Shown here piece after piece: positions 1-64,000 of a DNA stretch of 64,000 bases; positions within the stretch are counted from its first letter, which is position 1, and every line of letters starts with the position of its first letter. Under the pieces are notes generated by a model, which worked only from the letters and a program-made list of their open reading frames with translations, was not told the origin of the DNA and did no database searches. The DNA is from Anaerolineae bacterium (lineage in GTDB: Bacteria > Chloroflexota > Anaerolineae > Anaerolineales > Anaerolineaceae). A program made the position numbers and the translations under genes. The DNA is taken from the NCBI GenBank assembly GCA_013314735.1, contig JABUFD010000001.1:62001-126000 (forward strand). The letters run 5' to 3'.

Positions 1-2
1 CG

Positions 3-737
3 GCGCCGGCCTACCCATTCTTCCATGCACGGTTGGTGGATGCCAGCGCGAAAGTGATTGCGGCAGCGCGTGAAGCTGGTATCAGGCGTAGCGTGGTGTT
101 GAATTCTTACTTTGCCACATTTGACCGAACACAGCCGCAAAAGAAACTGGCAGAACGTCATCCTTATATCCGCTGCCGTGTAGAACAGGCAGAGCGGGTG
201 ATTGCTGAAGGGCAGGATCGTATGGATGTCATGATTTTGGAGCTTCCATACATATTTGGCGCCATGCCAGGACGGGTTCCATTATGGAAGGATGTACTGT
301 TTGAACGGCTGCGAAAACCAAAGGTGATCCTATACCCAAAGGGTGGAACCAATATGATAGCGGTGGAACACGTGGCGGAGGCGATCGTTGGCGCGGTGGA
401 ACGCGGTATCCATGGGAAACGTTACCCGGTGGGTGACGTGAATCTATCGTGGAATGGGATGATCCAATTGATCCTGCACGCGATGGGTACCAACAAGCCT
501 GTGATCAATATTCCCAGGTTCCTGGCAGTGCAGGCTGGCAAACAGATGCAGGAGGATCATGCCAAAAAGGGCCTGGAATCGGGTTTGGACCCGGTCTGGT
601 TGATGAAGGATATCATGACGGACGAATTCTTTTTTGATCCGTCCGAAAGCCGCCAGGAATTGGGGTACAGATCAGGGGGAATTGAAACAGCCATAGAAAA
701 AACAGTTTATGCCAGTTATCCAGAGGACTTTTTGTAA
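3..737 (+). CDS. NAD-dependent epimerase/dehydratase, 5' truncated
   Basis: The C-terminal part of an SDR/NmrA-like NAD(P)-dependent epimerase. The frame is open to the window edge, so the N-terminal Rossmann motif is missing. What remains contains the central fold (IRRSVVLNSYFATFD, then YIRCRVEQAERV, a Tyr region followed by a conserved helix), ILELPYIFGAMPGR, typical of the substrate-binding segment, and VEHVAEAIVGAVERG, where these proteins usually have 'hVdDva'. A TTG at 33 is a possible internal start, but the upstream codons (PAYPFFHARL) read as ordinary protein, so I take the gene as entering from the left. Its stop overlaps the next start by one base (taATG), so it is the first visible gene of a three-gene operon with the cyclase-like and PAS genes. 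The substrate is unknown. Confidence 0.8.
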   Translation, partial: APAYPFFHARLVDASAKVIAAAREAGIRRSVVLNSYFATFDRTQPQKKLAERHPYIRCRVEQAERVIAEGQDRMDVMILELPYIFGAMPGRVPLWKDVLFERLRKPKVILYPKGGTNMIAVEHVAEAIVGAVERGIHGKRYPVGDVNLSWNGMIQLILHAMGTNKPVINIPRFLAVQAGKQMQEDHAKKGLESGLDPVWLMKDIMTDEFFFDPSESRQELGYRSGGIETAIEKTVYASYPEDFL

Positions 738-1720
738 TGAAATTATCCCGATATATATCAACGGTCATGCATCCGGAATGGTTTCACGGTGATCTGTTTA
801 CCCCTCCCTATTTTGAGGGATGGTATTTCAAGGTGGTCAGCGCAGATCGGTCAAACGCATATGCCTTTATCCCCGGGGTGTACCTGGATGCGGATCCTGG
901 AAAAAGCCATGCGTTTCTCCAGGTAATGGATGGAAATACTGGCCTGGTGCACGAACGACAAATTCCGATTTCAGAATTTTCGTGGTCAAAGGATCCGTTT
1001 GCGGTGCGTATTGGCAGGAGCCAGTTTTCATTGAGCGGTATCCAGGTAGATATGGACGCTGCTGACTTTCACCTGACGGGAAGAATTGATTTCGGTGAAA
1101 TGAACCCATGGGAGGTCAAATGGTATTCCCCGGGCATCATGGGCTGGTTTGGGTGGCTGCCATTCATGGAGTGTTACCATGGGCTGTTGGGATTTGACCA
1201 TCCGCTTCAGGGGTATTTAATGGTCAATGGAACAACAGTTACGTTTGAGGCCGGCCGTGGGTATATTGAAAAGGATTGGGGGAAAGCCTTTCCGTCCAGC
1301 TGGGTGTGGATGCAGAGCAATCATTTCAGCCAGGCAGGCAGCAGTCTTTCCGCATCGGTGGCGGTGATCCCATTCCTGGGAATCAAATTCACCGGGGTGA
1401 TTGTAGGTTTATTGCTTGGAGGCAGGTTGTACCGCTTTACAACATACAATGGGGCAAAGCTGCTGCACCTTGACGTGCAGGCGAAACATGTGGAGCTGGT
1501 AATTAAAAGGGGGCAGTATCGCCTGCACATTACAGCGGAACGGCAGGCAGGCGGTATCCTGGCGGCGCCCACCCTGAACGGGATGGATCGCCGGATCACG
1601 GAAAGTTTACAGGGGAAATTGGCTGTGAAGCTGTACAAGGATCATCATCTGGTCTATGATGATTGCGGTGAGAGGGCCGGGATGGAAATTGTAGGCACAA
1701 TGAAAGAACTGTATCGATGA
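737..1720 (+). CDS. tocopherol cyclase-like family protein
   Basis: A 327-residue protein whose N-terminus (HPEWFHG near residue 12, then PPYFEGWYFKVV near 22-34) is the hallmark of the tocopherol-cyclase-like family. Later family-like segments are GYIEKDWGKAFPSSWVWMQSNHF (about 175-197) and a C-terminal beta-rich half. Plant and cyanobacterial members cyclise prenylquinones. Bacterial members outside the phototrophs are mostly uncharacterised, with a lipocalin-like two-domain beta fold, so no tocopherol is implied here. No signal peptide is evident. The ATG overlaps the upstream stop by one base and the stop overlaps the next ATG (ATGA), so it is translationally coupled on both sides. A lipid or isoprenoid-related role is only inference. 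Confidence 0.8.
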   Translation: MKLSRYISTVMHPEWFHGDLFTPPYFEGWYFKVVSADRSNAYAFIPGVYLDADPGKSHAFLQVMDGNTGLVHERQIPISEFSWSKDPFAVRIGRSQFSLSGIQVDMDAADFHLTGRIDFGEMNPWEVKWYSPGIMGWFGWLPFMECYHGLLGFDHPLQGYLMVNGTTVTFEAGRGYIEKDWGKAFPSSWVWMQSNHFSQAGSSLSASVAVIPFLGIKFTGVIVGLLLGGRLYRFTTYNGAKLLHLDVQAKHVELVIKRGQYRLHITAERQAGGILAAPTLNGMDRRITESLQGKLAVKLYKDHHLVYDDCGERAGMEIVGTMKELYR

Positions 1721-4122
1721 TGGCCGAGGAGAGGCGAATACCCCGTCTGTCTGGTGACTTTGAAAAAGAAATGGAGTTCCTATATAACTCCAGTGAGAAT
1801 GGGATTGGTGTTTTTGCCCGCGGCCCCATCATCGGCGGGAGGATACCGTTTACTTGTAGGCTCGCCAATCCACAATTGGTGAAAATCCTTGCGGTTGATG
1901 GCGGGCAGCAGGCAATTTTGGATCTCGATTTTCACCAGGTTTTTACGGATGAACAACATGCTGTCATCAGCCAGGTGATTGAAAAAACCATCACACACAA
2001 GTCACGGCAGGAGGCGCTGGTAACGACCAGCGGAGAGGGAGAACATCACCTTTATAAGTGCGTATGCAACCCATTCATCGAGGATGGCGAGGTAACGAGC
2101 CTGGTTTTAACCCTGAATTACCGCATGGCAAATCAACCGGCGCTGTATCATCCAGATACCCTGGTGAATGCCTTGCAGGATGCCGTCTTTATTTTTGATG
2201 TGATGCCGGATGGACAGTTCCGTTTGAATTTTCTGAACCAGTCCCACCAACAAAGCACGGGACTGAAGCTTGCCGAACATGTCGGAAAAACACCGATGGA
2301 AATGGTGGGGTTCGAAGCGGGCACCATCCTTCACCAAAACTATCAACGCTGTATTGATGCGGGGAAACCCATATTGTATGAGGAGTATCTTTTGCTGCCC
2401 AGGGGCAATCAATGGTGGCAAACCAAACTGGTTCCGATCTTTGTTGATGGTCAACCACGGCAGATATTGGGCGTATCCCGTGAGATCACTGCCCTTAAGG
2501 AGCGGGAGGAGGAAATCCGCCGGCTGCTGGGCGAATACGAAACGATCTTCAATACAACCCTTACCCCGATGGCGTTGTGGCGGGTGGAGGTGGATGAGAC
2601 CATCCGCCTGGTGCGGTTCAACCGAATTTCGGAAGAGCAAAATGCCATGCCCACCGAGCGGTACGCAGGAAAAACACTCCAGGAAGTATTTTCAGGGTTG
2701 AACCATGACCTTATCCTTGCGAAAAACCTGGAATGCATTCGAACACAACAACCGGTGCGGTTTGAAGCGGAGCTGGAAACGCCACGCGGCACAGGGATTC
2801 ACGTGACCCATCTGGCACCACTGGTTGAGGGTGGTGTTACAGTGGGTATCGTCGCTTCGTCGACCGATGTTACCGAAGAACGCCGCCGCCTGGTGGAAAC
2901 CCAGCGCCTGTTTGAAGAATATGAAGGTGTGTTTCGAACCGCACTCACACCGATGGGCATCTTCTCGGTGGATGATCAAAACCAGGTGCGTCTGATTCGG
3001 TTCAACCCGGTGTATGAACGTGAAGTTGGCTTCACGACCGACCGGTATCGGGGCTGCACGTTGCATGAAATTCTTGAAGAACCATACGCATCCCGTATTG
3101 ACCGCTATTTTCAGCAGTGCATCCGCACCCAGGACTCAGTGGTGTATTCCATGGAAATCCAGGTTGCGACCAGGCTGGGATATTTTGTCACCCAGCTGGC
3201 GCCGATTATTGAACATGGGCGGGTGGTGAAAATCATCGGTTCCTCTGCCGATATCACCGAGTTGAAACACTACCAGGAGGAACTGCAATTCGAAAAGGCA
3301 ATGCTGATTGAGCGGGTCAACGAACGCACAGAAGCCTTGCGCAAAGCGATGGATGCCAAGGAAGAATTTCTCTCAACGATCAGCACCAACCTTCGCCAAC
3401 CCCTGACATCAATCATCGGCTTCTCGGAACTGTTACGGCGCATCATGGATGAAAACCAAACCGTATACCGGTACGCGAATATGATCCAGGATAACGCCCA
3501 GCAGTTGGCCGGAATGGTCGATGATCTGCTCAGCATTGCCCGGCTGGAAAATGACCAGGCGGAGTTGGGGTATCAATTCCTAAATGTTGATGCCTTTTTA
3601 AAGCAAAGTATTGCCGAAGTGGAGAGTCTGGCGAAGAAGGCAAATGTTACGTTGTCATTTGCCTATCTCAGCGAACAACGTATGTTCTGGATTGATCAAC
3701 CACGGATGAAGCAGCTGGTGATCCAGGTGTTGGGGATGGGTGTTCAGGCGCTGGAGGAGTTTGGCGGTGAGATTGCGTTCACCGCCGCGTTCGCAGCGGA
3801 TACGAAAGAACTCCACTTTCGGTTCATCCACACACCAACCGGGAAGGAACTGCAATTTGAGGATGCAAACCAGCACCGCCTGAAGTCAGGTCATCCAAAA
3901 ACGGATCAGGTAAAGATCCTCCTGATCGATCACCTGCTTGATTTGCTGCATGGCAGGCGCGAAGCCCGGATGGACGCAGCCGGAGAGAATTGGCTCGATA
4001 TCTACATCCCACTGCTGGCTGAAAATGAAGCGTCAGCCACCCAAAAACTTGTTGACAATCGCCTGGATGGCTTCTTCGCTGATGGGGCGGAAGGCGCCAA
4101 TCAGACTGGCATTGAGGAGTGA
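1717..4122 (+). CDS. triple-PAS sensor protein with degenerate histidine-kinase module
   Basis: An 801-residue soluble protein without membrane segments. At least three PAS/PAC units lie at about residues 140-255, 268-390 and 395-510; each ends in a PAC-like strand such as ILGVSREITALKERE, GIVASSTDVTEERRR and IIGSSADITELKHYQ. A helical dimerisation segment follows from about 525, with the H-box-like sequence EEFLSTISTNLRQPLTSIIG. In active kinases this reads S-H-E-L-R-T-P-L; here the acceptor His is Thr557. The following ATPase-like part lacks the N-box Asn (VIQVLGMGVQAL), DxGxG (HTPTGKE) and the glycine-rich G2 box. It is therefore probably a signalling scaffold or pseudokinase. The start overlaps the upstream stop (ATGA). 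The last 90 bp overlap the convergent aldolase gene. Confidence 0.85.
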   Translation: MMAEERRIPRLSGDFEKEMEFLYNSSENGIGVFARGPIIGGRIPFTCRLANPQLVKILAVDGGQQAILDLDFHQVFTDEQHAVISQVIEKTITHKSRQEALVTTSGEGEHHLYKCVCNPFIEDGEVTSLVLTLNYRMANQPALYHPDTLVNALQDAVFIFDVMPDGQFRLNFLNQSHQQSTGLKLAEHVGKTPMEMVGFEAGTILHQNYQRCIDAGKPILYEEYLLLPRGNQWWQTKLVPIFVDGQPRQILGVSREITALKEREEEIRRLLGEYETIFNTTLTPMALWRVEVDETIRLVRFNRISEEQNAMPTERYAGKTLQEVFSGLNHDLILAKNLECIRTQQPVRFEAELETPRGTGIHVTHLAPLVEGGVTVGIVASSTDVTEERRRLVETQRLFEEYEGVFRTALTPMGIFSVDDQNQVRLIRFNPVYEREVGFTTDRYRGCTLHEILEEPYASRIDRYFQQCIRTQDSVVYSMEIQVATRLGYFVTQLAPIIEHGRVVKIIGSSADITELKHYQEELQFEKAMLIERVNERTEALRKAMDAKEEFLSTISTNLRQPLTSIIGFSELLRRIMDENQTVYRYANMIQDNAQQLAGMVDDLLSIARLENDQAELGYQFLNVDAFLKQSIAEVESLAKKANVTLSFAYLSEQRMFWIDQPRMKQLVIQVLGMGVQALEEFGGEIAFTAAFAADTKELHFRFIHTPTGKELQFEDANQHRLKSGHPKTDQVKILLIDHLLDLLHGRREARMDAAGENWLDIYIPLLAENEASATQKLVDNRLDGFFADGAEGANQTGIEE

Positions 4123-5319
4123 CATGGCGGTATACTCCAGCACTTCCAGGCGATCAAAAGCCTGCAGGATGGTGCTGCCCATGGTAAGTACGCAGTCATT
4201 TTCGATCAATAGCACCGGGCTGCGTTTTGACACCACTTTTGATATTTCAGCGGGTTTGCTGTAAAGCGTGTTGAATGGAACTCGCGGAACATTCCGCAGC
4301 ATGATGTAGCTTTCGGGGATGGTTTTTGTATCAAAATCTGTGGTTGTAACAGCGTACGCCGCGGCATGTGGGCATTGCGCCGTGATCACACAGTGGATAT
4401 CGGGGTGTTCCTGATAAATGGACTCATGCAACCGCACGGAGCGGGATGGCAGCTTGCCAGCCTGGCGGTGTCCGCTGCGGACCATGACCAGATCTTCCAT
4501 TTCCAGCGAGCGGCGGTCGGCACCGGTGGGGGTAATCAGGAAGCTGTCAGCATCAATCCGGGCCGAGATCACCCCTTCGGTTGAGATCATCAAACGGCGG
4601 TCACAGGCGCGGTGCACAATTTCGACCATTTTCTGGCGCAGCTCCAGTTCATAACTGCTGTGGCTGGAGAGGATGAATTCCGGCAGGTAATGCTGGCGGC
4701 TGGTGAACAGGTTCAACTGCGCCGGGGTCAGCAGCTGCACTTCACCGAGGCGGCGGGCGTTGATCAGGGTACGGGCGCAGAAATCCAGTGTTTCCATGCG
4801 CTGAAAGGCTGAAAGCAGGGTATCGCCGGCGGCGACCAGCCCGTGGTTTTCCAGCAGCACCATGTTGAACCCCTGGGAAAAGGTATCAGCCACGTTCTTC
4901 CCCAATTCTTCGCTGCCGGGGATGGCGTACGGCGCCAGGCCGATCGGGCCGCATACCTGGTTGGCTTGCGGGATGATCTGGGTATCGGGGATGATGCCGG
5001 CAATGGAGTATGCCACGATGGCTGGCGGATGGGCGTGGACGATGGCGCGCAGGTCGTGCCGTTGGGCATAGATGGCGCGGTGAAACGGGTATTCCGAAGA
5101 GGGCTGATGGGGGCCTTCGATGCTGCCATCGGGATGGACGCAGATGATGTCGGCCGGGCGCAGTGTGCCTTTGTCAATTCCGGCCGGGGTGATCCACAGG
5201 TCATCGTTGTCATCGAGGATGGATAAATTGCCGCCGGAGATGGTGGTCATTTCACCGCGGTAAATACGGTCCATGATCACGATCAGCTGTTCCCTGGGGT
5301 GCATGAAGTCCAATCTCAT
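4033..5319 (-). CDS. duplicated class II aldolase/adducin-family protein
   Basis: A 428-residue protein made of two class II aldolase (fuculose/ribulose-phosphate aldolase-like) domains in tandem, about residues 5-205 and 220-425. The first domain has the expected catalytic Glu (SSE76Y), zinc ligands His95 and His97 in VHAHPP, and the third His159 in ENHGLVAAG. The second has the same frame of landmarks, but they read RSVRLHESIY, VITAQCPHAAAYA and ENDCVLTMG, so the Glu and the His ligands are lost. The family makes or breaks C-C bonds in sugar phosphates or acts as epimerases or decarboxylases; the substrate here is unknown. An AGAAAGGA ribosome site precedes the ATG at 5319. The 3' end overlaps the convergent PAS gene by 90 bp. 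Confidence 0.85.
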   Translation of the reverse strand: MRLDFMHPREQLIVIMDRIYRGEMTTISGGNLSILDDNDDLWITPAGIDKGTLRPADIICVHPDGSIEGPHQPSSEYPFHRAIYAQRHDLRAIVHAHPPAIVAYSIAGIIPDTQIIPQANQVCGPIGLAPYAIPGSEELGKNVADTFSQGFNMVLLENHGLVAAGDTLLSAFQRMETLDFCARTLINARRLGEVQLLTPAQLNLFTSRQHYLPEFILSSHSSYELELRQKMVEIVHRACDRRLMISTEGVISARIDADSFLITPTGADRRSLEMEDLVMVRSGHRQAGKLPSRSVRLHESIYQEHPDIHCVITAQCPHAAAYAVTTTDFDTKTIPESYIMLRNVPRVPFNTLYSKPAEISKVVSKRSPVLLIENDCVLTMGSTILQAFDRLEVLEYTAMSLLNASLIGAFRPISEEAIQAIVNKFLGG

Positions 5320-5396
5320 CGGTTTGTCCTTTCTGTTGGAAGCGCCTGGATTGATTATACTTGCTTCCCTCCAGCGGCATTACGATTTGGAAATGA

Positions 5397-5430
5397 AAAA
5401 ACCGCCGGTAAACACAAACCGGCGGTTTTT
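5397..5430 (-). terminator. rho-independent terminator
   Basis: Perfect 13-bp stem (5397-5409 with 5418-5430, arms AAAAACCGCCGGT and its complement) around an 8-base loop. Read on the minus strand it ends in a T run, just after the stop of the lipoprotein gene at 5450. It lies upstream of the aldolase start, so it separates the two minus-strand units. The A/T-flanked stem could work in both directions. Confidence 0.8.
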
Positions 5431-5449
5431 GGATGATAGGGGTTATTGA

Positions 5450-6886
5450 TTACTCGGTGAACTCGGTCCAGAAATCGATCACGATATACACATCGGCGGT
5501 ATCCGCGTCGCCGGACACATTCACGTATACCTCCTGGGCGGTGGTGGAATTGGCTGCGAGGGCCTCGCTGTAGGCGGTACCGCCGCCGATGAAGTTCCCA
5601 TCCACATCATACAATACCACGACCATTTCCACATCGGTGAGTGATTGGGCGGAGGTGTTGGTCAGGTCGAAGGTTACGATCGGCCAATACCCCGATTCAT
5701 CGATGGAATAATTAGAGGTGGTAAAAGGATTGGATGGGAATTTCGGTTCCTCGAACCCGCCGGGGGTCAGTTCCACGAAATGATGGTCCGCCAGGGTGCC
5801 TTCCGGCAGGTAGATGCTGAGATAGGTGGGGCTGATATCGCCGGGGAGAACATGGTCAATGTAGCCGGTGCTGACCGCCAATACACGGTCATCGGCATCG
5901 AAAATGGTAACCTGGTATTCGATATCGGTGGCAGCCTGATCGGGGCTGTCGTTGTGCATCCAGAATACCAGCTCGGTGTTCTGTTCCACCTGGACGGCGG
6001 GGATGTAGGAGTCGAGCCAGACCGTATCGTAATAGGTGTCGTCGACCGAGAATTCACTGAAGTAGGTAATCGTCGGGTAGAGCACCACGCGGTCCACCAC
6101 GGCATCCTGCGCCTGGTTCATGCTGACCACCACACCGGAAAAATCGCTGGGGAAGAGCACATTGACATAGCTGGATCCGACCGCGACCACTTCGTTGGCG
6201 GCATTGTAGCCAACCGCCGACACATACACATCGGTGATGTAGTGCGGCAGGTTATTGACCACTTTGGCTGTAGCCTGGGGATAACTGTCATTGGGGAAGA
6301 GGGTCACTTTGTCGAGGGTGATGTCACCCGCTTTGACCTGTACCGCTTCGCAGCTGCCGGCATCGAGGGTGAGTTCAAAGTGATCCAGTCCCTGGGCTTC
6401 CTCCGAGAAATAGAGGATCTCCACCACGGTGCTGCCCGCCAGGACAGAATCGAGATAGCCACTTTCCACGTCAAGGGTATTACCGCTGGCGTCGTAGGCA
6501 GTCATGAAATATTCGGCGTTCTGGTAGGCGCAGTCGGTGCGCGGGTTGGTGGCGGTGAACATGCCGTATGTGTAGTATTCATTGCGGATGATCGCCTGTT
6601 CGCCGGTGAGGAACAACTCGGAACCTGAAGCCTGGGGTTGGGGCGCCTGGGTGGGTTTTTCGGCAACCGGGGCTTCGGTCGGTTCTTCCGTGGGTTCTTC
6701 AACAGGCTCTTCCTCTTCCACCTCTTGGGGTTGTTCGGCCTCTTCCATTTCGGTTTCTTCCGGCACGGCCTCCTTGACGGAGTTCAGTAAATTACACGCC
6801 ATGCCGGTCATCAGCAGCAAGCCAAGCAGCAATGCGATGAGCAGGTAGGAACGGCGTGTTGGGGGGGCTTTCTTCAGCAGGGGCAT
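5450..6886 (-). CDS. lipoprotein with tandem extracellular beta-sandwich repeats
   Basis: A 478-residue secreted protein. I take the ATG at 6886, preceded by AGGAG, rather than an ATG 14 codons upstream. The N-terminus has basic residues, a hydrophobic helix and a lipobox-like GMAC, then an acidic, Thr/Pro/Glu-rich linker (about residues 35-85). The rest consists of four similar units of roughly 90-100 residues. Each has an N/D-rich first strand and a shared signature such as YDASGNTLDVESGYLDSVLAGST, YNAANEVVAVGSSYVNVLFP, FDADDRVLAVSTGYIDHVLPGD and YDVDGNFIGGGTAYSEALAANST. This 'valyD.dGnvi..gs.yi..l.pG..' pattern is that of FxLYD-like domains found in bacterial lipoproteins. No enzymatic motif is seen; a cell-surface binding or structural role is inferred. 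Confidence 0.75.
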   Translation of the reverse strand: MPLLKKAPPTRRSYLLIALLLGLLLMTGMACNLLNSVKEAVPEETEMEEAEQPQEVEEEEPVEEPTEEPTEAPVAEKPTQAPQPQASGSELFLTGEQAIIRNEYYTYGMFTATNPRTDCAYQNAEYFMTAYDASGNTLDVESGYLDSVLAGSTVVEILYFSEEAQGLDHFELTLDAGSCEAVQVKAGDITLDKVTLFPNDSYPQATAKVVNNLPHYITDVYVSAVGYNAANEVVAVGSSYVNVLFPSDFSGVVVSMNQAQDAVVDRVVLYPTITYFSEFSVDDTYYDTVWLDSYIPAVQVEQNTELVFWMHNDSPDQAATDIEYQVTIFDADDRVLAVSTGYIDHVLPGDISPTYLSIYLPEGTLADHHFVELTPGGFEEPKFPSNPFTTSNYSIDESGYWPIVTFDLTNTSAQSLTDVEMVVVLYDVDGNFIGGGTAYSEALAANSTTAQEVYVNVSGDADTADVYIVIDFWTEFTE

Positions 6887-7008
6887 ATTTTTCTCCTCAT
6901 GAAATGAATGATGGAACGATTGGGACATTCGAACGGTTTCAGGTTGAGTGAACTGGATGGGGTATCCTGCGCTGATGGTAGCGACTCAAACCGAATTTTT
7001 ATAAGCAA

Positions 7009-7037
7009 ATTATAGTGATATTCGTTGCAATATGCAA
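7009..7037 (-). promoter_or_regulatory. sigma-A-type promoter of the repeat lipoprotein
   Basis: On the minus strand, -35 TTGCAT (7037-7032) and -10 TATAAT (7014-7009) are separated by exactly 17 bp. It lies about 120 bp upstream of the lipoprotein ATG at 6886 and points into it. Confidence 0.6.
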
Positions 7038-7087
7038 TCGGGAATCGGTGGGGAAAACCGGGTCCAGTTGAATTCGCGTCAAAAAAC

Positions 7088-7116
7088 TTGACCCGAAATG
7101 GGCATGGCGGTATAAT
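7088..7116 (+). promoter_or_regulatory. sigma-A-type promoter of tRNA-Lys
   Basis: -35 TTGACC (7088-7093) and a perfect -10 TATAAT (7111-7116) with a 17-bp spacer. The -10 box ends 17 bp before the mature tRNA 5' end, giving a very short leader. Confidence 0.8.
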
Positions 7117-7133
7117 AACCAACGCAAATTCAC

Positions 7134-7207
7134 GGCCCATTAGCTCAATTTGGCAGAGCAGCTGACTCTTAATCAGCGTGTTATAGGTTCGAGTCCTATA
7201 TGGGTCA
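7134..7207 (+). tRNA. tRNA-Lys (CTT anticodon)
   Basis: A 74-base cloverleaf. The acceptor stem GGCCCAT pairs with ATGGGTC with one G-U, and the anticodon stem GCTGA/TCAGC closes the loop CTCTTAA, giving anticodon CTT. The T stem ATAGG/CCTAT closes TTCGAGT. The discriminator is A and CCA is not encoded. It has its own promoter immediately upstream and a terminator immediately downstream, so it is a single-gene transcription unit. Confidence 0.95.
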
Positions 7208-7216
7208 CAGTAACCG

Positions 7217-7244
7217 TGGCGGTCGGGAGACCGCCATTTTTTTT
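7217..7244 (+). terminator. rho-independent terminator after tRNA-Lys
   Basis: Stem TGGCGGTC (7217-7224), GGGA tetraloop, perfect complement (7229-7236), then eight T residues. It starts nine bases after the tRNA 3' end. Confidence 0.9.
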
Positions 7245-7315
7245 CAGTGACTCAATCCCTGTTACATGGCACTCTGTTATAATTACCGGCAGCAATCCAA
7301 CCGGGAGGGTTCCTC

Positions 7316-8449
7316 ATGCAACTGCCGCCGTCCATCCGCCGCTTTTTCGCCAACCCGCAAAACCGTTCGGTGGCCTTGTTTGGGGCGGTGCTATGGATGA
7401 TGGGCTGCCTGACCCTGGTGCTGCTGCTGGTGTGGCTGCGCGCGTACACCCGCACACCGCTGGCACCGCCGATGAACCTGCCCACAGCCACCGCGCCTGC
7501 CGCAGCGGATGTGCTCGCAACACCCCAGGCGACCGCCTCCGGCGGCGACAGCCAGCAGCCAGACCCGGCGCTGACGCCAACCGACCTGCCCGGTGAGGGG
7601 GATGCGCAGCCTGACCGTAAACCGATTTGCGGTGACAATGCCTCCCTGACCTTCCTCCTGGTGGGGATTGATTACCGCGGCGGGAATTACCTGTATGGCC
7701 TGGCGGACGTGATCCGCGTGGTGCGGGTGGATTTCACCAATCCGCGCGTCAACGTGGTCTCCCTGCCGCGCGCGCTGCTGGTGGACCTGGATGGAAACTG
7801 GTTCCGCACGGAAGGCCCGGCGCTGCTGAACCAGGCCTATTTCTTCGGCACGCCCGGCATGGGCAAGTACCTGGGCGAAGGCGACGGTGCGGGTGCCCTG
7901 GGGCAGACCCTGCAGTACAATTTTAGCGTTACCCCTGACCATTACCTGGTGATGAATTTTGACGCGTTTGTGGGTTTCATTGATGCCATCGGCGGGATCG
8001 AGGTGGACCTGCCAGAGGAATTGAAGACTCCTGACGACGAGGTGCTGTTTCCCGCCGGCAAACAATGGCTGGATGGTGAGCAGGCGCTGCAGCTGGCGCG
8101 CATCCGTAAAAAATATTCCGACCTGGTGCGCATCAATCACCAGACCCTGATCCTGTTATCCGTGTTCCGGCGGCTGCAGGACCCGGCGGTGCTGGCGAAT
8201 CTCCCGGCCGTGATCGAAACTCTGCGCGGGGCGGTGGTAACCGATGTGACCCCGCAGCAGGTCTCCAACGCGCTGTGCGTGCTGGTACAGCTGGAGGAAA
8301 GCGACCTGCATTTTTCCGCCCCGCCCGGCGAGTTGATTCGCGATGGGGAGGAATATATACCCTCCCTGAGGCGCGAGATGCAAATTTTCACCTGGGACGA
8401 GGCCTTCACGCGCTGGATGCAGGAAGCCCTCGCCGACGGGATGCCATAA
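7316..8449 (+). CDS. LytR-CpsA-Psr (LCP) family protein, divergent
   Basis: A 377-residue membrane-anchored protein with a short cytoplasmic N-terminus, one transmembrane helix (about 20-42), a Pro/Ala/Thr linker (about 48-100) and an extracellular LCP domain (about 108-280: TFLLVGIDYRGGN, VNVVSLPRALLV, NFDAFVGFIDAIGGIEVDLPEEL, ALQLARIRKKYSD). LCP proteins transfer undecaprenyl-linked glycopolymers to peptidoglycan or other acceptors. The usual RxD and PRD motifs are weakened here (GLADVIRVV and LPRALLV), unlike the canonical LCP protein at 37457-38920. The gene follows the tRNA-Lys terminator, so it probably has its own promoter. Its stop is 12 bp from that of the convergent glycosidase. Confidence 0.85.
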   Translation: MQLPPSIRRFFANPQNRSVALFGAVLWMMGCLTLVLLLVWLRAYTRTPLAPPMNLPTATAPAAADVLATPQATASGGDSQQPDPALTPTDLPGEGDAQPDRKPICGDNASLTFLLVGIDYRGGNYLYGLADVIRVVRVDFTNPRVNVVSLPRALLVDLDGNWFRTEGPALLNQAYFFGTPGMGKYLGEGDGAGALGQTLQYNFSVTPDHYLVMNFDAFVGFIDAIGGIEVDLPEELKTPDDEVLFPAGKQWLDGEQALQLARIRKKYSDLVRINHQTLILLSVFRRLQDPAVLANLPAVIETLRGAVVTDVTPQQVSNALCVLVQLEESDLHFSAPPGELIRDGEEYIPSLRREMQIFTWDEAFTRWMQEALADGMP

Positions 8450-8460
8450 GCCAGCGCGAT

Positions 8461-10392
8461 TTATGCGCTGCGGAACACCTCCTGGATGGCAAGCGCGGCA
8501 GGCTTAAGGCTGCCGTCAACGTTGATGACCGCGGTGTTGGCGGTGCAGGGGAAGCAGTCATGCCCCATCCAGAAGATGACCCCGCCCACGCGCGGGAATT
8601 TGTCCTTCAGGCTGCGCGCCACGATGCGCAGTGCCTGCGCCTGGCGTTCCTGGCTCCACGCGATATAGTCTTCGAGGGTGCTGTCTTCCTGACCGCCCTG
8701 CTGCAGGTATAGGTCCCACTCGATCCACCAGCTGGTGCGCTGCCACAGCGGGTTGCTGCCGTTGGCCGGCATGGCGGGGAAGTCACCGCGGGTGGCTTCG
8801 ATGATGGCGGCTGAACTGGCGGATGGCGCGCCGACCTCGGAGTGGAACAGCGCGTCGCAATCCTGCCAGTAGCGTTCCCACACCGCCAGGTCGGGGTCGG
8901 CTTTCCATGGGCCATGCACATCCCAATGCAGACCCTTGCCGAAGTCCTCGCGGTTGGCGCTGAAGCGCGGACCGGATGAACTGGTGGCGACAAAGCGGTG
9001 CTGCGGGTCCATCTCCTGTACAATCGCCGCGAAGCGCGCGATCAGCGGATGCGAGAGCCCGACCGGCACGCCTTCTGGCTCCAGTTCCATTAATTCGTTA
9101 CCGCCGCCCCACATCAGCAGGCAGGGGTGGTGGTGTTTGCGCTCGATGTAGCTGCGCGCGATCCCGGACAATTCCGCGATGCTGCGCGCGTCATCAGGCG
9201 GGTAGTTGTCCACCCCGGAACTCGAAAGCGGGAATTCCTGCCATACCAGGATACCCAGCTGGTCGCATAGGTCGAAGAAGATGTCTTTTTCGAGGTGGGC
9301 GCCGCCCCACATGCGCAGGATGTTGCAGCCCATGTTGCGGTAGTGTTCCAGCCGCAGGCGGTAATCGGCTTCGGTCACATCGGCGAAATTGGGCCGGATC
9401 GGGGTCCAGTTGAAGCCCTGCAGGAACAACGCTTCGCCGTTGACGGCGCACAGCCACGGGTCCGCGCCTTGTGGCGCGCCTTCGCACGGCAGCCAGTCGA
9501 TTTGCTTGAAGCCCACCGTGCGCTCCTGCTGCGCGAGGAGTTCGCCGTTGGCATCCAGCAGGCACACCAGCAGCTGGTAGGTTTTGGCTTCGCCCCTGCC
9601 GTTCGGCTGCCACAGTTCCACCGGGATGGCGTCCCATGCCAGCCCATGCTGCCGGAAATCCTCCAGCGGGAGGGTTGTGCCTTTGAGGATATCCGCCTCA
9701 TCCGAAAGCTGCACCCACAGCGAGGCGCCGTTGGTGCCCTGCACATCCGCCTGGAGGGTGAGTGAACCGAGGCTGGCGGCCGCATCGGCATCGCTGTGGA
9801 TGCGCAGGCCGCTGATCACATCCGGGGTGATCTCTTCGAGGGTGAGGCGGTCCCAGATGCCGATCTGCACCAGGCGCGAGACCCAGTCCCAGGTGTAATA
9901 GAAACGCGCCTTCCACTCGGTCATCTGCGAGGTGCGTCCCAGCTGCCCCAGCCAGCGCGGCGGGCAATCGAAGATGATCGAGAGCACGTTACCGGCAGCC
10001 TGCGGCGCGTTGCCGAGGTCGAAACGCACCGGCAGGTGGGTGCTGTGGAATTCGCCGATCAGGGTGTGGTTGAGGTAGACCCAGCCGCGGTCATCCAGTC
10101 CGGCGGCGTTGAGGCGGAATTGTGTGCCTTCTGCAAACCAGTCATCCGGCAGGTCGGCCTGGTAGATCCAGTGGCGGTTTTCGACCCATTCGCAGGCGCG
10201 CGCGTTGAGGCCCACGTTCCAATCCGGCAGGATGCCGGCGTTGCGCAGCGCCAGCTGCACCGAGCCGGGCACCGGCGCGGGGATGGCGGGTTGTTCGGCG
10301 ACCGCGGGCAGGTTGGGGTTGATGCGCCAGGCGAAGGGGATGGTACTGACCAGGCGCCAGGACAGGTGCGATAGATCGTGGATGGTGGGCAT
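8461..10392 (-). CDS. glycoside hydrolase family 2, beta-mannosidase-like
   Basis: A 643-residue enzyme starting at the ATG at 10392, which has AGGAG upstream; the open frame further upstream reads through repeats and is not coding. The N-terminal jelly-roll (about 10-185) contains PVPGSVQLALRNAGILPDWN, ENRHWIYQADLP and GLDDRGWVYLNHTLIGEF, all typical of beta-mannosidases and related GH2 enzymes. An immunoglobulin-like domain follows, then a TIM barrel (about 310-640) with GFNWTPIRPNFADV, NILRMWGGAHLEKD and VWQEFPLSSSG. The acid/base is Glu433 in WGGGNELMELEPEG and the probable nucleophile is Glu519 in FHSEVGAPS. No signal peptide is seen, so it probably acts in the cytoplasm on imported oligosaccharides. 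Mannoside specificity is likely but not proven. Confidence 0.85.
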   Translation of the reverse strand: MPTIHDLSHLSWRLVSTIPFAWRINPNLPAVAEQPAIPAPVPGSVQLALRNAGILPDWNVGLNARACEWVENRHWIYQADLPDDWFAEGTQFRLNAAGLDDRGWVYLNHTLIGEFHSTHLPVRFDLGNAPQAAGNVLSIIFDCPPRWLGQLGRTSQMTEWKARFYYTWDWVSRLVQIGIWDRLTLEEITPDVISGLRIHSDADAAASLGSLTLQADVQGTNGASLWVQLSDEADILKGTTLPLEDFRQHGLAWDAIPVELWQPNGRGEAKTYQLLVCLLDANGELLAQQERTVGFKQIDWLPCEGAPQGADPWLCAVNGEALFLQGFNWTPIRPNFADVTEADYRLRLEHYRNMGCNILRMWGGAHLEKDIFFDLCDQLGILVWQEFPLSSSGVDNYPPDDARSIAELSGIARSYIERKHHHPCLLMWGGGNELMELEPEGVPVGLSHPLIARFAAIVQEMDPQHRFVATSSSGPRFSANREDFGKGLHWDVHGPWKADPDLAVWERYWQDCDALFHSEVGAPSASSAAIIEATRGDFPAMPANGSNPLWQRTSWWIEWDLYLQQGGQEDSTLEDYIAWSQERQAQALRIVARSLKDKFPRVGGVIFWMGHDCFPCTANTAVINVDGSLKPAALAIQEVFRSA

Positions 10393-10439
10393 GGGGGTTC
10401 TCCTTTTTTCTGTGTTGGTTCGTCCCCAATTATACTGCG

Positions 10440-10655
10440 GATGGTGGATTCTCACCTCGACAAACCCGGGGGCGTGTGATTCTGTGCGGTTCTCCCCTCG
10501 ACAGCACTTCGATGGAAAATGTGAGAATCTCCCCTCGACAGGCTCGGGGAGCGGGTTAATGGAGCCTGTGATTATGTTAGGTTCTCCCCTCGACAGCACT
10601 TCGGTGGTTGGTGAGCCTGTCGAACCACAGGCTCAGTGTAAAGCTCGGGGAGCGT
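10440..10655. repeat. cluster of REP-like palindromic repeat units
   Basis: Intergenic stretch with no gene. The core CCCCTCGACAG recurs: 10488-10511 and 10580-10603 are identical over 24 bases; 10526-10553 carries the same core followed by GCTCGGGGAGCG; 10449-10472 is a decayed copy. At 10609-10655 an inverted unit reads GAGCCTGTCGAA, then CACAGGCTCAG, and ends in another GCTCGGGGAGCG. The pattern resembles the REP/BIME-type elements (cGACAGGCTCaGGGAGCG) scattered in many bacterial chromosomes. Confidence 0.75.
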
Positions 10656-10715
10656 GATAAATTGGGGAGCGTTTTGATGGGGGCGTGTGAACCGGACGGG
10701 GGTTTCGGGTGTGGC

Positions 10716-11612
10716 TTATCCGTCCAGGTGGGCATCGAGGGCGTCGAAGACGGCGGGGTCCTTGTCGATGTCGAATTTACGGCCGTAGAGCGCACCGGAG
10801 GCGAGCATCGCCGGCAGGTCTTCCATCCCCAGGTCTTTGGGATGGCCGCTGTCCTCGCGCCACAGCGCGAAATGGTTGTCTGAATTGACCACATGCGCGG
10901 CAAAGGGGGAGTTCATCAGCAGCGTCTGGTAGAAATATTCGGCGGCATGGTAAGTGAAGTGGAAATAGCGCAGCAGTTTTTTGCCCTCCGCGGTGCGCAA
11001 GTAAGACTCGATAAATTCCACGCAGTCCCGTGTCAACTGCCACCAGAAGGAACCCTTGTAACCGCTGAAGCCGTTGGGCAGTGTGCGCACCCGTGGCAGC
11101 AACAGCGACAGGATGCCATCGAACAGGCGCGTTTGCCAGCCGCCTTCACCCTGGTGCGGGAACCACAGATGCCTGCCGCGGCGCCACAGGTGATGGGAAT
11201 ACAGGCGGTGCCTGGTGTCCGCGGCCATGTGCTCGCGGTCGCGGTATTCAAAGAACTGCGCGCCTTCGCCGGCGGCGAGGGTATCACAGATTACGGGGTG
11301 TGGCTGCAGGGGGTAATCCTGCCCGCTCAGCAGGACGGCATAATCATAGTCGAAATCACTTTCCACCAGGGTGCGGATGCAATTCAATGAAGCCTGCACC
11401 ATGCTGAAATCGCCCCAATAGATCGGCAGGCGCGGGGCAAAGCGCATATTGGGCTGGCTGTCATAGGCCGCATGCGCCTGCTCAAAAAAGTCGGGCTGGC
11501 AGTTGCTGGAAAAATGGAATACAAACACATTCCCGCCGCGGTTGAGCTGGTTGACCAGCCGCGCCAGCTGCGGGTACTTGTGGTGGGCAATGATGAGATA
11601 GGCGATTTTCAT
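10716..11612 (-). CDS. core-2/I-branching-type glycosyltransferase (GT14-like)
   Basis: A 298-residue protein with the family's opening (MKIAYLIIAHHKYPQLARLVNQL), then NVFVFHFSSNCQPDFF, PIYWGDFSMVQASLNCIRTL, DYAVLLSGQDYPLQP (about 92-106), KGSFWWQLTRDCVEFI and YFYQTLLMNSPFAAHV. These blocks match bacterial members of the beta-1,6-N-acetylglucosaminyltransferase (core-2/I-branching) family, which transfer sugars without a classical DxD motif. It is cytoplasmic, with no membrane helix. It is transcribed divergently from the NDP-sugar operon starting at 11724 and may use its product, but donor and acceptor are unknown. The 111-bp divergent region is AT-rich and could carry both promoters (a possible + strand TTACAA at 11669 and CATAAT at 11691). 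Confidence 0.8.
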   Translation of the reverse strand: MKIAYLIIAHHKYPQLARLVNQLNRGGNVFVFHFSSNCQPDFFEQAHAAYDSQPNMRFAPRLPIYWGDFSMVQASLNCIRTLVESDFDYDYAVLLSGQDYPLQPHPVICDTLAAGEGAQFFEYRDREHMAADTRHRLYSHHLWRRGRHLWFPHQGEGGWQTRLFDGILSLLLPRVRTLPNGFSGYKGSFWWQLTRDCVEFIESYLRTAEGKKLLRYFHFTYHAAEYFYQTLLMNSPFAAHVVNSDNHFALWREDSGHPKDLGMEDLPAMLASGALYGRKFDIDKDPAVFDALDAHLDG

Positions 11613-11723
11613 ACGATGGTTTTCTTCCCCAAAATGGTTGGAATGGTGGTATTGACTGGCAGATAATGTTACAATCCTCTATGAATATATCATAATTTAC
11701 TATTAAAAAAAGGGGTCATTCGC

Positions 11724-12503
11724 ATGAAAGTGGTCATCCTGGCAGGCGGGTATGGCACCCGCATCAGTGAAGAAACCGGCGTCAAGCCCAAACCGATGGT
11801 CGAAATCGGCTCCCAGCCAATTTTGTGGCATATCATGAAAATCTACTCCGCCTATGGGCTGAACGAGTTCATCATTTGCCTGGGCTACAAGGGGGAGACC
11901 ATTGTCGACTATTTCAAGAATTATTACCTGCGGGCGGCGGACGTGACCTTTGACCTGGCGGCAGACCGGGTGCAGGTGCACAGCAACCACGTGGAGCCGT
12001 GGAAGGTCACCTTGGCGCAGACCGGGCTGAAGACGATGACCGGCGGACGCATCCGCGCGGTGCGCGACTACATCGGCAACGACACCTTCTGCCTCACCTA
12101 TGGTGACGGCGTCAGCGACCTCGATATTGCCGCCCTGGTCAATTTCCACCGCCAGGAAGGCGCGCTGGTAACGCTGACCGCGGTCAAGCCGCCGGGGCGC
12201 TTTGGCGCTTTCTCGCTGCCCGATGGCGAAAACCGTATTTACAACTTCCGTGAAAAATCGGATGTGGACAGCGCTTGGATCAACGGTGGTTTTTTCGTAG
12301 TGGAACCGGCTGCGCTGGATTACATCGATGGTCACGCCACAGTATGGGAGTACGAACCGCTGCAGCGCATCGCGGCGGAAGGCAAACTCTCTGCCTACCG
12401 GCACTACGGCTACTGGCAGAACATGGATACCCTGCGTGACAAGAACGTACTGGACAGCCAGTGGAACAGCCCCAACCCGCCCTGGAAAATCTGGCAGGAT
12501 TGA
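11724..12503 (+). CDS. rfbF: glucose-1-phosphate cytidylyltransferase
   Basis: A 259-residue nucleotidyltransferase making CDP-glucose from glucose-1-phosphate and CTP. The N-terminal signature MKVVILAGGYGTRISEETGVKPKPMVEIG and IMKIYSAYGLNEFIICLGYKG are those of RfbF and distinguish it from the RmlA thymidylyltransferases. FCLTYGDGVSD (about 130-140) holds the metal-binding Asp, and INGGFFVVEPAALDYI and GYWQNMDTLRDKN near the end are also family-typical. Length matches the family (about 257). It is the first gene of a five-gene + strand operon, and an AAAAAAAGGGG run serves as ribosome site. The usual partner CDP-glucose 4,6-dehydratase (RfbG) is not obviously next to it. Confidence 0.9.
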   Translation: MKVVILAGGYGTRISEETGVKPKPMVEIGSQPILWHIMKIYSAYGLNEFIICLGYKGETIVDYFKNYYLRAADVTFDLAADRVQVHSNHVEPWKVTLAQTGLKTMTGGRIRAVRDYIGNDTFCLTYGDGVSDLDIAALVNFHRQEGALVTLTAVKPPGRFGAFSLPDGENRIYNFREKSDVDSAWINGGFFVVEPAALDYIDGHATVWEYEPLQRIAAEGKLSAYRHYGYWQNMDTLRDKNVLDSQWNSPNPPWKIWQD

Positions 12504-12529
12504 TCATTCACCCCGAAAGGAAACCCCGC

Positions 12530-13552
12530 ATGAACATTCTGGTAACAGGCACCCACGGCTTTATTGGCGTGATGATGGGCGCGTACCTGCGCAATCAGGG
12601 CCACAGCGTCACCGGACTCGATACCGGCTTTTATAGCGACGGCTGGCTGTATGACGGCGTGGAACCGGTGGAGCATACCATCTGCAAGGATATCCGCGCC
12701 GTAACGGAGAGCGACCTGGCGGGCTTTGACGCGGTGGTGCACCTGGCGGAACTCTCCAACGATCCGCTGGGCAAACTGAACCCGACCATCACCTACCAGA
12801 TCAACCACCAGGGATCGGTGCACCTGGCGCAGCTGTGCAAGGCGGTGGGCATACCGCGTTTTGTGTATGCCTCCTCGTGCAGTGTCTATGGGCTGGGATC
12901 GGATGATTTCAAGACCGAAGAATCGGAGGTCAACCCGCTGACGGCGTACGCGGAATGCAAGGTGATGGTGGAGCGTGACGTTTCCGCCCTGGCAGATGAC
13001 TACTTTTCACCCACCTTCCTGCGCAATGCCACCGCCTACGGGGCATCGCCGCGCATCCGCTTCGATGTGGTGCTCAACAACCTTTCTGGTATGGCGTGGA
13101 CGCAGAAGCAGATCGCCCTCACCAGTGATGGGCGGCCGTGGCGCCCGTTGGTGCATGTCCTCGATATCTGCCAGGCCTTCAGCCGCGTACTGGAGGCCCC
13201 GCGCGCCGTAGTGCACAACCAGGTGTTCAACGTGGGTGACACGCGCGAGAACTACCGCGTGGTTGAAATCGCCCGCATCGTGGCGGAGGTATTCCCTGAT
13301 TGTGTGCTGACGGTCGGCACTTCTGACCAGGATGACCGCAGTTACCGGGTTTCGTTTGACAAGATTCACCGCGTTCTGCCGGAATTTGCCTGCCAGTGGG
13401 ATGCGCGCAAAGGGGCGCAGCAGCTGTACCAGGTGTTCGAGCAGATCAAGATGGAAGCGGATACCTTCGGCTTTCGCGCCTTCACCCGTCTCAAGCAGTT
13501 GCAGCACCTGATTGCGGTCGGGCAGATAGATGACCAGTTTTATTGGAAATAA
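12530..13552 (+). CDS. NAD-dependent sugar epimerase/dehydratase (extended SDR)
   Basis: A 340-residue extended short-chain dehydrogenase acting on a nucleotide sugar. The ATG at 12530, preceded by GAAAGGAAA, is preferred over an upstream in-frame start inside rfbF. The cofactor motif is GTHGFIG (residues 7-13). The active site is YASSCSVYG with Tyr-x-x-x-Lys in TAYAECK. The C-terminal substrate lobe contains RNATAYGASPRIRFDVVLNNL and VHNQVFNVGDTRENYRV. It is shorter than typical CDP-glucose 4,6-dehydratases and does not begin with their FWKGKRVLVTGHTGFKG-like sequence. It may be the dehydratase of this pathway, an epimerase or a ketoreductase. It lies 26 bp downstream of rfbF. Confidence 0.85.
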   Translation: MNILVTGTHGFIGVMMGAYLRNQGHSVTGLDTGFYSDGWLYDGVEPVEHTICKDIRAVTESDLAGFDAVVHLAELSNDPLGKLNPTITYQINHQGSVHLAQLCKAVGIPRFVYASSCSVYGLGSDDFKTEESEVNPLTAYAECKVMVERDVSALADDYFSPTFLRNATAYGASPRIRFDVVLNNLSGMAWTQKQIALTSDGRPWRPLVHVLDICQAFSRVLEAPRAVVHNQVFNVGDTRENYRVVEIARIVAEVFPDCVLTVGTSDQDDRSYRVSFDKIHRVLPEFACQWDARKGAQQLYQVFEQIKMEADTFGFRAFTRLKQLQHLIAVGQIDDQFYWK

Positions 13553-13562
13553 TGAGGATGCA

Positions 13563-14834
13563 ATGATGACACAACCAACCGACACCCGCTGCCGTTCCTG
13601 CGGCGCCGCCCATTTGCAGATGATCGTTTCATTGGGGCGGGTTCCCCTTGCGAACTCCCTGTTAAAGGAAGCAGACCTGCGCCAGCCGGAAGCGGTTTTC
13701 CCGCTGGATGTGGTGTTCTGCCCGGATTGTTCGCTGGTGCAGATCACCGAAACCGTCTCGCCGGAATTGTTATTCGGCGAATACCTGTATTTTTCCTCAT
13801 TTTCGGATACGGTGGTGGACAACGCGCGCAGCATTGTTGAACGCATGGTGCAGGAGCGCGGGTTGGATGGCACTTCGCTGGTGGTGGAAATTGCCAGCAA
13901 TGACGGCTACCTCTTGCAGTTTTACCAGCAGGCCGGGGTGGGGGTGCTGGGGATCGAACCGGCGCGCAACATCGCGCGGGTAGCGGAGGAAAAGGGGATT
14001 CCCACCCGCTGCATCTTCTTCGGCGATGAAACGGCCGCTGCCCTGGCAGCGGAAGGCATCCGCGCCGATGTGATGCACGCCAACAATGTCCTAGCGCACG
14101 TGGCCGACCTGAACGGGGTGGTGGAAGGTTTCCGGCAACTGTTGAAACCAGATGGCGTGGCAGTGATTGAAGTGCCCTACCTGCGTGACCTGATCGAGAA
14201 GGTCGAATTCGACACCATCTACCACGAGCACCTGTGTTATTACTCACTGACGGCGTTGGAAGCCCTGTTCCAGCGCCATGGGCTGGTGATCGCGGATGTG
14301 GAACGCATTGCGATTCACGGCGGTACCCTGCGCCTGTTCGCGGAAGCGCTGCGCGGCCCTGCCGAAGCGCAGTATTCCAGCCGTGTGCGCCAGCTGCTGG
14401 CGGAAGAGCAGCAGCTGGGGATGGATGCCTTCCCGTATTACCAGCGTTTTGGCGATCGGATCGATGCCCTGCGCCGGGAACTGGCGGTGCTGCTGCGCCG
14501 TCTCAAGGCGGAGGGGAAGCGGATTGCGGTATACGGGGCTTCCGCCAAAGGCTCCACGTTGATGAATACCTTCGGCCTGGGGGCAGACCTGCTCGATTAC
14601 GTTGTGGACCGCAGCACCGTCAAGCAGGGGCTGTACACTCCCGGCAACCACCTGCCGATCCTGGCGCCTGAGAATCTGCTCAAAGACCAGCCCGACTATG
14701 TCTTGTTATTGACCTGGAATTTCGCGCGTGAGATCCTTGGACAACAGCGGGAATACCTGGCACGCGGCGGGAAATTCATCCTGCCGATCCCGCAGGTGCG
14801 GGTGGTGGACGCGGCGGAGGCGGAGGGGCTGTGA
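13563..14834 (+). CDS. sugar C-methyltransferase, class I SAM-dependent
   Basis: A 423-residue methyltransferase with the three-part architecture of deoxysugar C-methyltransferases (TylC3/NovU-like). It has an N-terminal zinc-binding domain with CRSCG and FCPDCSLVQ (about 8-58), a SAM-binding Rossmann domain (VVEIASNDGYLLQFYQQAG..VLGIEPARN, about 100-130; ADVMHANNVLAHVADLNGVV), the FDTIYHEHLCYYSL segment, and a C-terminal domain with GKRIAVYGASAKGSTLMN. The ATG pair at 13563/13566 follows GAGGATGCA; an upstream in-frame ATG lies inside the previous gene. It ends in a GTGA overlap with the epimerase gene. It indicates a branched-chain sugar, with methyl usually added at C3 of a 4-keto intermediate. 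Confidence 0.9.
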   Translation: MMTQPTDTRCRSCGAAHLQMIVSLGRVPLANSLLKEADLRQPEAVFPLDVVFCPDCSLVQITETVSPELLFGEYLYFSSFSDTVVDNARSIVERMVQERGLDGTSLVVEIASNDGYLLQFYQQAGVGVLGIEPARNIARVAEEKGIPTRCIFFGDETAAALAAEGIRADVMHANNVLAHVADLNGVVEGFRQLLKPDGVAVIEVPYLRDLIEKVEFDTIYHEHLCYYSLTALEALFQRHGLVIADVERIAIHGGTLRLFAEALRGPAEAQYSSRVRQLLAEEQQLGMDAFPYYQRFGDRIDALRRELAVLLRRLKAEGKRIAVYGASAKGSTLMNTFGLGADLLDYVVDRSTVKQGLYTPGNHLPILAPENLLKDQPDYVLLLTWNFAREILGQQREYLARGGKFILPIPQVRVVDAAEAEGL

Positions 14835-15373
14835 TCTTCACCGAACTGCCGCTGCCCGGCGCGTACCGGGTTGCCCTTGACCGCCGCGAGGATGACCGCG
14901 GCTGGTTCGCGCGCGCCTTTTGCACACGGGAGTTCGCCGAAAACGGCCTGCCAACCGCGATCATGCAGTCCAATCTTTCCTATAATACCGCTTCGGGCAC
15001 GCTGCGCGGGATGCACTACCAGCGGGAACCGTACGGCGAGGCAAAGCTGGTGCGGGTGATCCAGGGACGGGTCTACGATGTGATCATCGACCTGCGGCCG
15101 GTTTCCCCCGCCTATTGCCGCTGGTATGGAACCGTGCTGGACAGCGGTAATGCCGCGGCGTTGTACATTCCCGCCGGCATGGCGCACGGTTTTCTCACCC
15201 TGGAGGATGAAACGGTTGTGCATTATGAGATGTTTACCGAATATCACGCGCCATCAGCGGCCGGTGTGCGCTACAATGATCCCCTGTTCGGGATCGAATG
15301 GATCGCGCCGGTGCGGGTGATCGCGGAAAAAGACAGGCAGTGGGCGGATTACCAGCCCGAGGGAGGTGAATGA
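14831..15373 (+). CDS. dTDP-4-dehydrorhamnose 3,5-epimerase family protein
   Basis: A 180-residue cupin of the RmlC family, which epimerises C3 and/or C5 of NDP-4-keto-6-deoxysugars. Landmarks: DDRGWFARAFCTREF (family 'D.RG.F...f'), QSNLSYNTASGTLRGMHYQ with the catalytic-type His66, VRVIQGRVYDVIIDLR, and YIPAGMAHGFLTLEDETVVHY. It starts at GTG in a 4-base overlap (GTGA) with the methyltransferase stop and ends in an ATGA overlap with the next gene. In deoxysugar clusters carrying a C-methyltransferase, this family often acts as a 5- or 3,5-epimerase after dehydration. The nucleotide is probably CDP, given rfbF. Confidence 0.9.
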   Translation: MIFTELPLPGAYRVALDRREDDRGWFARAFCTREFAENGLPTAIMQSNLSYNTASGTLRGMHYQREPYGEAKLVRVIQGRVYDVIIDLRPVSPAYCRWYGTVLDSGNAAALYIPAGMAHGFLTLEDETVVHYEMFTEYHAPSAAGVRYNDPLFGIEWIAPVRVIAEKDRQWADYQPEGGE

Positions 15374-16677
15374 TGATGGAAATCATACGGCGCGCGCTGC
15401 GGCAATATGCCGATGCTAACGGTCCGCTGCGGATCGGGATGATTGGGGCGGGTTTCATGGGGCGGCCGGTGGCGCAACAGATCACGCGCTATGTGGCGGG
15501 AATGGAGATCGCTGCGATCGCCTCGCGGAAAATTGAGGACGCGGTGCATGCCTATCGAAATGCCGGGGTGGAGGAAACTGTCCGGGTGGATTCGGTGGCG
15601 GCGTTGGCTTTGGCCCTTCAGCACCGCCAGCCGGCCGTGATGGAAGACGGGCTGCTGTTATGCCAGGCGGAGGGTATTGATGTGGTGCTTGATATGACCG
15701 GCAATGCGCCCTTCGCTGCCCGGGCCGCATTGTCGGCTTTTGCGCATGGCAAGCATTTTATTACTTATACTGCCGAACTGGTTTCCGTCGCCGGGTCGAT
15801 CCTCGATCACAAGGCCCGCGAAGCCGGGGTTGCCTTCAGTATGGCTGACGGTGACCAGCCGGGTGTGATCATGAACCTGTGGCATTTTGTCAACAGCATT
15901 GGCATCCAGCCGCTGGTATGCGGCAACATCAAAGGCCTGCAGGATCCCTACCGCAACCCCACCACTCAGGAAGGATTCGCGCGGCAATGGAACCAGAAGC
16001 CCCACATGGTCACCTCCTTTGCGGATGGCACCAAGGTTTCATTTGAGATGTCCGTGATTGCCAATGCCACCGGGATGCGCGCGCCGAAACGGGGGCTGAA
16101 TGGTTTTGACCTGGCGCCCGGTTTCCCGGTGGAAGATCTCACCCGCTATTATGATTACGAAGCATTGAAAGATACGGAGGGGATTGTCGATTACGTGGTG
16201 GGGGCTTCCCCTGCGCCGGGAATTTACATCATCGGCGGGACGGATGACCCGGTGCAGCGCCAATACCTGCGGCTGTACAAGCTGGGTGAGGGTCCGTTGT
16301 ATACCTTTTATCGTCCGTATCACCTGTGCCATTTCGAGGTGGGCTACAGCATTGCCCGGGCGGTGTTGCTGCATGACCCTGTGCTGACCACGACCGGCCC
16401 GGCTCGCGTTGAGGTGGTGGCGATTGCCAAGCGCGACCTGAAAGCCGGTGAAGTGCTGGATGGGATTGGGTATTACATGACATACGGCGAATGTGAAAAC
16501 GCATCCGTGGTACAGCGGGAAGGCTTGCTGCCGATCCTGTTTGCCGCCGGGTGCCGCCTCAAACACGATCTTCGCCGCGATACCGCCATCCGGCTGGCTG
16601 ATGTGGAACAACCCGCCGGCGATATTCTGCGTGCCCTGTATGAGGAACAGATGGCAATGTTCCCGGTGGGGATATAA
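15370..16677 (+). CDS. NAD(P)-dependent oxidoreductase with SAF domain
   Basis: A 435-residue protein. The N-terminal half is a homoserine-dehydrogenase-like Rossmann domain (RIGMIGAGFMGRPVAQQI at about 21-38, IDVVLDMTGNAPFAARAALSAFAHGKHFITY). It continues with ADGDQPGVIMNLWHFVNSIG and the long YRPYHLCHFEVGYSIARAVL segment. The C-terminal 90 residues look like a SAF domain (VEVVAIAKRDLKAGEVLDGIGYYMTYGE). Proteins of this type occur in sugar-biosynthesis clusters, but their reaction is poorly defined. The start overlaps the epimerase stop by four bases and a GGGAGG ribosome site lies just upstream. It is the last gene of the operon; ketoreduction of the modified sugar is a plausible but unproven role. 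Confidence 0.8.
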   Translation: MMMEIIRRALRQYADANGPLRIGMIGAGFMGRPVAQQITRYVAGMEIAAIASRKIEDAVHAYRNAGVEETVRVDSVAALALALQHRQPAVMEDGLLLCQAEGIDVVLDMTGNAPFAARAALSAFAHGKHFITYTAELVSVAGSILDHKAREAGVAFSMADGDQPGVIMNLWHFVNSIGIQPLVCGNIKGLQDPYRNPTTQEGFARQWNQKPHMVTSFADGTKVSFEMSVIANATGMRAPKRGLNGFDLAPGFPVEDLTRYYDYEALKDTEGIVDYVVGASPAPGIYIIGGTDDPVQRQYLRLYKLGEGPLYTFYRPYHLCHFEVGYSIARAVLLHDPVLTTTGPARVEVVAIAKRDLKAGEVLDGIGYYMTYGECENASVVQREGLLPILFAAGCRLKHDLRRDTAIRLADVEQPAGDILRALYEEQMAMFPVGI

Positions 16678-16687
16678 AACCAGTTTG

Positions 16688-16715
16688 TTGGCATTTGCTG
16701 CTTTTCACGTATAAT
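16688..16715 (+). promoter_or_regulatory. sigma-A-type promoter of degV
   Basis: -35 TTGGCA (16688-16693), 16-bp spacer, -10 TATAAT (16710-16715), 50 bp upstream of the degV ATG. It separates degV from the preceding sugar operon. Confidence 0.65.
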
Positions 16716-16765
16716 TAATCAATCGTCATTGTTCAGGGGTGTTGGGATTTCGCAAGGAGACCGCT

Positions 16766-17623
16766 ATGAAAGTTTCAATTATTACTGATACCGATGCCAG
16801 TTTGCCAAACGACCTCGCCAGCCAATATGGTATCCGCCAGGTGCCGATCAGTGTCCATTTCGGCGAGGAAGCCTTCGATACCGGCGTGGATATCGACGAT
16901 GCCGCTTTGTTTGTGCGGATTGATCGGGAAAACAAGCTGCCCACCACGGCAGCGCCCTCGCCGGGCAAGTTTGCGAAAGCATTCCAGGCTGCTTTCGATG
17001 AAGACGGCGCGGATGAGGTGTTGTGTTTCACCGTCAGTTCTGCCGTCAGCACCACCTACAATGCGGCAGTGATGGCAGCCACCGACCTGATGGCAGATAA
17101 AAAAATTACTGTGGTAGATACCAACTGCCTGAGCATTGGGCAGGGATTCATGGTGCTTGCCGCGGCAAAGACACTCGCTGCCGGCGGTTCCGTTGATGAG
17201 GCTGTGGCTGCCGCGAAGGATATCGGGGGACGGGTGCACCTGTACGGTGCGCTGGCCACCCTGCGTTACCTGGCGATGAGCGGCCGTGTCGGCCAACTGG
17301 CCGCCGGAATGGCCAACCTGCTCAATATCAAACCGATCCTGGAAATGGAAAGTGGCAAGCTGGAATTGTTGGAGAAAGTGCGCACCCGCAAAAAAGCCTG
17401 GGAGCGAGTGATCGAACTGACCAAAGAAAAGGTGGGGAATGGAAAGATCGAGCAACTGGCAATTGTGCATGTCACGGCGCCAGAAGATGCCAAAGAATTC
17501 GAACGCATGCTGCGTGCACAGGTGGAATGCCCGGCAGAAGCATTATATGCCGAACTGACCCCGGGACTTTCGGTGCATACGGGGGCCGGATTGGTCGGGG
17601 TTTCGTTTGTGACCAGCAAGTAA
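16766..17623 (+). CDS. DegV family fatty-acid-binding protein
   Basis: A 285-residue cytoplasmic protein beginning MKVSIITDTDASLP, the DegV opening with conserved Thr/Asp residues, followed by VPISVHFGEEAFDTGVDI, PTTAAPSPGKFAKAF, FTVSSAVSTTYNAAVMA (fatty-acid head-group pocket) and VDTNCLSIGQGFMVLAAA. The C-terminal domain includes TLRYLAMSGRVGQLAAGMANLLNIKPIL. DegV/FakB proteins bind a single fatty acid and can present it to a kinase for phospholipid synthesis; no fakA is visible here. The ATG at 16766 has AAGGAG upstream, and an earlier in-frame ATG lacks such a site. It is monocistronic, between a promoter and a hairpin. Confidence 0.9.
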   Translation: MKVSIITDTDASLPNDLASQYGIRQVPISVHFGEEAFDTGVDIDDAALFVRIDRENKLPTTAAPSPGKFAKAFQAAFDEDGADEVLCFTVSSAVSTTYNAAVMAATDLMADKKITVVDTNCLSIGQGFMVLAAAKTLAAGGSVDEAVAAAKDIGGRVHLYGALATLRYLAMSGRVGQLAAGMANLLNIKPILEMESGKLELLEKVRTRKKAWERVIELTKEKVGNGKIEQLAIVHVTAPEDAKEFERMLRAQVECPAEALYAELTPGLSVHTGAGLVGVSFVTSK

Positions 17624-17650
17624 CTCCGCAAATATATTCAAAATGAAAAA

Positions 17651-17689
17651 AATAAACCTTCGGTGCCAGCACGGCACCGAAGGTTTATT
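17651..17689 (+). terminator. terminator-like perfect hairpin after degV
   Basis: A perfect 17-bp stem (17651-17667 with 17673-17689, loop AGCAC), 28 bases past the degV stop. The 3' arm ends in GGTTTATT and the 5' side carries a seven-A run, so termination would be stronger on the minus strand, although the adjacent gene is on +. Confidence 0.7.
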
Positions 17690-17808
17690 CGGGTGGAGGC
17701 ACTCACCTGATCAATGCCAAAGCAGGCGGGCAATCGGGGCATCGGTTATAATTGCTGTATTGTATATACGGATTTATTTCCGGCCGAAGGAGCCAAAAGG
17801 AGGAGCGG

Positions 17809-18372
17809 ATGGAAATCGAACTGGTGAAAGCTGTTGGTTTTATGGGAAGCCCCCGGCGCAGCGGCAACACCGATGCGCTGGTGGATGCGGTGCTGGCCGG
17901 AGCGGCTGAGGCCGGGGCGGAAACCCATAAAGTGGTTCTGGCATCAAAGAAAATCCTGCCCTGCACGGCTTGCGATCACTGCCACCGTACCGGGGAATGC
18001 ATCCACGAAGATGACATGGACGAACTGCTGGACCTGATGATGGAGAGTCATGTGTGGGTGCTGGGAACACCGGTCTACTGGTGGGGTCCCACCGCCCAGA
18101 TGAAAACCTTTATCGACCGCTGGTACCAGGCCTACGAAGACCTGGCAGCTCTCGAAGGGCGCAAGGTGATCCTGGTGATCCCGATGGGGGATTCCGATGA
18201 ATCCATCGCGCAGCCCACGGTTGGCATGTTCGAGTACAGCATGGATTATCTCAATCATGACATTGTCAATGTGATCCTCGCACCGGGTGTCAATGGGTTG
18301 GCGGAGGTGAAACAGCACGCGGATTTGATGCAGACTGCCTATGAGGCGGGTAAACAGGCAGTCATTGGTTAA
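17809..18372 (+). CDS. NADPH-dependent FMN reductase / flavodoxin-like protein
   Basis: A 187-residue flavodoxin-fold protein. GFMGSPRRSGNTDALVDAVLAGA (about 10-32) is the FMN phosphate loop, and CTACDHCHRTGECIHEDDM (about 52-70) is the cysteine-rich segment seen in iron-sulfur flavoproteins and related NAD(P)H:FMN oxidoreductases. GTPVYWWGPTAQMKTFIDRW (about 86-105) is the second flavin loop. The C-terminal half is alpha/beta without extra domains. The start at 17809 has a strong AAAAGGAGG site; the upstream open frame is not coding. It is followed 23 bp later by ettA, so the two may be co-transcribed. The physiological electron acceptor is unknown. Confidence 0.85.
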   Translation: MEIELVKAVGFMGSPRRSGNTDALVDAVLAGAAEAGAETHKVVLASKKILPCTACDHCHRTGECIHEDDMDELLDLMMESHVWVLGTPVYWWGPTAQMKTFIDRWYQAYEDLAALEGRKVILVIPMGDSDESIAQPTVGMFEYSMDYLNHDIVNVILAPGVNGLAEVKQHADLMQTAYEAGKQAVIG

Positions 18373-18395
18373 CCGGAAAGGAAACAATCGATAGC

Positions 18396-20072
18396 ATGGC
18401 AACGGTAGACAACAAGGTGATCTATTCCATGATGCGCGTGGGCAGACTGTATCCGCCCAATCGCTGGGTATTACGCGATATCTCGCTGGGATTCTATTAC
18501 GGCGCCAAGATCGGCGTGCTGGGTTTGAACGGCGCCGGGAAATCGACGCTGTTAAAAATCATGGCCGGCCAAGACCAGGAATACGCGGGGCAGATCGCCG
18601 CCTCCAAAGGCTACAGCGTGGGGATGTTGTCACAGGAACCGCAATTCGATGAAAGCAAAACGGTGCAGCAAGTGGTCGAGGAAGCGATCCAACCGATCAA
18701 GGACCTGTTGGCCCGGTATGACGCGGTGGGAATGGCGTTCGCGGAACCGGATGCTGATTTTGACGCCCTGATGGCGGAGCAGGCTGACTTGCAGGAGCAA
18801 ATTGACCACCTGGATGCTTGGAACCTGCAGAATCACCTGGAAATCGCCATGGAAGCATTGGGTTGTCCACCGCCGGAAACGCCGGTACGGGTACTCTCGG
18901 GCGGGGAGCGCCGCCGTGTGGCGCTGACGCGGCTGCTGTTGACAGAACCGGATATCCTGCTCTTGGACGAGCCCACCAATCATCTTGACGCGGAATCCAC
19001 CGCCTGGCTGGAGCATCACCTGCGGGAATACAAAGGCACGGTAATTGCGGTCACGCATGACCGCTACTTCCTCGACAATGTGGCGGGTTGGATACTGGAA
19101 CTCGACCGCGGGTACGGAATTCCCTGGAAGGGGAATTACACTTCGTGGCTGGAGCAGAAACAGGAACGCCTGCGGGTGGAGGAAAAGAGCGAAACCAAGC
19201 GCCAAAAAACCCTTGAGCGCGAATTGGAGTGGATTCATATGTCACCCAAGGCGAGAGTCGCCAAAGGCAAGGCACGTGTGACGGCCTATGAGAAGCTGCT
19301 GAGCCAGGAAGTGGAACGCGAACGCGCCGACCTGGAAATTTATGTCCCCAGCGGACCGCGCCTGGGCGATGTGGTAGTGGAATTTGAACATGTACGCAAA
19401 GGCTTCGGCGACCGGGTATTGATTGATGATTTCAGCGCCTCGATCCCGCCCGGCAGCATCATCGGCGTGATCGGTCCCAATGGCGTGGGTAAATCCACGC
19501 TGTTGAAATTGATTGCAGGACAACTGGAACCGGATGCCGGTCGTGTGACGGTGGGGGAAACGGTCACACTGGCGTATGCCGACCAGAGCCGCAGCCTGGA
19601 TGGTGAGAAAACCGTGTGGGAGGAAATCTCCGGTGGTGTGGACCAGATGACCCTGGGCGACCGCAAGATGAATTCGCGCGCCTATGTCGCCTCGTTCAAC
19701 TTTCTTGGCAGTGACCAGCAAAAGCAGGTCAAGAACCTTTCCGGCGGAGAGCGCAACCGTGTCCACCTGGCGAAGACGCTCAAAGTTGGGGCGAATGTGA
19801 TCCTGCTGGACGAACCCACCAATGACCTGGATGTGAACACCCTGCGCGCGCTGGAAGATGCCCTTGACCGCTATGCCGGCTGTGCCGTGGTGGTCAGCCA
19901 CGACCGCTGGTTCCTCGACCGTGTTGCCACCCATATTCTGGCGTTTGAAGGTGACGGACAGGTGCGGTTATTCCTCGGTAATTGGAGTGAGTACGAAGAA
20001 GATTTGCGCCGGCGCGATGCGGACAGCGGTGCCAATGCCAGGTCCAAGTACCGCGCGCTGAAACGGGAGTGA
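18396..20072 (+). CDS. ettA: energy-dependent translational throttle protein EttA
   Basis: A 558-residue ABC-F ATPase with two nucleotide-binding domains. Domain 1 has Walker A GLNGAGKST (about 43-51), signature LSGGERRRVALTR and Walker B LLLDEPTNHLDAES. Domain 2 has Walker A GPNGVGKST, signature LSGGERNRVHLAK and LLDEPTNDLDVNT. The EttA-type arm (PIKDLLARYDAVGMAF.., about 98-150) and the linker HMSPKARVAKGKARVTAYEKL between domains place it in the EttA branch. There is no transmembrane domain: the protein binds the ribosomal E site and gates initiation according to ATP/ADP. Length matches E. coli EttA (555). A GGAAAGGAAA ribosome site precedes it. The stop is 10 bp from the convergent lipoprotein gene. 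Confidence 0.93.
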   Translation: MATVDNKVIYSMMRVGRLYPPNRWVLRDISLGFYYGAKIGVLGLNGAGKSTLLKIMAGQDQEYAGQIAASKGYSVGMLSQEPQFDESKTVQQVVEEAIQPIKDLLARYDAVGMAFAEPDADFDALMAEQADLQEQIDHLDAWNLQNHLEIAMEALGCPPPETPVRVLSGGERRRVALTRLLLTEPDILLLDEPTNHLDAESTAWLEHHLREYKGTVIAVTHDRYFLDNVAGWILELDRGYGIPWKGNYTSWLEQKQERLRVEEKSETKRQKTLERELEWIHMSPKARVAKGKARVTAYEKLLSQEVERERADLEIYVPSGPRLGDVVVEFEHVRKGFGDRVLIDDFSASIPPGSIIGVIGPNGVGKSTLLKLIAGQLEPDAGRVTVGETVTLAYADQSRSLDGEKTVWEEISGGVDQMTLGDRKMNSRAYVASFNFLGSDQQKQVKNLSGGERNRVHLAKTLKVGANVILLDEPTNDLDVNTLRALEDALDRYAGCAVVVSHDRWFLDRVATHILAFEGDGQVRLFLGNWSEYEEDLRRRDADSGANARSKYRALKRE

Positions 20073-20082
20073 TCCGCAAACA

Positions 20083-21573
20083 CTAAGGGTTGCCCGGCGC
20101 GATCTGCCACACATGCACCACAGGTTGAGCGCCGTCAGCAAATAGTTCCAGGATGTAAAGCGTGCCGTTGGCGGTGTCAAATGCGATGTCACCAATGCGT
20201 GCGCGGCGCTGTACGCCGTTGCCCAACATGTTGGTTTCCACATTGTCCGGGTTGTGGTACAGCACATCATCGATTGTCATCACCGCGTACGGCTGCGGCT
20301 GCCACGCTTCCATGGTGCCGTTTGCCACCCGGGCCAGGTCGGCGGGATCATAGAACAGGATTTGCGCCTGGAATTCTGAAGACCACCAACCCCGGTAATC
20401 ATTGTGGCCGGTGCAGCCTGATAAATCTTCTGAGGGGCAGGGAGTGCCATCCGCCAGCCGGCAGGTGACAAATTCATCCCGCAGTTCCGTCTCGATGCAG
20501 GGGAATTCCGGGCCCGCAGGATGCTGCCAGCCGTACCAGGTTTTCGCGCCGGTCGCTTTGGTTCCTGCGAAGATCACAGCGGAACGGCCATCATCATCCG
20601 CCAGCCAGGCGCCGCCCTCCCACTCATCCGCGTGCGAATACCCGGTCAGGGCATGGGAGAAATCCTCCGATGTGAAGGAACTGTCATACTGGAGCAGCGG
20701 GATGGTTGCCAGGGTACTGCCATTCGGCACAGGGGAGCCATCGGCCAGCCAGGGCTGGTAGGCATACAGGGATGGACCCATGCCTGACCAACCACCGTCG
20801 CGGTAGCGCCCGCTGGCAAGACGTATGCCATTGAAATACGGGTCAGCCCATTCCTGGGGGATGGGGAACAAGTATCCATTGACACTGTATAGCGAAGGGG
20901 CATCCAGGTACCATTCGCCCTTGAAATCTGGATTGTCCAGAACGGTTGCAACCCAGCCGTGTGAAGGGGCTGCGGCACCATCCTCCTGAAAATGCGCTCC
21001 CCAGGTGATATGCAGCAGCGGACCGGTGGTTGGGGTATCGAGGAAGGCCAGCCCAACGCGGGGAATCTCTTCCAGGCTGGTGAAATGCCCGGCGGCGACA
21101 TCATCGAAGGGTTGGAGGAAAGCAGTTGTCGGCAGGCTGGCAATATCGGTAAAAAGCATTGGGGCGGGGATGGAAAGCTCCGCCACCTGGTTGCCATCCG
21201 GCATCTCACCATAAGGCAGGCGGTCATGCCCCATGATGAACAGGCTGCCTGGAAATCCATCATCCGGCCCGGATAGATCACCAGAAGGGAAGTAGGTCAT
21301 GGCATTCCCGCCATAGGCAAACGTTTCCGGGCGCTCACCACTGGCAGGCAGTCGGAATGCACCGAGGTAGCGCAGATCCTCCGGAAGAATCAAATCAGAT
21401 GAGATAACCTGCAGGCTGGTCGCTGGTTGTGTTACTGTGGACAAGGTGGGGGTCAATGCGCCTGGCTGCGCAGGTTCTGAGGCAACAGTATCAGATAGCC
21501 GAGTGGAACATGCGGTGATGGCCCAACAGAATGCCAGACAGAATAACAGGCGATACATATGGAGTATTTTCAT
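20083..21573 (-). CDS. secreted lipoprotein, possible beta-propeller, function unknown
   Basis: A 496-residue protein with a signal peptide and lipobox (AFCWAITAC, Cys about 23), a Thr/Pro-rich linker, then a globular extracellular domain beginning LILPEDLRYLGAFRLP. It is rich in Gly, Asp and aromatic residues (TFAYGGNAMTYFPSGDLSG, FIMGHDR, WGWQHPAGP-like stretches, GDIAFDTANGTLYILEL near the end), as in beta-propellers. It has several Cys (FPCIETELRDEFVTCRL..PCPSEDLSGC), possibly disulfide-bonded. I do not recognise a characterised family. The ATG at 21573 is chosen; a TTG two codons upstream is the alternative. It lies 87 bp downstream of the exosortase-locus glycosyltransferase on the same strand, so it may belong to that operon. 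Confidence 0.7.
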   Translation of the reverse strand: MKILHMYRLLFCLAFCWAITACSTRLSDTVASEPAQPGALTPTLSTVTQPATSLQVISSDLILPEDLRYLGAFRLPASGERPETFAYGGNAMTYFPSGDLSGPDDGFPGSLFIMGHDRLPYGEMPDGNQVAELSIPAPMLFTDIASLPTTAFLQPFDDVAAGHFTSLEEIPRVGLAFLDTPTTGPLLHITWGAHFQEDGAAAPSHGWVATVLDNPDFKGEWYLDAPSLYSVNGYLFPIPQEWADPYFNGIRLASGRYRDGGWSGMGPSLYAYQPWLADGSPVPNGSTLATIPLLQYDSSFTSEDFSHALTGYSHADEWEGGAWLADDDGRSAVIFAGTKATGAKTWYGWQHPAGPEFPCIETELRDEFVTCRLADGTPCPSEDLSGCTGHNDYRGWWSSEFQAQILFYDPADLARVANGTMEAWQPQPYAVMTIDDVLYHNPDNVETNMLGNGVQRRARIGDIAFDTANGTLYILELFADGAQPVVHVWQIAPGNP

Positions 21574-21660
21574 TGCCAATTCTTTCGATTGATACCATCA
21601 TCGTACAAAAAAAGAATGTGGTTGGCAAGAGAGCAACTGGATCGTTTGGTAACCGATGCG

Positions 21661-22995
21661 CTATACCTGTTCTTTGGAGCGCCAGGCTGTAAATCGCTGA
21701 ACCAGGGAATGCCATTGTGCCTGCAAGGCAGTTTTTAGCTGGGTGATCGGGTTTGGCACGGCCCAGGAAAAGGGTTCATTGATGGCATAGATGAAGCCGG
21801 AAACGCGGAACAGGAAGATCGTGATGCGGTAGAGGGGCATCAGCGGCAGCAGGAACCAGTTTTCCAGCATACGTTGGCGTACGGCAGGGGCAGCGTATAG
21901 CCATGCAGCAGCGATCCAGATGCCTTCCACGGCCAGGTAGAACAGGTACATGACCAGATACGAGAACAGGATCATTGAACCGGTATAGCCAAAATGCGTC
22001 AAAATCGGCAAAAATACCAGCCAGATCAGGCGCGGGAGGGCAAGGGTGTGGTCGATGAGCAAGGTGCGCTGCAGGGATAGGCCCTTAAGGCGCAGGAAGG
22101 AATGTTTCACCAGGTTCTGGTGCAGGGCGGCTGCTTCCAATTCACCGCGCTGCCAGCGAACTCGTTGGGAATAGAGCTTTGCCCAGTCTTCGGTCGGGTG
22201 CAGGTAGGCAACTGCGTTCTGGATGGTCACGATTTTATGCTCTTTTGCCTGCGTATACAACTGCAGGGTCAGGTCCGTATCTTCGCTGACGGTGTCCTGG
22301 TTATAGAGGAAGGTCCGCAGCAGGATTTCACGCCGGAAGACCGAAAAAGCTCCCGACAGGGTAAACAGGGCATTGATCTGTGACTGGTAGGCGCGCCCAA
22401 CGCCGAATACCGTTACATATTCGAAGAATTCCAGTTCTGCCAGAATTTTCTGACTGCTGGCGGCCTCTTTTGCCGGTGGCAGTACCACCAGGTAGCCGGT
22501 GGCAGCGCCGATATCGGGTTTGCTTTCCATGTGGGCAATCGCATTTTCTACCGCGTCCGGTGCAAGGATCAGATCACAGTCAACATTGATAAAATATTGT
22601 GAATGTGACAGGTAAATACCTGAATTCAGTGCCCACGCTTTCCCCCGCCCGATAATGCTGTGCCAGGTGATACGGTTGCGAATATCGGTCAGGCGGTTGA
22701 ATACCTGGAAACTGTCATCGGTGGAGCCATTGTCAATCACCATAATTTCCAGCAATTCCGCCGGGTAGGACTGTGCCGCGATGGAGCGGATGCAGGCTTC
22801 GAGGGTTTTTGCGCCGTTCCGAACCGGGATCACGATCGATACCTTGGGGTGAAAATCAAGCGATTGCTGCTGATGGAAACTGCGGTGGTTGAAGACTGCT
22901 CCAAACAGGCTGGCGATCACGGTGATCCCATCTACCAGGATGGGCACCAGCAGCCAGATGATCCAGAACAGGATGTAAGCGGTGGTGGTGCTCAT
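21661..22995 (-). CDS. membrane GT2 glycosyltransferase, exosortase-G-associated type
   Basis: A 444-residue inner-membrane glycosyltransferase. An N-terminal helix (about 5-35) is followed by a cytoplasmic GT2 domain: VSIVIPVRNGAKTLEACIRSI, IMVIDNGSTDDSFQVF, INVDCDLILAPDAV (metal-binding Asp pair), TVSEDTDLTLQLY (catalytic Asp) and LYSQRVRWQRGELEA. The last carries the QxxRW motif of processive polysaccharide synthases. Three or four C-terminal membrane helices follow (about 320-420). Layout and adjacency match the GT2 partner of exosortase XrtG in Gram-positive bacteria (TIGR03111-type, from memory). Its ATG overlaps the exosortase stop (ATGA), so the two are coupled. The polymer is unknown. 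Confidence 0.85.
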   Translation of the reverse strand: MSTTTAYILFWIIWLLVPILVDGITVIASLFGAVFNHRSFHQQQSLDFHPKVSIVIPVRNGAKTLEACIRSIAAQSYPAELLEIMVIDNGSTDDSFQVFNRLTDIRNRITWHSIIGRGKAWALNSGIYLSHSQYFINVDCDLILAPDAVENAIAHMESKPDIGAATGYLVVLPPAKEAASSQKILAELEFFEYVTVFGVGRAYQSQINALFTLSGAFSVFRREILLRTFLYNQDTVSEDTDLTLQLYTQAKEHKIVTIQNAVAYLHPTEDWAKLYSQRVRWQRGELEAAALHQNLVKHSFLRLKGLSLQRTLLIDHTLALPRLIWLVFLPILTHFGYTGSMILFSYLVMYLFYLAVEGIWIAAAWLYAAPAVRQRMLENWFLLPLMPLYRITIFLFRVSGFIYAINEPFSWAVPNPITQLKTALQAQWHSLVQRFTAWRSKEQV

Positions 22996-23615
22996 CCAGC
23001 CCCCTGTGTACTGCGGTTGCGGATATTAGCATGGATCAACTTAAGGGAGGGGGCGGAGATCAGGAACCAGTAGATTGCGATGGTAAAAATGAAAAATACC
23101 AGTTTCCCCAGGAAGGTGTGGGCCAACACGAGCACTTCTTTCCCAAAGAAATGCAGCATCAGGACGATCAGCAGCATCCGCAACAGGTTGGCGAGCCAGG
23201 TGAGTGCGATCCCTGCCAATGCACGCCAACCGCGGTCTTTCAGATTCCAGCCCGGGTAAAAGGCGATCAGACCCAACAGGACGCTGATCTCGAGCAGGGC
23301 CGATGACTCCACCCCGATTTGCAATGCCGTCCAACCCACGCGCTGCACCACTACCAGGACCAACAGCAAGCCGGGCGTTTCTTCGAAAATCTGGGTGGGG
23401 ATATTGACCAGGCTGGTGACAAAATGGATCGCCTGCGCCACGGATTGGGCCAGCAGCACTTCGGAATGCAGCAGGCTGCGGTTGATGAAAACAATCAGGG
23501 TGGCAAAACCGATGGTTCCCAGCAGGTAATAAAAAATCCAGATGCGCTGGCGGTGGAGGAAAACCACACCCAAAATCCAGGCAATGGTAACAGCAAACAG
23601 AAAGATCAGGTTCAC
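22992..23615 (-). CDS. xrtG: exosortase family protein, XrtG-like, Ser in place of catalytic Cys
   Basis: A 207-residue polytopic membrane protein. I take the GTG at 23615, which forms a GTGA overlap with the upstream gene, rather than the longer frame inside that gene. About five to six membrane helices are visible (2-20, 25-45, 83-98, 103-120, 133-155, 166-188). The conserved exosortase segments are QIGVESSALLEISVLLGLIAFYP (about 99-121), WLANLLRMLLIVLML (AN-x-x-R, Arg146) and VLAHTFLGKLVFF (His166). Exosortases process C-terminal sorting signals with a Cys/Arg/His triad and normally read E-C-S-G at the first site; here it is E-S-S-A (Ser104, codon TCA at 23306-23304). It is placed between its putative substrate and the GT2. 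Confidence 0.8.
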   Translation of the reverse strand: MNLIFLFAVTIAWILGVVFLHRQRIWIFYYLLGTIGFATLIVFINRSLLHSEVLLAQSVAQAIHFVTSLVNIPTQIFEETPGLLLVLVVVQRVGWTALQIGVESSALLEISVLLGLIAFYPGWNLKDRGWRALAGIALTWLANLLRMLLIVLMLHFFGKEVLVLAHTFLGKLVFFIFTIAIYWFLISAPSLKLIHANIRNRSTQGAG

Positions 23616-24307
23616 AGGGTCGCCTTTCGTTTGCCGGAGACCTTGCGGGTTCGCAAAGCCATCCAGATACTTCCAACGATCAGTATCGTCAGCAGGATAA
23701 GGTAGCCCAGGGCATTGGCCGGTGTCCACTGGATCGGGGTATCGAGGATGTCAGCGAAACTGCTGGAGTACATATCCATCGTAACCGATACCGCCACACC
23801 CGGCAGGATGCCCAAATTCCCAAACGAAACACCCAACTCTACCCGTGCCCCGCCATCCCTGCTGGATTCACCCCAATCGGCTTTGGAGGCAATGGTTGTT
23901 ACATAACTTCCACTGCCATCATATACCGCTACATCCACCAAGGACTTGTTAGCGCTGAGGTTATAGCGGATGTCAATCAGGCGGTCTTCCGGGTCGCTGT
24001 AATCACCATCATCATTGACATCAATCCGGATCATCCAATCGGTGGGTGCATTGGAGCTCCCGCTGCGCTCGAACATAAAATACACAACCTGATTATTCAT
24101 GTCAGAGAAAAAGCAGAAAGAAGCGATATCGAGGGTTGGCTGGCTGTCGCCGATGGCATCGCCCACACAGGGTTTGCCGGTCCAGTCTGAGAAATCGCCA
24201 TCCAGACTGATCCCCGCGCTTTGCGCTTTTACCGGTGTTACGCGGTATCCAAGGCATAGCACCGTAAGGGTCAATACGATCAGCAGGCGTGCCATTCTAG
24301 CGTTCAT
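23612..24307 (-). CDS. small secreted protein with C-terminal sorting-like anchor (putative exosortase substrate)
   Basis: A 231-residue protein with an N-terminal signal peptide (about 1-28, cleavage near VKAQS). The extracellular beta-rich domain opens ISLDGDFSDWTGKPCVGDA, the 'DGdfsDW' motif of many secreted binding domains, and contains a calcium-like acidic loop RIDVNDDGDYSDPEDRLIDIRY. The C-terminus is tripartite: a short conserved-looking PIQWTPANALG, a hydrophobic helix (YLILLTILIVGSIWMAL) and a basic tail (RTRKVSGKRK). That is the layout of exosortase/archaeosortase sorting signals. In Firmicutes a comparable protein (Firmicu-CTERM) sits beside xrtG. The start overlaps the upstream gene by 11 bp and the stop overlaps the exosortase GTG. 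Confidence 0.75.
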   Translation of the reverse strand: MNARMARLLIVLTLTVLCLGYRVTPVKAQSAGISLDGDFSDWTGKPCVGDAIGDSQPTLDIASFCFFSDMNNQVVYFMFERSGSSNAPTDWMIRIDVNDDGDYSDPEDRLIDIRYNLSANKSLVDVAVYDGSGSYVTTIASKADWGESSRDGGARVELGVSFGNLGILPGVAVSVTMDMYSSSFADILDTPIQWTPANALGYLILLTILIVGSIWMALRTRKVSGKRKATL

Positions 24308-26807
24308 CGGGTTTCCCTGAAAAGTGGCTGAAAACGATCAGGCACAGCAAAGAGATCGTGCTTGTAGCCCATCCGATAAGAGCAGTGGCAGGCTTCTGAA
24401 ATGTTACCTGGTAATGGTGCTGCCCCGCGGGAGCATCCAGCTGGATCAAGTTGGCGATGGGAGTGGTTTCCACCGCTGTACCATCCACTGATACCCGCGT
24501 ACCGTCAAAATGGGCAAACGGCAGCAGGATGGTGCGGGATTCCTCCAGGCTGATGTCGAACGCAATCATTTTTCCGTTGGCTGTGTAGTGTTCCAGGGGA
24601 ATGGTATGATAGTCCATCGGCTGCCCGGCTGGTATCTGCAGCACATCTTCGAGAATACGAACCGAACCTTCATCCTGGTTGATGACGGCGTGGTAGGGCA
24701 GGTTGAGACCGATGAACCAGATCTGTTCTGTACCCACCTGCCTGGTTCCGGTCAGCACCAGGGACTGGCCGAGAAAATCAGAGGTCAGCCATTCCTGGTC
24801 CAGATTCTGGGGGGTGAGGGTGTACCACAGGCTGCCGTGGTCATGGAAAGGCGACAATTGGAGCAGTCCGGAACCGGAGGCCAGTTGGATCGGGTTTTGA
24901 TCCAGAATCACGCGCTCCCCCCATACATCGAGAAAATCAGGCTGTTGCGAGAGCGGATTTTCCCTGGTTTTGGTAAGGTCAATCACCACACGTGTTCCAG
25001 TTTTGGCTAATGCGGTGACGAGTGTTTCGGCGGTGTTTTTGTTGTGCCAGGTAAAACCAGCCAGGATCACACACCGATAACGGGACAAAGTTTCCAGGCT
25101 GTAGTCATCAATATAGGCCGAATCGGCAGTGATGATCTGCGGAAACAGGTAGGCATAATTCTGGGCGGTTGTGCCAATGCCAATGGTATCCCATTCGGCG
25201 ACTATAACCCGTGGCGCGCCTGGGCGGTGGAATGCCCGGTACTGGCTGCTGCTGCCGGCGGACTGGAATCCAGCCTGTGCCAGGGCAGACTCGAGTCCGT
25301 AGGGTTGCGGAATCTGGTTGGCAACCCACACATCATCGACACCGGCCAGGTTCAGGCGGTCAATGGCATAAGCTGTCCGTCCGACCTGCAGGGCTTCGTT
25401 GATGCCGGAAACCAGGGTGGCCGTACGTGCCCCCTGAAACCCCCAGCCAAACACCTGTTCGCGCATCCCTTCACTGCTGGCGTAATAGGAAGGGGCAGAA
25501 CCGGTTCTTGAATGGTCAAGCGTTGCCTGCCGCCAGCCTTCATTGGTAGACAACTGACGGGCAAGCGCCTGTTGTTCGCCGTCATCTGGCCTGTTGAAAA
25601 TTAACCGGCGCGAACCGGTAAAATCCACCAGGATCAGCAGCAGGAGGCATACAGCCACAGTCTGCCAGGCTGGTTGGCGCGGGTTATGATGAAAAATGAG
25701 GCGTATGCCCCATACACATGCTGCCAACAGGAATACACTGGCGGCGGTGAGAAAACGAGCCGGCCACATCAGGGTGGAAAGCGGCAGCGCATTGAAAAGT
25801 TGGTTCAGTACCGGTGTCACCAGCAGGCAGCCCACCCATCCGGTAAGCAGCAGCGCCCAGAAGGTGTGGTTTTTGCGGACAGCGGGATGGCACATGAGAA
25901 GCATCGGTACAACTGCCAGTGCCAGGCCAACATACAGGGTTTCGATGTTTGCCAGACGTGCCATCGGGTTGAAGAGGGATGATACGGACACTACAGGCAA
26001 ACCCTGCGCCATGGCTTGCTTACTGAGTTCAGTGATACCGCCGTTCATGCTCGGGAACAGCCAGAAGGAGGCAGACAGGATACCCATGGCGATTGCCGCG
26101 GTAGTAGTTCCCACGTGGGAGAGCGGCAGGCGCTGCAGCACGGTGCTGGCCAGCAGGAACAGGACAGCCACAGCGGCTGTGATCGAGGCGATCATCGGGT
26201 GGCTCAGTACCAGCAGGGTAAAGGTCAACCCCAGGGGAACCAGTATTTTCCGCGGCTTTGGTTGTTCCAGGGTAACCATTAACAGGTACAGGATCACTGG
26301 CAGGAGGGCGTTGGCAAAATGGCGCAACAAATTGCCTTCGGCGAAGGCGACCCGTACCAGGTCCGGGAGGAGCAGATAAAGGATGCCGGCGGCGGAGGCG
26401 ATCGGCCAGCCCAACCTGCGGTGGAACAGCAGCCAGGAAAGCCCGCCGCCCCAGGCGCAGGCGATGATGAACCAGGTGGAAAGCGTCACCGGGTTGTCAA
26501 ACAATGGCGACAGCCATGCCAGGGGGTAGTACAGCAGCGGGGGATAGTAGCGGAACAACTGGATGCTAAGATACCACTGCGGTACAAAATCGGGCAGCCA
26601 GATGCCTTCGGTGATGGATTGCCGCAGGAATTCATAACGGAATACATGCCCGAGGGTGTCGGACCCCCAGGGGACGGCATTGGGATCAAGCAGCAGGCGT
26701 CCGTAAATCAAGGCGCAGGCCCCGCTGACCAGCAGGAACCCGGCCAGGATGCCGGGAAAGTACCTGGCTGCAGAATCAGTCTTTGTGGTGGTCGATGCGG
26801 CGGTCAT
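24297..26807 (-). CDS. large membrane protein of the PTPS-related family
   Basis: An 836-residue polytopic protein. About 11-13 membrane helices occupy residues 15-385, with GT-C-like segments GSDTLGHVFRYEFLRQSI, FVPQWYLSIQLFRYYPPLLYYPLAWL (aromatic-rich first loop with Asp/His) and YLLLPDLVRVAFAEGNLLRHFANALLPVILY. A long extracytoplasmic domain (about 400-800) and a final helix (about 810-828) follow. This matches the family annotated '6-pyruvoyl-tetrahydropterin synthase related domain; membrane protein' (PF10131-like, from memory), named only for its genomic link with PTPS-like genes in exosortase-G loci. A lipid-linked-sugar glycosyltransferase role is plausible. It overlaps the PTPS-like gene by 32 bp and the next gene by 11 bp. 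Confidence 0.8.
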   Translation of the reverse strand: MTAASTTTKTDSAARYFPGILAGFLLVSGACALIYGRLLLDPNAVPWGSDTLGHVFRYEFLRQSITEGIWLPDFVPQWYLSIQLFRYYPPLLYYPLAWLSPLFDNPVTLSTWFIIACAWGGGLSWLLFHRRLGWPIASAAGILYLLLPDLVRVAFAEGNLLRHFANALLPVILYLLMVTLEQPKPRKILVPLGLTFTLLVLSHPMIASITAAVAVLFLLASTVLQRLPLSHVGTTTAAIAMGILSASFWLFPSMNGGITELSKQAMAQGLPVVSVSSLFNPMARLANIETLYVGLALAVVPMLLMCHPAVRKNHTFWALLLTGWVGCLLVTPVLNQLFNALPLSTLMWPARFLTAASVFLLAACVWGIRLIFHHNPRQPAWQTVAVCLLLLILVDFTGSRRLIFNRPDDGEQQALARQLSTNEGWRQATLDHSRTGSAPSYYASSEGMREQVFGWGFQGARTATLVSGINEALQVGRTAYAIDRLNLAGVDDVWVANQIPQPYGLESALAQAGFQSAGSSSQYRAFHRPGAPRVIVAEWDTIGIGTTAQNYAYLFPQIITADSAYIDDYSLETLSRYRCVILAGFTWHNKNTAETLVTALAKTGTRVVIDLTKTRENPLSQQPDFLDVWGERVILDQNPIQLASGSGLLQLSPFHDHGSLWYTLTPQNLDQEWLTSDFLGQSLVLTGTRQVGTEQIWFIGLNLPYHAVINQDEGSVRILEDVLQIPAGQPMDYHTIPLEHYTANGKMIAFDISLEESRTILLPFAHFDGTRVSVDGTAVETTPIANLIQLDAPAGQHHYQVTFQKPATALIGWATSTISLLCLIVFSHFSGKPDER

Positions 26808-27273
26808 TGGATACCAGGGTCACCCCGATGGTTGGGGATTCATTTAACGTGATTTCCAGGATTTCCAGCGGCAGATGTTGGGTCAGCTGCTCCATCTGGT
26901 ATGCAATCACCTGGACCAGGTTTTCGGTAGTGGATTGGATTTTTTGAAAAACCGGGATATCGTTCAGACAGCGTCCTTCATAATGCTGGGCAATCTGGCG
27001 CAGGATGGCGCGGAAATCTTCGAAGGGAAAATAATAATTGCCATCAGAAGGATCGTCGTAAGCAGCGATGGCCGTTAATTGGAAGGAGTGCCGGTGCATT
27101 TCTCCGAACTTTCCCGGTTTATACTCAATCTGGTGGGCTGCGTTAAAAAAAACACTCATCTGCAGCTGCATCCTGTACGATTGTGGAGCAAGCGCCAACT
27201 CTTCAAGATTCCACATACTTTCTTGCGGTGTGCCCCCTGTATGAAGTTGTCTGTCATTGGTTTGCACCAGCAT
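26776..27273 (-). CDS. 6-pyruvoyl-tetrahydropterin synthase (QueD-like) related protein
   Basis: A 165-residue protein with a T-fold PTPS/QueD-like domain from about residue 36. FFNAAHQIEY (His47) and MHRHSFQLTA (His60, His62) supply the three zinc ligands. STTENLVQVIAYQMEQL and ILEITLNESP (a conserved Glu) complete the pocket. The catalytic Cys that usually lies four residues before the H-x-H motif is absent (FGEMHRH), and the usual HGH is HRH. It is therefore unlikely to be a standard PTPS or QueD. It is the promoter-proximal gene of the exosortase-like operon, as in other XrtG loci where a PTPS-related gene is a constant but unexplained member. It has an ATG at 27273 with AGGGTG upstream and an N-terminal extension of about 35 residues. 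Confidence 0.8.
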   Translation of the reverse strand: MLVQTNDRQLHTGGTPQESMWNLEELALAPQSYRMQLQMSVFFNAAHQIEYKPGKFGEMHRHSFQLTAIAAYDDPSDGNYYFPFEDFRAILRQIAQHYEGRCLNDIPVFQKIQSTTENLVQVIAYQMEQLTQHLPLEILEITLNESPTIGVTLVSNDRRIDHHKD

Positions 27274-27483
27274 GCGACACCCTGTCCAATCTGGATTGAG
27301 ATTTACAAATCAACGCATGCCCGGCATGGGGAGACGCCGGGGGAATGTCTGGGGTTCTTGATGCAAAAAGTGTACCATCTGGCTGGTTTGTATCATTTTC
27401 CGCCAGGAAATCCCAATACCCGGGCTATATCCGCTGTTGTTGTTAACAAAAAGTGAATGAATGTTAATCAATTTGTTGACAAA

Positions 27484-27515
27484 AGCTTGCCTTCCCGCTG
27501 GAAGGCAGGTATAAT
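27484..27515 (+). promoter_or_regulatory. promoter of the GNAT gene with embedded palindrome
   Basis: -35 TTGCCT (27487-27492), 17-bp spacer, -10 TATAAT (27510-27515). A perfect palindrome, TGCCTTCC (27488-27495) with its complement (27500-27507) around CGCT, fills the spacer. It resembles the short 'CTTGCC..GGCAGG' palindromic repeats common in some genomes, so it may be an operator or a repeat that donates promoter sequence. A TTGACA at 27476-27481 is too far upstream to pair with this -10. Confidence 0.6.
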
Positions 27516-27540
27516 ACGAAACGTTGGGCAAATATGCCTG

Positions 27541-27700
27541 TGAATGACAACGATTCTCGGTGAGGTGAAACGCCGACCCTCATCGCTGAGCCAGCTCCAG
27601 AGAGCTGGTTCGTCCTTTAAAAGGGATGGGAACAAAAAATTTGGTTCCAAACCGGTTTTCTCACCGGAATCTGGTTTCGTTTTGATCATCGTAACGGAGG
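27541..27700 (+). promoter_or_regulatory. structured 5' leader of the GNAT gene, class unknown
   Basis: About 190 nt separate the probable transcription start from the GNAT ATG, and the sequence folds into consecutive hairpins. They are CGGTGAGG with CCTCATCG (one G-U), CCAGCTC (27591-27597) with GAGCTGG (27602-27608), GGAAC-AAA with TTT-GGTTCC, and CCGGT with ACCGG nested in AAACC/GGTTT. The last ends shortly before the GGAGG ribosome site. I cannot match it to a known riboswitch or T-box (no GGTGGNACC-type element). Confidence 0.45.
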
Positions 27701-27708
27701 AACTGCAC

Positions 27709-28338
27709 ATGACGATTGAAATCCGTGCCATGCAGCCATCGGATGAGGCAGCGGTAGCTGATATCTGTTATGTCACCAGCCCATGGGGGCGTGATGGGCG
27801 GGAGAACCTGCGGCACCTGGTGGCGCTGCGCTGGTGCCTGCATTACCTGTGGCATGAAACCGAGCACTGCCATGTGGCAGTGGATACCGGATTGGAGAAC
27901 AAGGTCGTCGGTTACCTGATCTGTGCACCGGACACCGAACGCCAGGAAGCTGGCTTCCGGCAATCCACACTGCATTTGGTCAAGGCGGAAATTAAACGCC
28001 TTGCGCCGCGGGTGGGGATTGAACGGGCGAAACTGGAAAAGGAATTCTTCTTCCTGCCGACCCGCAACATGGGCGCTACGGCTCGAAAGGTGGCGGAGGA
28101 TTACCAGGCTCATCTTCATATCGATATTTACCCGGACCATCACCGGCGCGGGATTGGGCGCTTGTTGTTCGCCGCACACGAGATTCACCTGCGAGCCATC
28201 GGCTGTCCGGGGTATCACCTGGGCGTGAGTTCTTCCAACCAACAGGCAGTCCAGTTCTATACAGCGATGGGGATGACAGATATGACTCATGTTGGCGGGC
28301 CATTGAATTTCGGGATCATATTCGCCAAAGCTCTATAG
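27709..28338 (+). CDS. GNAT family N-acetyltransferase
   Basis: A 209-residue acetyltransferase. The start at 27709 follows ACGGAGG; the open frame upstream is the structured leader. The GNAT fold is recognisable in IEIRAMQPSDEAAVADICY (strand 1), VVGYLICAPDTERQ (strand 4) and HLHIDIYPDHHRRGIGRLLFAAHEIHL (about 137-163), where RRGIGRLL is the acetyl-CoA pyrophosphate loop (motif A). It continues with YHLGVSSSNQQAVQFYTAMGM (motif B). An insertion of about 45 residues between strands 4 and 5 (STLHLVKAEIKRLAPRVGIERAKLEKE) is longer than in minimal GNATs and resembles the acetyltransferase half of bacterial OGA-like proteins. The substrate is unknown. Confidence 0.85.
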   Translation: MTIEIRAMQPSDEAAVADICYVTSPWGRDGRENLRHLVALRWCLHYLWHETEHCHVAVDTGLENKVVGYLICAPDTERQEAGFRQSTLHLVKAEIKRLAPRVGIERAKLEKEFFFLPTRNMGATARKVAEDYQAHLHIDIYPDHHRRGIGRLLFAAHEIHLRAIGCPGYHLGVSSSNQQAVQFYTAMGMTDMTHVGGPLNFGIIFAKAL

Positions 28339-28402
28339 CCATCCATATCAACGGACCCGAATCTGCATCTGGTGCACGCATTTGGCTCGTGATGAAAGAA
28401 AT

Positions 28403-28417
28403 TGTCAAGTGTTGACA
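28403..28417. promoter_or_regulatory. 15-bp palindrome upstream of the TetR promoter
   Basis: TGTCAA (28403-28408), GTG, TTGACA (28412-28417): a perfect inverted repeat 25 bp upstream of the -35 box of the tetR promoter. The right arm is itself a consensus -35, so it could be a second binding site or a remnant promoter. Confidence 0.4.
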
Positions 28418-28441
28418 GCTTTCTTTGATTCTAATTTTCGC

Positions 28442-28478
28442 TTGACAAAAACAAAGTATTGATTATAATGTAATCAAT
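28442..28478 (+). promoter_or_regulatory. tetR promoter with overlapping operator palindrome
   Basis: -35 TTGACA (28442-28447), 16-bp spacer, -10 TATAAT (28464-28469). A perfect 21-bp inverted repeat, ATTGATTA (28458-28465) with TAATCAAT (28471-28478), covers the -10 box. This placement is typical of a TetR operator and suggests autorepression of the tetR-Acg unit. Confidence 0.75.
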
Positions 28479-28514
28479 GATAACAAATTAAGTATAGATA
28501 ACTTAGGGTGTGCC

Positions 28515-29201
28515 ATGAAAAGTCGACGAGAAGAACAACGGGAAGCAACAATCGAAGAAATTAAAAATCTTGCCTGGGAACAGATGAGGCAAATGGGTCC
28601 CGCAAATTTGTCGCTGCGTCAGATTACTCAACAAATGCGGATGAGTTCTGCTGCCATTTTTCGTTACTTTGAAAACAGGGAAGCGCTGCTTGATGCATTA
28701 ACCCTTGACGCGTACCGGGTCCATAACCAAATCCTGGCAGATGCTTTCAACGCCAATAGTGACAAACCAATGAAAGAACAACTGAAATCAATGGCAATGG
28801 CTTACAGGGATTGGGCTGTCCGAAATCCAGAAAAATACCTGTTGATGTATGGTACGACCATCCCGGGTTACCAACCTGATTGGTCAAAACTGATCCCGGT
28901 GACCAGTGAAGGGTTGAAACTGTTGGTGAATGTCCTGTACCTAGACAGGCGCGCTGGAACCCCCCGTGAAATGGTTCATGATGATATTCCCGTGAACATT
29001 AAGATGTGGTTTGATGTGGTGATTTCGGATCGTGATTTTCAGGCCGATGCTGAAAGCCTGTTGCTTGCGCTGCGGTTGTGGTCGCGCCTGCATGGGATGA
29101 TCAGCCTGGAATTGGTAGGGCAGTTGGGTTTGCTGGTTGGGGATGTTGATGCATATTACCAGATGGAAGTGGATAAGATGCTTGACTACACCTTTAAGTA
29201 A
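28515..29201 (+). CDS. TetR/AcrR family transcriptional regulator
   Basis: A 228-residue repressor. The N-terminal helix-turn-helix (about 10-58) includes TIEEIKNLAWEQMRQMGPANLSLRQITQQMRMSSAAIFRYFENREALLDAL, the TetR recognition-helix pattern. The C-terminal ligand domain contains YRDWAVRNPEKYLLMYGTTIPGY and LWSRLHGMISLEL, the Trp-His-Gly signature of the 'WHG' class of TetR C-terminal domains. It has its own promoter with a palindromic operator over the -10 box. It is followed 43 bp later by the Acg-like gene, which is probably co-transcribed and controlled. The inducer is unknown. Confidence 0.9.
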   Translation: MKSRREEQREATIEEIKNLAWEQMRQMGPANLSLRQITQQMRMSSAAIFRYFENREALLDALTLDAYRVHNQILADAFNANSDKPMKEQLKSMAMAYRDWAVRNPEKYLLMYGTTIPGYQPDWSKLIPVTSEGLKLLVNVLYLDRRAGTPREMVHDDIPVNIKMWFDVVISDRDFQADAESLLLALRLWSRLHGMISLELVGQLGLLVGDVDAYYQMEVDKMLDYTFK

Positions 29202-29244
29202 TCCAAACAAGTCTGGTAAATAGAAAAGAATGGAGAATAATGAA

Positions 29245-30360
29245 ATGGTGAAAAAAATGGAACGAAGAGAATTTTTAAAGACCGCAATGACGGTCAGTGC
29301 GGCGATCGCGTTTTCCCCGGCATTGGCTGCCTGCGGTGACGGTGCTGCATATGAATCAACATCCACTGAGATACGGGAATCGATGGCGGTTGATGCCCCA
29401 AACGACCACGAGAACTATCTCGATTTTGTCCGTCAAGCAACATTGGCGGCAAACTCCCACAACACTCAACCCTGGCTTTTTAAGATTGCAGGAGATACGA
29501 TTGAGATCCACCTGGATCATAGCCGCCGTCTTCCCGTTGTGGACCCGGATGACCGCGGTTTGTGGATCAGCCTTGGTTGTGCGCTGGAAAACATGGTTAT
29601 TGCAGCAAACCATGCCGGTTATTTTTCTACGGTGGAATTACCGGCTTCGGCTGAGGGTATCATCACTGTTCGATTTGAAACTGGCGCAGAAAAGGGCTCC
29701 CATCCCCTGGCGCAAGCCATTTCTTTACGCCAAAACATGCGGAATCTCTATACCGGCGAGTTGGTCCGGACTTCAGACTATGCGGCGTTGACCAGCATTC
29801 CATTGGAGCCGGGCGTTGTATTGCTGCCTGTTGTTGAACCTGGTCGCATCAAGGAGATTGCAGGCCTGATCTCCGAAGGCACATTAACACAGTATTCTGA
29901 TCCTGCATTCATCGATGAATTGGTGTACTGGCTGCGGTTTAATAAAAAAGAAGCAATGAATACACGGGATGGCTTATTCTCTGCCTGTTCCGGAAATCCG
30001 ACAGCGCCGCGATTGATTGGGAAAATGTTCCTGAATCCCAAAAGCGCTGCGAAAACAGCGGCGGCTGAAGTCGAGAAAGTAATGAGTGCTTCGGGTATGA
30101 TGGTATTGGCAAGTGAAAACGATGATGTAACTCACTGGATCAATACAGGCCGGGTTTATGAACGTCTCGCTTTGACAATGACAAACCTGGGTATACGAAG
30201 TGCTTTCCACAATCAACCGATTGAGGTGCCAGAACTTCGTCCGCAGCTGCAGGAAAAAATCGGGGCGAAAACCACTCTGCCTCAGTTATTGTTCCGGTTT
30301 GGTGTTGCTGACCCAATGCCAGTTTCTGTGCGGCGTCCTGTGGAAGAAGTGATAATCTAG
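29245..30360 (+). CDS. Tat-exported Acg/nitroreductase-like flavoprotein, lipoprotein
   Basis: A 371-residue protein. The start at 29245 is preceded by GGAG at a proper distance; an ATG at 29230 is possible. The N-terminus has a twin-arginine motif (MERREFLKTAMTVSAAIAF) ending in a lipobox (PALAACG), so it is exported folded by Tat and probably lipid-anchored. The mature part resembles the Acg branch of the nitroreductase fold: YLDFVRQATLAANSHNTQPWLFKI (FMN-binding S-x-x-N-x-Q-P-W), IHLDHSRRLPVVDPDDRGLWISLGCALENMVIAA and LRQNMRNLY. Acg proteins bind FMN but often lack classical nitroreductase activity. It probably forms an operon with the upstream tetR. Confidence 0.8.
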   Translation: MVKKMERREFLKTAMTVSAAIAFSPALAACGDGAAYESTSTEIRESMAVDAPNDHENYLDFVRQATLAANSHNTQPWLFKIAGDTIEIHLDHSRRLPVVDPDDRGLWISLGCALENMVIAANHAGYFSTVELPASAEGIITVRFETGAEKGSHPLAQAISLRQNMRNLYTGELVRTSDYAALTSIPLEPGVVLLPVVEPGRIKEIAGLISEGTLTQYSDPAFIDELVYWLRFNKKEAMNTRDGLFSACSGNPTAPRLIGKMFLNPKSAAKTAAAEVEKVMSASGMMVLASENDDVTHWINTGRVYERLALTMTNLGIRSAFHNQPIEVPELRPQLQEKIGAKTTLPQLLFRFGVADPMPVSVRRPVEEVII

Positions 30361-30400
30361 AGATATTCTCTGTCTCAGAATTCATTATAACAAGTATAGT

Positions 30401-30434
30401 ACAACCCCTCTGTTGTTAAGAGGGGTTGTGTTTT
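30401..30434 (+). terminator. rho-independent terminator after the Acg-like gene
   Basis: An 11-bp perfect stem, ACAACCCCTCT (30401-30411) with AGAGGGGTTGT (30419-30429), followed by GTTTT. It lies 40 bp after the stop at 30360. The rest of the gap to 30644 holds no gene; a TATAAT at 30491 has no good -35. Confidence 0.85.
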
Positions 30435-30644
30435 CACCAGGTTCAGGGCTGAAACGCATTAAGGCAGCAATAAATATTTTCGAACACCACTATAATCAGG
30501 TTAATAATCTGCTAAGGGAGAATGGGTAATTATGTTGCCGATGATCTATTTTTCTAAATGACACGTTCTCCCTGGAACTTTTGACCCTTTCTTGTGTTCC
30601 AAAACCTATGAATTGTTCAAATCATGAAGGAAAGGAATGAAACA

Positions 30645-32222
30645 ATGATAAAAAGACAGTTAATGGTTGGATTGATTCTACTCAGCCTGCTGCTTCTGGC
30701 TTGTGCCTGTAATGTGGGTGATTACTTCAACAACCTGTTCAGCCGGGTGCAGGAGGAATTGGACGGAGATGCCGAGATCGATGGGACGGTTCCCCTGGAG
30801 GAACTGACGGAGGCTACGGAAGAAATCGTTCAGGAGGAAGCACAGCTGCCGACAGCAGAAACCGTTGATGAGATCGAACCGGTACTCGAGGGCGGTTGGC
30901 TTGTGGCTGAAACCACAGGCGGGTTGTGGGTTGTTGACGACCAGGGTGGCAACTTCCGTAATGTCTACAGCGGACAATACCTCAAGCAATCAGCTGCACC
31001 AGACAATGGCGGGGTGGTGGCTTTCATCCAGTCGGAAACCGAATGGGGGGAGGGCATACTGGAACTGGGGATGGTGTATCTGAACAGCGGCAATACAGAG
31101 ATTGTTGCTGCGCTGACCAATGATCAGACCACTTTCTATCCTGGCGACGATATGGATATCGGAGACCCGGGCCGTGAAGCCGCCATGGCGATGGGGTTCG
31201 ATAACCTGGCCTGGTCGCCGGACAACCGCTACCTGGCGTTTGTGGGCGCGCAGCATGACCGCTTTGCTGACCTGTACAGTTTTGATCTGCAAAGCACTGA
31301 AATCCGCCGTCTGGTAGGCACAGAATCACATGTATACCAGCCGGTGTGGTCGCCTGACAGCCAGTACCTTTTGGCACCTTCCGCCACCAGTTTCGGTACA
31401 GGCGCCGGCTTCGCGATGGATTCGATGTGGATCGCCCGTCCGGATGGGAGCGAAAGCGGCGTGTTGTTCGACGCCAGCAATTCCATCGACATGCAGGTAT
31501 GGGGATGGTTGGATGATGAAACAATGTTGTTCAGCCCGCTCGACATCATGGCGGGGTACAAAAACCTCCAGCTGTTCAACATCCGCAGCGGGGCGGTGAC
31601 GGAGATCATCGGCAGTTCCGATTACTTTTATGATGCTGATTTCTCATCCGACGCGCGGACAGTGATGTTCAGTTTCCCCTTCGATGATATTCTCGAGTGG
31701 GTGGATGGGGAAACCATCACCGAGCGCGGCCTGTACCTGTGGCGTGAAGATACGGGAGCGGTCGAAAAAATAAACCCGGATGTGGATTATGGCAGCTGGG
31801 TGGTGTTTGAACCGTACAGCCAATGCTATTACGCCTGGATCAGCCAGCCGGTGGGCGGTTCGAGCGGGTATATGCAGGCGTACAGTCCCTATGGGCAGAT
31901 CGACGGCTCGTGTCCGGCGCTGCCACTGGGGGTGACAGAAGCCCCCACCTTCTCCGCCAGCGGGAATTATTACTTCTGGAAAATCCAGTCGTGGGACAAC
32001 CCGCAAAGCGATTCACTGATGGCCGGGAACCTTGCCACCGAAGAATGGTATACAGTGCAGAGCGGGATGGTGAATTTCGCCGCCTGGCACCCCACCGAAG
32101 AGCTCGTCTTCTTTGCGCAGGGCAGCCGCCTGTACATGGCTGCCGCGCCAGATTTTGTGCCGGTCGAGATCGGCACAACCGGTGGATTGGAAATCACCGA
32201 CCTGTACTGGGCGATGCCGTAA
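30645..32222 (+). CDS. lipoprotein with WD40/TolB-like beta-propeller
   Basis: A 525-residue exported lipoprotein. The ATG at 30645 has GAAAGGA upstream. The signal peptide ends in LLLACACN (lipobox Cys about 20-22), then an acidic Glu/Thr-rich linker (about 30-80). The rest is a beta-propeller of PD40/TolB type, with repeated blades such as NLAWSPDNRYLAFVGAQHDRFADLYSFDL and QPVWSPDSQYLLAPSATSFG, later ADFSSDARTVMFSFPFDD and FAAWHPTEELVFFAQGSRLYM. No catalytic motif is seen; a surface binding role is inferred. It stands between a terminator upstream and a dispersed repeat downstream. Confidence 0.8.
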   Translation: MIKRQLMVGLILLSLLLLACACNVGDYFNNLFSRVQEELDGDAEIDGTVPLEELTEATEEIVQEEAQLPTAETVDEIEPVLEGGWLVAETTGGLWVVDDQGGNFRNVYSGQYLKQSAAPDNGGVVAFIQSETEWGEGILELGMVYLNSGNTEIVAALTNDQTTFYPGDDMDIGDPGREAAMAMGFDNLAWSPDNRYLAFVGAQHDRFADLYSFDLQSTEIRRLVGTESHVYQPVWSPDSQYLLAPSATSFGTGAGFAMDSMWIARPDGSESGVLFDASNSIDMQVWGWLDDETMLFSPLDIMAGYKNLQLFNIRSGAVTEIIGSSDYFYDADFSSDARTVMFSFPFDDILEWVDGETITERGLYLWREDTGAVEKINPDVDYGSWVVFEPYSQCYYAWISQPVGGSSGYMQAYSPYGQIDGSCPALPLGVTEAPTFSASGNYYFWKIQSWDNPQSDSLMAGNLATEEWYTVQSGMVNFAAWHPTEELVFFAQGSRLYMAAAPDFVPVEIGTTGGLEITDLYWAMP

Positions 32223-32254
32223 GGCAAAGTACTGCTTCAACCCAATTGGGGGGC

Positions 32255-32372
32255 TGATACAAAAGTCCAGCCCGGCTGAGCCGCTCACCTACATCCGGGC
32301 CTAAATTTACCATCGAACTTCCAGATCTGGCGGTTCGATGGTTTTCCAGGTGGCTTCTGGGATAGCCGCTTT
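32255..32372. repeat. dispersed intergenic repeat, copy A
   Basis: Sequence shared with 56296-56415: ACAAAAGTCCAGC, a small CGGC-TGA-GCCG hairpin, CTACATC, and a 3' block (32326-32352) identical to 56370-56396 at 26 of 27 positions. It contains a 10-bp hairpin (ACCATCGAAC 32309-32318 with GTTCGATGGT 32333-32342, followed by TTT) whose loop holds the palindrome CCAGATCTGG. It fills the gap between the convergent lipoprotein and GT2 genes and may act as a bidirectional terminator. Confidence 0.7.
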
Positions 32373-33113
32373 TTACGCAGAAGTACGGTCGTACAATCCG
32401 CGGCGGCGGTTGCGCTTGATGCGGAAGGTATCCTTCACCATGTCGATCGTATCGCGCACCACGCGAACACGGCTGTCGGTATCGAAATACCAGTGGATGC
32501 CGATTTCCTTGACCCTGTACCCGCGCAGGTTGGCGATGTAGAGGATTTCAGTGTCGAAGGCCATCCCGGCTGCGGTTTGCAGCGGGAACAGGTCTTCCGC
32601 CGGACGGGCGCGGAAGCACTTGAAACCGCATTGTGAATCCTGGTACTGCGGCAGGATCAGCAGGCGAATGAGGGTATTAAAGATGCGTCCCATCACGTGG
32701 CGGTACTGCGGCTCATCAATGCGGACAGAATCTTTGGCTTCCCGCGAGGCGATGGCGATATCAACATCACCTGCCAGCAGGGGGGGAATGAACTTGGCGA
32801 CATCCCCGATCGGCATGCTCAGGTCGACGTCGAGGAACATGCGGTATTCCCCGCGGGCGGCGAGCATGCCGGCACGCACCGCCAGTCCTTTGCCGCGTGC
32901 GTTTTCCTTTAATACCGTCAAGGCCGCGAAGCGCTCGCGGAAGGCGCAGGCGACCTCGTAAGTGCGGTCAGCGCTGCCGTTTTCCACCACAATGATCTCC
33001 CCCGCAAACGGCTGCGCCTCCAGGAAGGCGATCGCTTGTTCGAGGGCGTTGGGCAGGCGCAGCTCTTCGTTGTGCGCCGGGAAAATGAGCGATAAAAACG
33101 GTCGTTCAGGCAT
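32373..33113 (-). CDS. GT2 glycosyltransferase, dolichyl-phosphate glucosyltransferase-like
   Basis: A 246-residue GT2 enzyme of the DPG/DPM synthase type: PFLSLIFPAHNEELRLPNAL (about 5-24), GEIIVVENGSADRTYEVACAF, ENARGKGLAVRAGMLAARGEYRMFLDVDLSMPIGDVAKFI with the DxD-like DVD (about 95), QDSQCGFKCFRARPAEDLFP, and VKEIGIHWYFDTDSRVRVVRDTIDMVKD. Such enzymes load a sugar from an NDP donor onto polyprenyl phosphate for later transfer outside the membrane. No C-terminal membrane helices are present, so it is peripheral. The gene is convergent with the lipoprotein gene; copy A of the dispersed repeat lies between them. Confidence 0.87.
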   Translation of the reverse strand: MPERPFLSLIFPAHNEELRLPNALEQAIAFLEAQPFAGEIIVVENGSADRTYEVACAFRERFAALTVLKENARGKGLAVRAGMLAARGEYRMFLDVDLSMPIGDVAKFIPPLLAGDVDIAIASREAKDSVRIDEPQYRHVMGRIFNTLIRLLILPQYQDSQCGFKCFRARPAEDLFPLQTAAGMAFDTEILYIANLRGYRVKEIGIHWYFDTDSRVRVVRDTIDMVKDTFRIKRNRRRGLYDRTSA

Positions 33114-33167
33114 GCGCTTAAGTGTACCAGAATGAAGTCAAATTGATTGCAAAGTGGGGTGGATTTG

Positions 33168-33779
33168 TTACCCGGTTTTTTGAAACAGGTAGAGGAATGC
33201 TGTTCGGGTAAACGCCGCGCCTTTCCCTTTTTCATGGATCCATTCGATCGTAAAGTGTTCCGGGTTTTTGGGGATAAAATACGACCCCAGCCTGTTCTGA
33301 TCCAGCGTGAATTGCCCTTTGCGCTGGTGAAGCGCTCCGATGAATGTGTAATCAGGATCCAAAAAGGCTATGGATGCATCATCGTGTGAATTATTCGCCA
33401 ATAAATAACCGCTCTGCTTCAGGTATGCTTTGCAAGGTTGCGATATAACCCCGGCATAGAGTGAGATCAGCAGGTCAAAGCTGTAAAAGGGTTCCGGGAT
33501 GGGATCGGTGTAGGATTGTGGATGAAAGCGAAAGATGGGTTCAAGCATCCCCTGCCTTCTCTGATGGATGATCTCGCTTGCGGTGGATTCTCGGAAGAAA
33601 CGTGCTGCGTTTCGGTCGCTATCAACGTAAACGACTTCAGGGAGGTAGAAGGACGGCGCAATGTGCACGAAACATCCAGGGTACAACGCTTTTTGAATCG
33701 CAAAAGTCTCCTGCAGCAACTGCCATAAGCTGAGCAGTTCATAATCACGGTCGATGTAATAATGCTGGTACAGTGTCAT
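33168..33779 (-). CDS. uncharacterised methyltransferase-like protein
   Basis: A 203-residue protein without signal peptide or membrane helix. The ATG at 33779 is used; a TTG at 33809 would add 10 residues. The middle part resembles a degenerate SAM-methyltransferase fold: YPGCFVHIAPSFYLPEVVYVDSDRNAARFF could be strands 1-2 with an acidic ribose-binding end, and FDLLISLYAGVISQPCKAYLKQSGYLLANNSHDDASIAFLD looks like the strand 4 to strand 5 region. The glycine-rich SAM loop (GxGxG) is missing. I do not know a characterised homolog. It is monocistronic, between the GT2 and tRNA-Pro. Confidence 0.6.
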   Translation of the reverse strand: MTLYQHYYIDRDYELLSLWQLLQETFAIQKALYPGCFVHIAPSFYLPEVVYVDSDRNAARFFRESTASEIIHQRRQGMLEPIFRFHPQSYTDPIPEPFYSFDLLISLYAGVISQPCKAYLKQSGYLLANNSHDDASIAFLDPDYTFIGALHQRKGQFTLDQNRLGSYFIPKNPEHFTIEWIHEKGKGAAFTRTAFLYLFQKTG

Positions 33780-33935
33780 TGGATCGGGTATTTTTCCTGT
33801 CGATGGCAAAGGCGGTAGTATCTATACTTCACTATCATACCTGATAAATCGTGGAATAAGAACAAGCGTATCGATTGCCAGAAATGAGGATACAGGCTTG
33901 TTTTAATGCAAAGTACCCTGGACGGCATCGTTCAT

Positions 33936-33965
33936 TAAAAAATCCAGGGTGTTGTCCCTGGATTT
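33936..33965 (-). terminator. rho-independent terminator after tRNA-Pro
   Basis: Stem AAATCCAGGG (33940-33949) with CCCTGGATTT (33956-33965). Read on the minus strand the second arm runs into TTTTTTAA, 15 bases past the tRNA 3' end. Confidence 0.85.
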
Positions 33966-33979
33966 CCTGGAAAAGACAG

Positions 33980-34052
33980 TCGGGGTGGGCGGACTTGAAC
34001 CGCCGACCTCTGCGTCCCAAACGCAGCGCGCTTCCAACTGCGCTACACCCCG
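33980..34052 (-). tRNA. tRNA-Pro (TGG anticodon)
   Basis: A 73-base cloverleaf on the minus strand. Acceptor CGGGGTG pairs with CACCCCG. The anticodon stem CTGCG/CGCAG closes TTTGGGA, giving TGG; the T stem GGCGG/CCGCC closes TTCAAGT. The discriminator is A and CCA is not encoded. The C1-G72 first pair is typical of bacterial tRNA-Pro. Confidence 0.95.
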
Positions 34053-34147
34053 GCAGGCAAAAGTATAAACCGCGGGGGTCAAATCGTCAAGGAAACGCCG
34101 CCGGCCTGCGATTGGCGCGCGCGCGGGTTCGCGGTTAAAATGGAAGG

Positions 34148-35059
34148 ATGAAGAAACAATGTTGGGTGACTGTGGTGTTGGGCTTGCTCCTGCTGGCAGG
34201 CTGCCGCAAGGCACAGGCCTGGAGCGCGGATAACAACGCGGCGGAATGGGTGAAAGCCAGCCCGACCGTGAGCGTTGCTGCCACCGCGGTCATGACCGCT
34301 TCGCCCAGCGCGGCGCCGGCAACCGCCACCGCCCAGCCCAGCCCTACTCCGCCGCGCTGCACCGACAGCAATGGGCGGGTGGAAGCATTTGAGATCACCG
34401 CCGCCGGATTCAGCGAGCCGCTCGCCTTCAGCGTCTACCTGCCGCCGTGTTATGCCGAAAACGAGCCGGAGGACGGCTACCCGTATGTGATCCTGCTGCA
34501 CGGGCAGACCTATACCGAGCAGCAGTGGATGGACCTGGGACTGCCGCAAGTGATGGACCGCCTGGTCACGGCGGGAGACATTCCGCCCTACGTGGTGGTG
34601 ATGCCTTTCGAATCGCCGGCGTATTATAACCTTTACAACATCGCTCTCACGCGCGATCTGCTGCCGTGGCTGGTGGATAACCTGGCGGTGTGCGATGACT
34701 TCGCCTGCCGTGGCATCGGGGGGATTTCGCGCGGGGGTGGGTGGGCGTTGTACACCCTGTTCCAGGAACCGGGCATCTTCTCCTCGCTGGGGTTGCACAG
34801 CACACCGGCCTTCGATAACACACCCTATTACATCCGCCGCGCGATCCAGGAGATGACCGATGACCAGTACCCGCGCATCTACATGGATATCGGTGCCAAC
34901 GACTACTGGTATCCATATGCCTGGAATGTGAAGGTGTTCTTTGATGAGAACAGCATCGCGCATGAATGGCACGAATACGAGGGGAAGCACGAAGATGCCT
35001 ACTGGGCAGCGCACCTGGAGGAGTACCTGCGCTGGTACGGAATGGGCTGGCAGGAATGA
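34148..35059 (+). CDS. secreted esterase, alpha/beta hydrolase (lipoprotein)
   Basis: A 303-residue enzyme. The N-terminus MKKQCWVTVVLGLLLLAGC is a lipoprotein signal (lipobox LAGC), followed by an Ala/Thr/Pro linker (about 25-70). The catalytic domain resembles the esterase-D / enterochelin-esterase fold: AFSVYLPPCYAENEPEDGYPYVILLHGQTYTEQQWMDLG, nucleophile Ser194 in GIGGISRGGGWALY, a likely acid in MDIGANDYWYP and the catalytic His in EYEGKHEDAYWAAHL. It probably acts outside the membrane on esters of unknown type. The gene is divergent from tRNA-Pro and followed by a 235-bp gap before the CBS gene; a weak hairpin with a T7 run (about 35207-35229) lies there. Confidence 0.82.
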   Translation: MKKQCWVTVVLGLLLLAGCRKAQAWSADNNAAEWVKASPTVSVAATAVMTASPSAAPATATAQPSPTPPRCTDSNGRVEAFEITAAGFSEPLAFSVYLPPCYAENEPEDGYPYVILLHGQTYTEQQWMDLGLPQVMDRLVTAGDIPPYVVVMPFESPAYYNLYNIALTRDLLPWLVDNLAVCDDFACRGIGGISRGGGWALYTLFQEPGIFSSLGLHSTPAFDNTPYYIRRAIQEMTDDQYPRIYMDIGANDYWYPYAWNVKVFFDENSIAHEWHEYEGKHEDAYWAAHLEEYLRWYGMGWQE

Positions 35060-35294
35060 CAATCACAATGACTGCGGCTGATTTTCATACGCATTTCTAA
35101 CAAAATCGGTGGGATTTCGGCGTGCAATGGTGGCTGGAATCTAGTACAATAGAACTGGTTACAACTGAGCGGCGAGCAGCCAACGCATAACTTATTGGTT
35201 CATTACTGGTGGTTCTGAGCCATTTTTTTATTAATACCCAACCTGCCCGTCAGGTATGTAAAATAACATCAATCACTGCAATGAGGAGTTGAAC

Positions 35295-35948
35295 ATGATC
35301 GTCAAAGAAAGAATGTCGCACCCGGTAAAGACCATCGGACCCGATGTGCCCGTGATGGAAGCCCTGAAACGCATGCACAAGGACCGCATCAGCACGTACC
35401 CGGTAGTGGATGCGCGTGGAAAGATGTTGGGGCTTGTATCTGAAACTGACCTGCTGAAGGCATCTCCCTCAGAGGCAACCACGCTGAGTGTGTGGGAGAT
35501 CAATTCATTGTTGAGCAAGATCACTGTGGGCAAGGTAATGACCCATGAAGTGATCACGATTACCGAAGATACCGTGGTGGAAGAAGCTGCCCGCATCATG
35601 GTGGATAATGACATTGACGGCCTGCCGGTGATGCGCGGATCCGAATTGGTGGGCTTCATCTCTGAAGGCGACCTGTTTTCCCTGTTTTTGGAAATGCTTG
35701 GGGCGCGCAACGCCGGCATTCGTGTCAGCGTGGTGGTCAAAGAAACCGAAGGTGCGCTGTACGAACTCAGCAAAGCATTGTTTGAAGCCGGCGGCAATTT
35801 CTCGTCATTTACGGCTTTTCTGGGTGAAACCACCGAAACCCGCGAATTTGTCTTTAAAGTGACCGGGTTATCAGAGGAGGCCTTGAGCAAGGTGATCGAA
35901 CCGCATGTGGAGAAGATCCTCGATATGCGCCGGGTGAATCTGATCTAG
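35295..35948 (+). CDS. CBS-pair and ACT domain protein
   Basis: A 217-residue cytoplasmic protein. Two CBS motifs (about 1-58, MIVKERMSHPVKTIGPDVPVMEALKRMHKDRISTYPVVDARGKMLGLVSETDLL; about 76-130, VGKVMTHEVITITEDTVVEEAARIMVDNDIDGLPVMRGSELVGFISEGDLF) would bind an adenine nucleotide as a Bateman module. They are followed by an ACT-like domain (about 142-217, IRVSVVVKETEGALYELSKALFEAGGNFSSF). The combination is common in small regulatory proteins resembling AcuB, but no partner enzyme is adjacent. The ATG at 35295 has GAGGAG upstream. Confidence 0.85.
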   Translation: MIVKERMSHPVKTIGPDVPVMEALKRMHKDRISTYPVVDARGKMLGLVSETDLLKASPSEATTLSVWEINSLLSKITVGKVMTHEVITITEDTVVEEAARIMVDNDIDGLPVMRGSELVGFISEGDLFSLFLEMLGARNAGIRVSVVVKETEGALYELSKALFEAGGNFSSFTAFLGETTETREFVFKVTGLSEEALSKVIEPHVEKILDMRRVNLI

Positions 35949-36118
35949 CTCATGCGATCGGAGGGCGGCTGGCGTGAACCTCTTGCGTCCAGCTGCTTTT
36001 GGCTGTCAGCAGGTTGCTGTGCCCCGGGTATTTCGACAAATTCCCTGGGCTGATTTCGGGAATGAATCTTGCAATTTCAGCTATAATAATATTCGAACGC
36101 AGAGCGAGAGGATACGAC

Positions 36119-36487
36119 GTGGAAAATCGACGCTTACAATGGTTTCTTGTGGCAATCGGGGCAGGCCTGGTCCTTGGTTTGATCCTGGGCTGGTCGATGT
36201 TTGCCCGTAAAGCCGCTGACCTGCAGCTGCAGGATTTGCGCGAAGATTACCAGGTGGACTATGTGTTGATGGTCGCCACTATTTACGGCCAGGACAAAGA
36301 CCTGGCAGCTGCCAGGGCGCGACTGATGCCGCTGGCAGAAGACACAGAAGAGATGATCGACCTGGTCAAACAGGCGATGGCCACCCCAGCCATCAGCGGG
36401 GTGTCCAATGACTTGCAGGCACTGGGATTGCTGCTGAATGCGCTGCAAGGTGCCGGTGCTGCTGTTCCGATGGGGGTGATGGCATGA
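36119..36487 (+). CDS. small single-pass membrane protein, function unknown
   Basis: A 122-residue protein. The GTG at 36119 has AGAGAGGA upstream; the open frame before it reads through the promoter region. One N-terminal membrane helix (QWFLVAIGAGLVLGLILGWSMF, about 7-28) is followed by an extracellular helical region (ADLQLQDLREDYQVDYVLMVATIYGQDKDLAAARARLMPL) that resembles a helical-hairpin repeat. Its stop overlaps the next ATG by four bases. The downstream gene has the same N-terminal plan, so they look like diverged tandem copies acting together at the membrane. Confidence 0.75.
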   Translation: MENRRLQWFLVAIGAGLVLGLILGWSMFARKAADLQLQDLREDYQVDYVLMVATIYGQDKDLAAARARLMPLAEDTEEMIDLVKQAMATPAISGVSNDLQALGLLLNALQGAGAAVPMGVMA

Positions 36488-37383
36488 TTCGTGAAGAACG
36501 TACCACACAACGAACCCAGGGAAGTTCCCTTTACCTGCTGACTGGTGCGATCATTGGCCTGGTGATGGGGCTGATCTTCTCTCTTGCGATAGCTCCGCTG
36601 CGCTACAAGGACGCCACCCCAGACCTGCTCACTGCTGATGCACAGACGCAGTATAAGGTCCTCATTGCCCAGGCCTATGCCGCCGAACATGATATGGGGC
36701 GGGTGCAGGCACGGTGGGCTGCTTTCAATGTGCAAAATATCCAGGTGGATTTGCATACCCTGCTCGGTCAGCTTTCTGCTGAGGAGGGGTATAATGCCAA
36801 CGCTGTTGCCCTGGATTACCTGCTGTACGATATGCGCGGCGGGGAGCGCCCGACAGAGGCGGAACCCACCGCAACCCCAGAGCCGGAGGATACCTCGCAG
36901 GAACTGGAAGTGACCGAAGTGGCGCAGGTGGAAACCGAGGCCACTCCGGTGGAGAATGCGGCTGAACCGGAAGCCACTGTATCCGAAGAGGAATCGGCAT
37001 TGCCCGATGAGACGCAGCCGCCCATCCCAACCAGTACCGTTGTGGCTGCCGTCAGCAAGCCGTTCCAATTGCAGGAACGGCTTGTTTTGTGTGAGGAACA
37101 GGCGCCGCGCTTGCTCCAGGTTCAGGTGCGTGATGATGAAGGCAATCCATTGCAGGGCATCCCGATCCTGCTCAGCTGGCCTTCCGGTTCCGAGGTGTTC
37201 TACACCGGGCTGTTTCCGGCGTTTGATGAAGGATATGCTGATTACGACATGGACCCGAACGAAACCTACCGCATCCAGGTTGGTTTCAGCGGGGCGATTG
37301 TGGACGGCATTCGGGTGAATTCCTGCGAGCGGGAGGATGGCACAACCTATCCGGGCGGATGGTGGCTGGCATTCCAACCTTGA
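36484..37383 (+). CDS. membrane-anchored protein with acidic linker and C-terminal beta domain
   Basis: A 299-residue protein: N-terminal membrane helix (LYLLTGAIIGLVMGLIFSLAIAPL, about 16-39), a helical segment (LLTADAQTQYKVLIAQAYAAEHDMGRVQARWAAFNVQNI) like that of the upstream gene, and a long Glu/Thr/Pro linker (about 120-185). The C-terminal beta domain (about 195-299) contains LLQVQVRDDEGNPLQGIPILLSWPSGSEVFYTGLFPAFDEGYADYDMDPNETYRIQV, which reads like a Big1/SdrD-B-type carrier fold. No catalytic site is seen. It is coupled to the upstream gene (ATGA) and convergent with an LCP gene. Confidence 0.75.
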   Translation: MIREERTTQRTQGSSLYLLTGAIIGLVMGLIFSLAIAPLRYKDATPDLLTADAQTQYKVLIAQAYAAEHDMGRVQARWAAFNVQNIQVDLHTLLGQLSAEEGYNANAVALDYLLYDMRGGERPTEAEPTATPEPEDTSQELEVTEVAQVETEATPVENAAEPEATVSEEESALPDETQPPIPTSTVVAAVSKPFQLQERLVLCEEQAPRLLQVQVRDDEGNPLQGIPILLSWPSGSEVFYTGLFPAFDEGYADYDMDPNETYRIQVGFSGAIVDGIRVNSCEREDGTTYPGGWWLAFQP

Positions 37384-37400
37384 ATGCCCTTGGGCAATAA

Positions 37401-37427
37401 AAAAACCGGTTCCATGGTAGGAACCGG
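37401..37427 (-). terminator. rho-independent terminator after the LCP gene
   Basis: Stem CCGGTTCC (37406-37413), loop ATGGTA, complement (37420-37427). On the minus strand it is followed by a T run (the A tract 37399-37405). It sits between the convergent 36484 and 37457 genes and may serve both. Confidence 0.8.
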
Positions 37428-37456
37428 CATTGGTATATAAGGGGGAGAAACAAGCA

Positions 37457-38920
37457 TCAAGGCATGGGGTTATTGACCGCCCAATCGGAGCCCAGAATGA
37501 CCGCGATATCCGCCTGTGCCTGGGGATCATAGCGGTTGAGAATTTGGGATGGCGCTATTCCCATCAATTCCGCCAGGTATTGCAGTGCGTATGGTGTTCC
37601 ATTGTAGAGGATGATGCGGGTGACGTCGTATAATCCGTCAGCGTTCTGGGTGGCGGCAACGGTCAGCCCCTGCTGTGCCAGGTAATTTGCGGTTTCCGAG
37701 GCCAGGCCTTCTGTCAGGGTGCCGTTCATGATCGCGATACGGGCACCTTCTTCCTGCGCCAGTTCCAGCGCGGAAAGACCCTGGTTGGCGAGTGGACTGG
37801 CGACCCCATTGGAGGTAAAAATTTCATCGCGCAGCAGGCGGATTTCGTCGGGGATCGGGATCAGGATATCCAGCCCGGTGGGGTCTTTCGAAGTGTATAA
37901 CACATCAGGCCCGATAATGCCGCGTTCGATGTCCCGCATTTCAATTTCCAGCGCCAGCACACCCAGCTGCATAATGTTATCGAAGGTGAGGTTGGTATGA
38001 ACACCTTCAGACAGACGGGCGTAGATACTGCCGGCATTGGTGATAAGGGTTGGCAGGATTTTGGGATGCAGCACCTGGCGGCGGATGCCCATGATTACAT
38101 CCTGCTGGCGCTGCGCGCGGTCAAAATCACCGCCTTCAGTTTTACGGGCACGGGCATACGCCAGGGCATAATTGCCCGGCAGGTTGTATTCCCCGGCTTC
38201 GAGCGTGACTTTCTTGAACGATCCGAAATCGGGATAATCGAGCGGGTACAGGACAATATCTTCCGGCACTTCCACAAACACCCCGCCGATCTCATCAATC
38301 AGGTGGATGAATGTAATAAAGTCCACCTGGGCATAGTAATGCACCGGGACGCCGAGGAAATTTTCCACCGTTTCTGCGGCCAGGGCAGGTCCGCCGCCCG
38401 GCAGCTTGTAGGCCTCACCGAGATAATAGGCGGTGTTGATCTTGCCGTAATCAAAGCCGGGGATATTGACCCACAGGTCACGCGGGATGGAGAGCATGCC
38501 CGCTGTGCGAGTGATCGGGTCAATCGTGAACAGGATCATCGTATCAGACCGGCTGGCCTCCGTACCCGCTTCCCAATCCCGGTAATCGAGGCCCAAAAAG
38601 AGGATATTGACACGGCTGGCGCCGTCCCATTTGGGAACAGAGTCCAGCGGATTGACATTCGGGATATCCATGTTAACAGCCTGGTCGATGATGGTTTCGA
38701 CATCTTCGCCGCTTGCACCTTGCTGCGCCCCCTGTTCCTGTGGCAATGATGGCACGCCTGGGATTTCTGTCAGCGTCCATGACTGGGTTAGATCACGCGC
38801 AAAAAAGAAAAGACCGATGCCTGCGCCAATTGCCAGTACCAAGGCAACAGCGATGATGATCACATTCGACTTGCTGAGTGGGATGCCCAGTAATGTACGG
38901 GGGTGTTCAATCTCTGTCAT
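37457..38920 (-). CDS. LytR-CpsA-Psr (LCP) family protein with LytR_C domain
   Basis: A 487-residue membrane-anchored transferase. One N-terminal helix (VIIIAVALVLAIGAGIGLFFFA, about 20-41), then the LCP domain (about 102-300) with the canonical sites NILFLGLDYRDW, SRSDTMILFTIDP, AGMLSIPRDLWVNIPG, KINTAYYLG and YARARKTEGGDFDRAQRQQDVI. A C-terminal LytR_C-type domain (about 385-487) starts RIAIMNGTLTEGLASETANYLAQQGLTV. LCP enzymes attach teichoic-acid-like or capsular glycans to the wall. Unlike the copy at 7316-8449, all charged catalytic motifs are present. The gene is 40 bp downstream of the Trm112-like gene on the same strand. Confidence 0.9.
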   Translation of the reverse strand: MTEIEHPRTLLGIPLSKSNVIIIAVALVLAIGAGIGLFFFARDLTQSWTLTEIPGVPSLPQEQGAQQGASGEDVETIIDQAVNMDIPNVNPLDSVPKWDGASRVNILFLGLDYRDWEAGTEASRSDTMILFTIDPITRTAGMLSIPRDLWVNIPGFDYGKINTAYYLGEAYKLPGGGPALAAETVENFLGVPVHYYAQVDFITFIHLIDEIGGVFVEVPEDIVLYPLDYPDFGSFKKVTLEAGEYNLPGNYALAYARARKTEGGDFDRAQRQQDVIMGIRRQVLHPKILPTLITNAGSIYARLSEGVHTNLTFDNIMQLGVLALEIEMRDIERGIIGPDVLYTSKDPTGLDILIPIPDEIRLLRDEIFTSNGVASPLANQGLSALELAQEEGARIAIMNGTLTEGLASETANYLAQQGLTVAATQNADGLYDVTRIILYNGTPYALQYLAELMGIAPSQILNRYDPQAQADIAVILGSDWAVNNPMP

Positions 38921-38960
38921 TTAATCTGAAGAACCTGTCTATAGGAATGGAATTATTTTT

Positions 38961-39188
38961 TCAACGCATGTCAGGCGGGGGTACCGGCAAAGATTCGGTT
39001 TCCGTATTTTGCCACTTATCGCCTTCATCAATCAACATCACGGGGATATCATCGACCACGGGGTATTTCCGCTGGCAATCCTCGCAAATCAGCCAGGTAT
39101 CCTGGTAAACGGTCAGGTTCCCGGTGAGGCCTTCTTTGCGGACACAGACCGGGCAGCGCAAAATCTCCAGCAGTTCAGCTTTAACCAT
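38961..39188 (-). CDS. Trm112 family zinc-binding protein
   Basis: A 75-residue protein with the family pattern MVKAELLEILRCPVCVRKEGLTG..LICEDCQRKYPVVDDIPVMLIDEG. Two CxxC pairs (about 12-15 and 39-42) bind zinc, and YPVxDDIPVML is the conserved end. Trm112 proteins activate methyltransferases; many bacterial copies have no defined partner. The ATG at 39188 has GGAGG upstream. It lies between VanW and LCP genes on the same strand. Confidence 0.88.
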   Translation of the reverse strand: MVKAELLEILRCPVCVRKEGLTGNLTVYQDTWLICEDCQRKYPVVDDIPVMLIDEGDKWQNTETESLPVPPPDMR

Positions 39189-39307
39189 GTTTTCCTCCGC
39201 ACGTATCAATGGAAATTAAGTTGCCAGGACATGCACAACAAAAGCAGACTGCCTGATCCTGACGGATTGATTTTACCATGTTTGCTTCAACACCTGCTGA
39301 ATGACTA

Positions 39308-41200
39308 CTACTCGCCTTCAATGTTGGCATCCTCCGGTAGCTCGGTGTTGGGGCCATATTCATATACATCTCGCCACGCCTGGTAGCGGGTGTAGAAGGA
39401 ATCATCGAACAGGTAGGTACCGCCGCGGGTGACCTCACGGAATACGGTGACAGTGCCGCCGGCAATCCCCCAATCGACTTGCTTGATCACCCCCTCGCCC
39501 AGGTCGGGGTTGAGGCGATACACGGCATCCGGTTCGGGCTCGATATTGGTCAGCCCTGTGGTACTCCAATTCACCTGGCGTCCGTCACTGGTGCCGTAGA
39601 ACTTGAACGTGATGCTGCTCGATGAAGGAATCACATAGGTTTCCACCAACAGCCAGTTGTCGGTGTCGTTGGTGAATTTCAGGTCGACCACCGGCAGGTA
39701 CACGGTGGCATCTAGGCCTGACAATTGCGAATTGACACGGTTGCCGTATTCCTTTTCATAATAGTAAACGCGGTAGGCATGGGGGTGGCGTTCAATGACC
39801 GGGAATCCTGCGAAGAACGCGGCGCGGAAGAGCGTGGTGGATACCTGGCATACCCCGCCGCCCACCCCTTTGATGGTCTGGTCGCCGTAGATGATCCAGG
39901 CCTCGGCGTAGCCGTTATCGAGGGTGACATCATCCATGGCGGAAGCCATCGAGAATGTGGTCTGTGGGGGGATCATGATGCCGTGGAATTCGGCGGCGGC
40001 CGTTTGAATATTCTGAACACGGGCGCTGTCGGAGCCGTAAAAATAAGAGGTTTCTGCGTGCACCAGTTCAACGATGCCCAGTTCTTCGCCGGTGGTGTCA
40101 TCAGTAAGGAACGGTTCGGTATAGGAGAAATCAATTATCGTGCTGTGGCTGCCTTCGAGGATGGCGCTTTCCATCGCCTGGGCGGTCATCTCCATATCCA
40201 CTGTGCGTCCAATCACGGCCGATTGGATCACTTCCAGTTTGCGGGTGTCGTCGTTGAAGATAAAACGTGCGTCTTTGGGCTGTTGCACCAGGTCAGGGGC
40301 AAATCCACCCACAAAACTCGTCAACAATGCACGGTTAACCCCCAACCCGTACCGCGATGAGCCATCCTCTGCGGTGATCTGTTTGAGTACCAGCATGTTC
40401 GAAAGGGTTTCCCGGTCAATTACCCAGGGTCCTTTGCTTTCACCGTCTGGCAGGCGAATGGTGAATTCCTGGCTGAGGATGCTGCGGGCAAGATCAGCTT
40501 CTGCGGAAGCGTCGAGGATCGCTGCGGGGCGATCTTCCACCACCAGGGCCATCTGGATGCTTTGCATTTGTGCCAGATACGGCTCGAAAACTGTGATGGT
40601 ATCCTCAATTTTGAGGGAACGTCCGTTCTGCCCCGGGGTATGGGTCACATCAAGGCCGTCGATTGAAAGGCTGGCCTCGATGGTTTCTTCATCTACAGCC
40701 GGGCGCAATCCTTCCAGGGTACGGACTGCAGCGCGCTGATCCATGATCAGTACCGGCGGCAGGTCGCGGCGGTAATACAAACTTTCGAATTGCTCCAGCA
40801 AGCGGGTTCCAACATCACCGCGCCCCACCACATAGGCCTGCTCCACGCTTTCAGGTGCGTTCAACAGCAGTCCCAGGTCCATCGGGGCAAATGTCCATTG
40901 CTGATCGCGATCAGTAAAAATCACCTTGCCAGTGATGGGAAAACTGAGCTGTTCAGTAAGCGTGGTTTGGGCTTCTTCCCGCGTCATGCCGCCCACATTG
41001 ACCCCACCGATGCTGATACCCGGGTAGATCCGCCCGATGTGCGCGATTTCGAAGATTGCCACCGTCAGCAGAAGCAAAATGAAGAAAGCTGCCAGCGTGG
41101 CAACCATGATCGTCAGAATCTGCTGTGCGGAACCGTGCGACGGTGTTTGTTCTGTTGGATGTATTCGGATGCGTTGTGTGTCGTCAAATGTCTGGTTCAT
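39308..41200 (-). CDS. VanW family protein with peptidoglycan-binding-like repeats
   Basis: A 630-residue protein. One N-terminal membrane helix (TIMVATLAAFFILLLLTVAIFEIA, about 30-53) is followed by YPGISIGGVNVGGMTREEA and repeated PG_binding_4-like segments (about 55-370). The VanW core (about 400-530) contains IMIPPQTTFSMASAMDDVTLDNGY, IKGVGGGVCQVSTTLFRAAFFAGFPVIERHPHAYRVYYY and VDLKFTNDTDNWLLVETYV. A C-terminal beta domain rich in Thr/Gly follows. VanW proteins are envelope proteins of unknown activity, first named from a vancomycin cluster; no resistance is implied. The ATG at 41200 is preferred to a TTG one codon upstream. A -10 TATAAT lies about 35 bp upstream on this strand. Confidence 0.88.
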   Translation of the reverse strand: MNQTFDDTQRIRIHPTEQTPSHGSAQQILTIMVATLAAFFILLLLTVAIFEIAHIGRIYPGISIGGVNVGGMTREEAQTTLTEQLSFPITGKVIFTDRDQQWTFAPMDLGLLLNAPESVEQAYVVGRGDVGTRLLEQFESLYYRRDLPPVLIMDQRAAVRTLEGLRPAVDEETIEASLSIDGLDVTHTPGQNGRSLKIEDTITVFEPYLAQMQSIQMALVVEDRPAAILDASAEADLARSILSQEFTIRLPDGESKGPWVIDRETLSNMLVLKQITAEDGSSRYGLGVNRALLTSFVGGFAPDLVQQPKDARFIFNDDTRKLEVIQSAVIGRTVDMEMTAQAMESAILEGSHSTIIDFSYTEPFLTDDTTGEELGIVELVHAETSYFYGSDSARVQNIQTAAAEFHGIMIPPQTTFSMASAMDDVTLDNGYAEAWIIYGDQTIKGVGGGVCQVSTTLFRAAFFAGFPVIERHPHAYRVYYYEKEYGNRVNSQLSGLDATVYLPVVDLKFTNDTDNWLLVETYVIPSSSSITFKFYGTSDGRQVNWSTTGLTNIEPEPDAVYRLNPDLGEGVIKQVDWGIAGGTVTVFREVTRGGTYLFDDSFYTRYQAWRDVYEYGPNTELPEDANIEGE

Positions 41201-41334
41201 CAAACAACCTGTATGCCTTCCTGCGTGTGATTATAACATTGCCGGTTGTCGATCATCGGGCAGGTGAGAGTAGACAACCTTCCGTTCGAGGGACAATTCC
41301 TTAACGGTACGGCTGCAAGGAAAGTTCCACTTTC

Positions 41335-41371
41335 GAAAAACAAAACTCTGACCCTGAAGGTCAGAATTTTG
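41335..41371 (-). terminator. strong rho-independent terminator of the micro-transcript
   Basis: A 13-bp stem with one mismatch (41341-41353 with 41359-41371). Read on the minus strand, GGTCAGAGTTTTG is followed by TTTTTCG. It ends the transcript that starts from the promoter at 41496-41524. Confidence 0.85.
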
Positions 41372-41379
41372 TTGTGGTC

Positions 41380-41422
41380 GCTGTGGCATCCGTTATCGCT
41401 GAGCGAGGAGGGATGCCACAGC
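41380..41422 (-). other. long hairpin overlapping the tiny ORF
   Basis: GCTGTGGCATCC (41380-41391) pairs perfectly with GGATGCCACAGC (41411-41422), and the intervening 19 bases hold an inner TCGC-TGA-GCGA stem. The hairpin overlaps the 3' half of the tiny ORF and its stop codon. A ribosome translating the ORF would melt it, as in attenuators. Confidence 0.7.
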
Positions 41423-41443
41423 TAATGCTTGATGATTACACAT
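41393..41443 (-). CDS. 16-codon leader-peptide-like ORF
   Basis: ATG at 41443 (an in-frame ATG at 41452 would add three residues) encodes MCNHQALAVASLLAQR, then TAA. The upstream AGGAGGTGAT (41460-41451) is a full-length match to the 16S anti-Shine-Dalgarno region, which is rare by chance. It lies between a good minus-strand promoter and a terminator, so it is transcribed and probably translated, but the product could be a leader peptide rather than a functional protein. It does not resemble a known toxin or bacteriocin. Confidence 0.5.
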   Translation of the reverse strand: MCNHQALAVASLLAQR

Positions 41444-41495
41444 TTTTGACATCACCTCCTCTTGCGTTAAAATGGCAAGAGAAAATCGTATCCAC

Positions 41496-41524
41496 AGTAT
41501 GGCATATTTTTCCGCCTGCGTCAA
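41496..41524 (-). promoter_or_regulatory. sigma-A-type promoter of the micro-transcript
   Basis: On the minus strand, -35 TTGACG (41524-41519), exactly 17-bp spacer, -10 CATACT (41501-41496). The start of transcription would be about 41490, giving an RNA of about 150 nt up to the terminator at 41335. Confidence 0.7.
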
Positions 41525-41631
41525 CTAATAATTTGTAAAGATTTGATTGCCAGGATACCGCAGCCACCCGGGCGGCGAGGGGCGGTATAATGAAGGGAGT
41601 CAAACAATCCCAACAAGGAGAGCAAAAACAG

Positions 41632-42282
41632 ATGAACTGGTTGGAGATGGTCGGTTTCGTCGCCTCTGCAGTGGTGGCGGTTTCATTAATGATGCGCAAT
41701 GTATTCTGGCTGCGGGTGATCAACATGGTCGGCGCGGTGGTATTTACGGTGTATGGGTTGTTGATTCGCTCCTACCCTGTGGCCGTGATGAACGGCTTTG
41801 TGACCCTGATTGACCTGTACTACCTTTCCCAATCTTTCCGCAAAGATTACTTCAAAGTGTTGGAAGTCGATCCGGATGGTTATTACCTGCGGAAATTTCT
41901 GAGCTTTTACCGGGATGACATTTCCAAATTCATGCCGGAATTCACCGGCGAAGTGCCGGATGGCGCGGGGGTGTTCTTTGTGCTGCGTAATATGGTGCCG
42001 GCAGGTTTGCTGATCACAGAAACGGATGGGGAGGGGAAATTGTGGGTACGGTTGGATTATGCCATTCCCGATTACCGTGACCGGAAACTAAGCACATTCT
42101 TCTACAGCCACCAGGGCGAGATATTTGACACGCACCACTACAATGCGGTGTATTGTAAAGCCTCCACCCGGTCGCATCAACGTTACCTGCGGCGGATGGG
42201 GTTTGAACAGACCGGTGAAGACACCTACCGGCTGGCCCTTCATCATCCCGTGCACCGCAAAGAAAAAGACCTGGTGATGTAA
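41632..42282 (+). CDS. YgjV-like membrane protein with soluble C-terminal domain
   Basis: A 216-residue protein. The ATG at 41632 has AAGGAG upstream. Three short membrane helices (about 2-20, 25-43, 48-66: MNWLEMVGFVASAVVAVSLMM, LRVINMVGAVVFTVYGLLI, YPVAVMNGFVTLIDLYYL) match the YgjV family. A cytoplasmic domain of about 130 residues (FRKDYFKVLEVDPDGYYLRKFLSFYRDDISKFMPEF to the end) follows, with an acetyltransferase-like beta pattern. Function is unknown. The YdcF-like gene starts 12 bp later, so the two form an operon. Confidence 0.75.
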   Translation: MNWLEMVGFVASAVVAVSLMMRNVFWLRVINMVGAVVFTVYGLLIRSYPVAVMNGFVTLIDLYYLSQSFRKDYFKVLEVDPDGYYLRKFLSFYRDDISKFMPEFTGEVPDGAGVFFVLRNMVPAGLLITETDGEGKLWVRLDYAIPDYRDRKLSTFFYSHQGEIFDTHHYNAVYCKASTRSHQRYLRRMGFEQTGEDTYRLALHHPVHRKEKDLVM

Positions 42283-42294
42283 AGGGGTTCTGCC

Positions 42295-43092
42295 ATGTTC
42301 CTGTTTTTATCCAAATTTTTACCGTTATTCGTCTACCCGGTCGGACTGGTATTTGTCCTGTTGTGGGTTGCGTTCGCACTGGAGAAAAAGAATGAGTGGC
42401 TGCGGCGCATCCTGCTGCTGGCGATCCTGGTGCTGTGGTTCAGCGGCAACGGCTGGACGGCTGCCGCCCTGGGGCGTTCCCTGGAGTGGCGCTACCTGCC
42501 CCCTGAAGATACACTGCAGGCCCGGGTGATGGTTGTGCTGGGCGGCGGCACCGAACCGGCACTGTATCCGCGCTCTTCAGTTGAGGTTAACGGCGCGGGT
42601 GACCGCATCATTCATGCCGCCCGCTTGTACCATGCCGGTGTTGCGGATACGATCATTGTCAGCGGGGGCGGGATCAACTGGATGGATCAGCGGGAAATGA
42701 GTATAGCCGAGGAAATGCGGGAACTGCTCCTGCTGATGGGCGTACCCTCAGAGGCGGTGGTGCTGCAGGACCAATCTGCCAACACGTATGAAGACGCCCT
42801 GTATTGCGCAGAAGTTCTCGACGGTATGGGCGTGGAAGAAATCATTCTCGTTACCTCCGCCATGCATATGCCGCGTTCGGTGGGATTATTCGAGTACCAG
42901 GGCTTCCGGGTAATCCCGGCCCCAACCGATTACAAAGTAACTGAGGCTTCCTGGAACGCCATCTTCCACCCGGATAACGCCGAATCGGTGCTGTTTGCCC
43001 TCATTCCCAATGCTGGTGACATCGGCACCACCACCAGCGCGCTGAAAGAATACATCGGAATGTGGATTTACAGCCTGCGGGGGTGGATGTAA
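42295..43092 (+). CDS. YdcF/ElyC family membrane protein (DUF218)
   Basis: A 265-residue protein with two N-terminal membrane helices (about 5-27 and 38-55) and an extracytoplasmic DUF218 domain: ARVMVVLGGGTEPALYPRSSVEVNGAGDRIIHAARLYHAG (about 77-116), TIIVSGGGINW, VLQDQSANTYEDALYCAEVL and ILVTSAMHMPRSVGLFEYQGFRVIPAPTDYK. The family (E. coli ElyC, YdcF, SanA) is tied to envelope and lipid-carrier homeostasis, although the biochemical activity is unclear. All conserved blocks are present. It is the second gene of an operon with the YgjV-like gene and convergent with the GT39-like gene. Confidence 0.88.
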   Translation: MFLFLSKFLPLFVYPVGLVFVLLWVAFALEKKNEWLRRILLLAILVLWFSGNGWTAAALGRSLEWRYLPPEDTLQARVMVVLGGGTEPALYPRSSVEVNGAGDRIIHAARLYHAGVADTIIVSGGGINWMDQREMSIAEEMRELLLLMGVPSEAVVLQDQSANTYEDALYCAEVLDGMGVEEIILVTSAMHMPRSVGLFEYQGFRVIPAPTDYKVTEASWNAIFHPDNAESVLFALIPNAGDIGTTTSALKEYIGMWIYSLRGWM

Positions 43093-43115
43093 TTCAGGTA
43101 ACCGGTTGTTTGCCG

Positions 43116-44663
43116 TTAGTTGCTGGATGATCCGCAGTTGGGGCAGTCGTCGTACTCGATCTCAAAGTGCATCCATTCTTCACGCGGGATGAAAATGGTG
43201 CCACCGGCATATGTGGGGCCTTCCACATAGAATTCCCGAATAGCCTCCGCCTGTGCCTGGGTCCATCGGCCGCGTTCGGCGAGCGCCCATTGGGGGTAAT
43301 AGATGATGATCGCGTCAAACTTCTGTTCGCGGATTTCCTGGACAAACCCGCTTTCATCCCATGTGCCGTCGTCAGCCAGCATCTTGCGTTCAAACGGCTG
43401 GAAATAAATTTCGCGGTCCATCAGCGGCAGGAACCCCATATATTCATCAAACAGGATAATGCCGTTATACTCCTGAACCTTGCTGTACAGACGCTGGATA
43501 TTAAATTCCTGGCTGACACGGTCGCGTACCCGTGCCAGGTAGCGTTCTTCCGTCAGCTGGTTGGCGCGTGTGATTGGCACCACCAGCACCAGCAGGAACA
43601 AAGCCGGCAGCCATTTCTGGCGTGGAAAAAATTCACCTGCGGCCCAAACCCACAATCCGGCCAGCAGGGCGAACGCCGCCGACAGTTCAAACAGGTAATT
43701 AATGTAAGATCCATCCTTGCCAATGGCGAGAGAAACCACCAAAGCGCCTGCGACATAGGGGGCAGCCAGCCACCATGCTTTATGACGGGTGGGCTTGAAG
43801 AAAATGCTGAGCAACAGCACCCCGCCGATGGCCAGGTAGAACCAGAAGGCCCGTTTCACTTCATCGATGTAAAAACGGGTGGTGTCCCAATAATAGGCGT
43901 TGTTGTTGGCCGTGATCACCTGGCTGAAAAATCCGCCACGGGTGACCAGGGTCAGCAGGGCGAACACGCCCAAACCCAAACCGGCGACCCAACCGAACAG
44001 TTCCCACGCTTTCCTGCGAGGTGGTTCGCGCAGCAGCCAGATGAAAGCCGCGAACGGCGCGCAAAAGGCGTACATTTGCTTGGTGTATGCTGCCAGTACC
44101 ATCAATACTGCCCCCAGAATGCGCCTGCTGCGTTGTTCCGGGTGTCGCACAATCACCATTAATCCAGCCAGACTCAAACCTAACCCAAGGGAATCGACGC
44201 GGTTGGTGGCGCCCCATTCCACCACATAGGGAATGCCGGCCAGCGTGAGCGCGGTGATCACCGAAGCGAGTTTGTCGCCGGTGAGGGTGTGAATGATCAG
44301 TCCGGCCGAGACTGCTGCCAGCAGAATGGCGAGGGTCGAGATCAGCCTGCCGTACCAGAATTGGGTGCCAAAGATCCACACAAACGGCACCTGGGCGGCC
44401 ACGAACACCGGCGGGTAATTGGTCACCGTGTACGGCGGCTCGTCAAAGTCGTTGGGGTAAATGTTTTGGAAGCGCGCCAGGCGCACCGCCTGGTTTACGA
44501 TCGGCCCCTCCCCGTAGTCCATGGTGTTGGGAAAGGTGATTGACAACCAGGCATGACGGGCAAAGAAAAAAGCGCCTTTCAGTAATACCGCCAGGACGAG
44601 CGCAGCGGCAATCCAGATCAGAATTTGTTCGACGGTGATTTTGTGGGTGGTGTTAGTTTTCAT
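43116..44663 (-). CDS. GT39-like membrane glycosyltransferase
   Basis: A 515-residue polytopic protein with about 10-11 helices from residue 12. The first extracytoplasmic loop contains FPNTMDYGEGPIVNQAVRLARFQNIYPNDFDEPPYTVTNYPPVFVA, whose DYGEG acidic pair is the catalytic-type motif of GT-C enzymes (ArnT/PMT-like). EWGATNRVDSLGLGLSLAG follows. The C-terminal soluble domain (about 390-515) ends in an unusual Cys pair, DDCPNCGSSSN. Such enzymes transfer sugars from polyprenyl-phosphate donors on the outer face; the acceptor is unknown. Its ATG overlaps the pxpA stop (ATGA), tying it to the pxp operon although no functional link is obvious. Confidence 0.8.
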   Translation of the reverse strand: MKTNTTHKITVEQILIWIAAALVLAVLLKGAFFFARHAWLSITFPNTMDYGEGPIVNQAVRLARFQNIYPNDFDEPPYTVTNYPPVFVAAQVPFVWIFGTQFWYGRLISTLAILLAAVSAGLIIHTLTGDKLASVITALTLAGIPYVVEWGATNRVDSLGLGLSLAGLMVIVRHPEQRSRRILGAVLMVLAAYTKQMYAFCAPFAAFIWLLREPPRRKAWELFGWVAGLGLGVFALLTLVTRGGFFSQVITANNNAYYWDTTRFYIDEVKRAFWFYLAIGGVLLLSIFFKPTRHKAWWLAAPYVAGALVVSLAIGKDGSYINYLFELSAAFALLAGLWVWAAGEFFPRQKWLPALFLLVLVVPITRANQLTEERYLARVRDRVSQEFNIQRLYSKVQEYNGIILFDEYMGFLPLMDREIYFQPFERKMLADDGTWDESGFVQEIREQKFDAIIIYYPQWALAERGRWTQAQAEAIREFYVEGPTYAGGTIFIPREEWMHFEIEYDDCPNCGSSSN

Positions 44664-45421
44664 GCTTTTTCCAGTGATTGAATTTTGATGTGTTTTTCTT
44701 CCAGGCGTTCACGAACCCGGGCGGCCGTTTCGGCGGCGTGCGGGTGATCTCCATGCAGGCAGAGTGTATCAATCCGCAGGACTTCTTCTGTTTGCCCGGC
44801 GATGATCTTTATCCCATCCCGGCACAGACGGGCTGCATTCTCAGCAATGGTTTCCGGGTCTGTCACCAACGATCCCGGCAGTCCGCGTGGGGTCAGGTTG
44901 CCGTCGGGTTGATAACCGCGGTCCGGGAAGCCTTCGGCGGCGACTGGCAGGCTGTGCTTGCGGCCCATTTCCAGCAGGGCAGAACCCGCCAGTCCGACCA
45001 GGATCAAATCCTGTGAAAACAACGCCACCCCGCGGCAGATGGCTTCAGCCATGGCACGGTCCACCGAAGCCTGGTTGTAGAGCGCGCCGTGGGGTTTGAC
45101 ATGGATCAGGTTACCCCCTTCCGCCTGGATAAAGGCAGACAGGGCGCCGAGTTGGTACAGGATAAAATCCTCCACCTCCTGCGGGTCAAAGTTCATTTTC
45201 CGGCGGCCAAACCCTTGCAAGTCAGGATAGCCCGGATGGGCGCCGATGGCGACGTGGTGTTCGAGCGCGAGGCGCACCGTTTTGCGCATGATGGTAGGAT
45301 CACCGGCATGCGCTCCACAGGCGATGTTGACTGAAGATATGTGCGGCATGATCCCCGCGTCATCACCCAGCACATACCGTCCAAAGCTTTCCCCCAGGTC
45401 ACAATTCAAGTCAATTTTCAT
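44660..45421 (-). CDS. pxpA: 5-oxoprolinase subunit A
   Basis: A 253-residue LamB/YcsF family protein: MKIDLNCDLGESFGRYVLGDDAGIMPHISSVNIACGAHAGDP (1-42), VAIGAHPGYPDLQGFGRRKM, GNLIHVKPHGALYNQASVDRAMAEAI, FPDRGYQPDGNLTPRGLPGSLV and CLHGDHPHA. With PxpB and PxpC it hydrolyses 5-oxoproline (pyroglutamate) to glutamate using ATP. The third subunit gene lies just upstream on the same strand, completing the enzyme. Length matches the family. Confidence 0.95.
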   Translation of the reverse strand: MKIDLNCDLGESFGRYVLGDDAGIMPHISSVNIACGAHAGDPTIMRKTVRLALEHHVAIGAHPGYPDLQGFGRRKMNFDPQEVEDFILYQLGALSAFIQAEGGNLIHVKPHGALYNQASVDRAMAEAICRGVALFSQDLILVGLAGSALLEMGRKHSLPVAAEGFPDRGYQPDGNLTPRGLPGSLVTDPETIAENAARLCRDGIKIIAGQTEEVLRIDTLCLHGDHPHAAETAARVRERLEEKHIKIQSLEKA

Positions 45422-45442
45422 GGATTTCCCCTTTCGTTGCGC

Positions 45443-46420
45443 TCAGGCGCGCATGTTATCAATGAATGTTTCATGCTGTGACCAGTTTTTCGCCAGCAGA
45501 TCTTTCATCAGGGCCTGGTAGACAATTAGGGCGGTCTGGGCCGATACTGCGCAAAAACGCAAGGCAGCACCAACCCGGCATTGCGCCAGAAGCGGCAAGT
45601 CGGCACGAATCACGGTGGCGATCTTTGGATATCCGCCGGTGGTCTGGTGATCCGCCATCATGATGATCGGCTGTCCGCTGGCGGGTACCTGAACAGACCC
45701 GGTTACGATTCCATCTGAGATGAGATCGGCATCGCCGCGATGTTCAATACCGGCTCCTTCCAGGCGGTATCCCATCCGGTCAGATTGTCCGGTTAAAACA
45801 TAGTCGTGGGTCAGGAAGGCCTGCAGCCCGGCCGGTGTGAACAGGTCATCCTGCGGTCCAGGAATCACCCGCAGTGTGGGGGAGGCGGAATAAGCCGGCC
45901 GTTTTTGGGGTGGGAATTCCCGTCCGGCAGCCGCGATCAGGCTGGGGGCGGCAGGCATGCCGAGTGGCAACTCATCCCCTGCCTGCAGGGTGCGGCCATA
46001 CCATCCCCCGACCGCCGCGCGCAGGTATGTGGATGCGGAACCCATCACCGCAGGAACCGCGATTCCACCGGCAAAGGCTGCGTATCCCCAGGCACCGGCA
46101 TCCGTTTTTTCGATGTGGACGAGCCGGCCCCGGCGGACAAAAATGCTCATCCATGCGGGAAACTCGCGATCATCGATCCATAGCCGAACACCATACCCGG
46201 TGACAGCCACCAGGCAGTCTGCCAGGGTCTCGAAAATCGGCCCGACGGCGTGAAATTCCAGGGCGGCAGTGTTGGCATCATTCCCCACCAGGATGTTGGC
46301 GGCAGCCAGCGCATAACTGTCCATGGCGCCGGAGATTGGCATGCCAAATCGCTGGTAGCCATTCCTGCCCAAATCCTGCACCGTGCAAAGAAACCCCGGA
46401 TCGACGACCTTGATGCTCAT
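45443..46420 (-). CDS. pxpC: 5-oxoprolinase subunit C
   Basis: A 325-residue protein of the allophanate-hydrolase subunit 2-like (AHS2) family: MSIKVVDPGFLCTVQDLGRNGYQRFGMPISGAMDSYALAAANILVGN (1-47), LEFHAVGPIFETLADCLVAVTG, VRRGRLVHIEKTDAGAWGYAAFAGGI, VIPGPQDDLFTPAGLQAFL and DGIVTGSVQVPASGQPIIMMADHQTTGGYPKIATV. The ATG at 46420 lies one base after the pxpB stop; a longer in-frame start inside pxpB is unlikely. It works with PxpA and PxpB. Confidence 0.95.
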   Translation of the reverse strand: MSIKVVDPGFLCTVQDLGRNGYQRFGMPISGAMDSYALAAANILVGNDANTAALEFHAVGPIFETLADCLVAVTGYGVRLWIDDREFPAWMSIFVRRGRLVHIEKTDAGAWGYAAFAGGIAVPAVMGSASTYLRAAVGGWYGRTLQAGDELPLGMPAAPSLIAAAGREFPPQKRPAYSASPTLRVIPGPQDDLFTPAGLQAFLTHDYVLTGQSDRMGYRLEGAGIEHRGDADLISDGIVTGSVQVPASGQPIIMMADHQTTGGYPKIATVIRADLPLLAQCRVGAALRFCAVSAQTALIVYQALMKDLLAKNWSQHETFIDNMRA

Positions 46421-46421
46421 A

Positions 46422-47099
46422 TCAGGCCGCCTCGGCGGGAATCGGAACGAAGCGCACACGGTCGCCGGGAGACAACAAGAAAGGTACTTCACGGGTGGGA
46501 TCAAACAGTTGCACGCCTGTTTTTCCGATCAAGCGCCATCCTCCGGGGGAGTTCAATGAATAAATCCCGGTCTGACTGCCGGCAATGCCGACCGATCCGG
46601 CGGTAACCTGTTCGCGGGGGTTTGGCAGGCGCGGTGCGGCGATGCGTGGGTCCATCCCGCCCAAATATGGGAACCCGGGAGTGAAGCCCATCATATATAC
46701 CGGGTACTCCGGCTGGCTGTGGATGGCAATCACGTCCTCCTCGGAAAGGTGGTTATGTCGGGCGACGAATGCCATGTCAGGCCCGGCTCTGCCGCCGTAC
46801 ACCGTAGGAATTTCCACCAGGCGGCCGGGGGAGGCGGGTAGAACATCCAGCCGGGCAAGCAGGCTTTCAACCTGCCCGGTCAGGCAATGTGGATCGCATA
46901 AAAATGGATCAAAATGAACCAGCAAGCTGCGGTAGGAGGGGATAGTTTCACCCACGCCGTCCATATGCAGGGCTGCAATTGCCCCTTCCAATGCATATAC
47001 CATCGCGTTGATTTCCGGCGCAATCCGGCTGCCGAACTCAACGGAGATGGCGGCTTCACCGACCGGGAGGATACGGGCGATAGGTTTCTCAGCGATCAT
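46422..47099 (-). CDS. pxpB: 5-oxoprolinase subunit B
   Basis: A 225-residue AHS1/KipI-like protein: ARILPVGEAAISVEFGSRIAPEIN (about 8-31), ETIPSYRSLLVHFDP, IPTVYGGRAGPDMAFVARHNHLSEEDVIAIHSQPEYPVYMMGFTPGFPYLGGMDPRIAAPRLPNPREQVTAGSVGIAGSQTGIYSLNSPGGWRLIGKT. This contains the FxPGFPYLxGxD and PRxxVPxGSVGIA-like signatures of the family. It is the first gene of pxpBCA, 90 bp downstream of a sugar-isomerase-like gene on the same strand. The SD region is GAGAAACC-like and weak. Confidence 0.95.
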   Translation of the reverse strand: MIAEKPIARILPVGEAAISVEFGSRIAPEINAMVYALEGAIAALHMDGVGETIPSYRSLLVHFDPFLCDPHCLTGQVESLLARLDVLPASPGRLVEIPTVYGGRAGPDMAFVARHNHLSEEDVIAIHSQPEYPVYMMGFTPGFPYLGGMDPRIAAPRLPNPREQVTAGSVGIAGSQTGIYSLNSPGGWRLIGKTGVQLFDPTREVPFLLSPGDRVRFVPIPAEAA

Positions 47100-47189
47100 G
47101 GATGCAATTATACCCGATGGGCAGGAACCTTTCCTGCGCAGATCGTTTGCGGGAGTGATCTATTGGCATGGCCAAACCCTGGGGCTCGC

Positions 47190-47972
47190 TTATGCAAACC
47201 CCCAACTGGCGATGTTGTTGTAGCTGATACGGGCGCTTTCAAATGGATCGCCGGGGCAGACATCCTGCTCCACGATCAGACCCTTTACCCCGCCATCCAT
47301 CGCGGCAGGGATGATCGAAGCCCAATCCAGGTTGCCTTCCCCCACTTCTGCCATGGTTTGCTGGCCATTGCGGATCACCATATCCTTCAAATGGATTACC
47401 GGCTGGCGTCCCGCGAGTTTTTTAACCCATGCGGTGGGGCTGGCCCCGCCGTGCTGGATCCAATAGGTGTCAATTTCGCCTTGCAGGTAACGCGGATCGC
47501 TTTCATCATAGATAATGTCCAGCGCGCTGCGGCTGGCTGCTCCGCTGCCAAAACGCACGAATTCAAAGCTGTGGTTGTGGTAACAAAGTGTGATGCCGTC
47601 CGCGGCAAGGCGTTCACCCAGGGCAGAGGCATCTTTGGCGAACTGAATCCAGGTGGATTCATTCACACGGCAGCCTTCGGGCGCCACCGGCAACGCATTC
47701 ACCGGGCATTGCCACAGGTGTAATTTGGCAACCTCGGCCTGGTAATCCGCCTGAAAATTCGACATGCCGATGTGGGCGGCACAGATCGACAAGTGGTTGG
47801 CATCGCAGATGGATTTGATCTCCAACGGCGCGATACTGGCGCTTACACCGGAAATTTGCACGCTGCGATAACCGATCTGCGCCAGCTTGCGCATGGATTC
47901 CGCAAAGTCATGCGTGTTCTGGCAATGTTCGCGGATGGTATAACAATTGATTGAGATGAATGGTTTGTCCAT
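47190..47972 (-). CDS. sugar phosphate isomerase/epimerase-like TIM barrel (copy 2)
   Basis: A 260-residue AP-endonuclease-2-type TIM barrel: FISINCYTIREHCQNTHDFAESMRKLAQIGYRSVQISGV (about 5-43), LSICAAHIGMSNF, GITLCYHNHSFEFVRF with metal-type His, DIIYDESDPRYLQGEIDTYWIQHGG, PVIHLKDMVI and EVGEGNLDWASIIPAAMDGGVKGLIVEQD (metal-binding Glu). It is a diverged tandem paralog of the upstream gene at 48054-48821, sharing the same blocks. Possible roles are inosose isomerisation or sugar epimerisation. It is separated from its paralog by a strong terminator. Confidence 0.85.
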   Translation of the reverse strand: MDKPFISINCYTIREHCQNTHDFAESMRKLAQIGYRSVQISGVSASIAPLEIKSICDANHLSICAAHIGMSNFQADYQAEVAKLHLWQCPVNALPVAPEGCRVNESTWIQFAKDASALGERLAADGITLCYHNHSFEFVRFGSGAASRSALDIIYDESDPRYLQGEIDTYWIQHGGASPTAWVKKLAGRQPVIHLKDMVIRNGQQTMAEVGEGNLDWASIIPAAMDGGVKGLIVEQDVCPGDPFESARISYNNIASWGFA

Positions 47973-48000
47973 TGGTCCTTCCTTTCCAAATATTCAGGAT

Positions 48001-48044
48001 AAAAAAGAACCTGGGATCGTTGAAGGAACCCAGGTTCTTTTTTT
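48001..48044 (-). terminator. bidirectional rho-independent terminator between paralogs
   Basis: Stem of about 15 bp (48001-48015 with 48029-48043) with A-run and T-run on the two sides and a 13-base loop. It ends the 48054-48821 transcript just before its tandem paralog, so read-through would be needed for co-expression. Confidence 0.85.
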
Positions 48045-48053
48045 GTCGCAGGA

Positions 48054-48821
48054 TTATTTGAAGCCGCGGTTTTTGAGGAATTCGTAGGAGCGCGCCACCT
48101 GGCCGAAGGCATCACCGTGGGTGTCGTCCTGTTCCACAATGAAGTATTTCACTCCGGCTTTTTGGGCTGCTTTGATGATGCGTTTCCAGTCCAGGTTGCC
48201 ATCGCCGACGGGGGTCATGTAAAAATCATTGTTGACAATGGTGTGGTCCTTGAAATGGATGGTCGGCATGCGACCGGCATATTTCTTAACATAAGCAACC
48301 ACGCTGCCACCACCGCGCTGCACCCAACATACATCCAGCTGTGCTTTCAGGTAGGCGGGATCGCTTTCCTTATAGAGGGTTTTCAGACCAATCCGTTCGC
48401 CGTATTTCTGAAATTCGAAGCTGTGGTTGTGGTACGAAAGGGTGATGCCTTCCGCGGACAGCTTTTTGCCTAGCTCTGTGGATTTCTCGGCATACTTGGC
48501 ATAATCACCGCTTTCACGTACCCAGGCGGGCGGCACCGGCATCGCAACCAGTTCGGCGCCCCAGGTTTTTAGTTTATTGACGGTGCCGGCAAAATCAGCA
48601 TCGAAAGCATCCATCACAATGTGGGCGGAGATGATCTTGAGGCCGCATTCATCACAAATGCGCCTGACTTCTTCAGGACTGATCTCACCAGGGACGCCGG
48701 CGATCTCGATAGCGGTGTAACCGATCTCCGCCAGGCGCTTCATGCTGGCGGCGAAATCCTCCTTTGTTTTCAAGTGTTCGCGGATTGAGTAGATTTGCAG
48801 GGCAATGATTGGTTTGGACAT
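48054..48821 (-). CDS. sugar phosphate isomerase/epimerase-like TIM barrel (copy 1)
   Basis: A 255-residue TIM barrel with the blocks of its neighbour: IIALQIYSIREHLKTKEDFAASMKRLAEIGYTAIEIAGV (about 5-43), LKIISAHIVMDAF, GITLSYHNHSFEFQKYG, LYKESDPAYLKAQLDVCWVQRGGGSVVAYVKKYAGRMPTIHFKDH and PVGDGNLDWKRIIKAAQKAGVKYFIVEQDD. The metal ligands (Glu, Asp, His, Glu) of the family appear intact. The ATG at 48821 has AAAGGAAA upstream. It lies 34 bp downstream of the Gfo/Idh/MocA gene on the same strand, suggesting a shared sugar or inositol pathway. Confidence 0.85.
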   Translation of the reverse strand: MSKPIIALQIYSIREHLKTKEDFAASMKRLAEIGYTAIEIAGVPGEISPEEVRRICDECGLKIISAHIVMDAFDADFAGTVNKLKTWGAELVAMPVPPAWVRESGDYAKYAEKSTELGKKLSAEGITLSYHNHSFEFQKYGERIGLKTLYKESDPAYLKAQLDVCWVQRGGGSVVAYVKKYAGRMPTIHFKDHTIVNNDFYMTPVGDGNLDWKRIIKAAQKAGVKYFIVEQDDTHGDAFGQVARSYEFLKNRGFK

Positions 48822-48855
48822 AGTCAAGTTTCCTTTCTCTGTGAATAAACTCACT

Positions 48856-49908
48856 TTAATCCCATTCCGGATTCCACTCCGGTGATAAATGGCCTCTTCG
48901 TTCTGCCAGTTTTTCGGCACGCAGCGCCAGTTCCATGGCTTTAAAACAACGCTCCTGCGGCATGGCGGTCTCGGTGCGGTTCACAATATCATACACAAGC
49001 TGGCGGCCGTAGGGCAAGTCGACATTGTTACAATTTTCATAGTGCATTCCATCCTGATTCACCCAATACAGGTGGTTGCCGCCGTTGCCACGGGTGACAT
49101 CTGTATATTTTCGGAGTTCGATGTAACCCTCGGTACCCAGTACAAGCAGGCGCCCGTCTCCCCAATTGTCGAGACCGTTCGGGGTATACCAATCCACACG
49201 TACATAGCCGGTCACACCGGTATCGGAACGCAGCAGCACATCGCCGTAATCTTCCAGTTCCGGGTGTTGGGGATGCTTGAAATTGCCCACCTGGGATTTC
49301 AGCACCTCGGCATCTTGAGCGCCGGTGAAGAACAGGAACTGTTCCATCTGGTGCGACCCGATGTCCGTGATGATACCGCCATAGCGCGCTCGTTGGAAGT
49401 ACCATTCCGGCCGGGAGGGCAGGTTGGTGCGGTGGGGGCCAAGCCCGATGGTTTCGATCACCTGACCGATGGCGCCGCTGTGCACCAGTTCGCCGGCGCG
49501 CACTGTGGCCGGCTGTTCAAAATGCTCGCTGTAACAGATCGAATAAATCCGCCCGGTTTCCTGCTGCACCTGGCGTACCGCAGCCAATTGACTGAAGGAT
49601 GTGATACCGGGCTTGTCACTCATGTAATCCTTGCCGTGCCGCATCACGCGGATGCCAAGCGGGGCGCGTTCAGCATTAACAATGGAAGAGATCACCAGGT
49701 CAATGCTGTCATCTTCCAAAATTGCAGTTTCGCTGGCGGCAATATCAGCCTGCGGGTATTGGCGTGTATATTGAGCCAGCAGATCCTGCTCCTTTGCGTA
49801 CACGCTGACCAATTCCGCCCCGGCACGCAGCATCAGATCGGTCTGGCCGTAAATGTGCCCATGGTTGATGCCGATCGCGGCGAAACGAACTTTTCCTTTG
49901 TTGTCCAT
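48856..49908 (-). CDS. Gfo/Idh/MocA family oxidoreductase
   Basis: A 350-residue NAD(P)-dependent sugar or inositol dehydrogenase-like protein. It has an N-terminal Rossmann domain (VRFAAIGINHGHIYGQTDLMLRAGAELVSVYAKEQ, about 7-41; DLVISSIVNAERAPLGIRVMRHGKDYMSDKPGITSFSQL with the family's Lys in DKP) and a C-terminal alpha/beta domain (GGIITDIGSHQMEQFLFFTGAQ, with the D-x-G-x-H-Q catalytic region). It is followed by the sugar-isomerase paralogs and preceded by the aminotransferase, all on the minus strand. The substrate is unknown. Confidence 0.88.
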   Translation of the reverse strand: MDNKGKVRFAAIGINHGHIYGQTDLMLRAGAELVSVYAKEQDLLAQYTRQYPQADIAASETAILEDDSIDLVISSIVNAERAPLGIRVMRHGKDYMSDKPGITSFSQLAAVRQVQQETGRIYSICYSEHFEQPATVRAGELVHSGAIGQVIETIGLGPHRTNLPSRPEWYFQRARYGGIITDIGSHQMEQFLFFTGAQDAEVLKSQVGNFKHPQHPELEDYGDVLLRSDTGVTGYVRVDWYTPNGLDNWGDGRLLVLGTEGYIELRKYTDVTRGNGGNHLYWVNQDGMHYENCNNVDLPYGRQLVYDIVNRTETAMPQERCFKAMELALRAEKLAERRGHLSPEWNPEWD

Positions 49909-49955
49909 AACAATGACCTCCTTGTATCGCTAGCCGGAATGCTGTCTTGCGGGCA

Positions 49956-51119
49956 TTAAAATTGCCGCAGAAACCGCTCCAGACGGTTCATCGCTTCGGT
50001 GATTTTCTCCATGCTGCTGGCATAACAGATGCGCAGATAGCCTTCACCGGCAGCACCGAAAGCACTTCCGGGAACCACCGCCACTTTCTCCTGCTGCAGG
50101 AATTGTTCAGCAAATTCCATGCTGGTCAATCCGGTGTGGGCGATGCTTGGAAAAATGTAGAATGCGCCGCGTGGCAGGATAACCGGCAGGCCCATGTCTT
50201 TCAAACGTTGATAAATGTACAGGCGGCGGCGGTTATACTCCTCAACCATTTCCAGCACGTACTCTTCTCCCACTTGCAATGCTGCTGTGGCGGCATCCTG
50301 GGCGGTGGTATTGACACACATGATTACATATTGGTGCATGAACAACATGCGCTGGAGAATCGCTTCCGGTCCGCAGGCGTAACCGATGCGCCAGCCGGTC
50401 ATGGCAAAATCCTTGGAGAAACCGCCCAACAAGATGGTACGCTCCTTCATGCCGGGCAGGGTTGGAAAGCATGTGTGTTCCCCATCGTACACGATCTGGT
50501 CATAAATTTCGTCCGAGACTACAATCAGGTCATGTTCTTCTGCCAGCCGGGCAATTTCAAGCAAGGTCTCGCGGGTGGCAATGGCCCCGGTGGGATTGCA
50601 GGGAAATCCCAGCAGGATCGCCTTGGTGCGGGGGGTGATCGCAGCTGCAATATCAGCAGGGTTCATGTCGAATTGATTCTCAAATTTGCATGGCACTTCC
50701 ACAGTGATGCCGCCAGCAATCTGGACCACGCCCTGATAACTGACAAAACAAGGCGTTGGAATGATGATCTCATCACATGGATCGAGCAAAGCGGCAGCCA
50801 CCAGGAAGAGTGCCTCGGAACCCCCGACGGTCATAAACAATTCATGATCAGGGTGATAATGGATGCCATACAATTTTTCAAGATGAATGGAGAGGGCTTT
50901 TCGTAATTCCGGGCGGCCAGCGTTGCCGGTGTAATGGGTTTGCCCGTTCTGCAGCGATTGGATGCCGGCCTGGATGATGGGCAGGGGGGTATCAAAATCC
51001 GGTTCGCCAACGCTGAGCGAGAGGACGTCATCCATCTGGGCTGCCATATCAAAAAAGCGGCGAATTCCCGATGGTTTCATCCCCAATGCGCGATCAGAAA
51101 GGTGTTTTTCGTAATCCAT
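49956..51119 (-). CDS. PLP-dependent aminotransferase, class I/II
   Basis: A 387-residue fold-type I aminotransferase: ILSLSVGEPDFDTPLPI-like opening (VLSLSVGEPDFDTP, about 32-45), HYTGNAGRPELRKALS, MTVGGSEALFLVAAALLDPCDEIIIPTPCFVSYQG, ILLGFPCNPTGAIATRETLLEIARLAEEHDLIVVSDEIYDQIVYDG and ILLGGFSKDFAMTGWRIGYACGP, with the PLP Lys in GGFSKDFAMTGWRIG. It is probably an aspartate or aromatic aminotransferase. It lies 47 bp upstream of the oxidoreductase gene. A CATGCTCC leader holds a GGAGCATG ribosome site. Confidence 0.9.
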   Translation of the reverse strand: MDYEKHLSDRALGMKPSGIRRFFDMAAQMDDVLSLSVGEPDFDTPLPIIQAGIQSLQNGQTHYTGNAGRPELRKALSIHLEKLYGIHYHPDHELFMTVGGSEALFLVAAALLDPCDEIIIPTPCFVSYQGVVQIAGGITVEVPCKFENQFDMNPADIAAAITPRTKAILLGFPCNPTGAIATRETLLEIARLAEEHDLIVVSDEIYDQIVYDGEHTCFPTLPGMKERTILLGGFSKDFAMTGWRIGYACGPEAILQRMLFMHQYVIMCVNTTAQDAATAALQVGEEYVLEMVEEYNRRRLYIYQRLKDMGLPVILPRGAFYIFPSIAHTGLTSMEFAEQFLQQEKVAVVPGSAFGAAGEGYLRICYASSMEKITEAMNRLERFLRQF

Positions 51120-51280
51120 TCATGCTCCTTCGGCACTCAAATTTTAACCATTATAAGCGATAAAACGGTATCGCTGGACTGCGGTAAAAAATGAACCGCA
51201 CCACAATGGCTGTGGGTTGGTGAGGTCGGCTGCTTTTTATTGGGCAGCCCTTACCCAATATGGTGCAGGCCGGTACTTGT

Positions 51281-52051
51281 TTACAGAACCCAGGCCAGAA
51301 GCAGGGAGCGAACCTGCAGGATGATGATGAGCGCGGCAACGAGAAACAGCATAAGCCGGGTGGAAATTTTCCTCGTCAGCATCGCACCGAAGGGAGCTGC
51401 GAGCGCTCCGCCAAGAATCAATCCTGCCACCACCTGCCAGTAATCGAGATGCTGACCAAACAGGGCGATGATGAAGGTGACCGCTTCAGCAAACGTGACA
51501 AAGAATTCAGTCAGGTTTACCGACCCAATGCTTTCACGCGGGGAATGGCCGTTGGAGATGAGGGTTGAGGTGACAATCGGGCCCCAACCACCGCCGCCGA
51601 TGGCATCGAAGAAACCGCCGATCAGCCCGAGGATGGCCATTTTGAGACGGCCAGGTACAGGCGGGGTTTCACCGTGGTGATCCCGGTAGCGGATGGCCTT
51701 GATCAGGATGCGTACACCCATCAGGAGCAGGTACAGGGCAATCCATGGTTTCAAGAATGCACCATCTATGTTGGAAAGCAGGTAAGCGCCGGCGATTCCG
51801 CCCAATACGCCCGGAATCAATAAGCGTTTAACCATCTCCTTGTTGATGTTACCCAACTTGAAGTGGGAGATGCCGGAAATGAAAGTGGTGACAATTTCCG
51901 AGATATGCACCGATGCGCTGGCAGCAGCGGGTGGCACACCAAATGACAGGAGGAGTGAGTTGGAAGTAACGCCATAAGCCATTCCCAGGGCGCCATCCAC
52001 CATTTGTGCCAGGAAACCCAGCACCAGGAACAAAAGGATATTGAGCAACAT
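51281..52051 (-). CDS. sulfite exporter TauE/SafE family permease
   Basis: A 256-residue membrane protein with about 7-8 helices. The two inverted TauE/SafE signatures are visible: LAQMVDGALGMAYGVTSNSLLLSFGVPPAAASASVHISEIVTTFISGISHF (about 14-64) and LIGGFFDAIGGGGWGPIVTSTLISNGHSPRESIGSVNLTEFFVTFAEA (about 146-193). The family transports sulfur compounds or organic anions; the substrate here is unknown. It is monocistronic and precedes a 160-bp gap with no gene or obvious terminator. Confidence 0.9.
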   Translation of the reverse strand: MLLNILLFLVLGFLAQMVDGALGMAYGVTSNSLLLSFGVPPAAASASVHISEIVTTFISGISHFKLGNINKEMVKRLLIPGVLGGIAGAYLLSNIDGAFLKPWIALYLLLMGVRILIKAIRYRDHHGETPPVPGRLKMAILGLIGGFFDAIGGGGWGPIVTSTLISNGHSPRESIGSVNLTEFFVTFAEAVTFIIALFGQHLDYWQVVAGLILGGALAAPFGAMLTRKISTRLMLFLVAALIIILQVRSLLLAWVL

Positions 52052-52119
52052 GGTTTCTTTTCCTTATTGTAAATATGATAAATCCTATTACTTTACTATA
52101 CTTTTGTCAAGGGCGAAAC

Positions 52120-52147
52120 AAAGGCCTGAAATCCATTCAGACCTTTT
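52120..52147 (-). terminator. terminator-like hairpin after the nucleotidyltransferase
   Basis: AAAGGCCTGAA with TTCAGACCTTT, one mismatch, 5-base loop. It is located 24 bp after the minus-strand nucleotidyltransferase stop and is flanked by A/T runs. Confidence 0.6.
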
Positions 52148-52170
52148 CCCTGTCCATTGTTGCTGTCAGG

Positions 52171-53484
52171 TTATCGCGTGCGGTCTGCGAACAGATCCAC
52201 CTGCCACTGGTCGGTGGCTTCATCGTAAAAGAGGGTGAACTGGCGAGTATCCACGGTGCGAACGCGGAACCCACGGCCGCTCTGGGTGCGCCAGCGGCTC
52301 ATGATTGCATCAATCTGAAGGCGCTCGCCGCTCCATACCACGCTGACCGGCCGCTCGGCATAGGTGGCGCTGGAATGGCATTCCACCATGTTTTTCGGCA
52401 GCCTGTCACCGCTGTGTTCCAGCACGGATTGGGCATCATCTCCCAGGTTGAATTGCTTGACACTGAGACGGGTATCAACGATCTGCACCCGGTCACCCAG
52501 CAATGAATTCTTCATCCGCAGCCGGTTGATCTGGCAGCCCTCGCCTATGATACTGTGGCTGATTTCAGCGTTATCAATCACTACGTTATCGCCGATGCTG
52601 ACGTTGGGACCGATGATGGCGTTTTTCAGGGTTACATTCTCACCGATAAACACAGGCGGTTCGATGATCACATCCTCAGCTGCACGGGTAAGGAACTGTC
52701 CTTGCTGGCGTTTCCAGTAGCGCCGCAGCAGGTACAGGTTGGTTTCGATGATCGCAGCCGGGCGTCCGGCATCGTACATGGCGGGGGTTTCCACCACACG
52801 CAACGGCAGGTTATCCTCCCGGATCAGAATATTGATAGTTGGCACGATGTAAAATTCACGGGTATCACCGTCTTTCGGATCTTCTTCATCCTTGTGGATG
52901 CCGCGCGCCATCTGGCGATCGATGGCTGAGATCAACTGCAGGCCATTGGGAAAGTAATAGGTTCCCGCCATGGCCAGATTACCAATGTACTTCTTTGGTT
53001 TTTCCTTGAGGCGTTTAATGGTGCCATCTTCGTCGATTTCTGCAATACCATAGTGCTCCGGCTCGTTTACCCGTACTCCCCATGCCAGGGCGGTTGTGGG
53101 TTGGCGCTGAATCACGGAGAAATCCGTTTCGACCAGGGTATCGGCAAAGGCGAGGATCATCGGTCCATCGAGGAAGCGTTCCGCCAGCTTGATCGCCGGA
53201 GACTGGCCGTTCATCACGGTTTGTTGGACATAATGGATGCGTTGCTGGTACTGACGCTTTTGGATATGCTCCTCGATTTGCGCCTGGTGCTCTTCGCTGC
53301 TGAGGATAAAGATATATTCTATCTCCTCAAACAGTTCGTGCAGCGGCTCGAACTGACGCAGGACATAATCCAGAACGGTTTTCCCGGCCACACGGCACAG
53401 GGCTTTGGGTTTGTTCCAGGTATGTGGGCGCATTCGTGTCCCCCAACCTGCCATGGGAAGTACAATCACAAGGCGATGGCTCAT
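52171..53484 (-). CDS. sugar nucleotidyltransferase with left-handed beta-helix and extra C-terminal domain
   Basis: A 437-residue protein. The N-terminal nucleotidyltransferase domain (VIVLPMAGWGTRMRPHTWNKPKALCRVAGKTVLDYVLRQF, about 5-44; MILAFADTLVETDFS, GIAEIDEDGTIKRLKEKPKK) resembles RmlA/GlmU-type enzymes. The hexapeptide left-handed beta-helix (about 265-335) includes VIIEPPVFIGENVTLKNAIIGPNVSIGDNVVIDNAEISHSIIG. After it a domain of about 65 residues (SATYAERPVSVVWSGERLQIDAIMSRWRTQSGRGFRVRTVDTRQFTLFYDEATDQWQVDLF) is appended. It looks like a small beta domain usually found alone; I do not know its function. The ATG at 53484 has AAAGGAA upstream. Confidence 0.85.
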   Translation of the reverse strand: MSHRLVIVLPMAGWGTRMRPHTWNKPKALCRVAGKTVLDYVLRQFEPLHELFEEIEYIFILSSEEHQAQIEEHIQKRQYQQRIHYVQQTVMNGQSPAIKLAERFLDGPMILAFADTLVETDFSVIQRQPTTALAWGVRVNEPEHYGIAEIDEDGTIKRLKEKPKKYIGNLAMAGTYYFPNGLQLISAIDRQMARGIHKDEEDPKDGDTREFYIVPTINILIREDNLPLRVVETPAMYDAGRPAAIIETNLYLLRRYWKRQQGQFLTRAAEDVIIEPPVFIGENVTLKNAIIGPNVSIGDNVVIDNAEISHSIIGEGCQINRLRMKNSLLGDRVQIVDTRLSVKQFNLGDDAQSVLEHSGDRLPKNMVECHSSATYAERPVSVVWSGERLQIDAIMSRWRTQSGRGFRVRTVDTRQFTLFYDEATDQWQVDLFADRTR

Positions 53485-53554
53485 GCGGTTCCTTTCTTCT
53501 GACACAGGTATAGATGTATTGTATCAAAGCTTTGGCTGAAATGACATGGCGGGC

Positions 53555-53583
53555 TTGACAAAATGCAACATCCGCCATATACT
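53555..53583 (+). promoter_or_regulatory. sigma-A-type promoter of the ABC exporter operon
   Basis: -35 TTGACA (53555-53560), 17-bp spacer, -10 TATACT (53578-53583). The -10 is immediately followed by the 31-bp palindrome, so transcription starts inside it. Confidence 0.8.
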
Positions 53584-53614
53584 GCAAACCAGTTTGTAAT
53601 GCAAACTGGTTTGC
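53584..53614. promoter_or_regulatory. 31-bp perfect palindrome, probable repressor operator
   Basis: Arms GCAAACCAGTTTG (53584-53596) and its exact complement (53602-53614) flank TAATG. It occupies the transcription start region. A regulator bound here would block initiation. The small HTH protein at 54274-54585 in the same operon is the obvious candidate. Confidence 0.75.
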
Positions 53615-53636
53615 ATATAGAAAGCGTGTCGCATTG

Positions 53637-54305
53637 ATGAATACTGTAAAAAAACGGGTATACCAATACTGGTTTGTGGATGGCATCTATGAAATTGGCT
53701 TTGGCTGTGGGCTGGCGTTGTTTGGCGCAACCTATTATGGCATCGCACAATTGCAGCCGACAGGGCTGCGCCAGATTCTGATGGGTTTCGGGTATCCATT
53801 CCTGGTGCTGGGGGTGATGTGGGGGGTGGGAAAGCTGGTGCGATGGATGAAACACCGCATCACCTATCCCCGCTCCGGGTATGTGGGCTATCACCGGGAT
53901 CCATGGCGGAATCAGGTAAAAAAGCGACTTCCGCGGATGGCGCTTGCCTTGTTCTTAATCCTGGCCGCCAACGCTACTGCCGCATTATGCGCAGAACGCT
54001 GGGGGACAACCACTGCCAACCTGGTTACCTGGGTGTTGTTCGGCACGGTGTTTGCCGGGGCTGCCTTCTGGCTTGGGCTCCGATTCGGCCTGAAGCGTTA
54101 CTACGTCCTGGCTGTCCATCACATTCTGGCTGGTGCAGTGACAGGGGTCTGGGTTGGAGAACCCCATCAGATGCTGGCATTCATGCTGCTGGCCGGCATC
54201 GGCTGGACTCTTTCCGGCCTCGCGACGCTGCTTGTTTACCTGCGCCGTACAGCAAAAGACAAAGGAGAAGCCGATGGCGAAACAATCACTGGCACAGATC
54301 TTTGA
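53637..54305 (+). CDS. polytopic membrane protein of the ABC exporter operon
   Basis: A 222-residue protein with about five or six membrane helices (IYEIGFGCGLALFGATYYGI, ILMGFGYPFLVLGVMWGVGKL, MALALFLILAANATAALCA, LVTWVLFGTVFAGAAFWLGL, HILAGAVTGVWVG, FMLLAGIGWTLSGLATLLVYL) and a cytoplasmic basic loop (KHRITYPRSGYVGYHRDPWRNQVKKRL). I do not recognise a characterised family. The ATG at 53637 is used; TTG at 53634 is an alternative. The last 32 bp overlap the regulator gene, so the two are coupled. Confidence 0.75.
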   Translation: MNTVKKRVYQYWFVDGIYEIGFGCGLALFGATYYGIAQLQPTGLRQILMGFGYPFLVLGVMWGVGKLVRWMKHRITYPRSGYVGYHRDPWRNQVKKRLPRMALALFLILAANATAALCAERWGTTTANLVTWVLFGTVFAGAAFWLGLRFGLKRYYVLAVHHILAGAVTGVWVGEPHQMLAFMLLAGIGWTLSGLATLLVYLRRTAKDKGEADGETITGTDL

Positions 54306-54585
54306 TCTCGACCGCACATTGCATGAACCGGCGCGATTGATGATTCTGTGCGTCCTGTCTGCGGTCGACGAGGTTGATTTCCTGTACTTGCTGCAGGAAA
54401 CCGAACTGACACGGGGAAATTTATCTTCGCACCTGAGCAAACTGGAAGAAGCCGGGATGGTCGCCATTCGGAAATCATTTCAAGGGAGAATTCCGCAGAC
54501 GATCATCTCAATGACAAAAGAAGGCCAACTATCTCTGCTGGCGTATCGCCGGCAGATGCAGATCATCCTCAAGGAAATGGAGTAA
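54274..54585 (+). CDS. winged-helix transcriptional regulator (MarR/ArsR-like)
   Basis: A 103-residue protein. The ATG at 54274 has AAAGGAG upstream, inside the end of the membrane-protein gene. The sequence LHEPARLMILCVLSAVDEVDFLYLLQETELTRGNLSSHLSKLEEAGMVAIRKSFQGRIPQTIISMTKEGQLSL is a winged helix-turn-helix of the HTH_34 type, with the recognition helix at about 46-62. It has no sensor domain. It lies directly upstream of the ABC ATPase and probably binds the 31-bp palindrome at the operon promoter. Confidence 0.88.
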   Translation: MAKQSLAQIFDLDRTLHEPARLMILCVLSAVDEVDFLYLLQETELTRGNLSSHLSKLEEAGMVAIRKSFQGRIPQTIISMTKEGQLSLLAYRRQMQIILKEME

Positions 54586-54588
54586 ACG

Positions 54589-55533
54589 ATGAAGAATGAA
54601 ACCTATTGTATTCAAACAGATGGGTTGACCCGGCGCTTCAAGACCGTTGTAGCGGTGGATCATCTCACCATCCAGGTGCCAACCGGCAGCATTTTCGGTT
54701 TCCTGGGCCCCAATGGCTCCGGCAAAACCACCACCATCCGCCTGCTCCTGGGCCTGCTGCGCCCCGATGCTGGGCATGCAATGGTGTTGGGGTATGATAC
54801 CGCCAGCCAGGCGGCTCAAATTCGTGAAGCCAGCGGCGCCCAGCTGGAGCATACCGGGTTGTATGAACGCATCAGCGCCTATGCCAACCTCGATTTTTAT
54901 GGGCGGGTGTGGCATCTTTCCGCACAGGAACGCGGCAGGCGCATCCAGGAATTGTTGTCCACGTTGGGCCTGTGGGAACGCCGCAATGAAACTGTGGTCG
55001 ATTGGTCGCGCGGGATGAAGCAAAAACTGGCCATCGCCAGGGCCCTGCTCCATCAACCGCGCCTGGTATTCCTGGATGAACCCACTGCCGGGTTGGACCC
55101 GGTCGCCGCGGCTGCTTTACGGGATGACCTGCTGGTGTTGGCAAAACAGCAGGGAGTAACCGTTTTCCTGACCACGCACAACCTGCCGGAAGCAGAGAAA
55201 TTGTGTGACCAGGTGGCTGTGATCAAGCAGGGACGTTTGTTGAGTGTGGACACTCCCGACCACCTGCGTATGCGGCAGGGGACGCAGGAATTGAAAATTG
55301 TCGCCTCCGGTTTAACCGCGGATATTCTGCAATCTTTGGCACAGCAGCCGGGTGTTCAGGCGGTTAAAGCCAATGGCAGCAGCACCACGTTGACCCTGGC
55401 GCCGGACGCCAAAACCCCGGCGCTGCTGCGCTGGCTGATCCTCAATGGGGTTGAGGTCGAAGAAGCCCGTAAAGGGAGTGCGTCATTGGAAGAAGCCTTT
55501 TTACAGTTATTGGAGGAAGATCATGTTAACTGA
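54589..55533 (+). CDS. ABC transporter ATP-binding protein
   Basis: A 314-residue ATPase of the ABC-2 (NatA/DrrA-like) type. Walker A GPNGSGKTT (about 40-48), Q-loop region, signature WSRGMKQKLAIARALL (about 140-155; the S-x-G-M variant is common in this group), Walker B LVFLDEPTAGLDPVAAAAL, H-loop FLTTHN, then a C-terminal extension (about 220-314) with a beta fold. It pairs with the permease at 55523, whose gene overlaps it by 11 bp. The pair probably exports an envelope component or drug-like compound. Confidence 0.92.
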   Translation: MKNETYCIQTDGLTRRFKTVVAVDHLTIQVPTGSIFGFLGPNGSGKTTTIRLLLGLLRPDAGHAMVLGYDTASQAAQIREASGAQLEHTGLYERISAYANLDFYGRVWHLSAQERGRRIQELLSTLGLWERRNETVVDWSRGMKQKLAIARALLHQPRLVFLDEPTAGLDPVAAAALRDDLLVLAKQQGVTVFLTTHNLPEAEKLCDQVAVIKQGRLLSVDTPDHLRMRQGTQELKIVASGLTADILQSLAQQPGVQAVKANGSSTTLTLAPDAKTPALLRWLILNGVEVEEARKGSASLEEAFLQLLEEDHVN

Positions 55534-56269
55534 TATCGGTGCAATCATCTTAAAAGAATGGCAGGAACTGTTCAGCGGACGGAGCGGAAAGCGCAATGGC
55601 GGTCTGTACAGTGTCCTGGTCGCCCTGGGCTTGATCGGCGTCTATATGCCGGTGATGATGCGGGATGCCTGGATCACCCAGCCGATGGCATTGGCTACCT
55701 GGTCGTGGCTGCCGGTGTTCTGGACAATGGGGATTATCACCTCGGCCATTGCGGGGGAACGGGAACGCCACACGCTTGAAACCTTGCTGGCATCACGCCT
55801 GTCTGACCAGTCCATCCTGGTCGGTAAAATCCTGGCCGCGGTGCTGTACGCCTGGGGAATGATGTTCGTCAGTTCACTGCTGGGGGTCGTGGTGGTGAAT
55901 GTAGCTTTTATTGAGGGGCCCTTCCAGTTTTACAATCCGGCGTATTATCTGGGCATTCAAGTGGCAATTCTATTGCTGGCAGGGTTTTTCTCAACGTTGG
56001 GGGTGCTGGTGTCGCTGCACGCGCCTACTGCACGCCAGGCTTACCAGAAAATGAGCATTGTGATGCTGGTTTTGTATGTGATCCCCATGGTGGTAACTCA
56101 ATTTTTACCCCAGGCACAGATCGAGCGCGTGGTGGCAGTCATCAGGCAGCTTCAGATCAACTGGAACATTGCTGTCCCTTTGATCCTGGCCGGGGCACTG
56201 CTGCTGGATGTGCTGTTATTCCTGCTCGCCAGCGCACGGTTTCAGCGTGATCGTTTGATTCTCGATTAA
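55523..56269 (+). CDS. ABC transporter permease (ABC-2 type)
   Basis: A 248-residue permease with about six helices (YSVLVALGLIGVYMPVMM, ATWSWLPVFWTMGIITSAI, GKILAAVLYAWGMMFVSSLLGVVVV, QVAILLLAGFFSTLGVLVSL, MSIVMLVLYVIPMVVTQFL, IAVPLILAGALLLDVLLFLLA). IAGERERHTLETLLASRLSDQSILVGK is the cytoplasmic coupling loop typical of ABC-2 permeases. The ATG at 55523 has GGAGGAAG upstream and overlaps the ATPase stop by 11 bp. It is the last gene of the operon and is followed by copy B of the dispersed repeat. Confidence 0.88.
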   Translation: MLTDIGAIILKEWQELFSGRSGKRNGGLYSVLVALGLIGVYMPVMMRDAWITQPMALATWSWLPVFWTMGIITSAIAGERERHTLETLLASRLSDQSILVGKILAAVLYAWGMMFVSSLLGVVVVNVAFIEGPFQFYNPAYYLGIQVAILLLAGFFSTLGVLVSLHAPTARQAYQKMSIVMLVLYVIPMVVTQFLPQAQIERVVAVIRQLQINWNIAVPLILAGALLLDVLLFLLASARFQRDRLILD

Positions 56270-56295
56270 TGGGATGTAACAATAAAACATCTGGA

Positions 56296-56415
56296 GGCTC
56301 CACAAAAAGTCCAGCGCGGCTCAACCGCGCCTCTACATCTGAGCCAAGCTTAAGATCCCAACCGCCTGTTCTGGCGGTTGGATGGTTTTCCAGGTGAAAT
56401 TTGGGGGCAGCCCCT
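56296..56415. repeat. dispersed intergenic repeat, copy B
   Basis: Second copy of the element at 32255-32372: ACAAAAAGTCCAGC, hairpin GCGCGG (56314-56319) with CCGCGC (56325-56330), CTACATC, then a hairpin CCAACCGCC (56358-56366) with GGCGGTTGG (56373-56381) followed by ATGGTTTT. It again lies between convergent genes. Confidence 0.7.
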
Positions 56416-56433
56416 TTGTTTCGGTGTGGAAGA

Positions 56434-57450
56434 TCAGAATCTCTCCATCTGGTTCATACACTGCTTCAATACCTGGTACACGTATGTTTTGATCCAGGTG
56501 CGCAGTGCCAGGGGATAAGCGCGGGGAGCGCATTCGATCACCATGATCAACCCCATATACGCCCTGTACAGTGTATAACGCCTGCGTTCTTCTTCGGTGT
56601 CCAGTAAGGAACGTCCGGCAACCGCCGCATATCCTTCCAGGAATTTTGAACCCTGGAGCGCTTCGGCTGATTTGTTGATGTTAACCGCCAATTCCGCCAC
56701 CGGATCACCCCAGATGGTGCGTTCAAAATCGATCACGCCTTCAATGGTGTAGTTGCCGGGTTCACCGGTGATGAAGATATTCCCATCCCAGAAGTCGAAA
56801 TGGAGTAAAACCGCTGTGGGTACGCCATCCAGCAGTTGGGAAGCATGCTCAAAAATCCGATAAATGGTATCCGATTTGCGAGGCAGCCTGACTTTGTACC
56901 GATCGCGGTCAGAGAGGATGTTCGCGATGATCTGGAGAAAAGCCTCTTTCCAGGATTGGGTGTAGGGTTCGCCCTGCATCTGTGGATAACCAAATCCGGG
57001 ATTGTGAACCTGGTGGAACCTTGCCGCCAGAGCGCCTTTCTGGCGTTCGATGCTGTCATGATCATCATCACCCAACCCGGAGCTGAGTTTGTCCAGCGGT
57101 GTACCCTGCAGAAGTTCCATGAAGTAGTAATCCGAAGGAAGTGTGCTTCGTGAGAAATCCACCGCGAGGAACCTGGGGATCGGCATGTCACCGATGGCTG
57201 CCAGGCGGCACATCACATCCACTTCGGTGCGCATGATATTCTTCTCATAAGTCAGGATCGGCACATCAGGCGGCGGAGCCACTTTCAGTACCGTTTCAAG
57301 CCCATCCTTCAGCGTGACCCGGTAGGCAGTATTAAACCAGCCGTCCTTCAGCGGCAGGCATGCTGCCACAGCTGACTGGCTGCCAAAATGTTCAACCACC
57401 AGGTGTGCAATCAGCTCTGATGTTAGGTCTATTTTTGTTTTCGATTCCAT
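56434..57450 (-). CDS. APH-family phosphotransferase
   Basis: A 338-residue kinase-like protein of the aminoglycoside phosphotransferase fold. LKDGWFNTAYRVTLKDGLETVLKVAPPPDVPILTYEKNIMRTEVDVMCRLA (about 34-84) contains the ATP-binding Lys. The catalytic loop is LLHFDFWDGNIFI (H-x-D-x-x-x-x-N) and the metal loop GVIDFERTIWGDPVAELA. The substrate may be a sugar, choline-like molecule or drug; resistance cannot be inferred. It is monocistronic on the minus strand. Confidence 0.87.
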   Translation of the reverse strand: MESKTKIDLTSELIAHLVVEHFGSQSAVAACLPLKDGWFNTAYRVTLKDGLETVLKVAPPPDVPILTYEKNIMRTEVDVMCRLAAIGDMPIPRFLAVDFSRSTLPSDYYFMELLQGTPLDKLSSGLGDDDHDSIERQKGALAARFHQVHNPGFGYPQMQGEPYTQSWKEAFLQIIANILSDRDRYKVRLPRKSDTIYRIFEHASQLLDGVPTAVLLHFDFWDGNIFITGEPGNYTIEGVIDFERTIWGDPVAELAVNINKSAEALQGSKFLEGYAAVAGRSLLDTEEERRRYTLYRAYMGLIMVIECAPRAYPLALRTWIKTYVYQVLKQCMNQMERF

Positions 57451-57465
57451 AGTGCTCCTTTGTGT

Positions 57466-58404
57466 TCAGTGATGTTTTGTGGGCGCGCCGCGCCAATAAC
57501 GGATGCCATAGCGTTCGACAGGTTCGATTGTTCCAGTGTGCGCCAGCCAATTCAATTTTTCGATGACCGCTGCGGCTGTCCACTGGTGAAGCGTTTCAAT
57601 AATCTCCGATTCCCGCATGGGGTGCCTGGTGATAATGTTTCGAATGGAATCCATTAGATCGTCAGGCCCGGTCACCGAAAATTCACCAGTCGTGGCATGG
57701 ATGATCTTCGCCTTTTCGCCGAGAATGGCGGCAGCCCGCAGGAAGGCATCTTCATCTGCCGGCTCAACCCAGGGTTCGGCCGGTGGACGGGTTGGCGCCA
57801 GCAGGTGAATCTCGTCTAGTCTCACCCGGCGCAGAATGGTTGCAATTTCGCCCAGGGCTTGTTCTGAATCATTCAGGTTTTTGGTCAGCATCACTTCCAC
57901 CCACAGTTTCCCGGAATATTCTTCACGGAAGCGGGTCAGGCCTTCGACCATTCGATCAAAGGTGATCTCCGGGTGGGGTCGGTTGATTCGGCGATAGAGG
58001 GCGGGATTGCCGGCATCGAGGCTGGGCAGAACGGCGTCAGCACGGGTGAGGGCAGCACGCACTTCTGGCAGGTGGAGCAATGAGCCGTTGGTGATCACTG
58101 CCAGTGGCAGGGGGGTAAGTACCTTGATCGCGTTCACCAATTCGCCCAGGCTGGCGTACAGGGTGGTTTCGCCGGAACCCACCAACGTGAGCCAATCAAT
58201 GTGGACGGGCAGCGTGAGGGCATTCTTCACTTGCGCGACGATACTTTCTACTGGATAGAAAGTTTCACGGCGATTGGATAGCGGGGCACTGCGCCCCAAT
58301 TGGCAATAGACGCAGTTCCAATTGCAAGTTTTGGGTGGAACCGGGTCCACTCCCAGTGATTGCCCAAGACGACGCGATGGTACTGGACCAAAAACATGCT
58401 GCAT
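57466..58404 (-). CDS. radical SAM protein
   Basis: A 312-residue radical SAM enzyme with the cluster motif CNWNCVYCQ (Cys27, Cys31 and Cys34) preceded by FGPVPSRRLGQSLGVDPVPPKT, a family-typical N-terminus. Later blocks are WLTLVGSGETTLYASLGELVNAIK (GGE-like SAM site), LAVITNGSLLHLPEVRAAL, ADAVLPSLDAGNPALYRRINRPHPEITFDRMVEGL and a C-terminal winged-helix-like segment (HPMRESEIIETLHQWTAAAVIEKLNWLA). It resembles the wyosine-synthesis-like COG0731 group, common in anaerobes, usually of unknown substrate. It is 15 bp upstream of the phosphotransferase gene on the same strand, so they may be coupled. Confidence 0.87.
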   Translation of the reverse strand: MQHVFGPVPSRRLGQSLGVDPVPPKTCNWNCVYCQLGRSAPLSNRRETFYPVESIVAQVKNALTLPVHIDWLTLVGSGETTLYASLGELVNAIKVLTPLPLAVITNGSLLHLPEVRAALTRADAVLPSLDAGNPALYRRINRPHPEITFDRMVEGLTRFREEYSGKLWVEVMLTKNLNDSEQALGEIATILRRVRLDEIHLLAPTRPPAEPWVEPADEDAFLRAAAILGEKAKIIHATTGEFSVTGPDDLMDSIRNIITRHPMRESEIIETLHQWTAAAVIEKLNWLAHTGTIEPVERYGIRYWRGAPTKHH

Positions 58405-58459
58405 GACGATCTCCTTGCTGCTCAGCCAGGTGTCCGCCTCCAGAGGAGGTCGTTCCCGG

Positions 58460-58488
58460 TTGACTTCAGGCGTTCCAGAGCTTATAAC
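58460..58488 (+). promoter_or_regulatory. sigma-A-type promoter of the cyclase-repeat gene
   Basis: -35 TTGACT (58460-58465), 17-bp spacer, -10 TATAAC (58483-58488), 38 bp upstream of the ATG at 58526. Confidence 0.65.
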
Positions 58489-58525
58489 TTAAAGTATATC
58501 AGTTCTGCAAACAGGTGGTGTGGTT

Positions 58526-59494
58526 ATGGATCGGCGTCAATTGATTGACTCATTCATTAAGAATGCTGAGAGTGGTATTGGGCTAAAGTTGCTGGTGGAC
58601 GTGGTCGGTCTGCCGTTGAATGAAGCGGCAGTGCGAGGATATCAGCAAACCTTCCAGCACTCGGAACGGGTGGAGACCCTGATCGCCGGTGCACGGACAT
58701 CTGCATCACGCAACGCTGGTTCCTATGACAAATGGTATGGCGGGCATTGGGTTCTCTCGATCCTGGCGGATTTTCCCTACCCGAAAGGAGATGAACGCCT
58801 GCTGCCCCTGCGCGGTCAGCAACTGGATTGGCTGTTTGGCAAGCGCCACCAGGAGATGATTTCAAAACTGGTGGTCAATGGGCGTCAGCGCCGCTGCGCC
58901 TCGCAGGAAGGTTATGCGTTGTTTTCCCATCTGCGGCTGGGGATTGCGAACGAACGGGTGCATGACCTGGCGGAAGAGCTGGTCCGCTGGCAGTGGCCGG
59001 ATGGTGGCTGGAACTGTGACAAAAATCCAGAAACACGCGTTTCCTCTTTCACCGAAAGCCTGATTCCCCTGCGGGGATTAATTACCTACAACCAGGCTTA
59101 TGACAACTCAGCTGCGCAGGATGCTGCACGGAAGGCTGCGGAATTTTTCCTGCGTCGCAGGCTGTTGTGGCGCGAGACCGATGGCAGCCTGATCCGGTCT
59201 GAATTCGCCCGGTTGCATTACCCCTGCTACTGGCATTATGACATCCTGTTTGCGCTGAAGGTCATGTCTGAAGGCGGTTGGTTGGATGATCCGCGCTGCA
59301 ACGAAGCCCTTGACCTGCTCGAATCCAAACAAACCCCGGATGGTGGATTTCCGGCGGAATCAAACTATAACCGGAGTACGCCCTGGAAAACAGGTTATTC
59401 GCTGGTGCATTGGGGCGGTACCAGTAAGGTGAAATTGAATCCGTGGGTGACGGCGGATGCGCTTACGGTTCTGCAGCGATCCGGGCGTCTTTGA
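58526..59494 (+). CDS. prenyltransferase/squalene-oxidase-repeat (alpha-toroid) protein
   Basis: A 322-residue protein. ATG at 58526 with AGGTGG upstream; GTG at 58520 is an alternative. It has alpha-toroid repeats of the terpene-cyclase/prenyltransferase fold: YDKWYGGHWVLSILADFPYPKGDERLLPL, LVRWQWPDGGWNCDKNPE (QW-type motif, about 152-170), ALDLLESKQTPDGGFPAES and WGGTSKVKLNPWVTADALTVL. The DxDD acid of squalene-hopene cyclases is not visible, so cyclase activity is not supported. The last 32 bp overlap the convergent hydrolase gene. Confidence 0.78.
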   Translation: MDRRQLIDSFIKNAESGIGLKLLVDVVGLPLNEAAVRGYQQTFQHSERVETLIAGARTSASRNAGSYDKWYGGHWVLSILADFPYPKGDERLLPLRGQQLDWLFGKRHQEMISKLVVNGRQRRCASQEGYALFSHLRLGIANERVHDLAEELVRWQWPDGGWNCDKNPETRVSSFTESLIPLRGLITYNQAYDNSAAQDAARKAAEFFLRRRLLWRETDGSLIRSEFARLHYPCYWHYDILFALKVMSEGGWLDDPRCNEALDLLESKQTPDGGFPAESNYNRSTPWKTGYSLVHWGGTSKVKLNPWVTADALTVLQRSGRL

Positions 59495-60356
59495 GGCTGA
59501 CTTTGGTGAGGAAGGATTGGAGGATGCGGTTGAAATAGTCCGGGGTTTCCAGGTTGATCATATGCCCGGTGCTGTGAATCCGCATCACATCCAGGTTGCG
59601 TTGGCCGTGCAGTTCGTTCAGGCACGGGTCGAGATGGCGGTTGATGACATGGTCGCCTTCCAGGCGCATCAGGAGCACAGGGACAGACTGGTTGTTCTTC
59701 AGCGTTTGCAGGTAGTCCGCCCGGCGCATGTGGCGGATGAGGTACTTCAGCACCTGGGGATGGGTTTCACGGATCATTTCCGTGAAAATTTCCTGCGCAA
59801 GTGAATTTTTTGCAGTCAGTTTCGAGAGCAGGGATTCCATCCGCAGCGCAGTCAGCACACGGTAGAGGGTCAGTTGCATCAACAGCGCGGGTCCTTTTAC
59901 GCGGAAACGCGGCGAGATGCCACAGGCGGAAACCGAGAGCAGACGCTGCGGAGCGAGCTGCAGCAGTTCAAAGCCAATCAGCGCGCCGATGGAGTGCCCG
60001 ACAAAATGGAATCCATCCAATCCCAGGTGATCGGCTAGTTCCAGGATGTCCTGCGCCTGGCGGCTGAAGGAGGTGGACTCCACCGTGATCGGCCGGGGTG
60101 TGCCGGATGCCCCGTGGCCGCGCAGGGAGGGCAGGATCACACAATACTGGTTGGCGAAGCTCTGCTGGTGGTTAAATTGTTCCTTGTTCCCGCCGATGCC
60201 ATGCACAAAAATGATTGCGGAGTGACGATTGGCGGGTTGTTGGCAATGCTCAAATTGCAGGTTGACAGCATCAGATGTGGTGAAGGTGGATACCTTGTGA
60301 TCCATAACGGGGTGAAGTCTCTCAATCAGGGCCAGGATGGGATGGTGATCACTCAC
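59463..60356 (-). CDS. alpha/beta hydrolase
   Basis: A 297-residue enzyme: SAIIFVHGIGGNKEQFNHQQSF (oxyanion region, about 46-67), VILPSLRGHGASGTPRP, nucleophile Ser in FVGHSIGALIGFELLQL (about 117-133) and catalytic His in STGHMINLETPDYFNRIL near the C-terminus. A helical lid of about 50 residues (about 150-205) follows strand 6. Substrate unknown. No signal peptide. It overlaps the convergent cyclase-repeat gene by 32 bp. Confidence 0.87.
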   Translation of the reverse strand: MSDHHPILALIERLHPVMDHKVSTFTTSDAVNLQFEHCQQPANRHSAIIFVHGIGGNKEQFNHQQSFANQYCVILPSLRGHGASGTPRPITVESTSFSRQAQDILELADHLGLDGFHFVGHSIGALIGFELLQLAPQRLLSVSACGISPRFRVKGPALLMQLTLYRVLTALRMESLLSKLTAKNSLAQEIFTEMIRETHPQVLKYLIRHMRRADYLQTLKNNQSVPVLLMRLEGDHVINRHLDPCLNELHGQRNLDVMRIHSTGHMINLETPDYFNRILQSFLTKVSLKDARIAAEP

Positions 60357-60455
60357 GCATCTTTAATTATAGCCAAAAGCAGGCCTGGAAAGGCTGATAG
60401 TTCTTTAATTCTCACCGCGGCAGGTTAAACAAGTATTAACGTTCAGACCTTGCGA

Positions 60456-62315
60456 TTATTCCAGCATGGTTTTCAAGTTGCGGGCGATTTCCTCGGTGAT
60501 TCCCTGGATGCCGATCAATTCCTCCAGCGGGGCGGCTTTGATCTCATCCAACCCCCCAAATTTTTGCAGCAGCGCTTTGCGGCGTACTGGGCCGATGCCA
60601 GGAACGAGGTCAAGGCGCGAGGCCAGGCCCTGTTTACTGCGTTGGGCGCGGTGGGCAGTAATCGCAAAGCGGTGCGCTTCATCGCGTACACGCTGCACCA
60701 GGTACAGTCCCTGCGAATTGCGCGGCAGCAGGATCGATTGGCTTTTACCGGGCAGGAACAGTTCTTCCTGCTGTTTCGCCAAACCTGCCAGCTGGATTTT
60801 TTCACCCAGCTGGAACTGGTCCAGTACGGCGATCGCGCGGCTGAGTTGCCCTTTGCCGCCGTCCACAATCAGCAGATCAGGCAACAGGGCAAAGGCGGGG
60901 TCAGCGGCTTTGCCCAATTTCACCTGTTCCTGCGCGCCTTCCCAACGCCGGAAGCGGCGCGTGAGGACCTCCTCCATGGCGGCAAAGTCATCTGGACCGG
61001 CGACGGTTTTGATGTTGAAGCGGCGGTAAAGTTTTTTTGCCGGCGTGCCCTGTTCGAACACGACCATCGATGCCACCATCGCCGTGCCCTGGGTATGGGA
61101 TATGTCGTAGCACTCAATCCGGTTGGGGACTTCTTCCATCGAAAGCGCCTCCTGCAGGTCGGAGAGCGAAATTTGCTGGCGATTGGAGTCGTTGGCCCAC
61201 TGGGTTTTGAGTGCGCGCAGGGTTTCCACCGCGTTCTCCTTCGCCATTTGCATCAGGTCCTTTTCGGCGGCATTGCGGGGCATCTCCAGCGTCACCTTCT
61301 GGGCGTTGCGCCGGGACTTTAACCAGGTTTCAATGATCTGCGACTCTTCGATCTGGTTGGGCAGGATCACCTCGCCTGGCACATTGGCAGCCTGTTCATA
61401 AAATTGCTTGATGAATTCCTCGATGATCTCCGGGTCGCCGGCATCATCGGTGCCTTCCAGCACAAAATATTCGCGCCCGATCAGCTTACCGTTGCGGACG
61501 AAGAAAATCTGCACGCAGGCTTCATTGTCTTCGCGCGCCAGGGCGATGATATCGGAGTTCATCGTATTGACACTGATGATCTTCTGTTGCTGGGTGACAC
61601 GCTCGATGGCACGCAATTTGTCGCGCAGAGCGGCAGCGCGCTCAAATTGCAAATTTTGTGCTGCCTGGTCCATGGCTGCCTGCAGGTCAGCCACAATCTG
61701 ATCTGATTCGCCGTCAAGAAAGGCTCCCAGATTGGCGATCCCCTGGCGGTATTCCTCGCGGGTGACGGCACCAATGCAGGGGCCGGAACACAGCTTGATG
61801 TCGTAGTACAGGCAGGCGCGCTTGTCGGTGCCGGTGATGGTGCGGTCGCAGGTCAGGTAGGGAAAAATGCGGCGGAGGGTATCGAGGGTCTGGTGCACCG
61901 CCCAGGCGCTGGTGTAAGGCCCGTAATACTGCCCGCCGTCCTTCAACATCTGGCGCGTGACGGTTACCTTGGGGTAATCCATTTGCCAGTGAATTTTAAT
62001 GTACGGGTAACGCTTATCATCCTTGAGGCGGATATTGAAATGCGGCCGGTACTTCTTGATCAGGTTCATTTCCAGGATCAGCGCTTCAAGCTCCGATCCC
62101 ACCACGATCCATTCAATTCGGTCGATGTGCCGCACTAGCTGGGCGGTTTTCGCATCGTCCTGGGCGCTTTCGTGGAAGTACGAACGCACACGGTTCTTGA
62201 GCACCTTGGCTTTGCCGACGTAAATTACCTTGCCCTTGCTGTCCTTCATGATGTAACAGCCTGGCTTGTCAGGCAGGGTGTCGATGGTGGCTTGCAGGTG
62301 GTCAGGAATCGTCAT
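60456..62315 (-). CDS. uvrC: excinuclease ABC subunit C
   Basis: A 619-residue DNA-repair nuclease. N-terminal GIY-YIG domain (PGCYIMKDSKGKVIYVGKAKVLKNRVRSYF, about 17-46) cuts 3' of the lesion. A central UVR motif (LQFERAAALRDKLRAIE, about 215-232) binds UvrB. The RNase H-like nuclease (IECYDISHTQGTAMVASMVVFEQG; LLPDLLIVDGGKGQLSRAIAVL) cuts 5', and two helix-hairpin-helix motifs lie at the end (LVPGIGPVRRKALLQKFGGLDEIKAA, LIGIQGITEEIARNLKTML). Length matches the family (about 610). The ATG at 62315 is used; the upstream in-frame stretch lies in ggt. It follows the ggt stop by 7 bp. Confidence 0.95.
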   Translation of the reverse strand: MTIPDHLQATIDTLPDKPGCYIMKDSKGKVIYVGKAKVLKNRVRSYFHESAQDDAKTAQLVRHIDRIEWIVVGSELEALILEMNLIKKYRPHFNIRLKDDKRYPYIKIHWQMDYPKVTVTRQMLKDGGQYYGPYTSAWAVHQTLDTLRRIFPYLTCDRTITGTDKRACLYYDIKLCSGPCIGAVTREEYRQGIANLGAFLDGESDQIVADLQAAMDQAAQNLQFERAAALRDKLRAIERVTQQQKIISVNTMNSDIIALAREDNEACVQIFFVRNGKLIGREYFVLEGTDDAGDPEIIEEFIKQFYEQAANVPGEVILPNQIEESQIIETWLKSRRNAQKVTLEMPRNAAEKDLMQMAKENAVETLRALKTQWANDSNRQQISLSDLQEALSMEEVPNRIECYDISHTQGTAMVASMVVFEQGTPAKKLYRRFNIKTVAGPDDFAAMEEVLTRRFRRWEGAQEQVKLGKAADPAFALLPDLLIVDGGKGQLSRAIAVLDQFQLGEKIQLAGLAKQQEELFLPGKSQSILLPRNSQGLYLVQRVRDEAHRFAITAHRAQRSKQGLASRLDLVPGIGPVRRKALLQKFGGLDEIKAAPLEELIGIQGITEEIARNLKTMLE

Positions 62316-62322
62316 GGCTGGC

Positions 62323-63957
62323 TTAAATCTGGGGAATGGCGCATCCGTCAGCGCGTGGATCACTCCCGCCACACAGCACACCTGAATCAGGATCGCGCAG
62401 GATGATCTGTCCGCGGCCAAAAGCAGCGCGCTGCATACCGCCCACCGGTTGCACCGTGTGGCCCATTTCGGCCAGCCGGGAAAGGGTCAGGATCGGCATT
62501 TCTTCTTCCAATGATACCTGGCTGTTGGAAACGTCGGGGTCAATCTGGAAGCGCGGTTGGTCGAGGGCGGCCTGGGGGTTGAGCGCATCATCCACGAGCG
62601 CGACGATCACCTGCATATGACCCTGGGGCTGCATGAACCCGCCCATCACGCCAAAGCAGGCATAGAGCGATTCATCCGCAGCACGGGTAGCCAAGGCGGG
62701 GATAATGGTATGGTAGGGGCGCTTGCCGGGCGCGAGTGCATTGGGGTGGTTGGGATCGAGTGAGAAGTTATGCCCGCGGTTTTGCAGGGTGAAGCCGCAG
62801 CCTTTGGGGATGATGCCGGTGCCAAGGCCCATATAGTTGGAATTGATGAAGGAACAGGCATTACCTTCCGCGTCAACCACGCTGAAGTAGACCGTATCGC
62901 TGCGTCCGAAGGGGACGCCGTAGCGCAATTCCGGGTTGGCGCGGTGGGGGTCAATCAGGCGGCGGCGGTGGTCGGCGTAAGCGCTGGAGAGCAGTTCCTT
63001 GAGCGGCGCGGGTGAGAAGGCCGGGTCGGCGACATAACGGCGCGCATCGGCAAACGCCAGGCGCATGGCTTCGATCATCAGGTGCAGCCGTTCGGGAGAG
63101 AGTGGTTCCATTTCCGCAAGGGGATAAGCCTCCAGCAAGTTCAACGCCAGTAAGGCGGCCAGTCCCTGCCCGTTGGGCGGGCACTCCCACACGCGGATGC
63201 CGCGGTAAACGGTGGAGATGGGCTCGACCAGTTCCGAGTCATGCGCGGCGAGGTCCTCCAGAGTCATCACGCTTCCGCATTCACGCAGGACGGTGATGAT
63301 CGCTTCGGCAATGCGCCCCTGGTAGAAGGTGGCCTTGCCGCCCTCCGCCACCGCGCGGAAGGTGGCGGCGAGGGTGGGGTTGCGGAATAGTTCACCTGCG
63401 CGCGGCGCGCGGCCTTCGATGGTCAATTCCCATCCATTGGGGGCTTGCGCCAGCTGCCGTTCCGCCCCGCGCTGCCAGAAGTAGGCGGTCAGTGGTGATA
63501 CCGGGAACCCTTGCTCCGCCAGATCGATTGCCGGCTGGAGCACCTCCGCCATCGAAAGCCGACCCCAACGGGCGGAGGTATCGCACCAGGCGGCACAGGC
63601 GCCGGGAACCGTGACGGTGTGCGGATGCAGCGGGGGCAAGCTCTCTCCCAGTCCCTGCTGGCGCAGCAGGCTGAGGGTCAGTTGACCCGGCGCACGGCCG
63701 GAACCGTTGAGCGCCCGCACACTGCGGCTGGCGGCGTCATAATAAAGGGCAAAGGCATCCCCGCCGATGCCGGTGGAGGTGGGTTCGGTCACGTTCAGGG
63801 CGGCTGCCACCGCCACCGCGGCGTCAGCGGCATTGCCGCCCCGGTTCAGGACGGAAATCCCGGCAGCGCTGGCCAGCGGTTGGGAGGAGGCCACCATACC
63901 TTTGCGGCTGAAGACAGGGGAACGATACGATTGGAAGGTGTGTTCTGGTGGATTCAT
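62323..63957 (-). CDS. ggt: gamma-glutamyltransferase family protein
   Basis: A 544-residue Ntn-hydrolase precursor: GMVASSQPLASAAGISVLNRGGNAADAAVAVAAALNVTEPTSTGIGGDAFALYYD (about 20-74), VPGACAAWCDTSARWGRLSM, NGQGLAALLALNLLEAYPL, and the autocleavage site with catalytic Thr355 in GRSDTVYFSVVDAEGNACSFINSNYMGLGTGIIPKGCGFTLQNRG. No N-terminal signal peptide is evident, unlike periplasmic GGTs, so it may be a cytoplasmic homolog such as a cephalosporin acylase-like or hydantoin-related enzyme. It is the first gene of an operon with uvrC. The 3' end of the window lies just upstream of its ATG. Confidence 0.9.
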   Translation of the reverse strand: MNPPEHTFQSYRSPVFSRKGMVASSQPLASAAGISVLNRGGNAADAAVAVAAALNVTEPTSTGIGGDAFALYYDAASRSVRALNGSGRAPGQLTLSLLRQQGLGESLPPLHPHTVTVPGACAAWCDTSARWGRLSMAEVLQPAIDLAEQGFPVSPLTAYFWQRGAERQLAQAPNGWELTIEGRAPRAGELFRNPTLAATFRAVAEGGKATFYQGRIAEAIITVLRECGSVMTLEDLAAHDSELVEPISTVYRGIRVWECPPNGQGLAALLALNLLEAYPLAEMEPLSPERLHLMIEAMRLAFADARRYVADPAFSPAPLKELLSSAYADHRRRLIDPHRANPELRYGVPFGRSDTVYFSVVDAEGNACSFINSNYMGLGTGIIPKGCGFTLQNRGHNFSLDPNHPNALAPGKRPYHTIIPALATRAADESLYACFGVMGGFMQPQGHMQVIVALVDDALNPQAALDQPRFQIDPDVSNSQVSLEEEMPILTLSRLAEMGHTVQPVGGMQRAAFGRGQIILRDPDSGVLCGGSDPRADGCAIPQI

Positions 63958-64000
63958 GCTGGTATTATAAATGAAATTGGCAGTGGCTCGGTAAATATTT

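Follow-up and report, generated by a model that had tools for sequence, protein, structure and literature searches.

Between positions 21661 and 27273, the window (the whole stretch of 64,000 nucleotides analysed, from an Anaerolineae bacterium) carries five minus-strand genes that raise the question of whether a member of the Chloroflexota possesses the XrtG exosortase module of Gram-positive bacteria and, if so, what such a module would do with a single C-terminally anchored protein. The genes encode a PTPS-like protein (26776..27273, 165 aa); a PTPS_related polytopic membrane protein of the GT-C clan (24297..26807, 836 aa); a cargo protein (23612..24307, 231 aa); an XrtG-like exosortase (22992..23615, 207 aa); and an XrtG-associated family 2 glycosyltransferase (GT2; 21661..22995, 444 aa). 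A preliminary description had read them as touching or overlapping, and the ORF coordinates and all four junctions are seen in the sequence: 26776-26807 (32 bp) is common to the PTPS-like and PTPS_related ORFs, 24297-24307 (11 bp) to the PTPS_related and cargo ORFs, and the last two junctions are GTGA at 23615-23612 (cargo and exosortase) and ATGA at 22995-22992 (exosortase and GT2). The exosortase ORF can be extended upstream (22992-23729); it is the GTG start at 23615 that overlaps the stop of the cargo. In the genome (95.5% complete), the exosortase (TIGR03110 and TIGR04178), the cargo (alignment A3 and the tail pattern), the GT-C protein (PF10131) and the PTPS-like protein (PF01242) each have a single match. 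The neighbouring 20083-21579 was rejected as a sixth member, with no match in 21 tested loci (L010-L017 and L033-L045), and a scan for promoters and terminators gave weak consensus matches (8 versus 4.3 expected and 14 versus 6.4 expected).

Profile matches bear out the family set proposed in the preliminary description: the exosortase matches the superfamily model TIGR04178 (47.6 bits; cut-off 23, exceeded in 3 of 14 control genomes too, the model being permissive) and the XrtG model TIGR03110 (80.2 bits, E 1.8e-22; cut-off 102.75), and aligns with the annotated Lactococcus lactis XrtG at 99.4% probability (hhalign); the GT2, the XrtG-associated neighbour, exceeds the cut-off of TIGR03111 (363.95) by 1.35 bits, at 365.3 bits; the PTPS-like protein matches PF01242 (60.7 bits; cut-off 22.4) and, as its best model, TIGR03112 (49.9 bits, E 3.4e-13; cut-off 69.35); the PTPS_related protein matches PF10131 (356.4 bits; cut-off 26.4); and the cargo, recognized by alignment A3, scores 16.6 bits on TIGR04145 (Firmicu-CTERM), below the cut-off of 50. 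What stands of the XrtG label under formal cut-offs is the exosortase superfamily and the GT2; by NCBI's thresholds, the exosortase, the PTPS-like protein and the cargo are not members of XrtG, TIGR03112 and TIGR04145, respectively. The TIGR03110 cut-off was passed by none of the genomes searched (sets of 151, 400 and 6), including three Bacillota with all five genes, and TIGR04145 at E 0.1 matches 4 of 12 aligned cargo members (best 3.1e-4). The AF2 model of the exosortase (pLDDT 89.7) found no convincing Foldseek match in the PDB (best E 0.37), nor did a PDB search with the exosortase family profile find a chain. Judged by homology, the five overlapping genes are the Gram-positive XrtG module.

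The co-conservation on which the preliminary description had staked its proposal is found. The same five genes in one order (PTPS > PTPS_related > cargo > exosortase > GT2) occur in 18 of 48 distinct loci, counting the window (15 of 33 in Chloroflexota and 3 of 15 in other groups, all three in Bacillota), so the module is more than chance; this count excludes twelve duplicate loci, those falling below a 60-bit limit (L017, L040-L045 and L116) and the short loci L001-L009, L018-L032 and L078-L102, most of which lie within longer stretches (L028 and L031 come from weak matches represented by short stretches alone). Some loci lack a gene despite having room for it: no PTPS adjoins L014; L015, L016 and L115 lack a PTPS and differ in gene order; and L034, L039, L058, L059 and L070 have no PTPS_related gene. 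PTPS and GT-C are fused in a single ORF in L061 and L068. TIGR03110 at E 0.001 matches 9 of 151 relatives and 15 of 400 genomes of the phylum (8 of these at 5.2e-21 or better), and the exosortase alignment A4 matches 10 of 396 genomes of the class and 13 of 301 of the order, the source genome being counted each time. The module is also present, in compact one-cargo form, in Anaerolinea thermolimosa IMO-1, a named strain, and this makes the XrtG question testable.

The catalytic set of the superfamily is Cys, Arg and His/Arg (Cys, Arg and Arg in archaeosortase A, ArtA). In the window exosortase the Cys is replaced by Ser104 (codon TCA), and Arg146 and His166 are kept; membership of the Cys-class exosortases is lost, and the claim that the protein works like an exosortase is retained. 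Across the 48 loci the nucleophile column holds Ser in 18 and Cys in 30, and the Arg and His are invariant in all 47 rows having a letter there, Ser rows included. Cys occupies the column in all 15 rows from outside the Chloroflexota and in the weak Chloroflexota matches whose active-site block is readable (L025, L026, L027, L031 and L017; the block is unreadable in L028, L029, L030 and L032). A tree built without this column needs two Ser/Cys changes, against a mean of 14.8 after shuffling, and its starred branches likewise force two; the Ser rows are a 17-row clade spanning many families and a second occurrence in L039. On alignment and tree, Ser marks a lineage of Chloroflexota.

The preliminary description had noted that the catalytic cysteine of the PTPS-like protein is replaced too. 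In an alignment with QueD-type chains, using the columns that we take to hold the zinc-binding His triad and the catalytic Cys-Asp-His of PTPS/QueD, the window protein keeps all three zinc-binding His and has Phe, Glu and Gly in place of the catalytic residues. Replacement of both cysteines, by Ser104 and by this Phe, thus stands, but the second is no peculiarity of the source genome, an idea that we reject: the active site, Cys included, is lost in all 27 PTPS proteins examined from such loci, three annotated Gram-positive ones among them, and the zinc ligands are kept in 25 of the 27. Loss of the active site is family-wide in these alignments, and the protein is likely a binding or scaffold domain.

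Both glycosyltransferases carry conserved motifs. PF10131 is listed in the GT-C clan (PMC7801869, excerpted text), in which its match places the PTPS_related protein; a conserved DxxxH loop (GSDTLGH in the window) is present in every one of the 18 rows, out of 20, that have letters at that point, and phmmer found no sequence relative in the PDB (single match, E 0.56). The GT2 resembles processive polysaccharide synthases in carrying DxD, ED and QxxRW motifs: among 38 rows, the DxD pattern is found in 36 (exceptions L061 and L063), V-x-EDT in 35 (exceptions being the three plasmid rows) and QR-x-RW-x-RG in 36 (exceptions L011, which ends at the contig, and L076).

The cargo consists of an N-terminal hydrophobic segment resembling a signal peptide, a CBM9-like domain, the sequence WTPANALG, a C-terminal helix (residues 197-229) and a basic tail, and so has the short motif, hydrophobic helix and basic end of sorting tails in general. 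The best structural match of its AF2 model (pLDDT 82.7) is CBM9 7nwo (Z 10.0, 146 residues, rmsd 3.5), followed by four further chains at Z 8.7-9.6 and by others at 7.8 or less; a Foldseek search by itself gave no match for the model at E 0.001. The predicted fold is CBM9-like, and the chains sharing it include 2ivf_C and 7b04_C, which we take to be haem-binding enzyme subunits; sugar binding by the cargo therefore does not follow from its fold. The conserved tail is P..[LM]G, then the helix, then the basic end; by a loose expression picked after the tails were seen, the motif occurs in 33 of 36 genes directly upstream of an exosortase versus 35 of 219 other hydrophobic-tailed ORFs. It is present where the cargo profile has no match (L034, L039, L058-L060 and L070) and was not found in three annotated plasmid XrtG cargos (L075-L077). 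The protein is presumably exported, and its tail is probably cut.

The XrtG/Firmicu-CTERM system of Gram-positive bacteria (e.g. on L. lactis plasmid pBV60; models TIGR03110, TIGR03111, TIGR03112 and TIGR04145) likewise comprises an exosortase, a GT2, a PTPS-like protein and a C-terminally anchored protein, a domain of which opens, as here, with DGxFxDW. The systems differ in nucleophile (Ser here, Cys there); in gene order; in the large PF10131-type protein here versus a TIGR03766 protein in L. lactis (a PTPS_related protein is annotated in Lachnospira eligens too); and in the tail W[ST]PA[ND]xLG, absent from the three plasmid cargos. Archaeosortase A of Haloferax, which presumably has several substrates rather than one cargo, belongs to the same superfamily TIGR04178. 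The excerpted text of PMC9263693 gives it a tripartite substrate tail and a nucleophile with Arg, as here, but a Cys nucleophile and a lipid acceptor in contrast to the Ser and glycosyltransferase pair found here; its catalytic residues are Cys173, Arg214 and Arg253, Cys173 being called critical. PEP-CTERM/exosortase systems (e.g. cyanoexosortase B) also place an exosortase in the context of extracellular polysaccharide (PMC12188702, excerpted text). They have many PEP-CTERM cargos and Gram-negative-type envelopes rather than one cargo and a five-gene unit. Compared with the poly-GlcNAc synthase PgaC/IcaA, the GT2 scores 133 bits on TIGR03937, below the cut-off of 422.3, and it sits within an exosortase module, unlike PgaC/IcaA. 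The c-di-GMP gts operon of L. acidophilus, considered in view of the GGDEF and EAL genes that precede the L. lactis XrtG cluster, was rejected as a functional model: GtsA is described as having no conserved domains (PMC6123363, excerpted text), and no link emerged. Full-text search of the open-licence literature found no paper establishing XrtG function and no experimental test of whether an XrtG processes its substrate; the relevant XrtG paper found, as excerpted, reports transcripts.

We lean, with slightly better than even confidence, towards an XrtG-type one-cargo exosortase that attaches the CBM9-like protein to a glycan or glycolipid, itself a product of the module. The exported cargo would stay anchored in the membrane through its C-terminal helix; the exosortase would cut near P..[LM]G, outside the helix, with Ser104 (Cys in relatives) as working nucleophile together with Arg146 and His166; and the cargo would pass via an acyl-enzyme to the acceptor, presumably a glycan or glycolipid. 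The GT2 would synthesize, and possibly extrude, a polysaccharide; and, on the outer face, a sugar would be added or transferred by the GT-C protein, whose zinc-binding, non-catalytic partner would be the PTPS-like protein. The five-gene order, the invariance of Arg and His, the conservation of the tail and the PTPS/GT-C fusions count for this one-cargo reading; the loci missing a member despite having room, the plasmid cargos without the tail motif and the negative Foldseek result for the cargo count against it. A bolder form, which we put forward only tentatively, is a protein-polysaccharide ligase. The exosortase would be an intramembrane transpeptidase with a Ser-Arg-His set that arose twice from the Cys form (if that is the direction), and it would join the CBM9-like protein by its new C-terminus to polysaccharide that the partner GT2 extrudes; in the cytoplasm, a pseudoenzyme derived from PTPS would act as partner to the GT-C protein.

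Ser at the nucleophile position may mean lost activity, because Cys173 of ArtA is called critical (PMC9263693, excerpted text), and the PTPS of the same module likewise lacks its active site; the exosortase could then be a dead enzyme, a membrane chaperone or scaffold that keeps the anchored cargo beside the glycan machinery without cleavage. We hold this to be unlikely, given that Arg and His are unchanged in the Ser rows, that the ESSG block of the exosortase and the cargo tail stay conserved, that the exosortase pN/pS is 0.20 (against a same-genus locus, with synonymous sites near saturation) and that Ser is kept throughout its many-family clade and recurs in L039. About equally improbable is an exosortase that does no more than cut and release the cargo. 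The glycosyltransferases would then modify the cargo itself (the GT-C protein might O-glycosylate it, for instance) or a different glycan of the envelope, and no protein would be transpeptidated onto a glycan. In favour, protein O-mannosyltransferases belong to the GT-C clan (PMC7801869, excerpted text) and there is no known acceptor; but the QxxRW pattern seen in polysaccharide synthases is present in the GT2, and it is not obvious why releasing a single cargo would call for a synthase of its own. That this is an ordinary XrtG system of sporadic spread, with no special chemistry and a neutral Ser/Cys difference, agrees with the patchy occurrence counted above; we regard it as very improbable, as Ser is clustered on the tree, with two changes where shuffling requires many, and Cys is universal in the rows from outside the Chloroflexota.

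Beyond the preliminary description, the one-cargo reading brings in a Ser/Cys exchange with invariant Arg and His, a family-wide loss of the PTPS active site and a CBM9-like cargo with a conserved tail. That one exosortase family occurs naturally with Cys and with Ser offers a test of the catalytic model of the group, and a PTPS that has lost its active site and mostly kept its zinc ligands poses a second question, made concrete by the PTPS/GT-C fusions. In L033, one ORF combines the C-terminal part of the GT-C protein, a Ser/Thr/Pro-rich stretch and the cargo domain, and may be a true fusion or reflect a stop lost in assembly. L108, flagged by a script as a cargo-exosortase fusion, was rejected as such: a broken cargo frame runs into the exosortase frame, and in its sister L107 the exosortase occupies its own separate ORF.

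The five minus-strand genes at 21661-27273 form an XrtG-type module in a variant form with a serine nucleophile, for which cargo processing, an acceptor and a glycan are proposed. All five open reading frames and their junctions were confirmed on the window sequence as set out in the preliminary description. Comparison with NCBIfam and Pfam places four products above cut-off: the PTPS-like protein (26776-27273; PF01242), the large PTPS-related membrane protein (24297-26807; PF10131), the exosortase (22992-23615; TIGR04178) and the GT2 glycosyltransferase (21661-22995; TIGR03111, by a margin of 1.35 bits). TIGR03110 (XrtG), TIGR03112 (PTPS-related) and TIGR04145 (Firmicu-CTERM) have matches in the window, each below its own cut-off; the exosortase is recognized by the superfamily model TIGR04178, a permissive one that 3 of 14 control genomes also exceed, and by TIGR03110 below cut-off. 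In the window's genome (95.5% complete), TIGR03110, TIGR04178, PF01242, PF10131 and the cargo alignment have a single match apiece, and the cargo tail pattern occurs at one site, with none in the reversed control.

The module was compared across 48 distinct exosortase loci including the window (12 duplicates removed): 33 from Chloroflexota, a label that follows the record name or kinship to the window's genome, 3 from Bacillota, 9 from Actinomycetota and 3 annotated plasmid-borne XrtG loci, added from four hits. Eighteen loci, window included, possess all five genes in the order PTPS, PTPS-related, cargo, exosortase, GT2: the Bacillota loci L061, L063 and L068, and 15 of the 33 Chloroflexota loci, which bears out the predicted synteny. 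PTPS is tied to the PTPS-related protein by natural fusions in a single ORF in Symbiobacterium (L061:4970-8056) and an Eubacteriales assembly (L068:4817-7966). The cargo frame is broken in L108, and a contig end limits the view in 8 more Chloroflexota loci (L010, L033, L056, L060, L109-L111, L114). L037, which runs to the contig edge, shows no PTPS and carries there, upstream of the module, a second, diverged PTPS-related gene (L037:426-2801). Despite room, PTPS is absent from L014 and from L015, L016 and L115 (exosortase, GT2, PTPS-related); likewise, L034, L039, L058, L059 and L070 encode PTPS, a different cargo, exosortase and GT2 with no PTPS-related match. Six Actinomycetota loci (L062, L065, L066, L072-L074) have exosortase and GT2 followed by a weak PTPS-related match (28 to 43 bits). 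The Lactococcus lactis XrtG cluster differs, its order being cargo, xrtG, GT2, PTPS and TIGR03766. On plasmid pBV60 this cluster (L075:4304-10582) directly follows diguanylate cyclase and EAL genes on the same strand, which hints at control of its GT2 by c-di-GMP.

The spread of the module is patchy. At E 0.001, TIGR03110 has matches in 9 of 151 relatives and in 15 of 400 genomes of the phylum (own genome included in both; for 8 of these 15, E is 5.2e-21 or lower), none of which reaches its cut-off. At E 1e-10, the exosortase family alignment built from such loci finds matches in 10 of 396 genomes of the class and 13 of 301 of the order, in samples that overlap. A scan of one genome per species yielded 29 loci in Chloroflexota (including Anaerolinea thermolimosa IMO-1, Oscillochloris sp. 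ZM17-4 and Tepidiforma flava), Bacillota and Actinomycetota; as it relied on a single short pattern, it does not cover every occurrence and would not be expected to pick up the classical XrtG of Firmicutes.

Cys was probably the ancestral state of the exosortase nucleophile, as both the outlying rows and more remote exosortases carry it. Bacillota, Actinomycetota and plasmid XrtG have ECSG/ECSA as their active-site block, where the window and 17 other Chloroflexota loci have ESSG/ESSA; in all, the 48 loci comprise 30 with Cys and 18 with Ser, every one of the latter from Chloroflexota. In an unrooted tree computed without this column, the Ser/Cys label requires two changes (2-3 in bootstrap trees, against 14.8 in shuffles), and starred branches force two; the count was identical in an earlier tree of 39 rows. 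One Ser group is a 17-row clade spanning many families (support 93/84); the other is L039, within a Cys clade of Tepidiforma-like loci. The exosortase Arg and His are invariant in all 47 rows with a letter at those columns. Between the window and the same-genus locus, pN/pS is 0.20 for the exosortase, 0.19 for GT2 (partial), 0.27 for PTPS, 0.39 for the PTPS-related protein and 0.41 for the cargo, values that are rough because synonymous sites are saturated. We infer that Ser104 is a working nucleophile; the strongest argument against this is the critical role of ArtA Cys173 described in a review (PMC9263693). Among the open-licence papers that literature searches brought up, no title concerns a serine-form exosortase, and none makes apparent an exosortase system of this kind in Chloroflexi; both absences are weak evidence. 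In strains of Lactiplantibacillus plantarum, an XrtG system is reported to be transcribed at higher levels (PMC12854382), and PMC8951740 has a table entry matching the family names of the module. The serine form and one-cargo design make this module a good place to test the role of XrtG.

In the cargo (23612-24307), a domain of ~150 residues lies between a hydrophobic segment at the N-terminus and a tail made up of W[ST]PA[ND]xLG, a helix and a basic end, with W194, P196 and G201 invariant across 12 aligned sequences. Its likeness to Firmicu-CTERM is weak (TIGR04145 matches 4 of the 12 at E 0.1), and 18 columns, around DGNFDDW, align with the L. lactis cargo. Foldseek found no match to the AlphaFold2 model (pLDDT 82.7) at E 0.001. 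When candidates were realigned to this predicted structure, CBM9 (7nwo) ranked first (Z 10.0), ahead of a putative carbohydrate-binding protein, an ethylbenzene dehydrogenase subunit, glucodextranase and a nitrite oxidoreductase subunit (Z 9.6 to 8.7), with unrelated rows at 7.8 and below; the top five presumably share a CBM9-like fold. The expression P.{1,3}[LMA]G, which is loose and was picked after tails had been seen, occurs within the last 45 residues of 33 of 36 genes just upstream of an exosortase (38 loci examined), as against 35 of 219 other ORFs with a hydrophobic tail; the plasmid genes account for the three exceptions among the 36. The tail is kept in L034, L039, L058-L060 and L070, where the cargo profile gives no match, a persistence that would be as expected of a recognition signal. 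Tepidiforma-type cargos (L039:10429-12306, L034, L058, L059, L070), unmatched by the profile, are longer (ORFs of 497-625 aa) in the same slot, with a GA[PT][TA]MGWxLLG-like tail. One ORF (L033:2-3043) contains the C-terminal part of a PTPS-related protein, a Ser/Thr/Pro-rich stretch and a CBM9-like cargo domain with tail.

Alignment of the PTPS-like protein and 26 others from exosortase loci to QueD-type chains makes a role as pterin synthase improbable. All three zinc-binding His are present in 25 of these 27 proteins (exceptions L035 and L076) and the Glu of TxEN in every one. At the positions we take to be catalytic in QueD, Cys is absent from all 27 (a gap in 8), as is His, and Asp is absent from 25. 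The replacement of Cys proposed for the window holds and is no trait of its genome alone; annotated Gram-positive proteins behave alike, making active-site loss a family trait. The window's genome seems to lack an ordinary QueD, since the module PTPS is its only PF01242 match.

The window GT2 has DxD, ED and QxxRW motifs, the last a mark of processive synthases and present in 36 of 38 rows; its second-best model is PgaC/IcaA, far under cut-off. PF10131 of the PTPS-related protein is assigned to the GT-C clan (PMC7801869). A second GT2 (32373-33113), 5 kb upstream of the module on the same strand, resembles polyprenyl-phosphate sugar synthases, over no cut-off, and might supply polyprenyl-phosphosugar to the GT-C protein.
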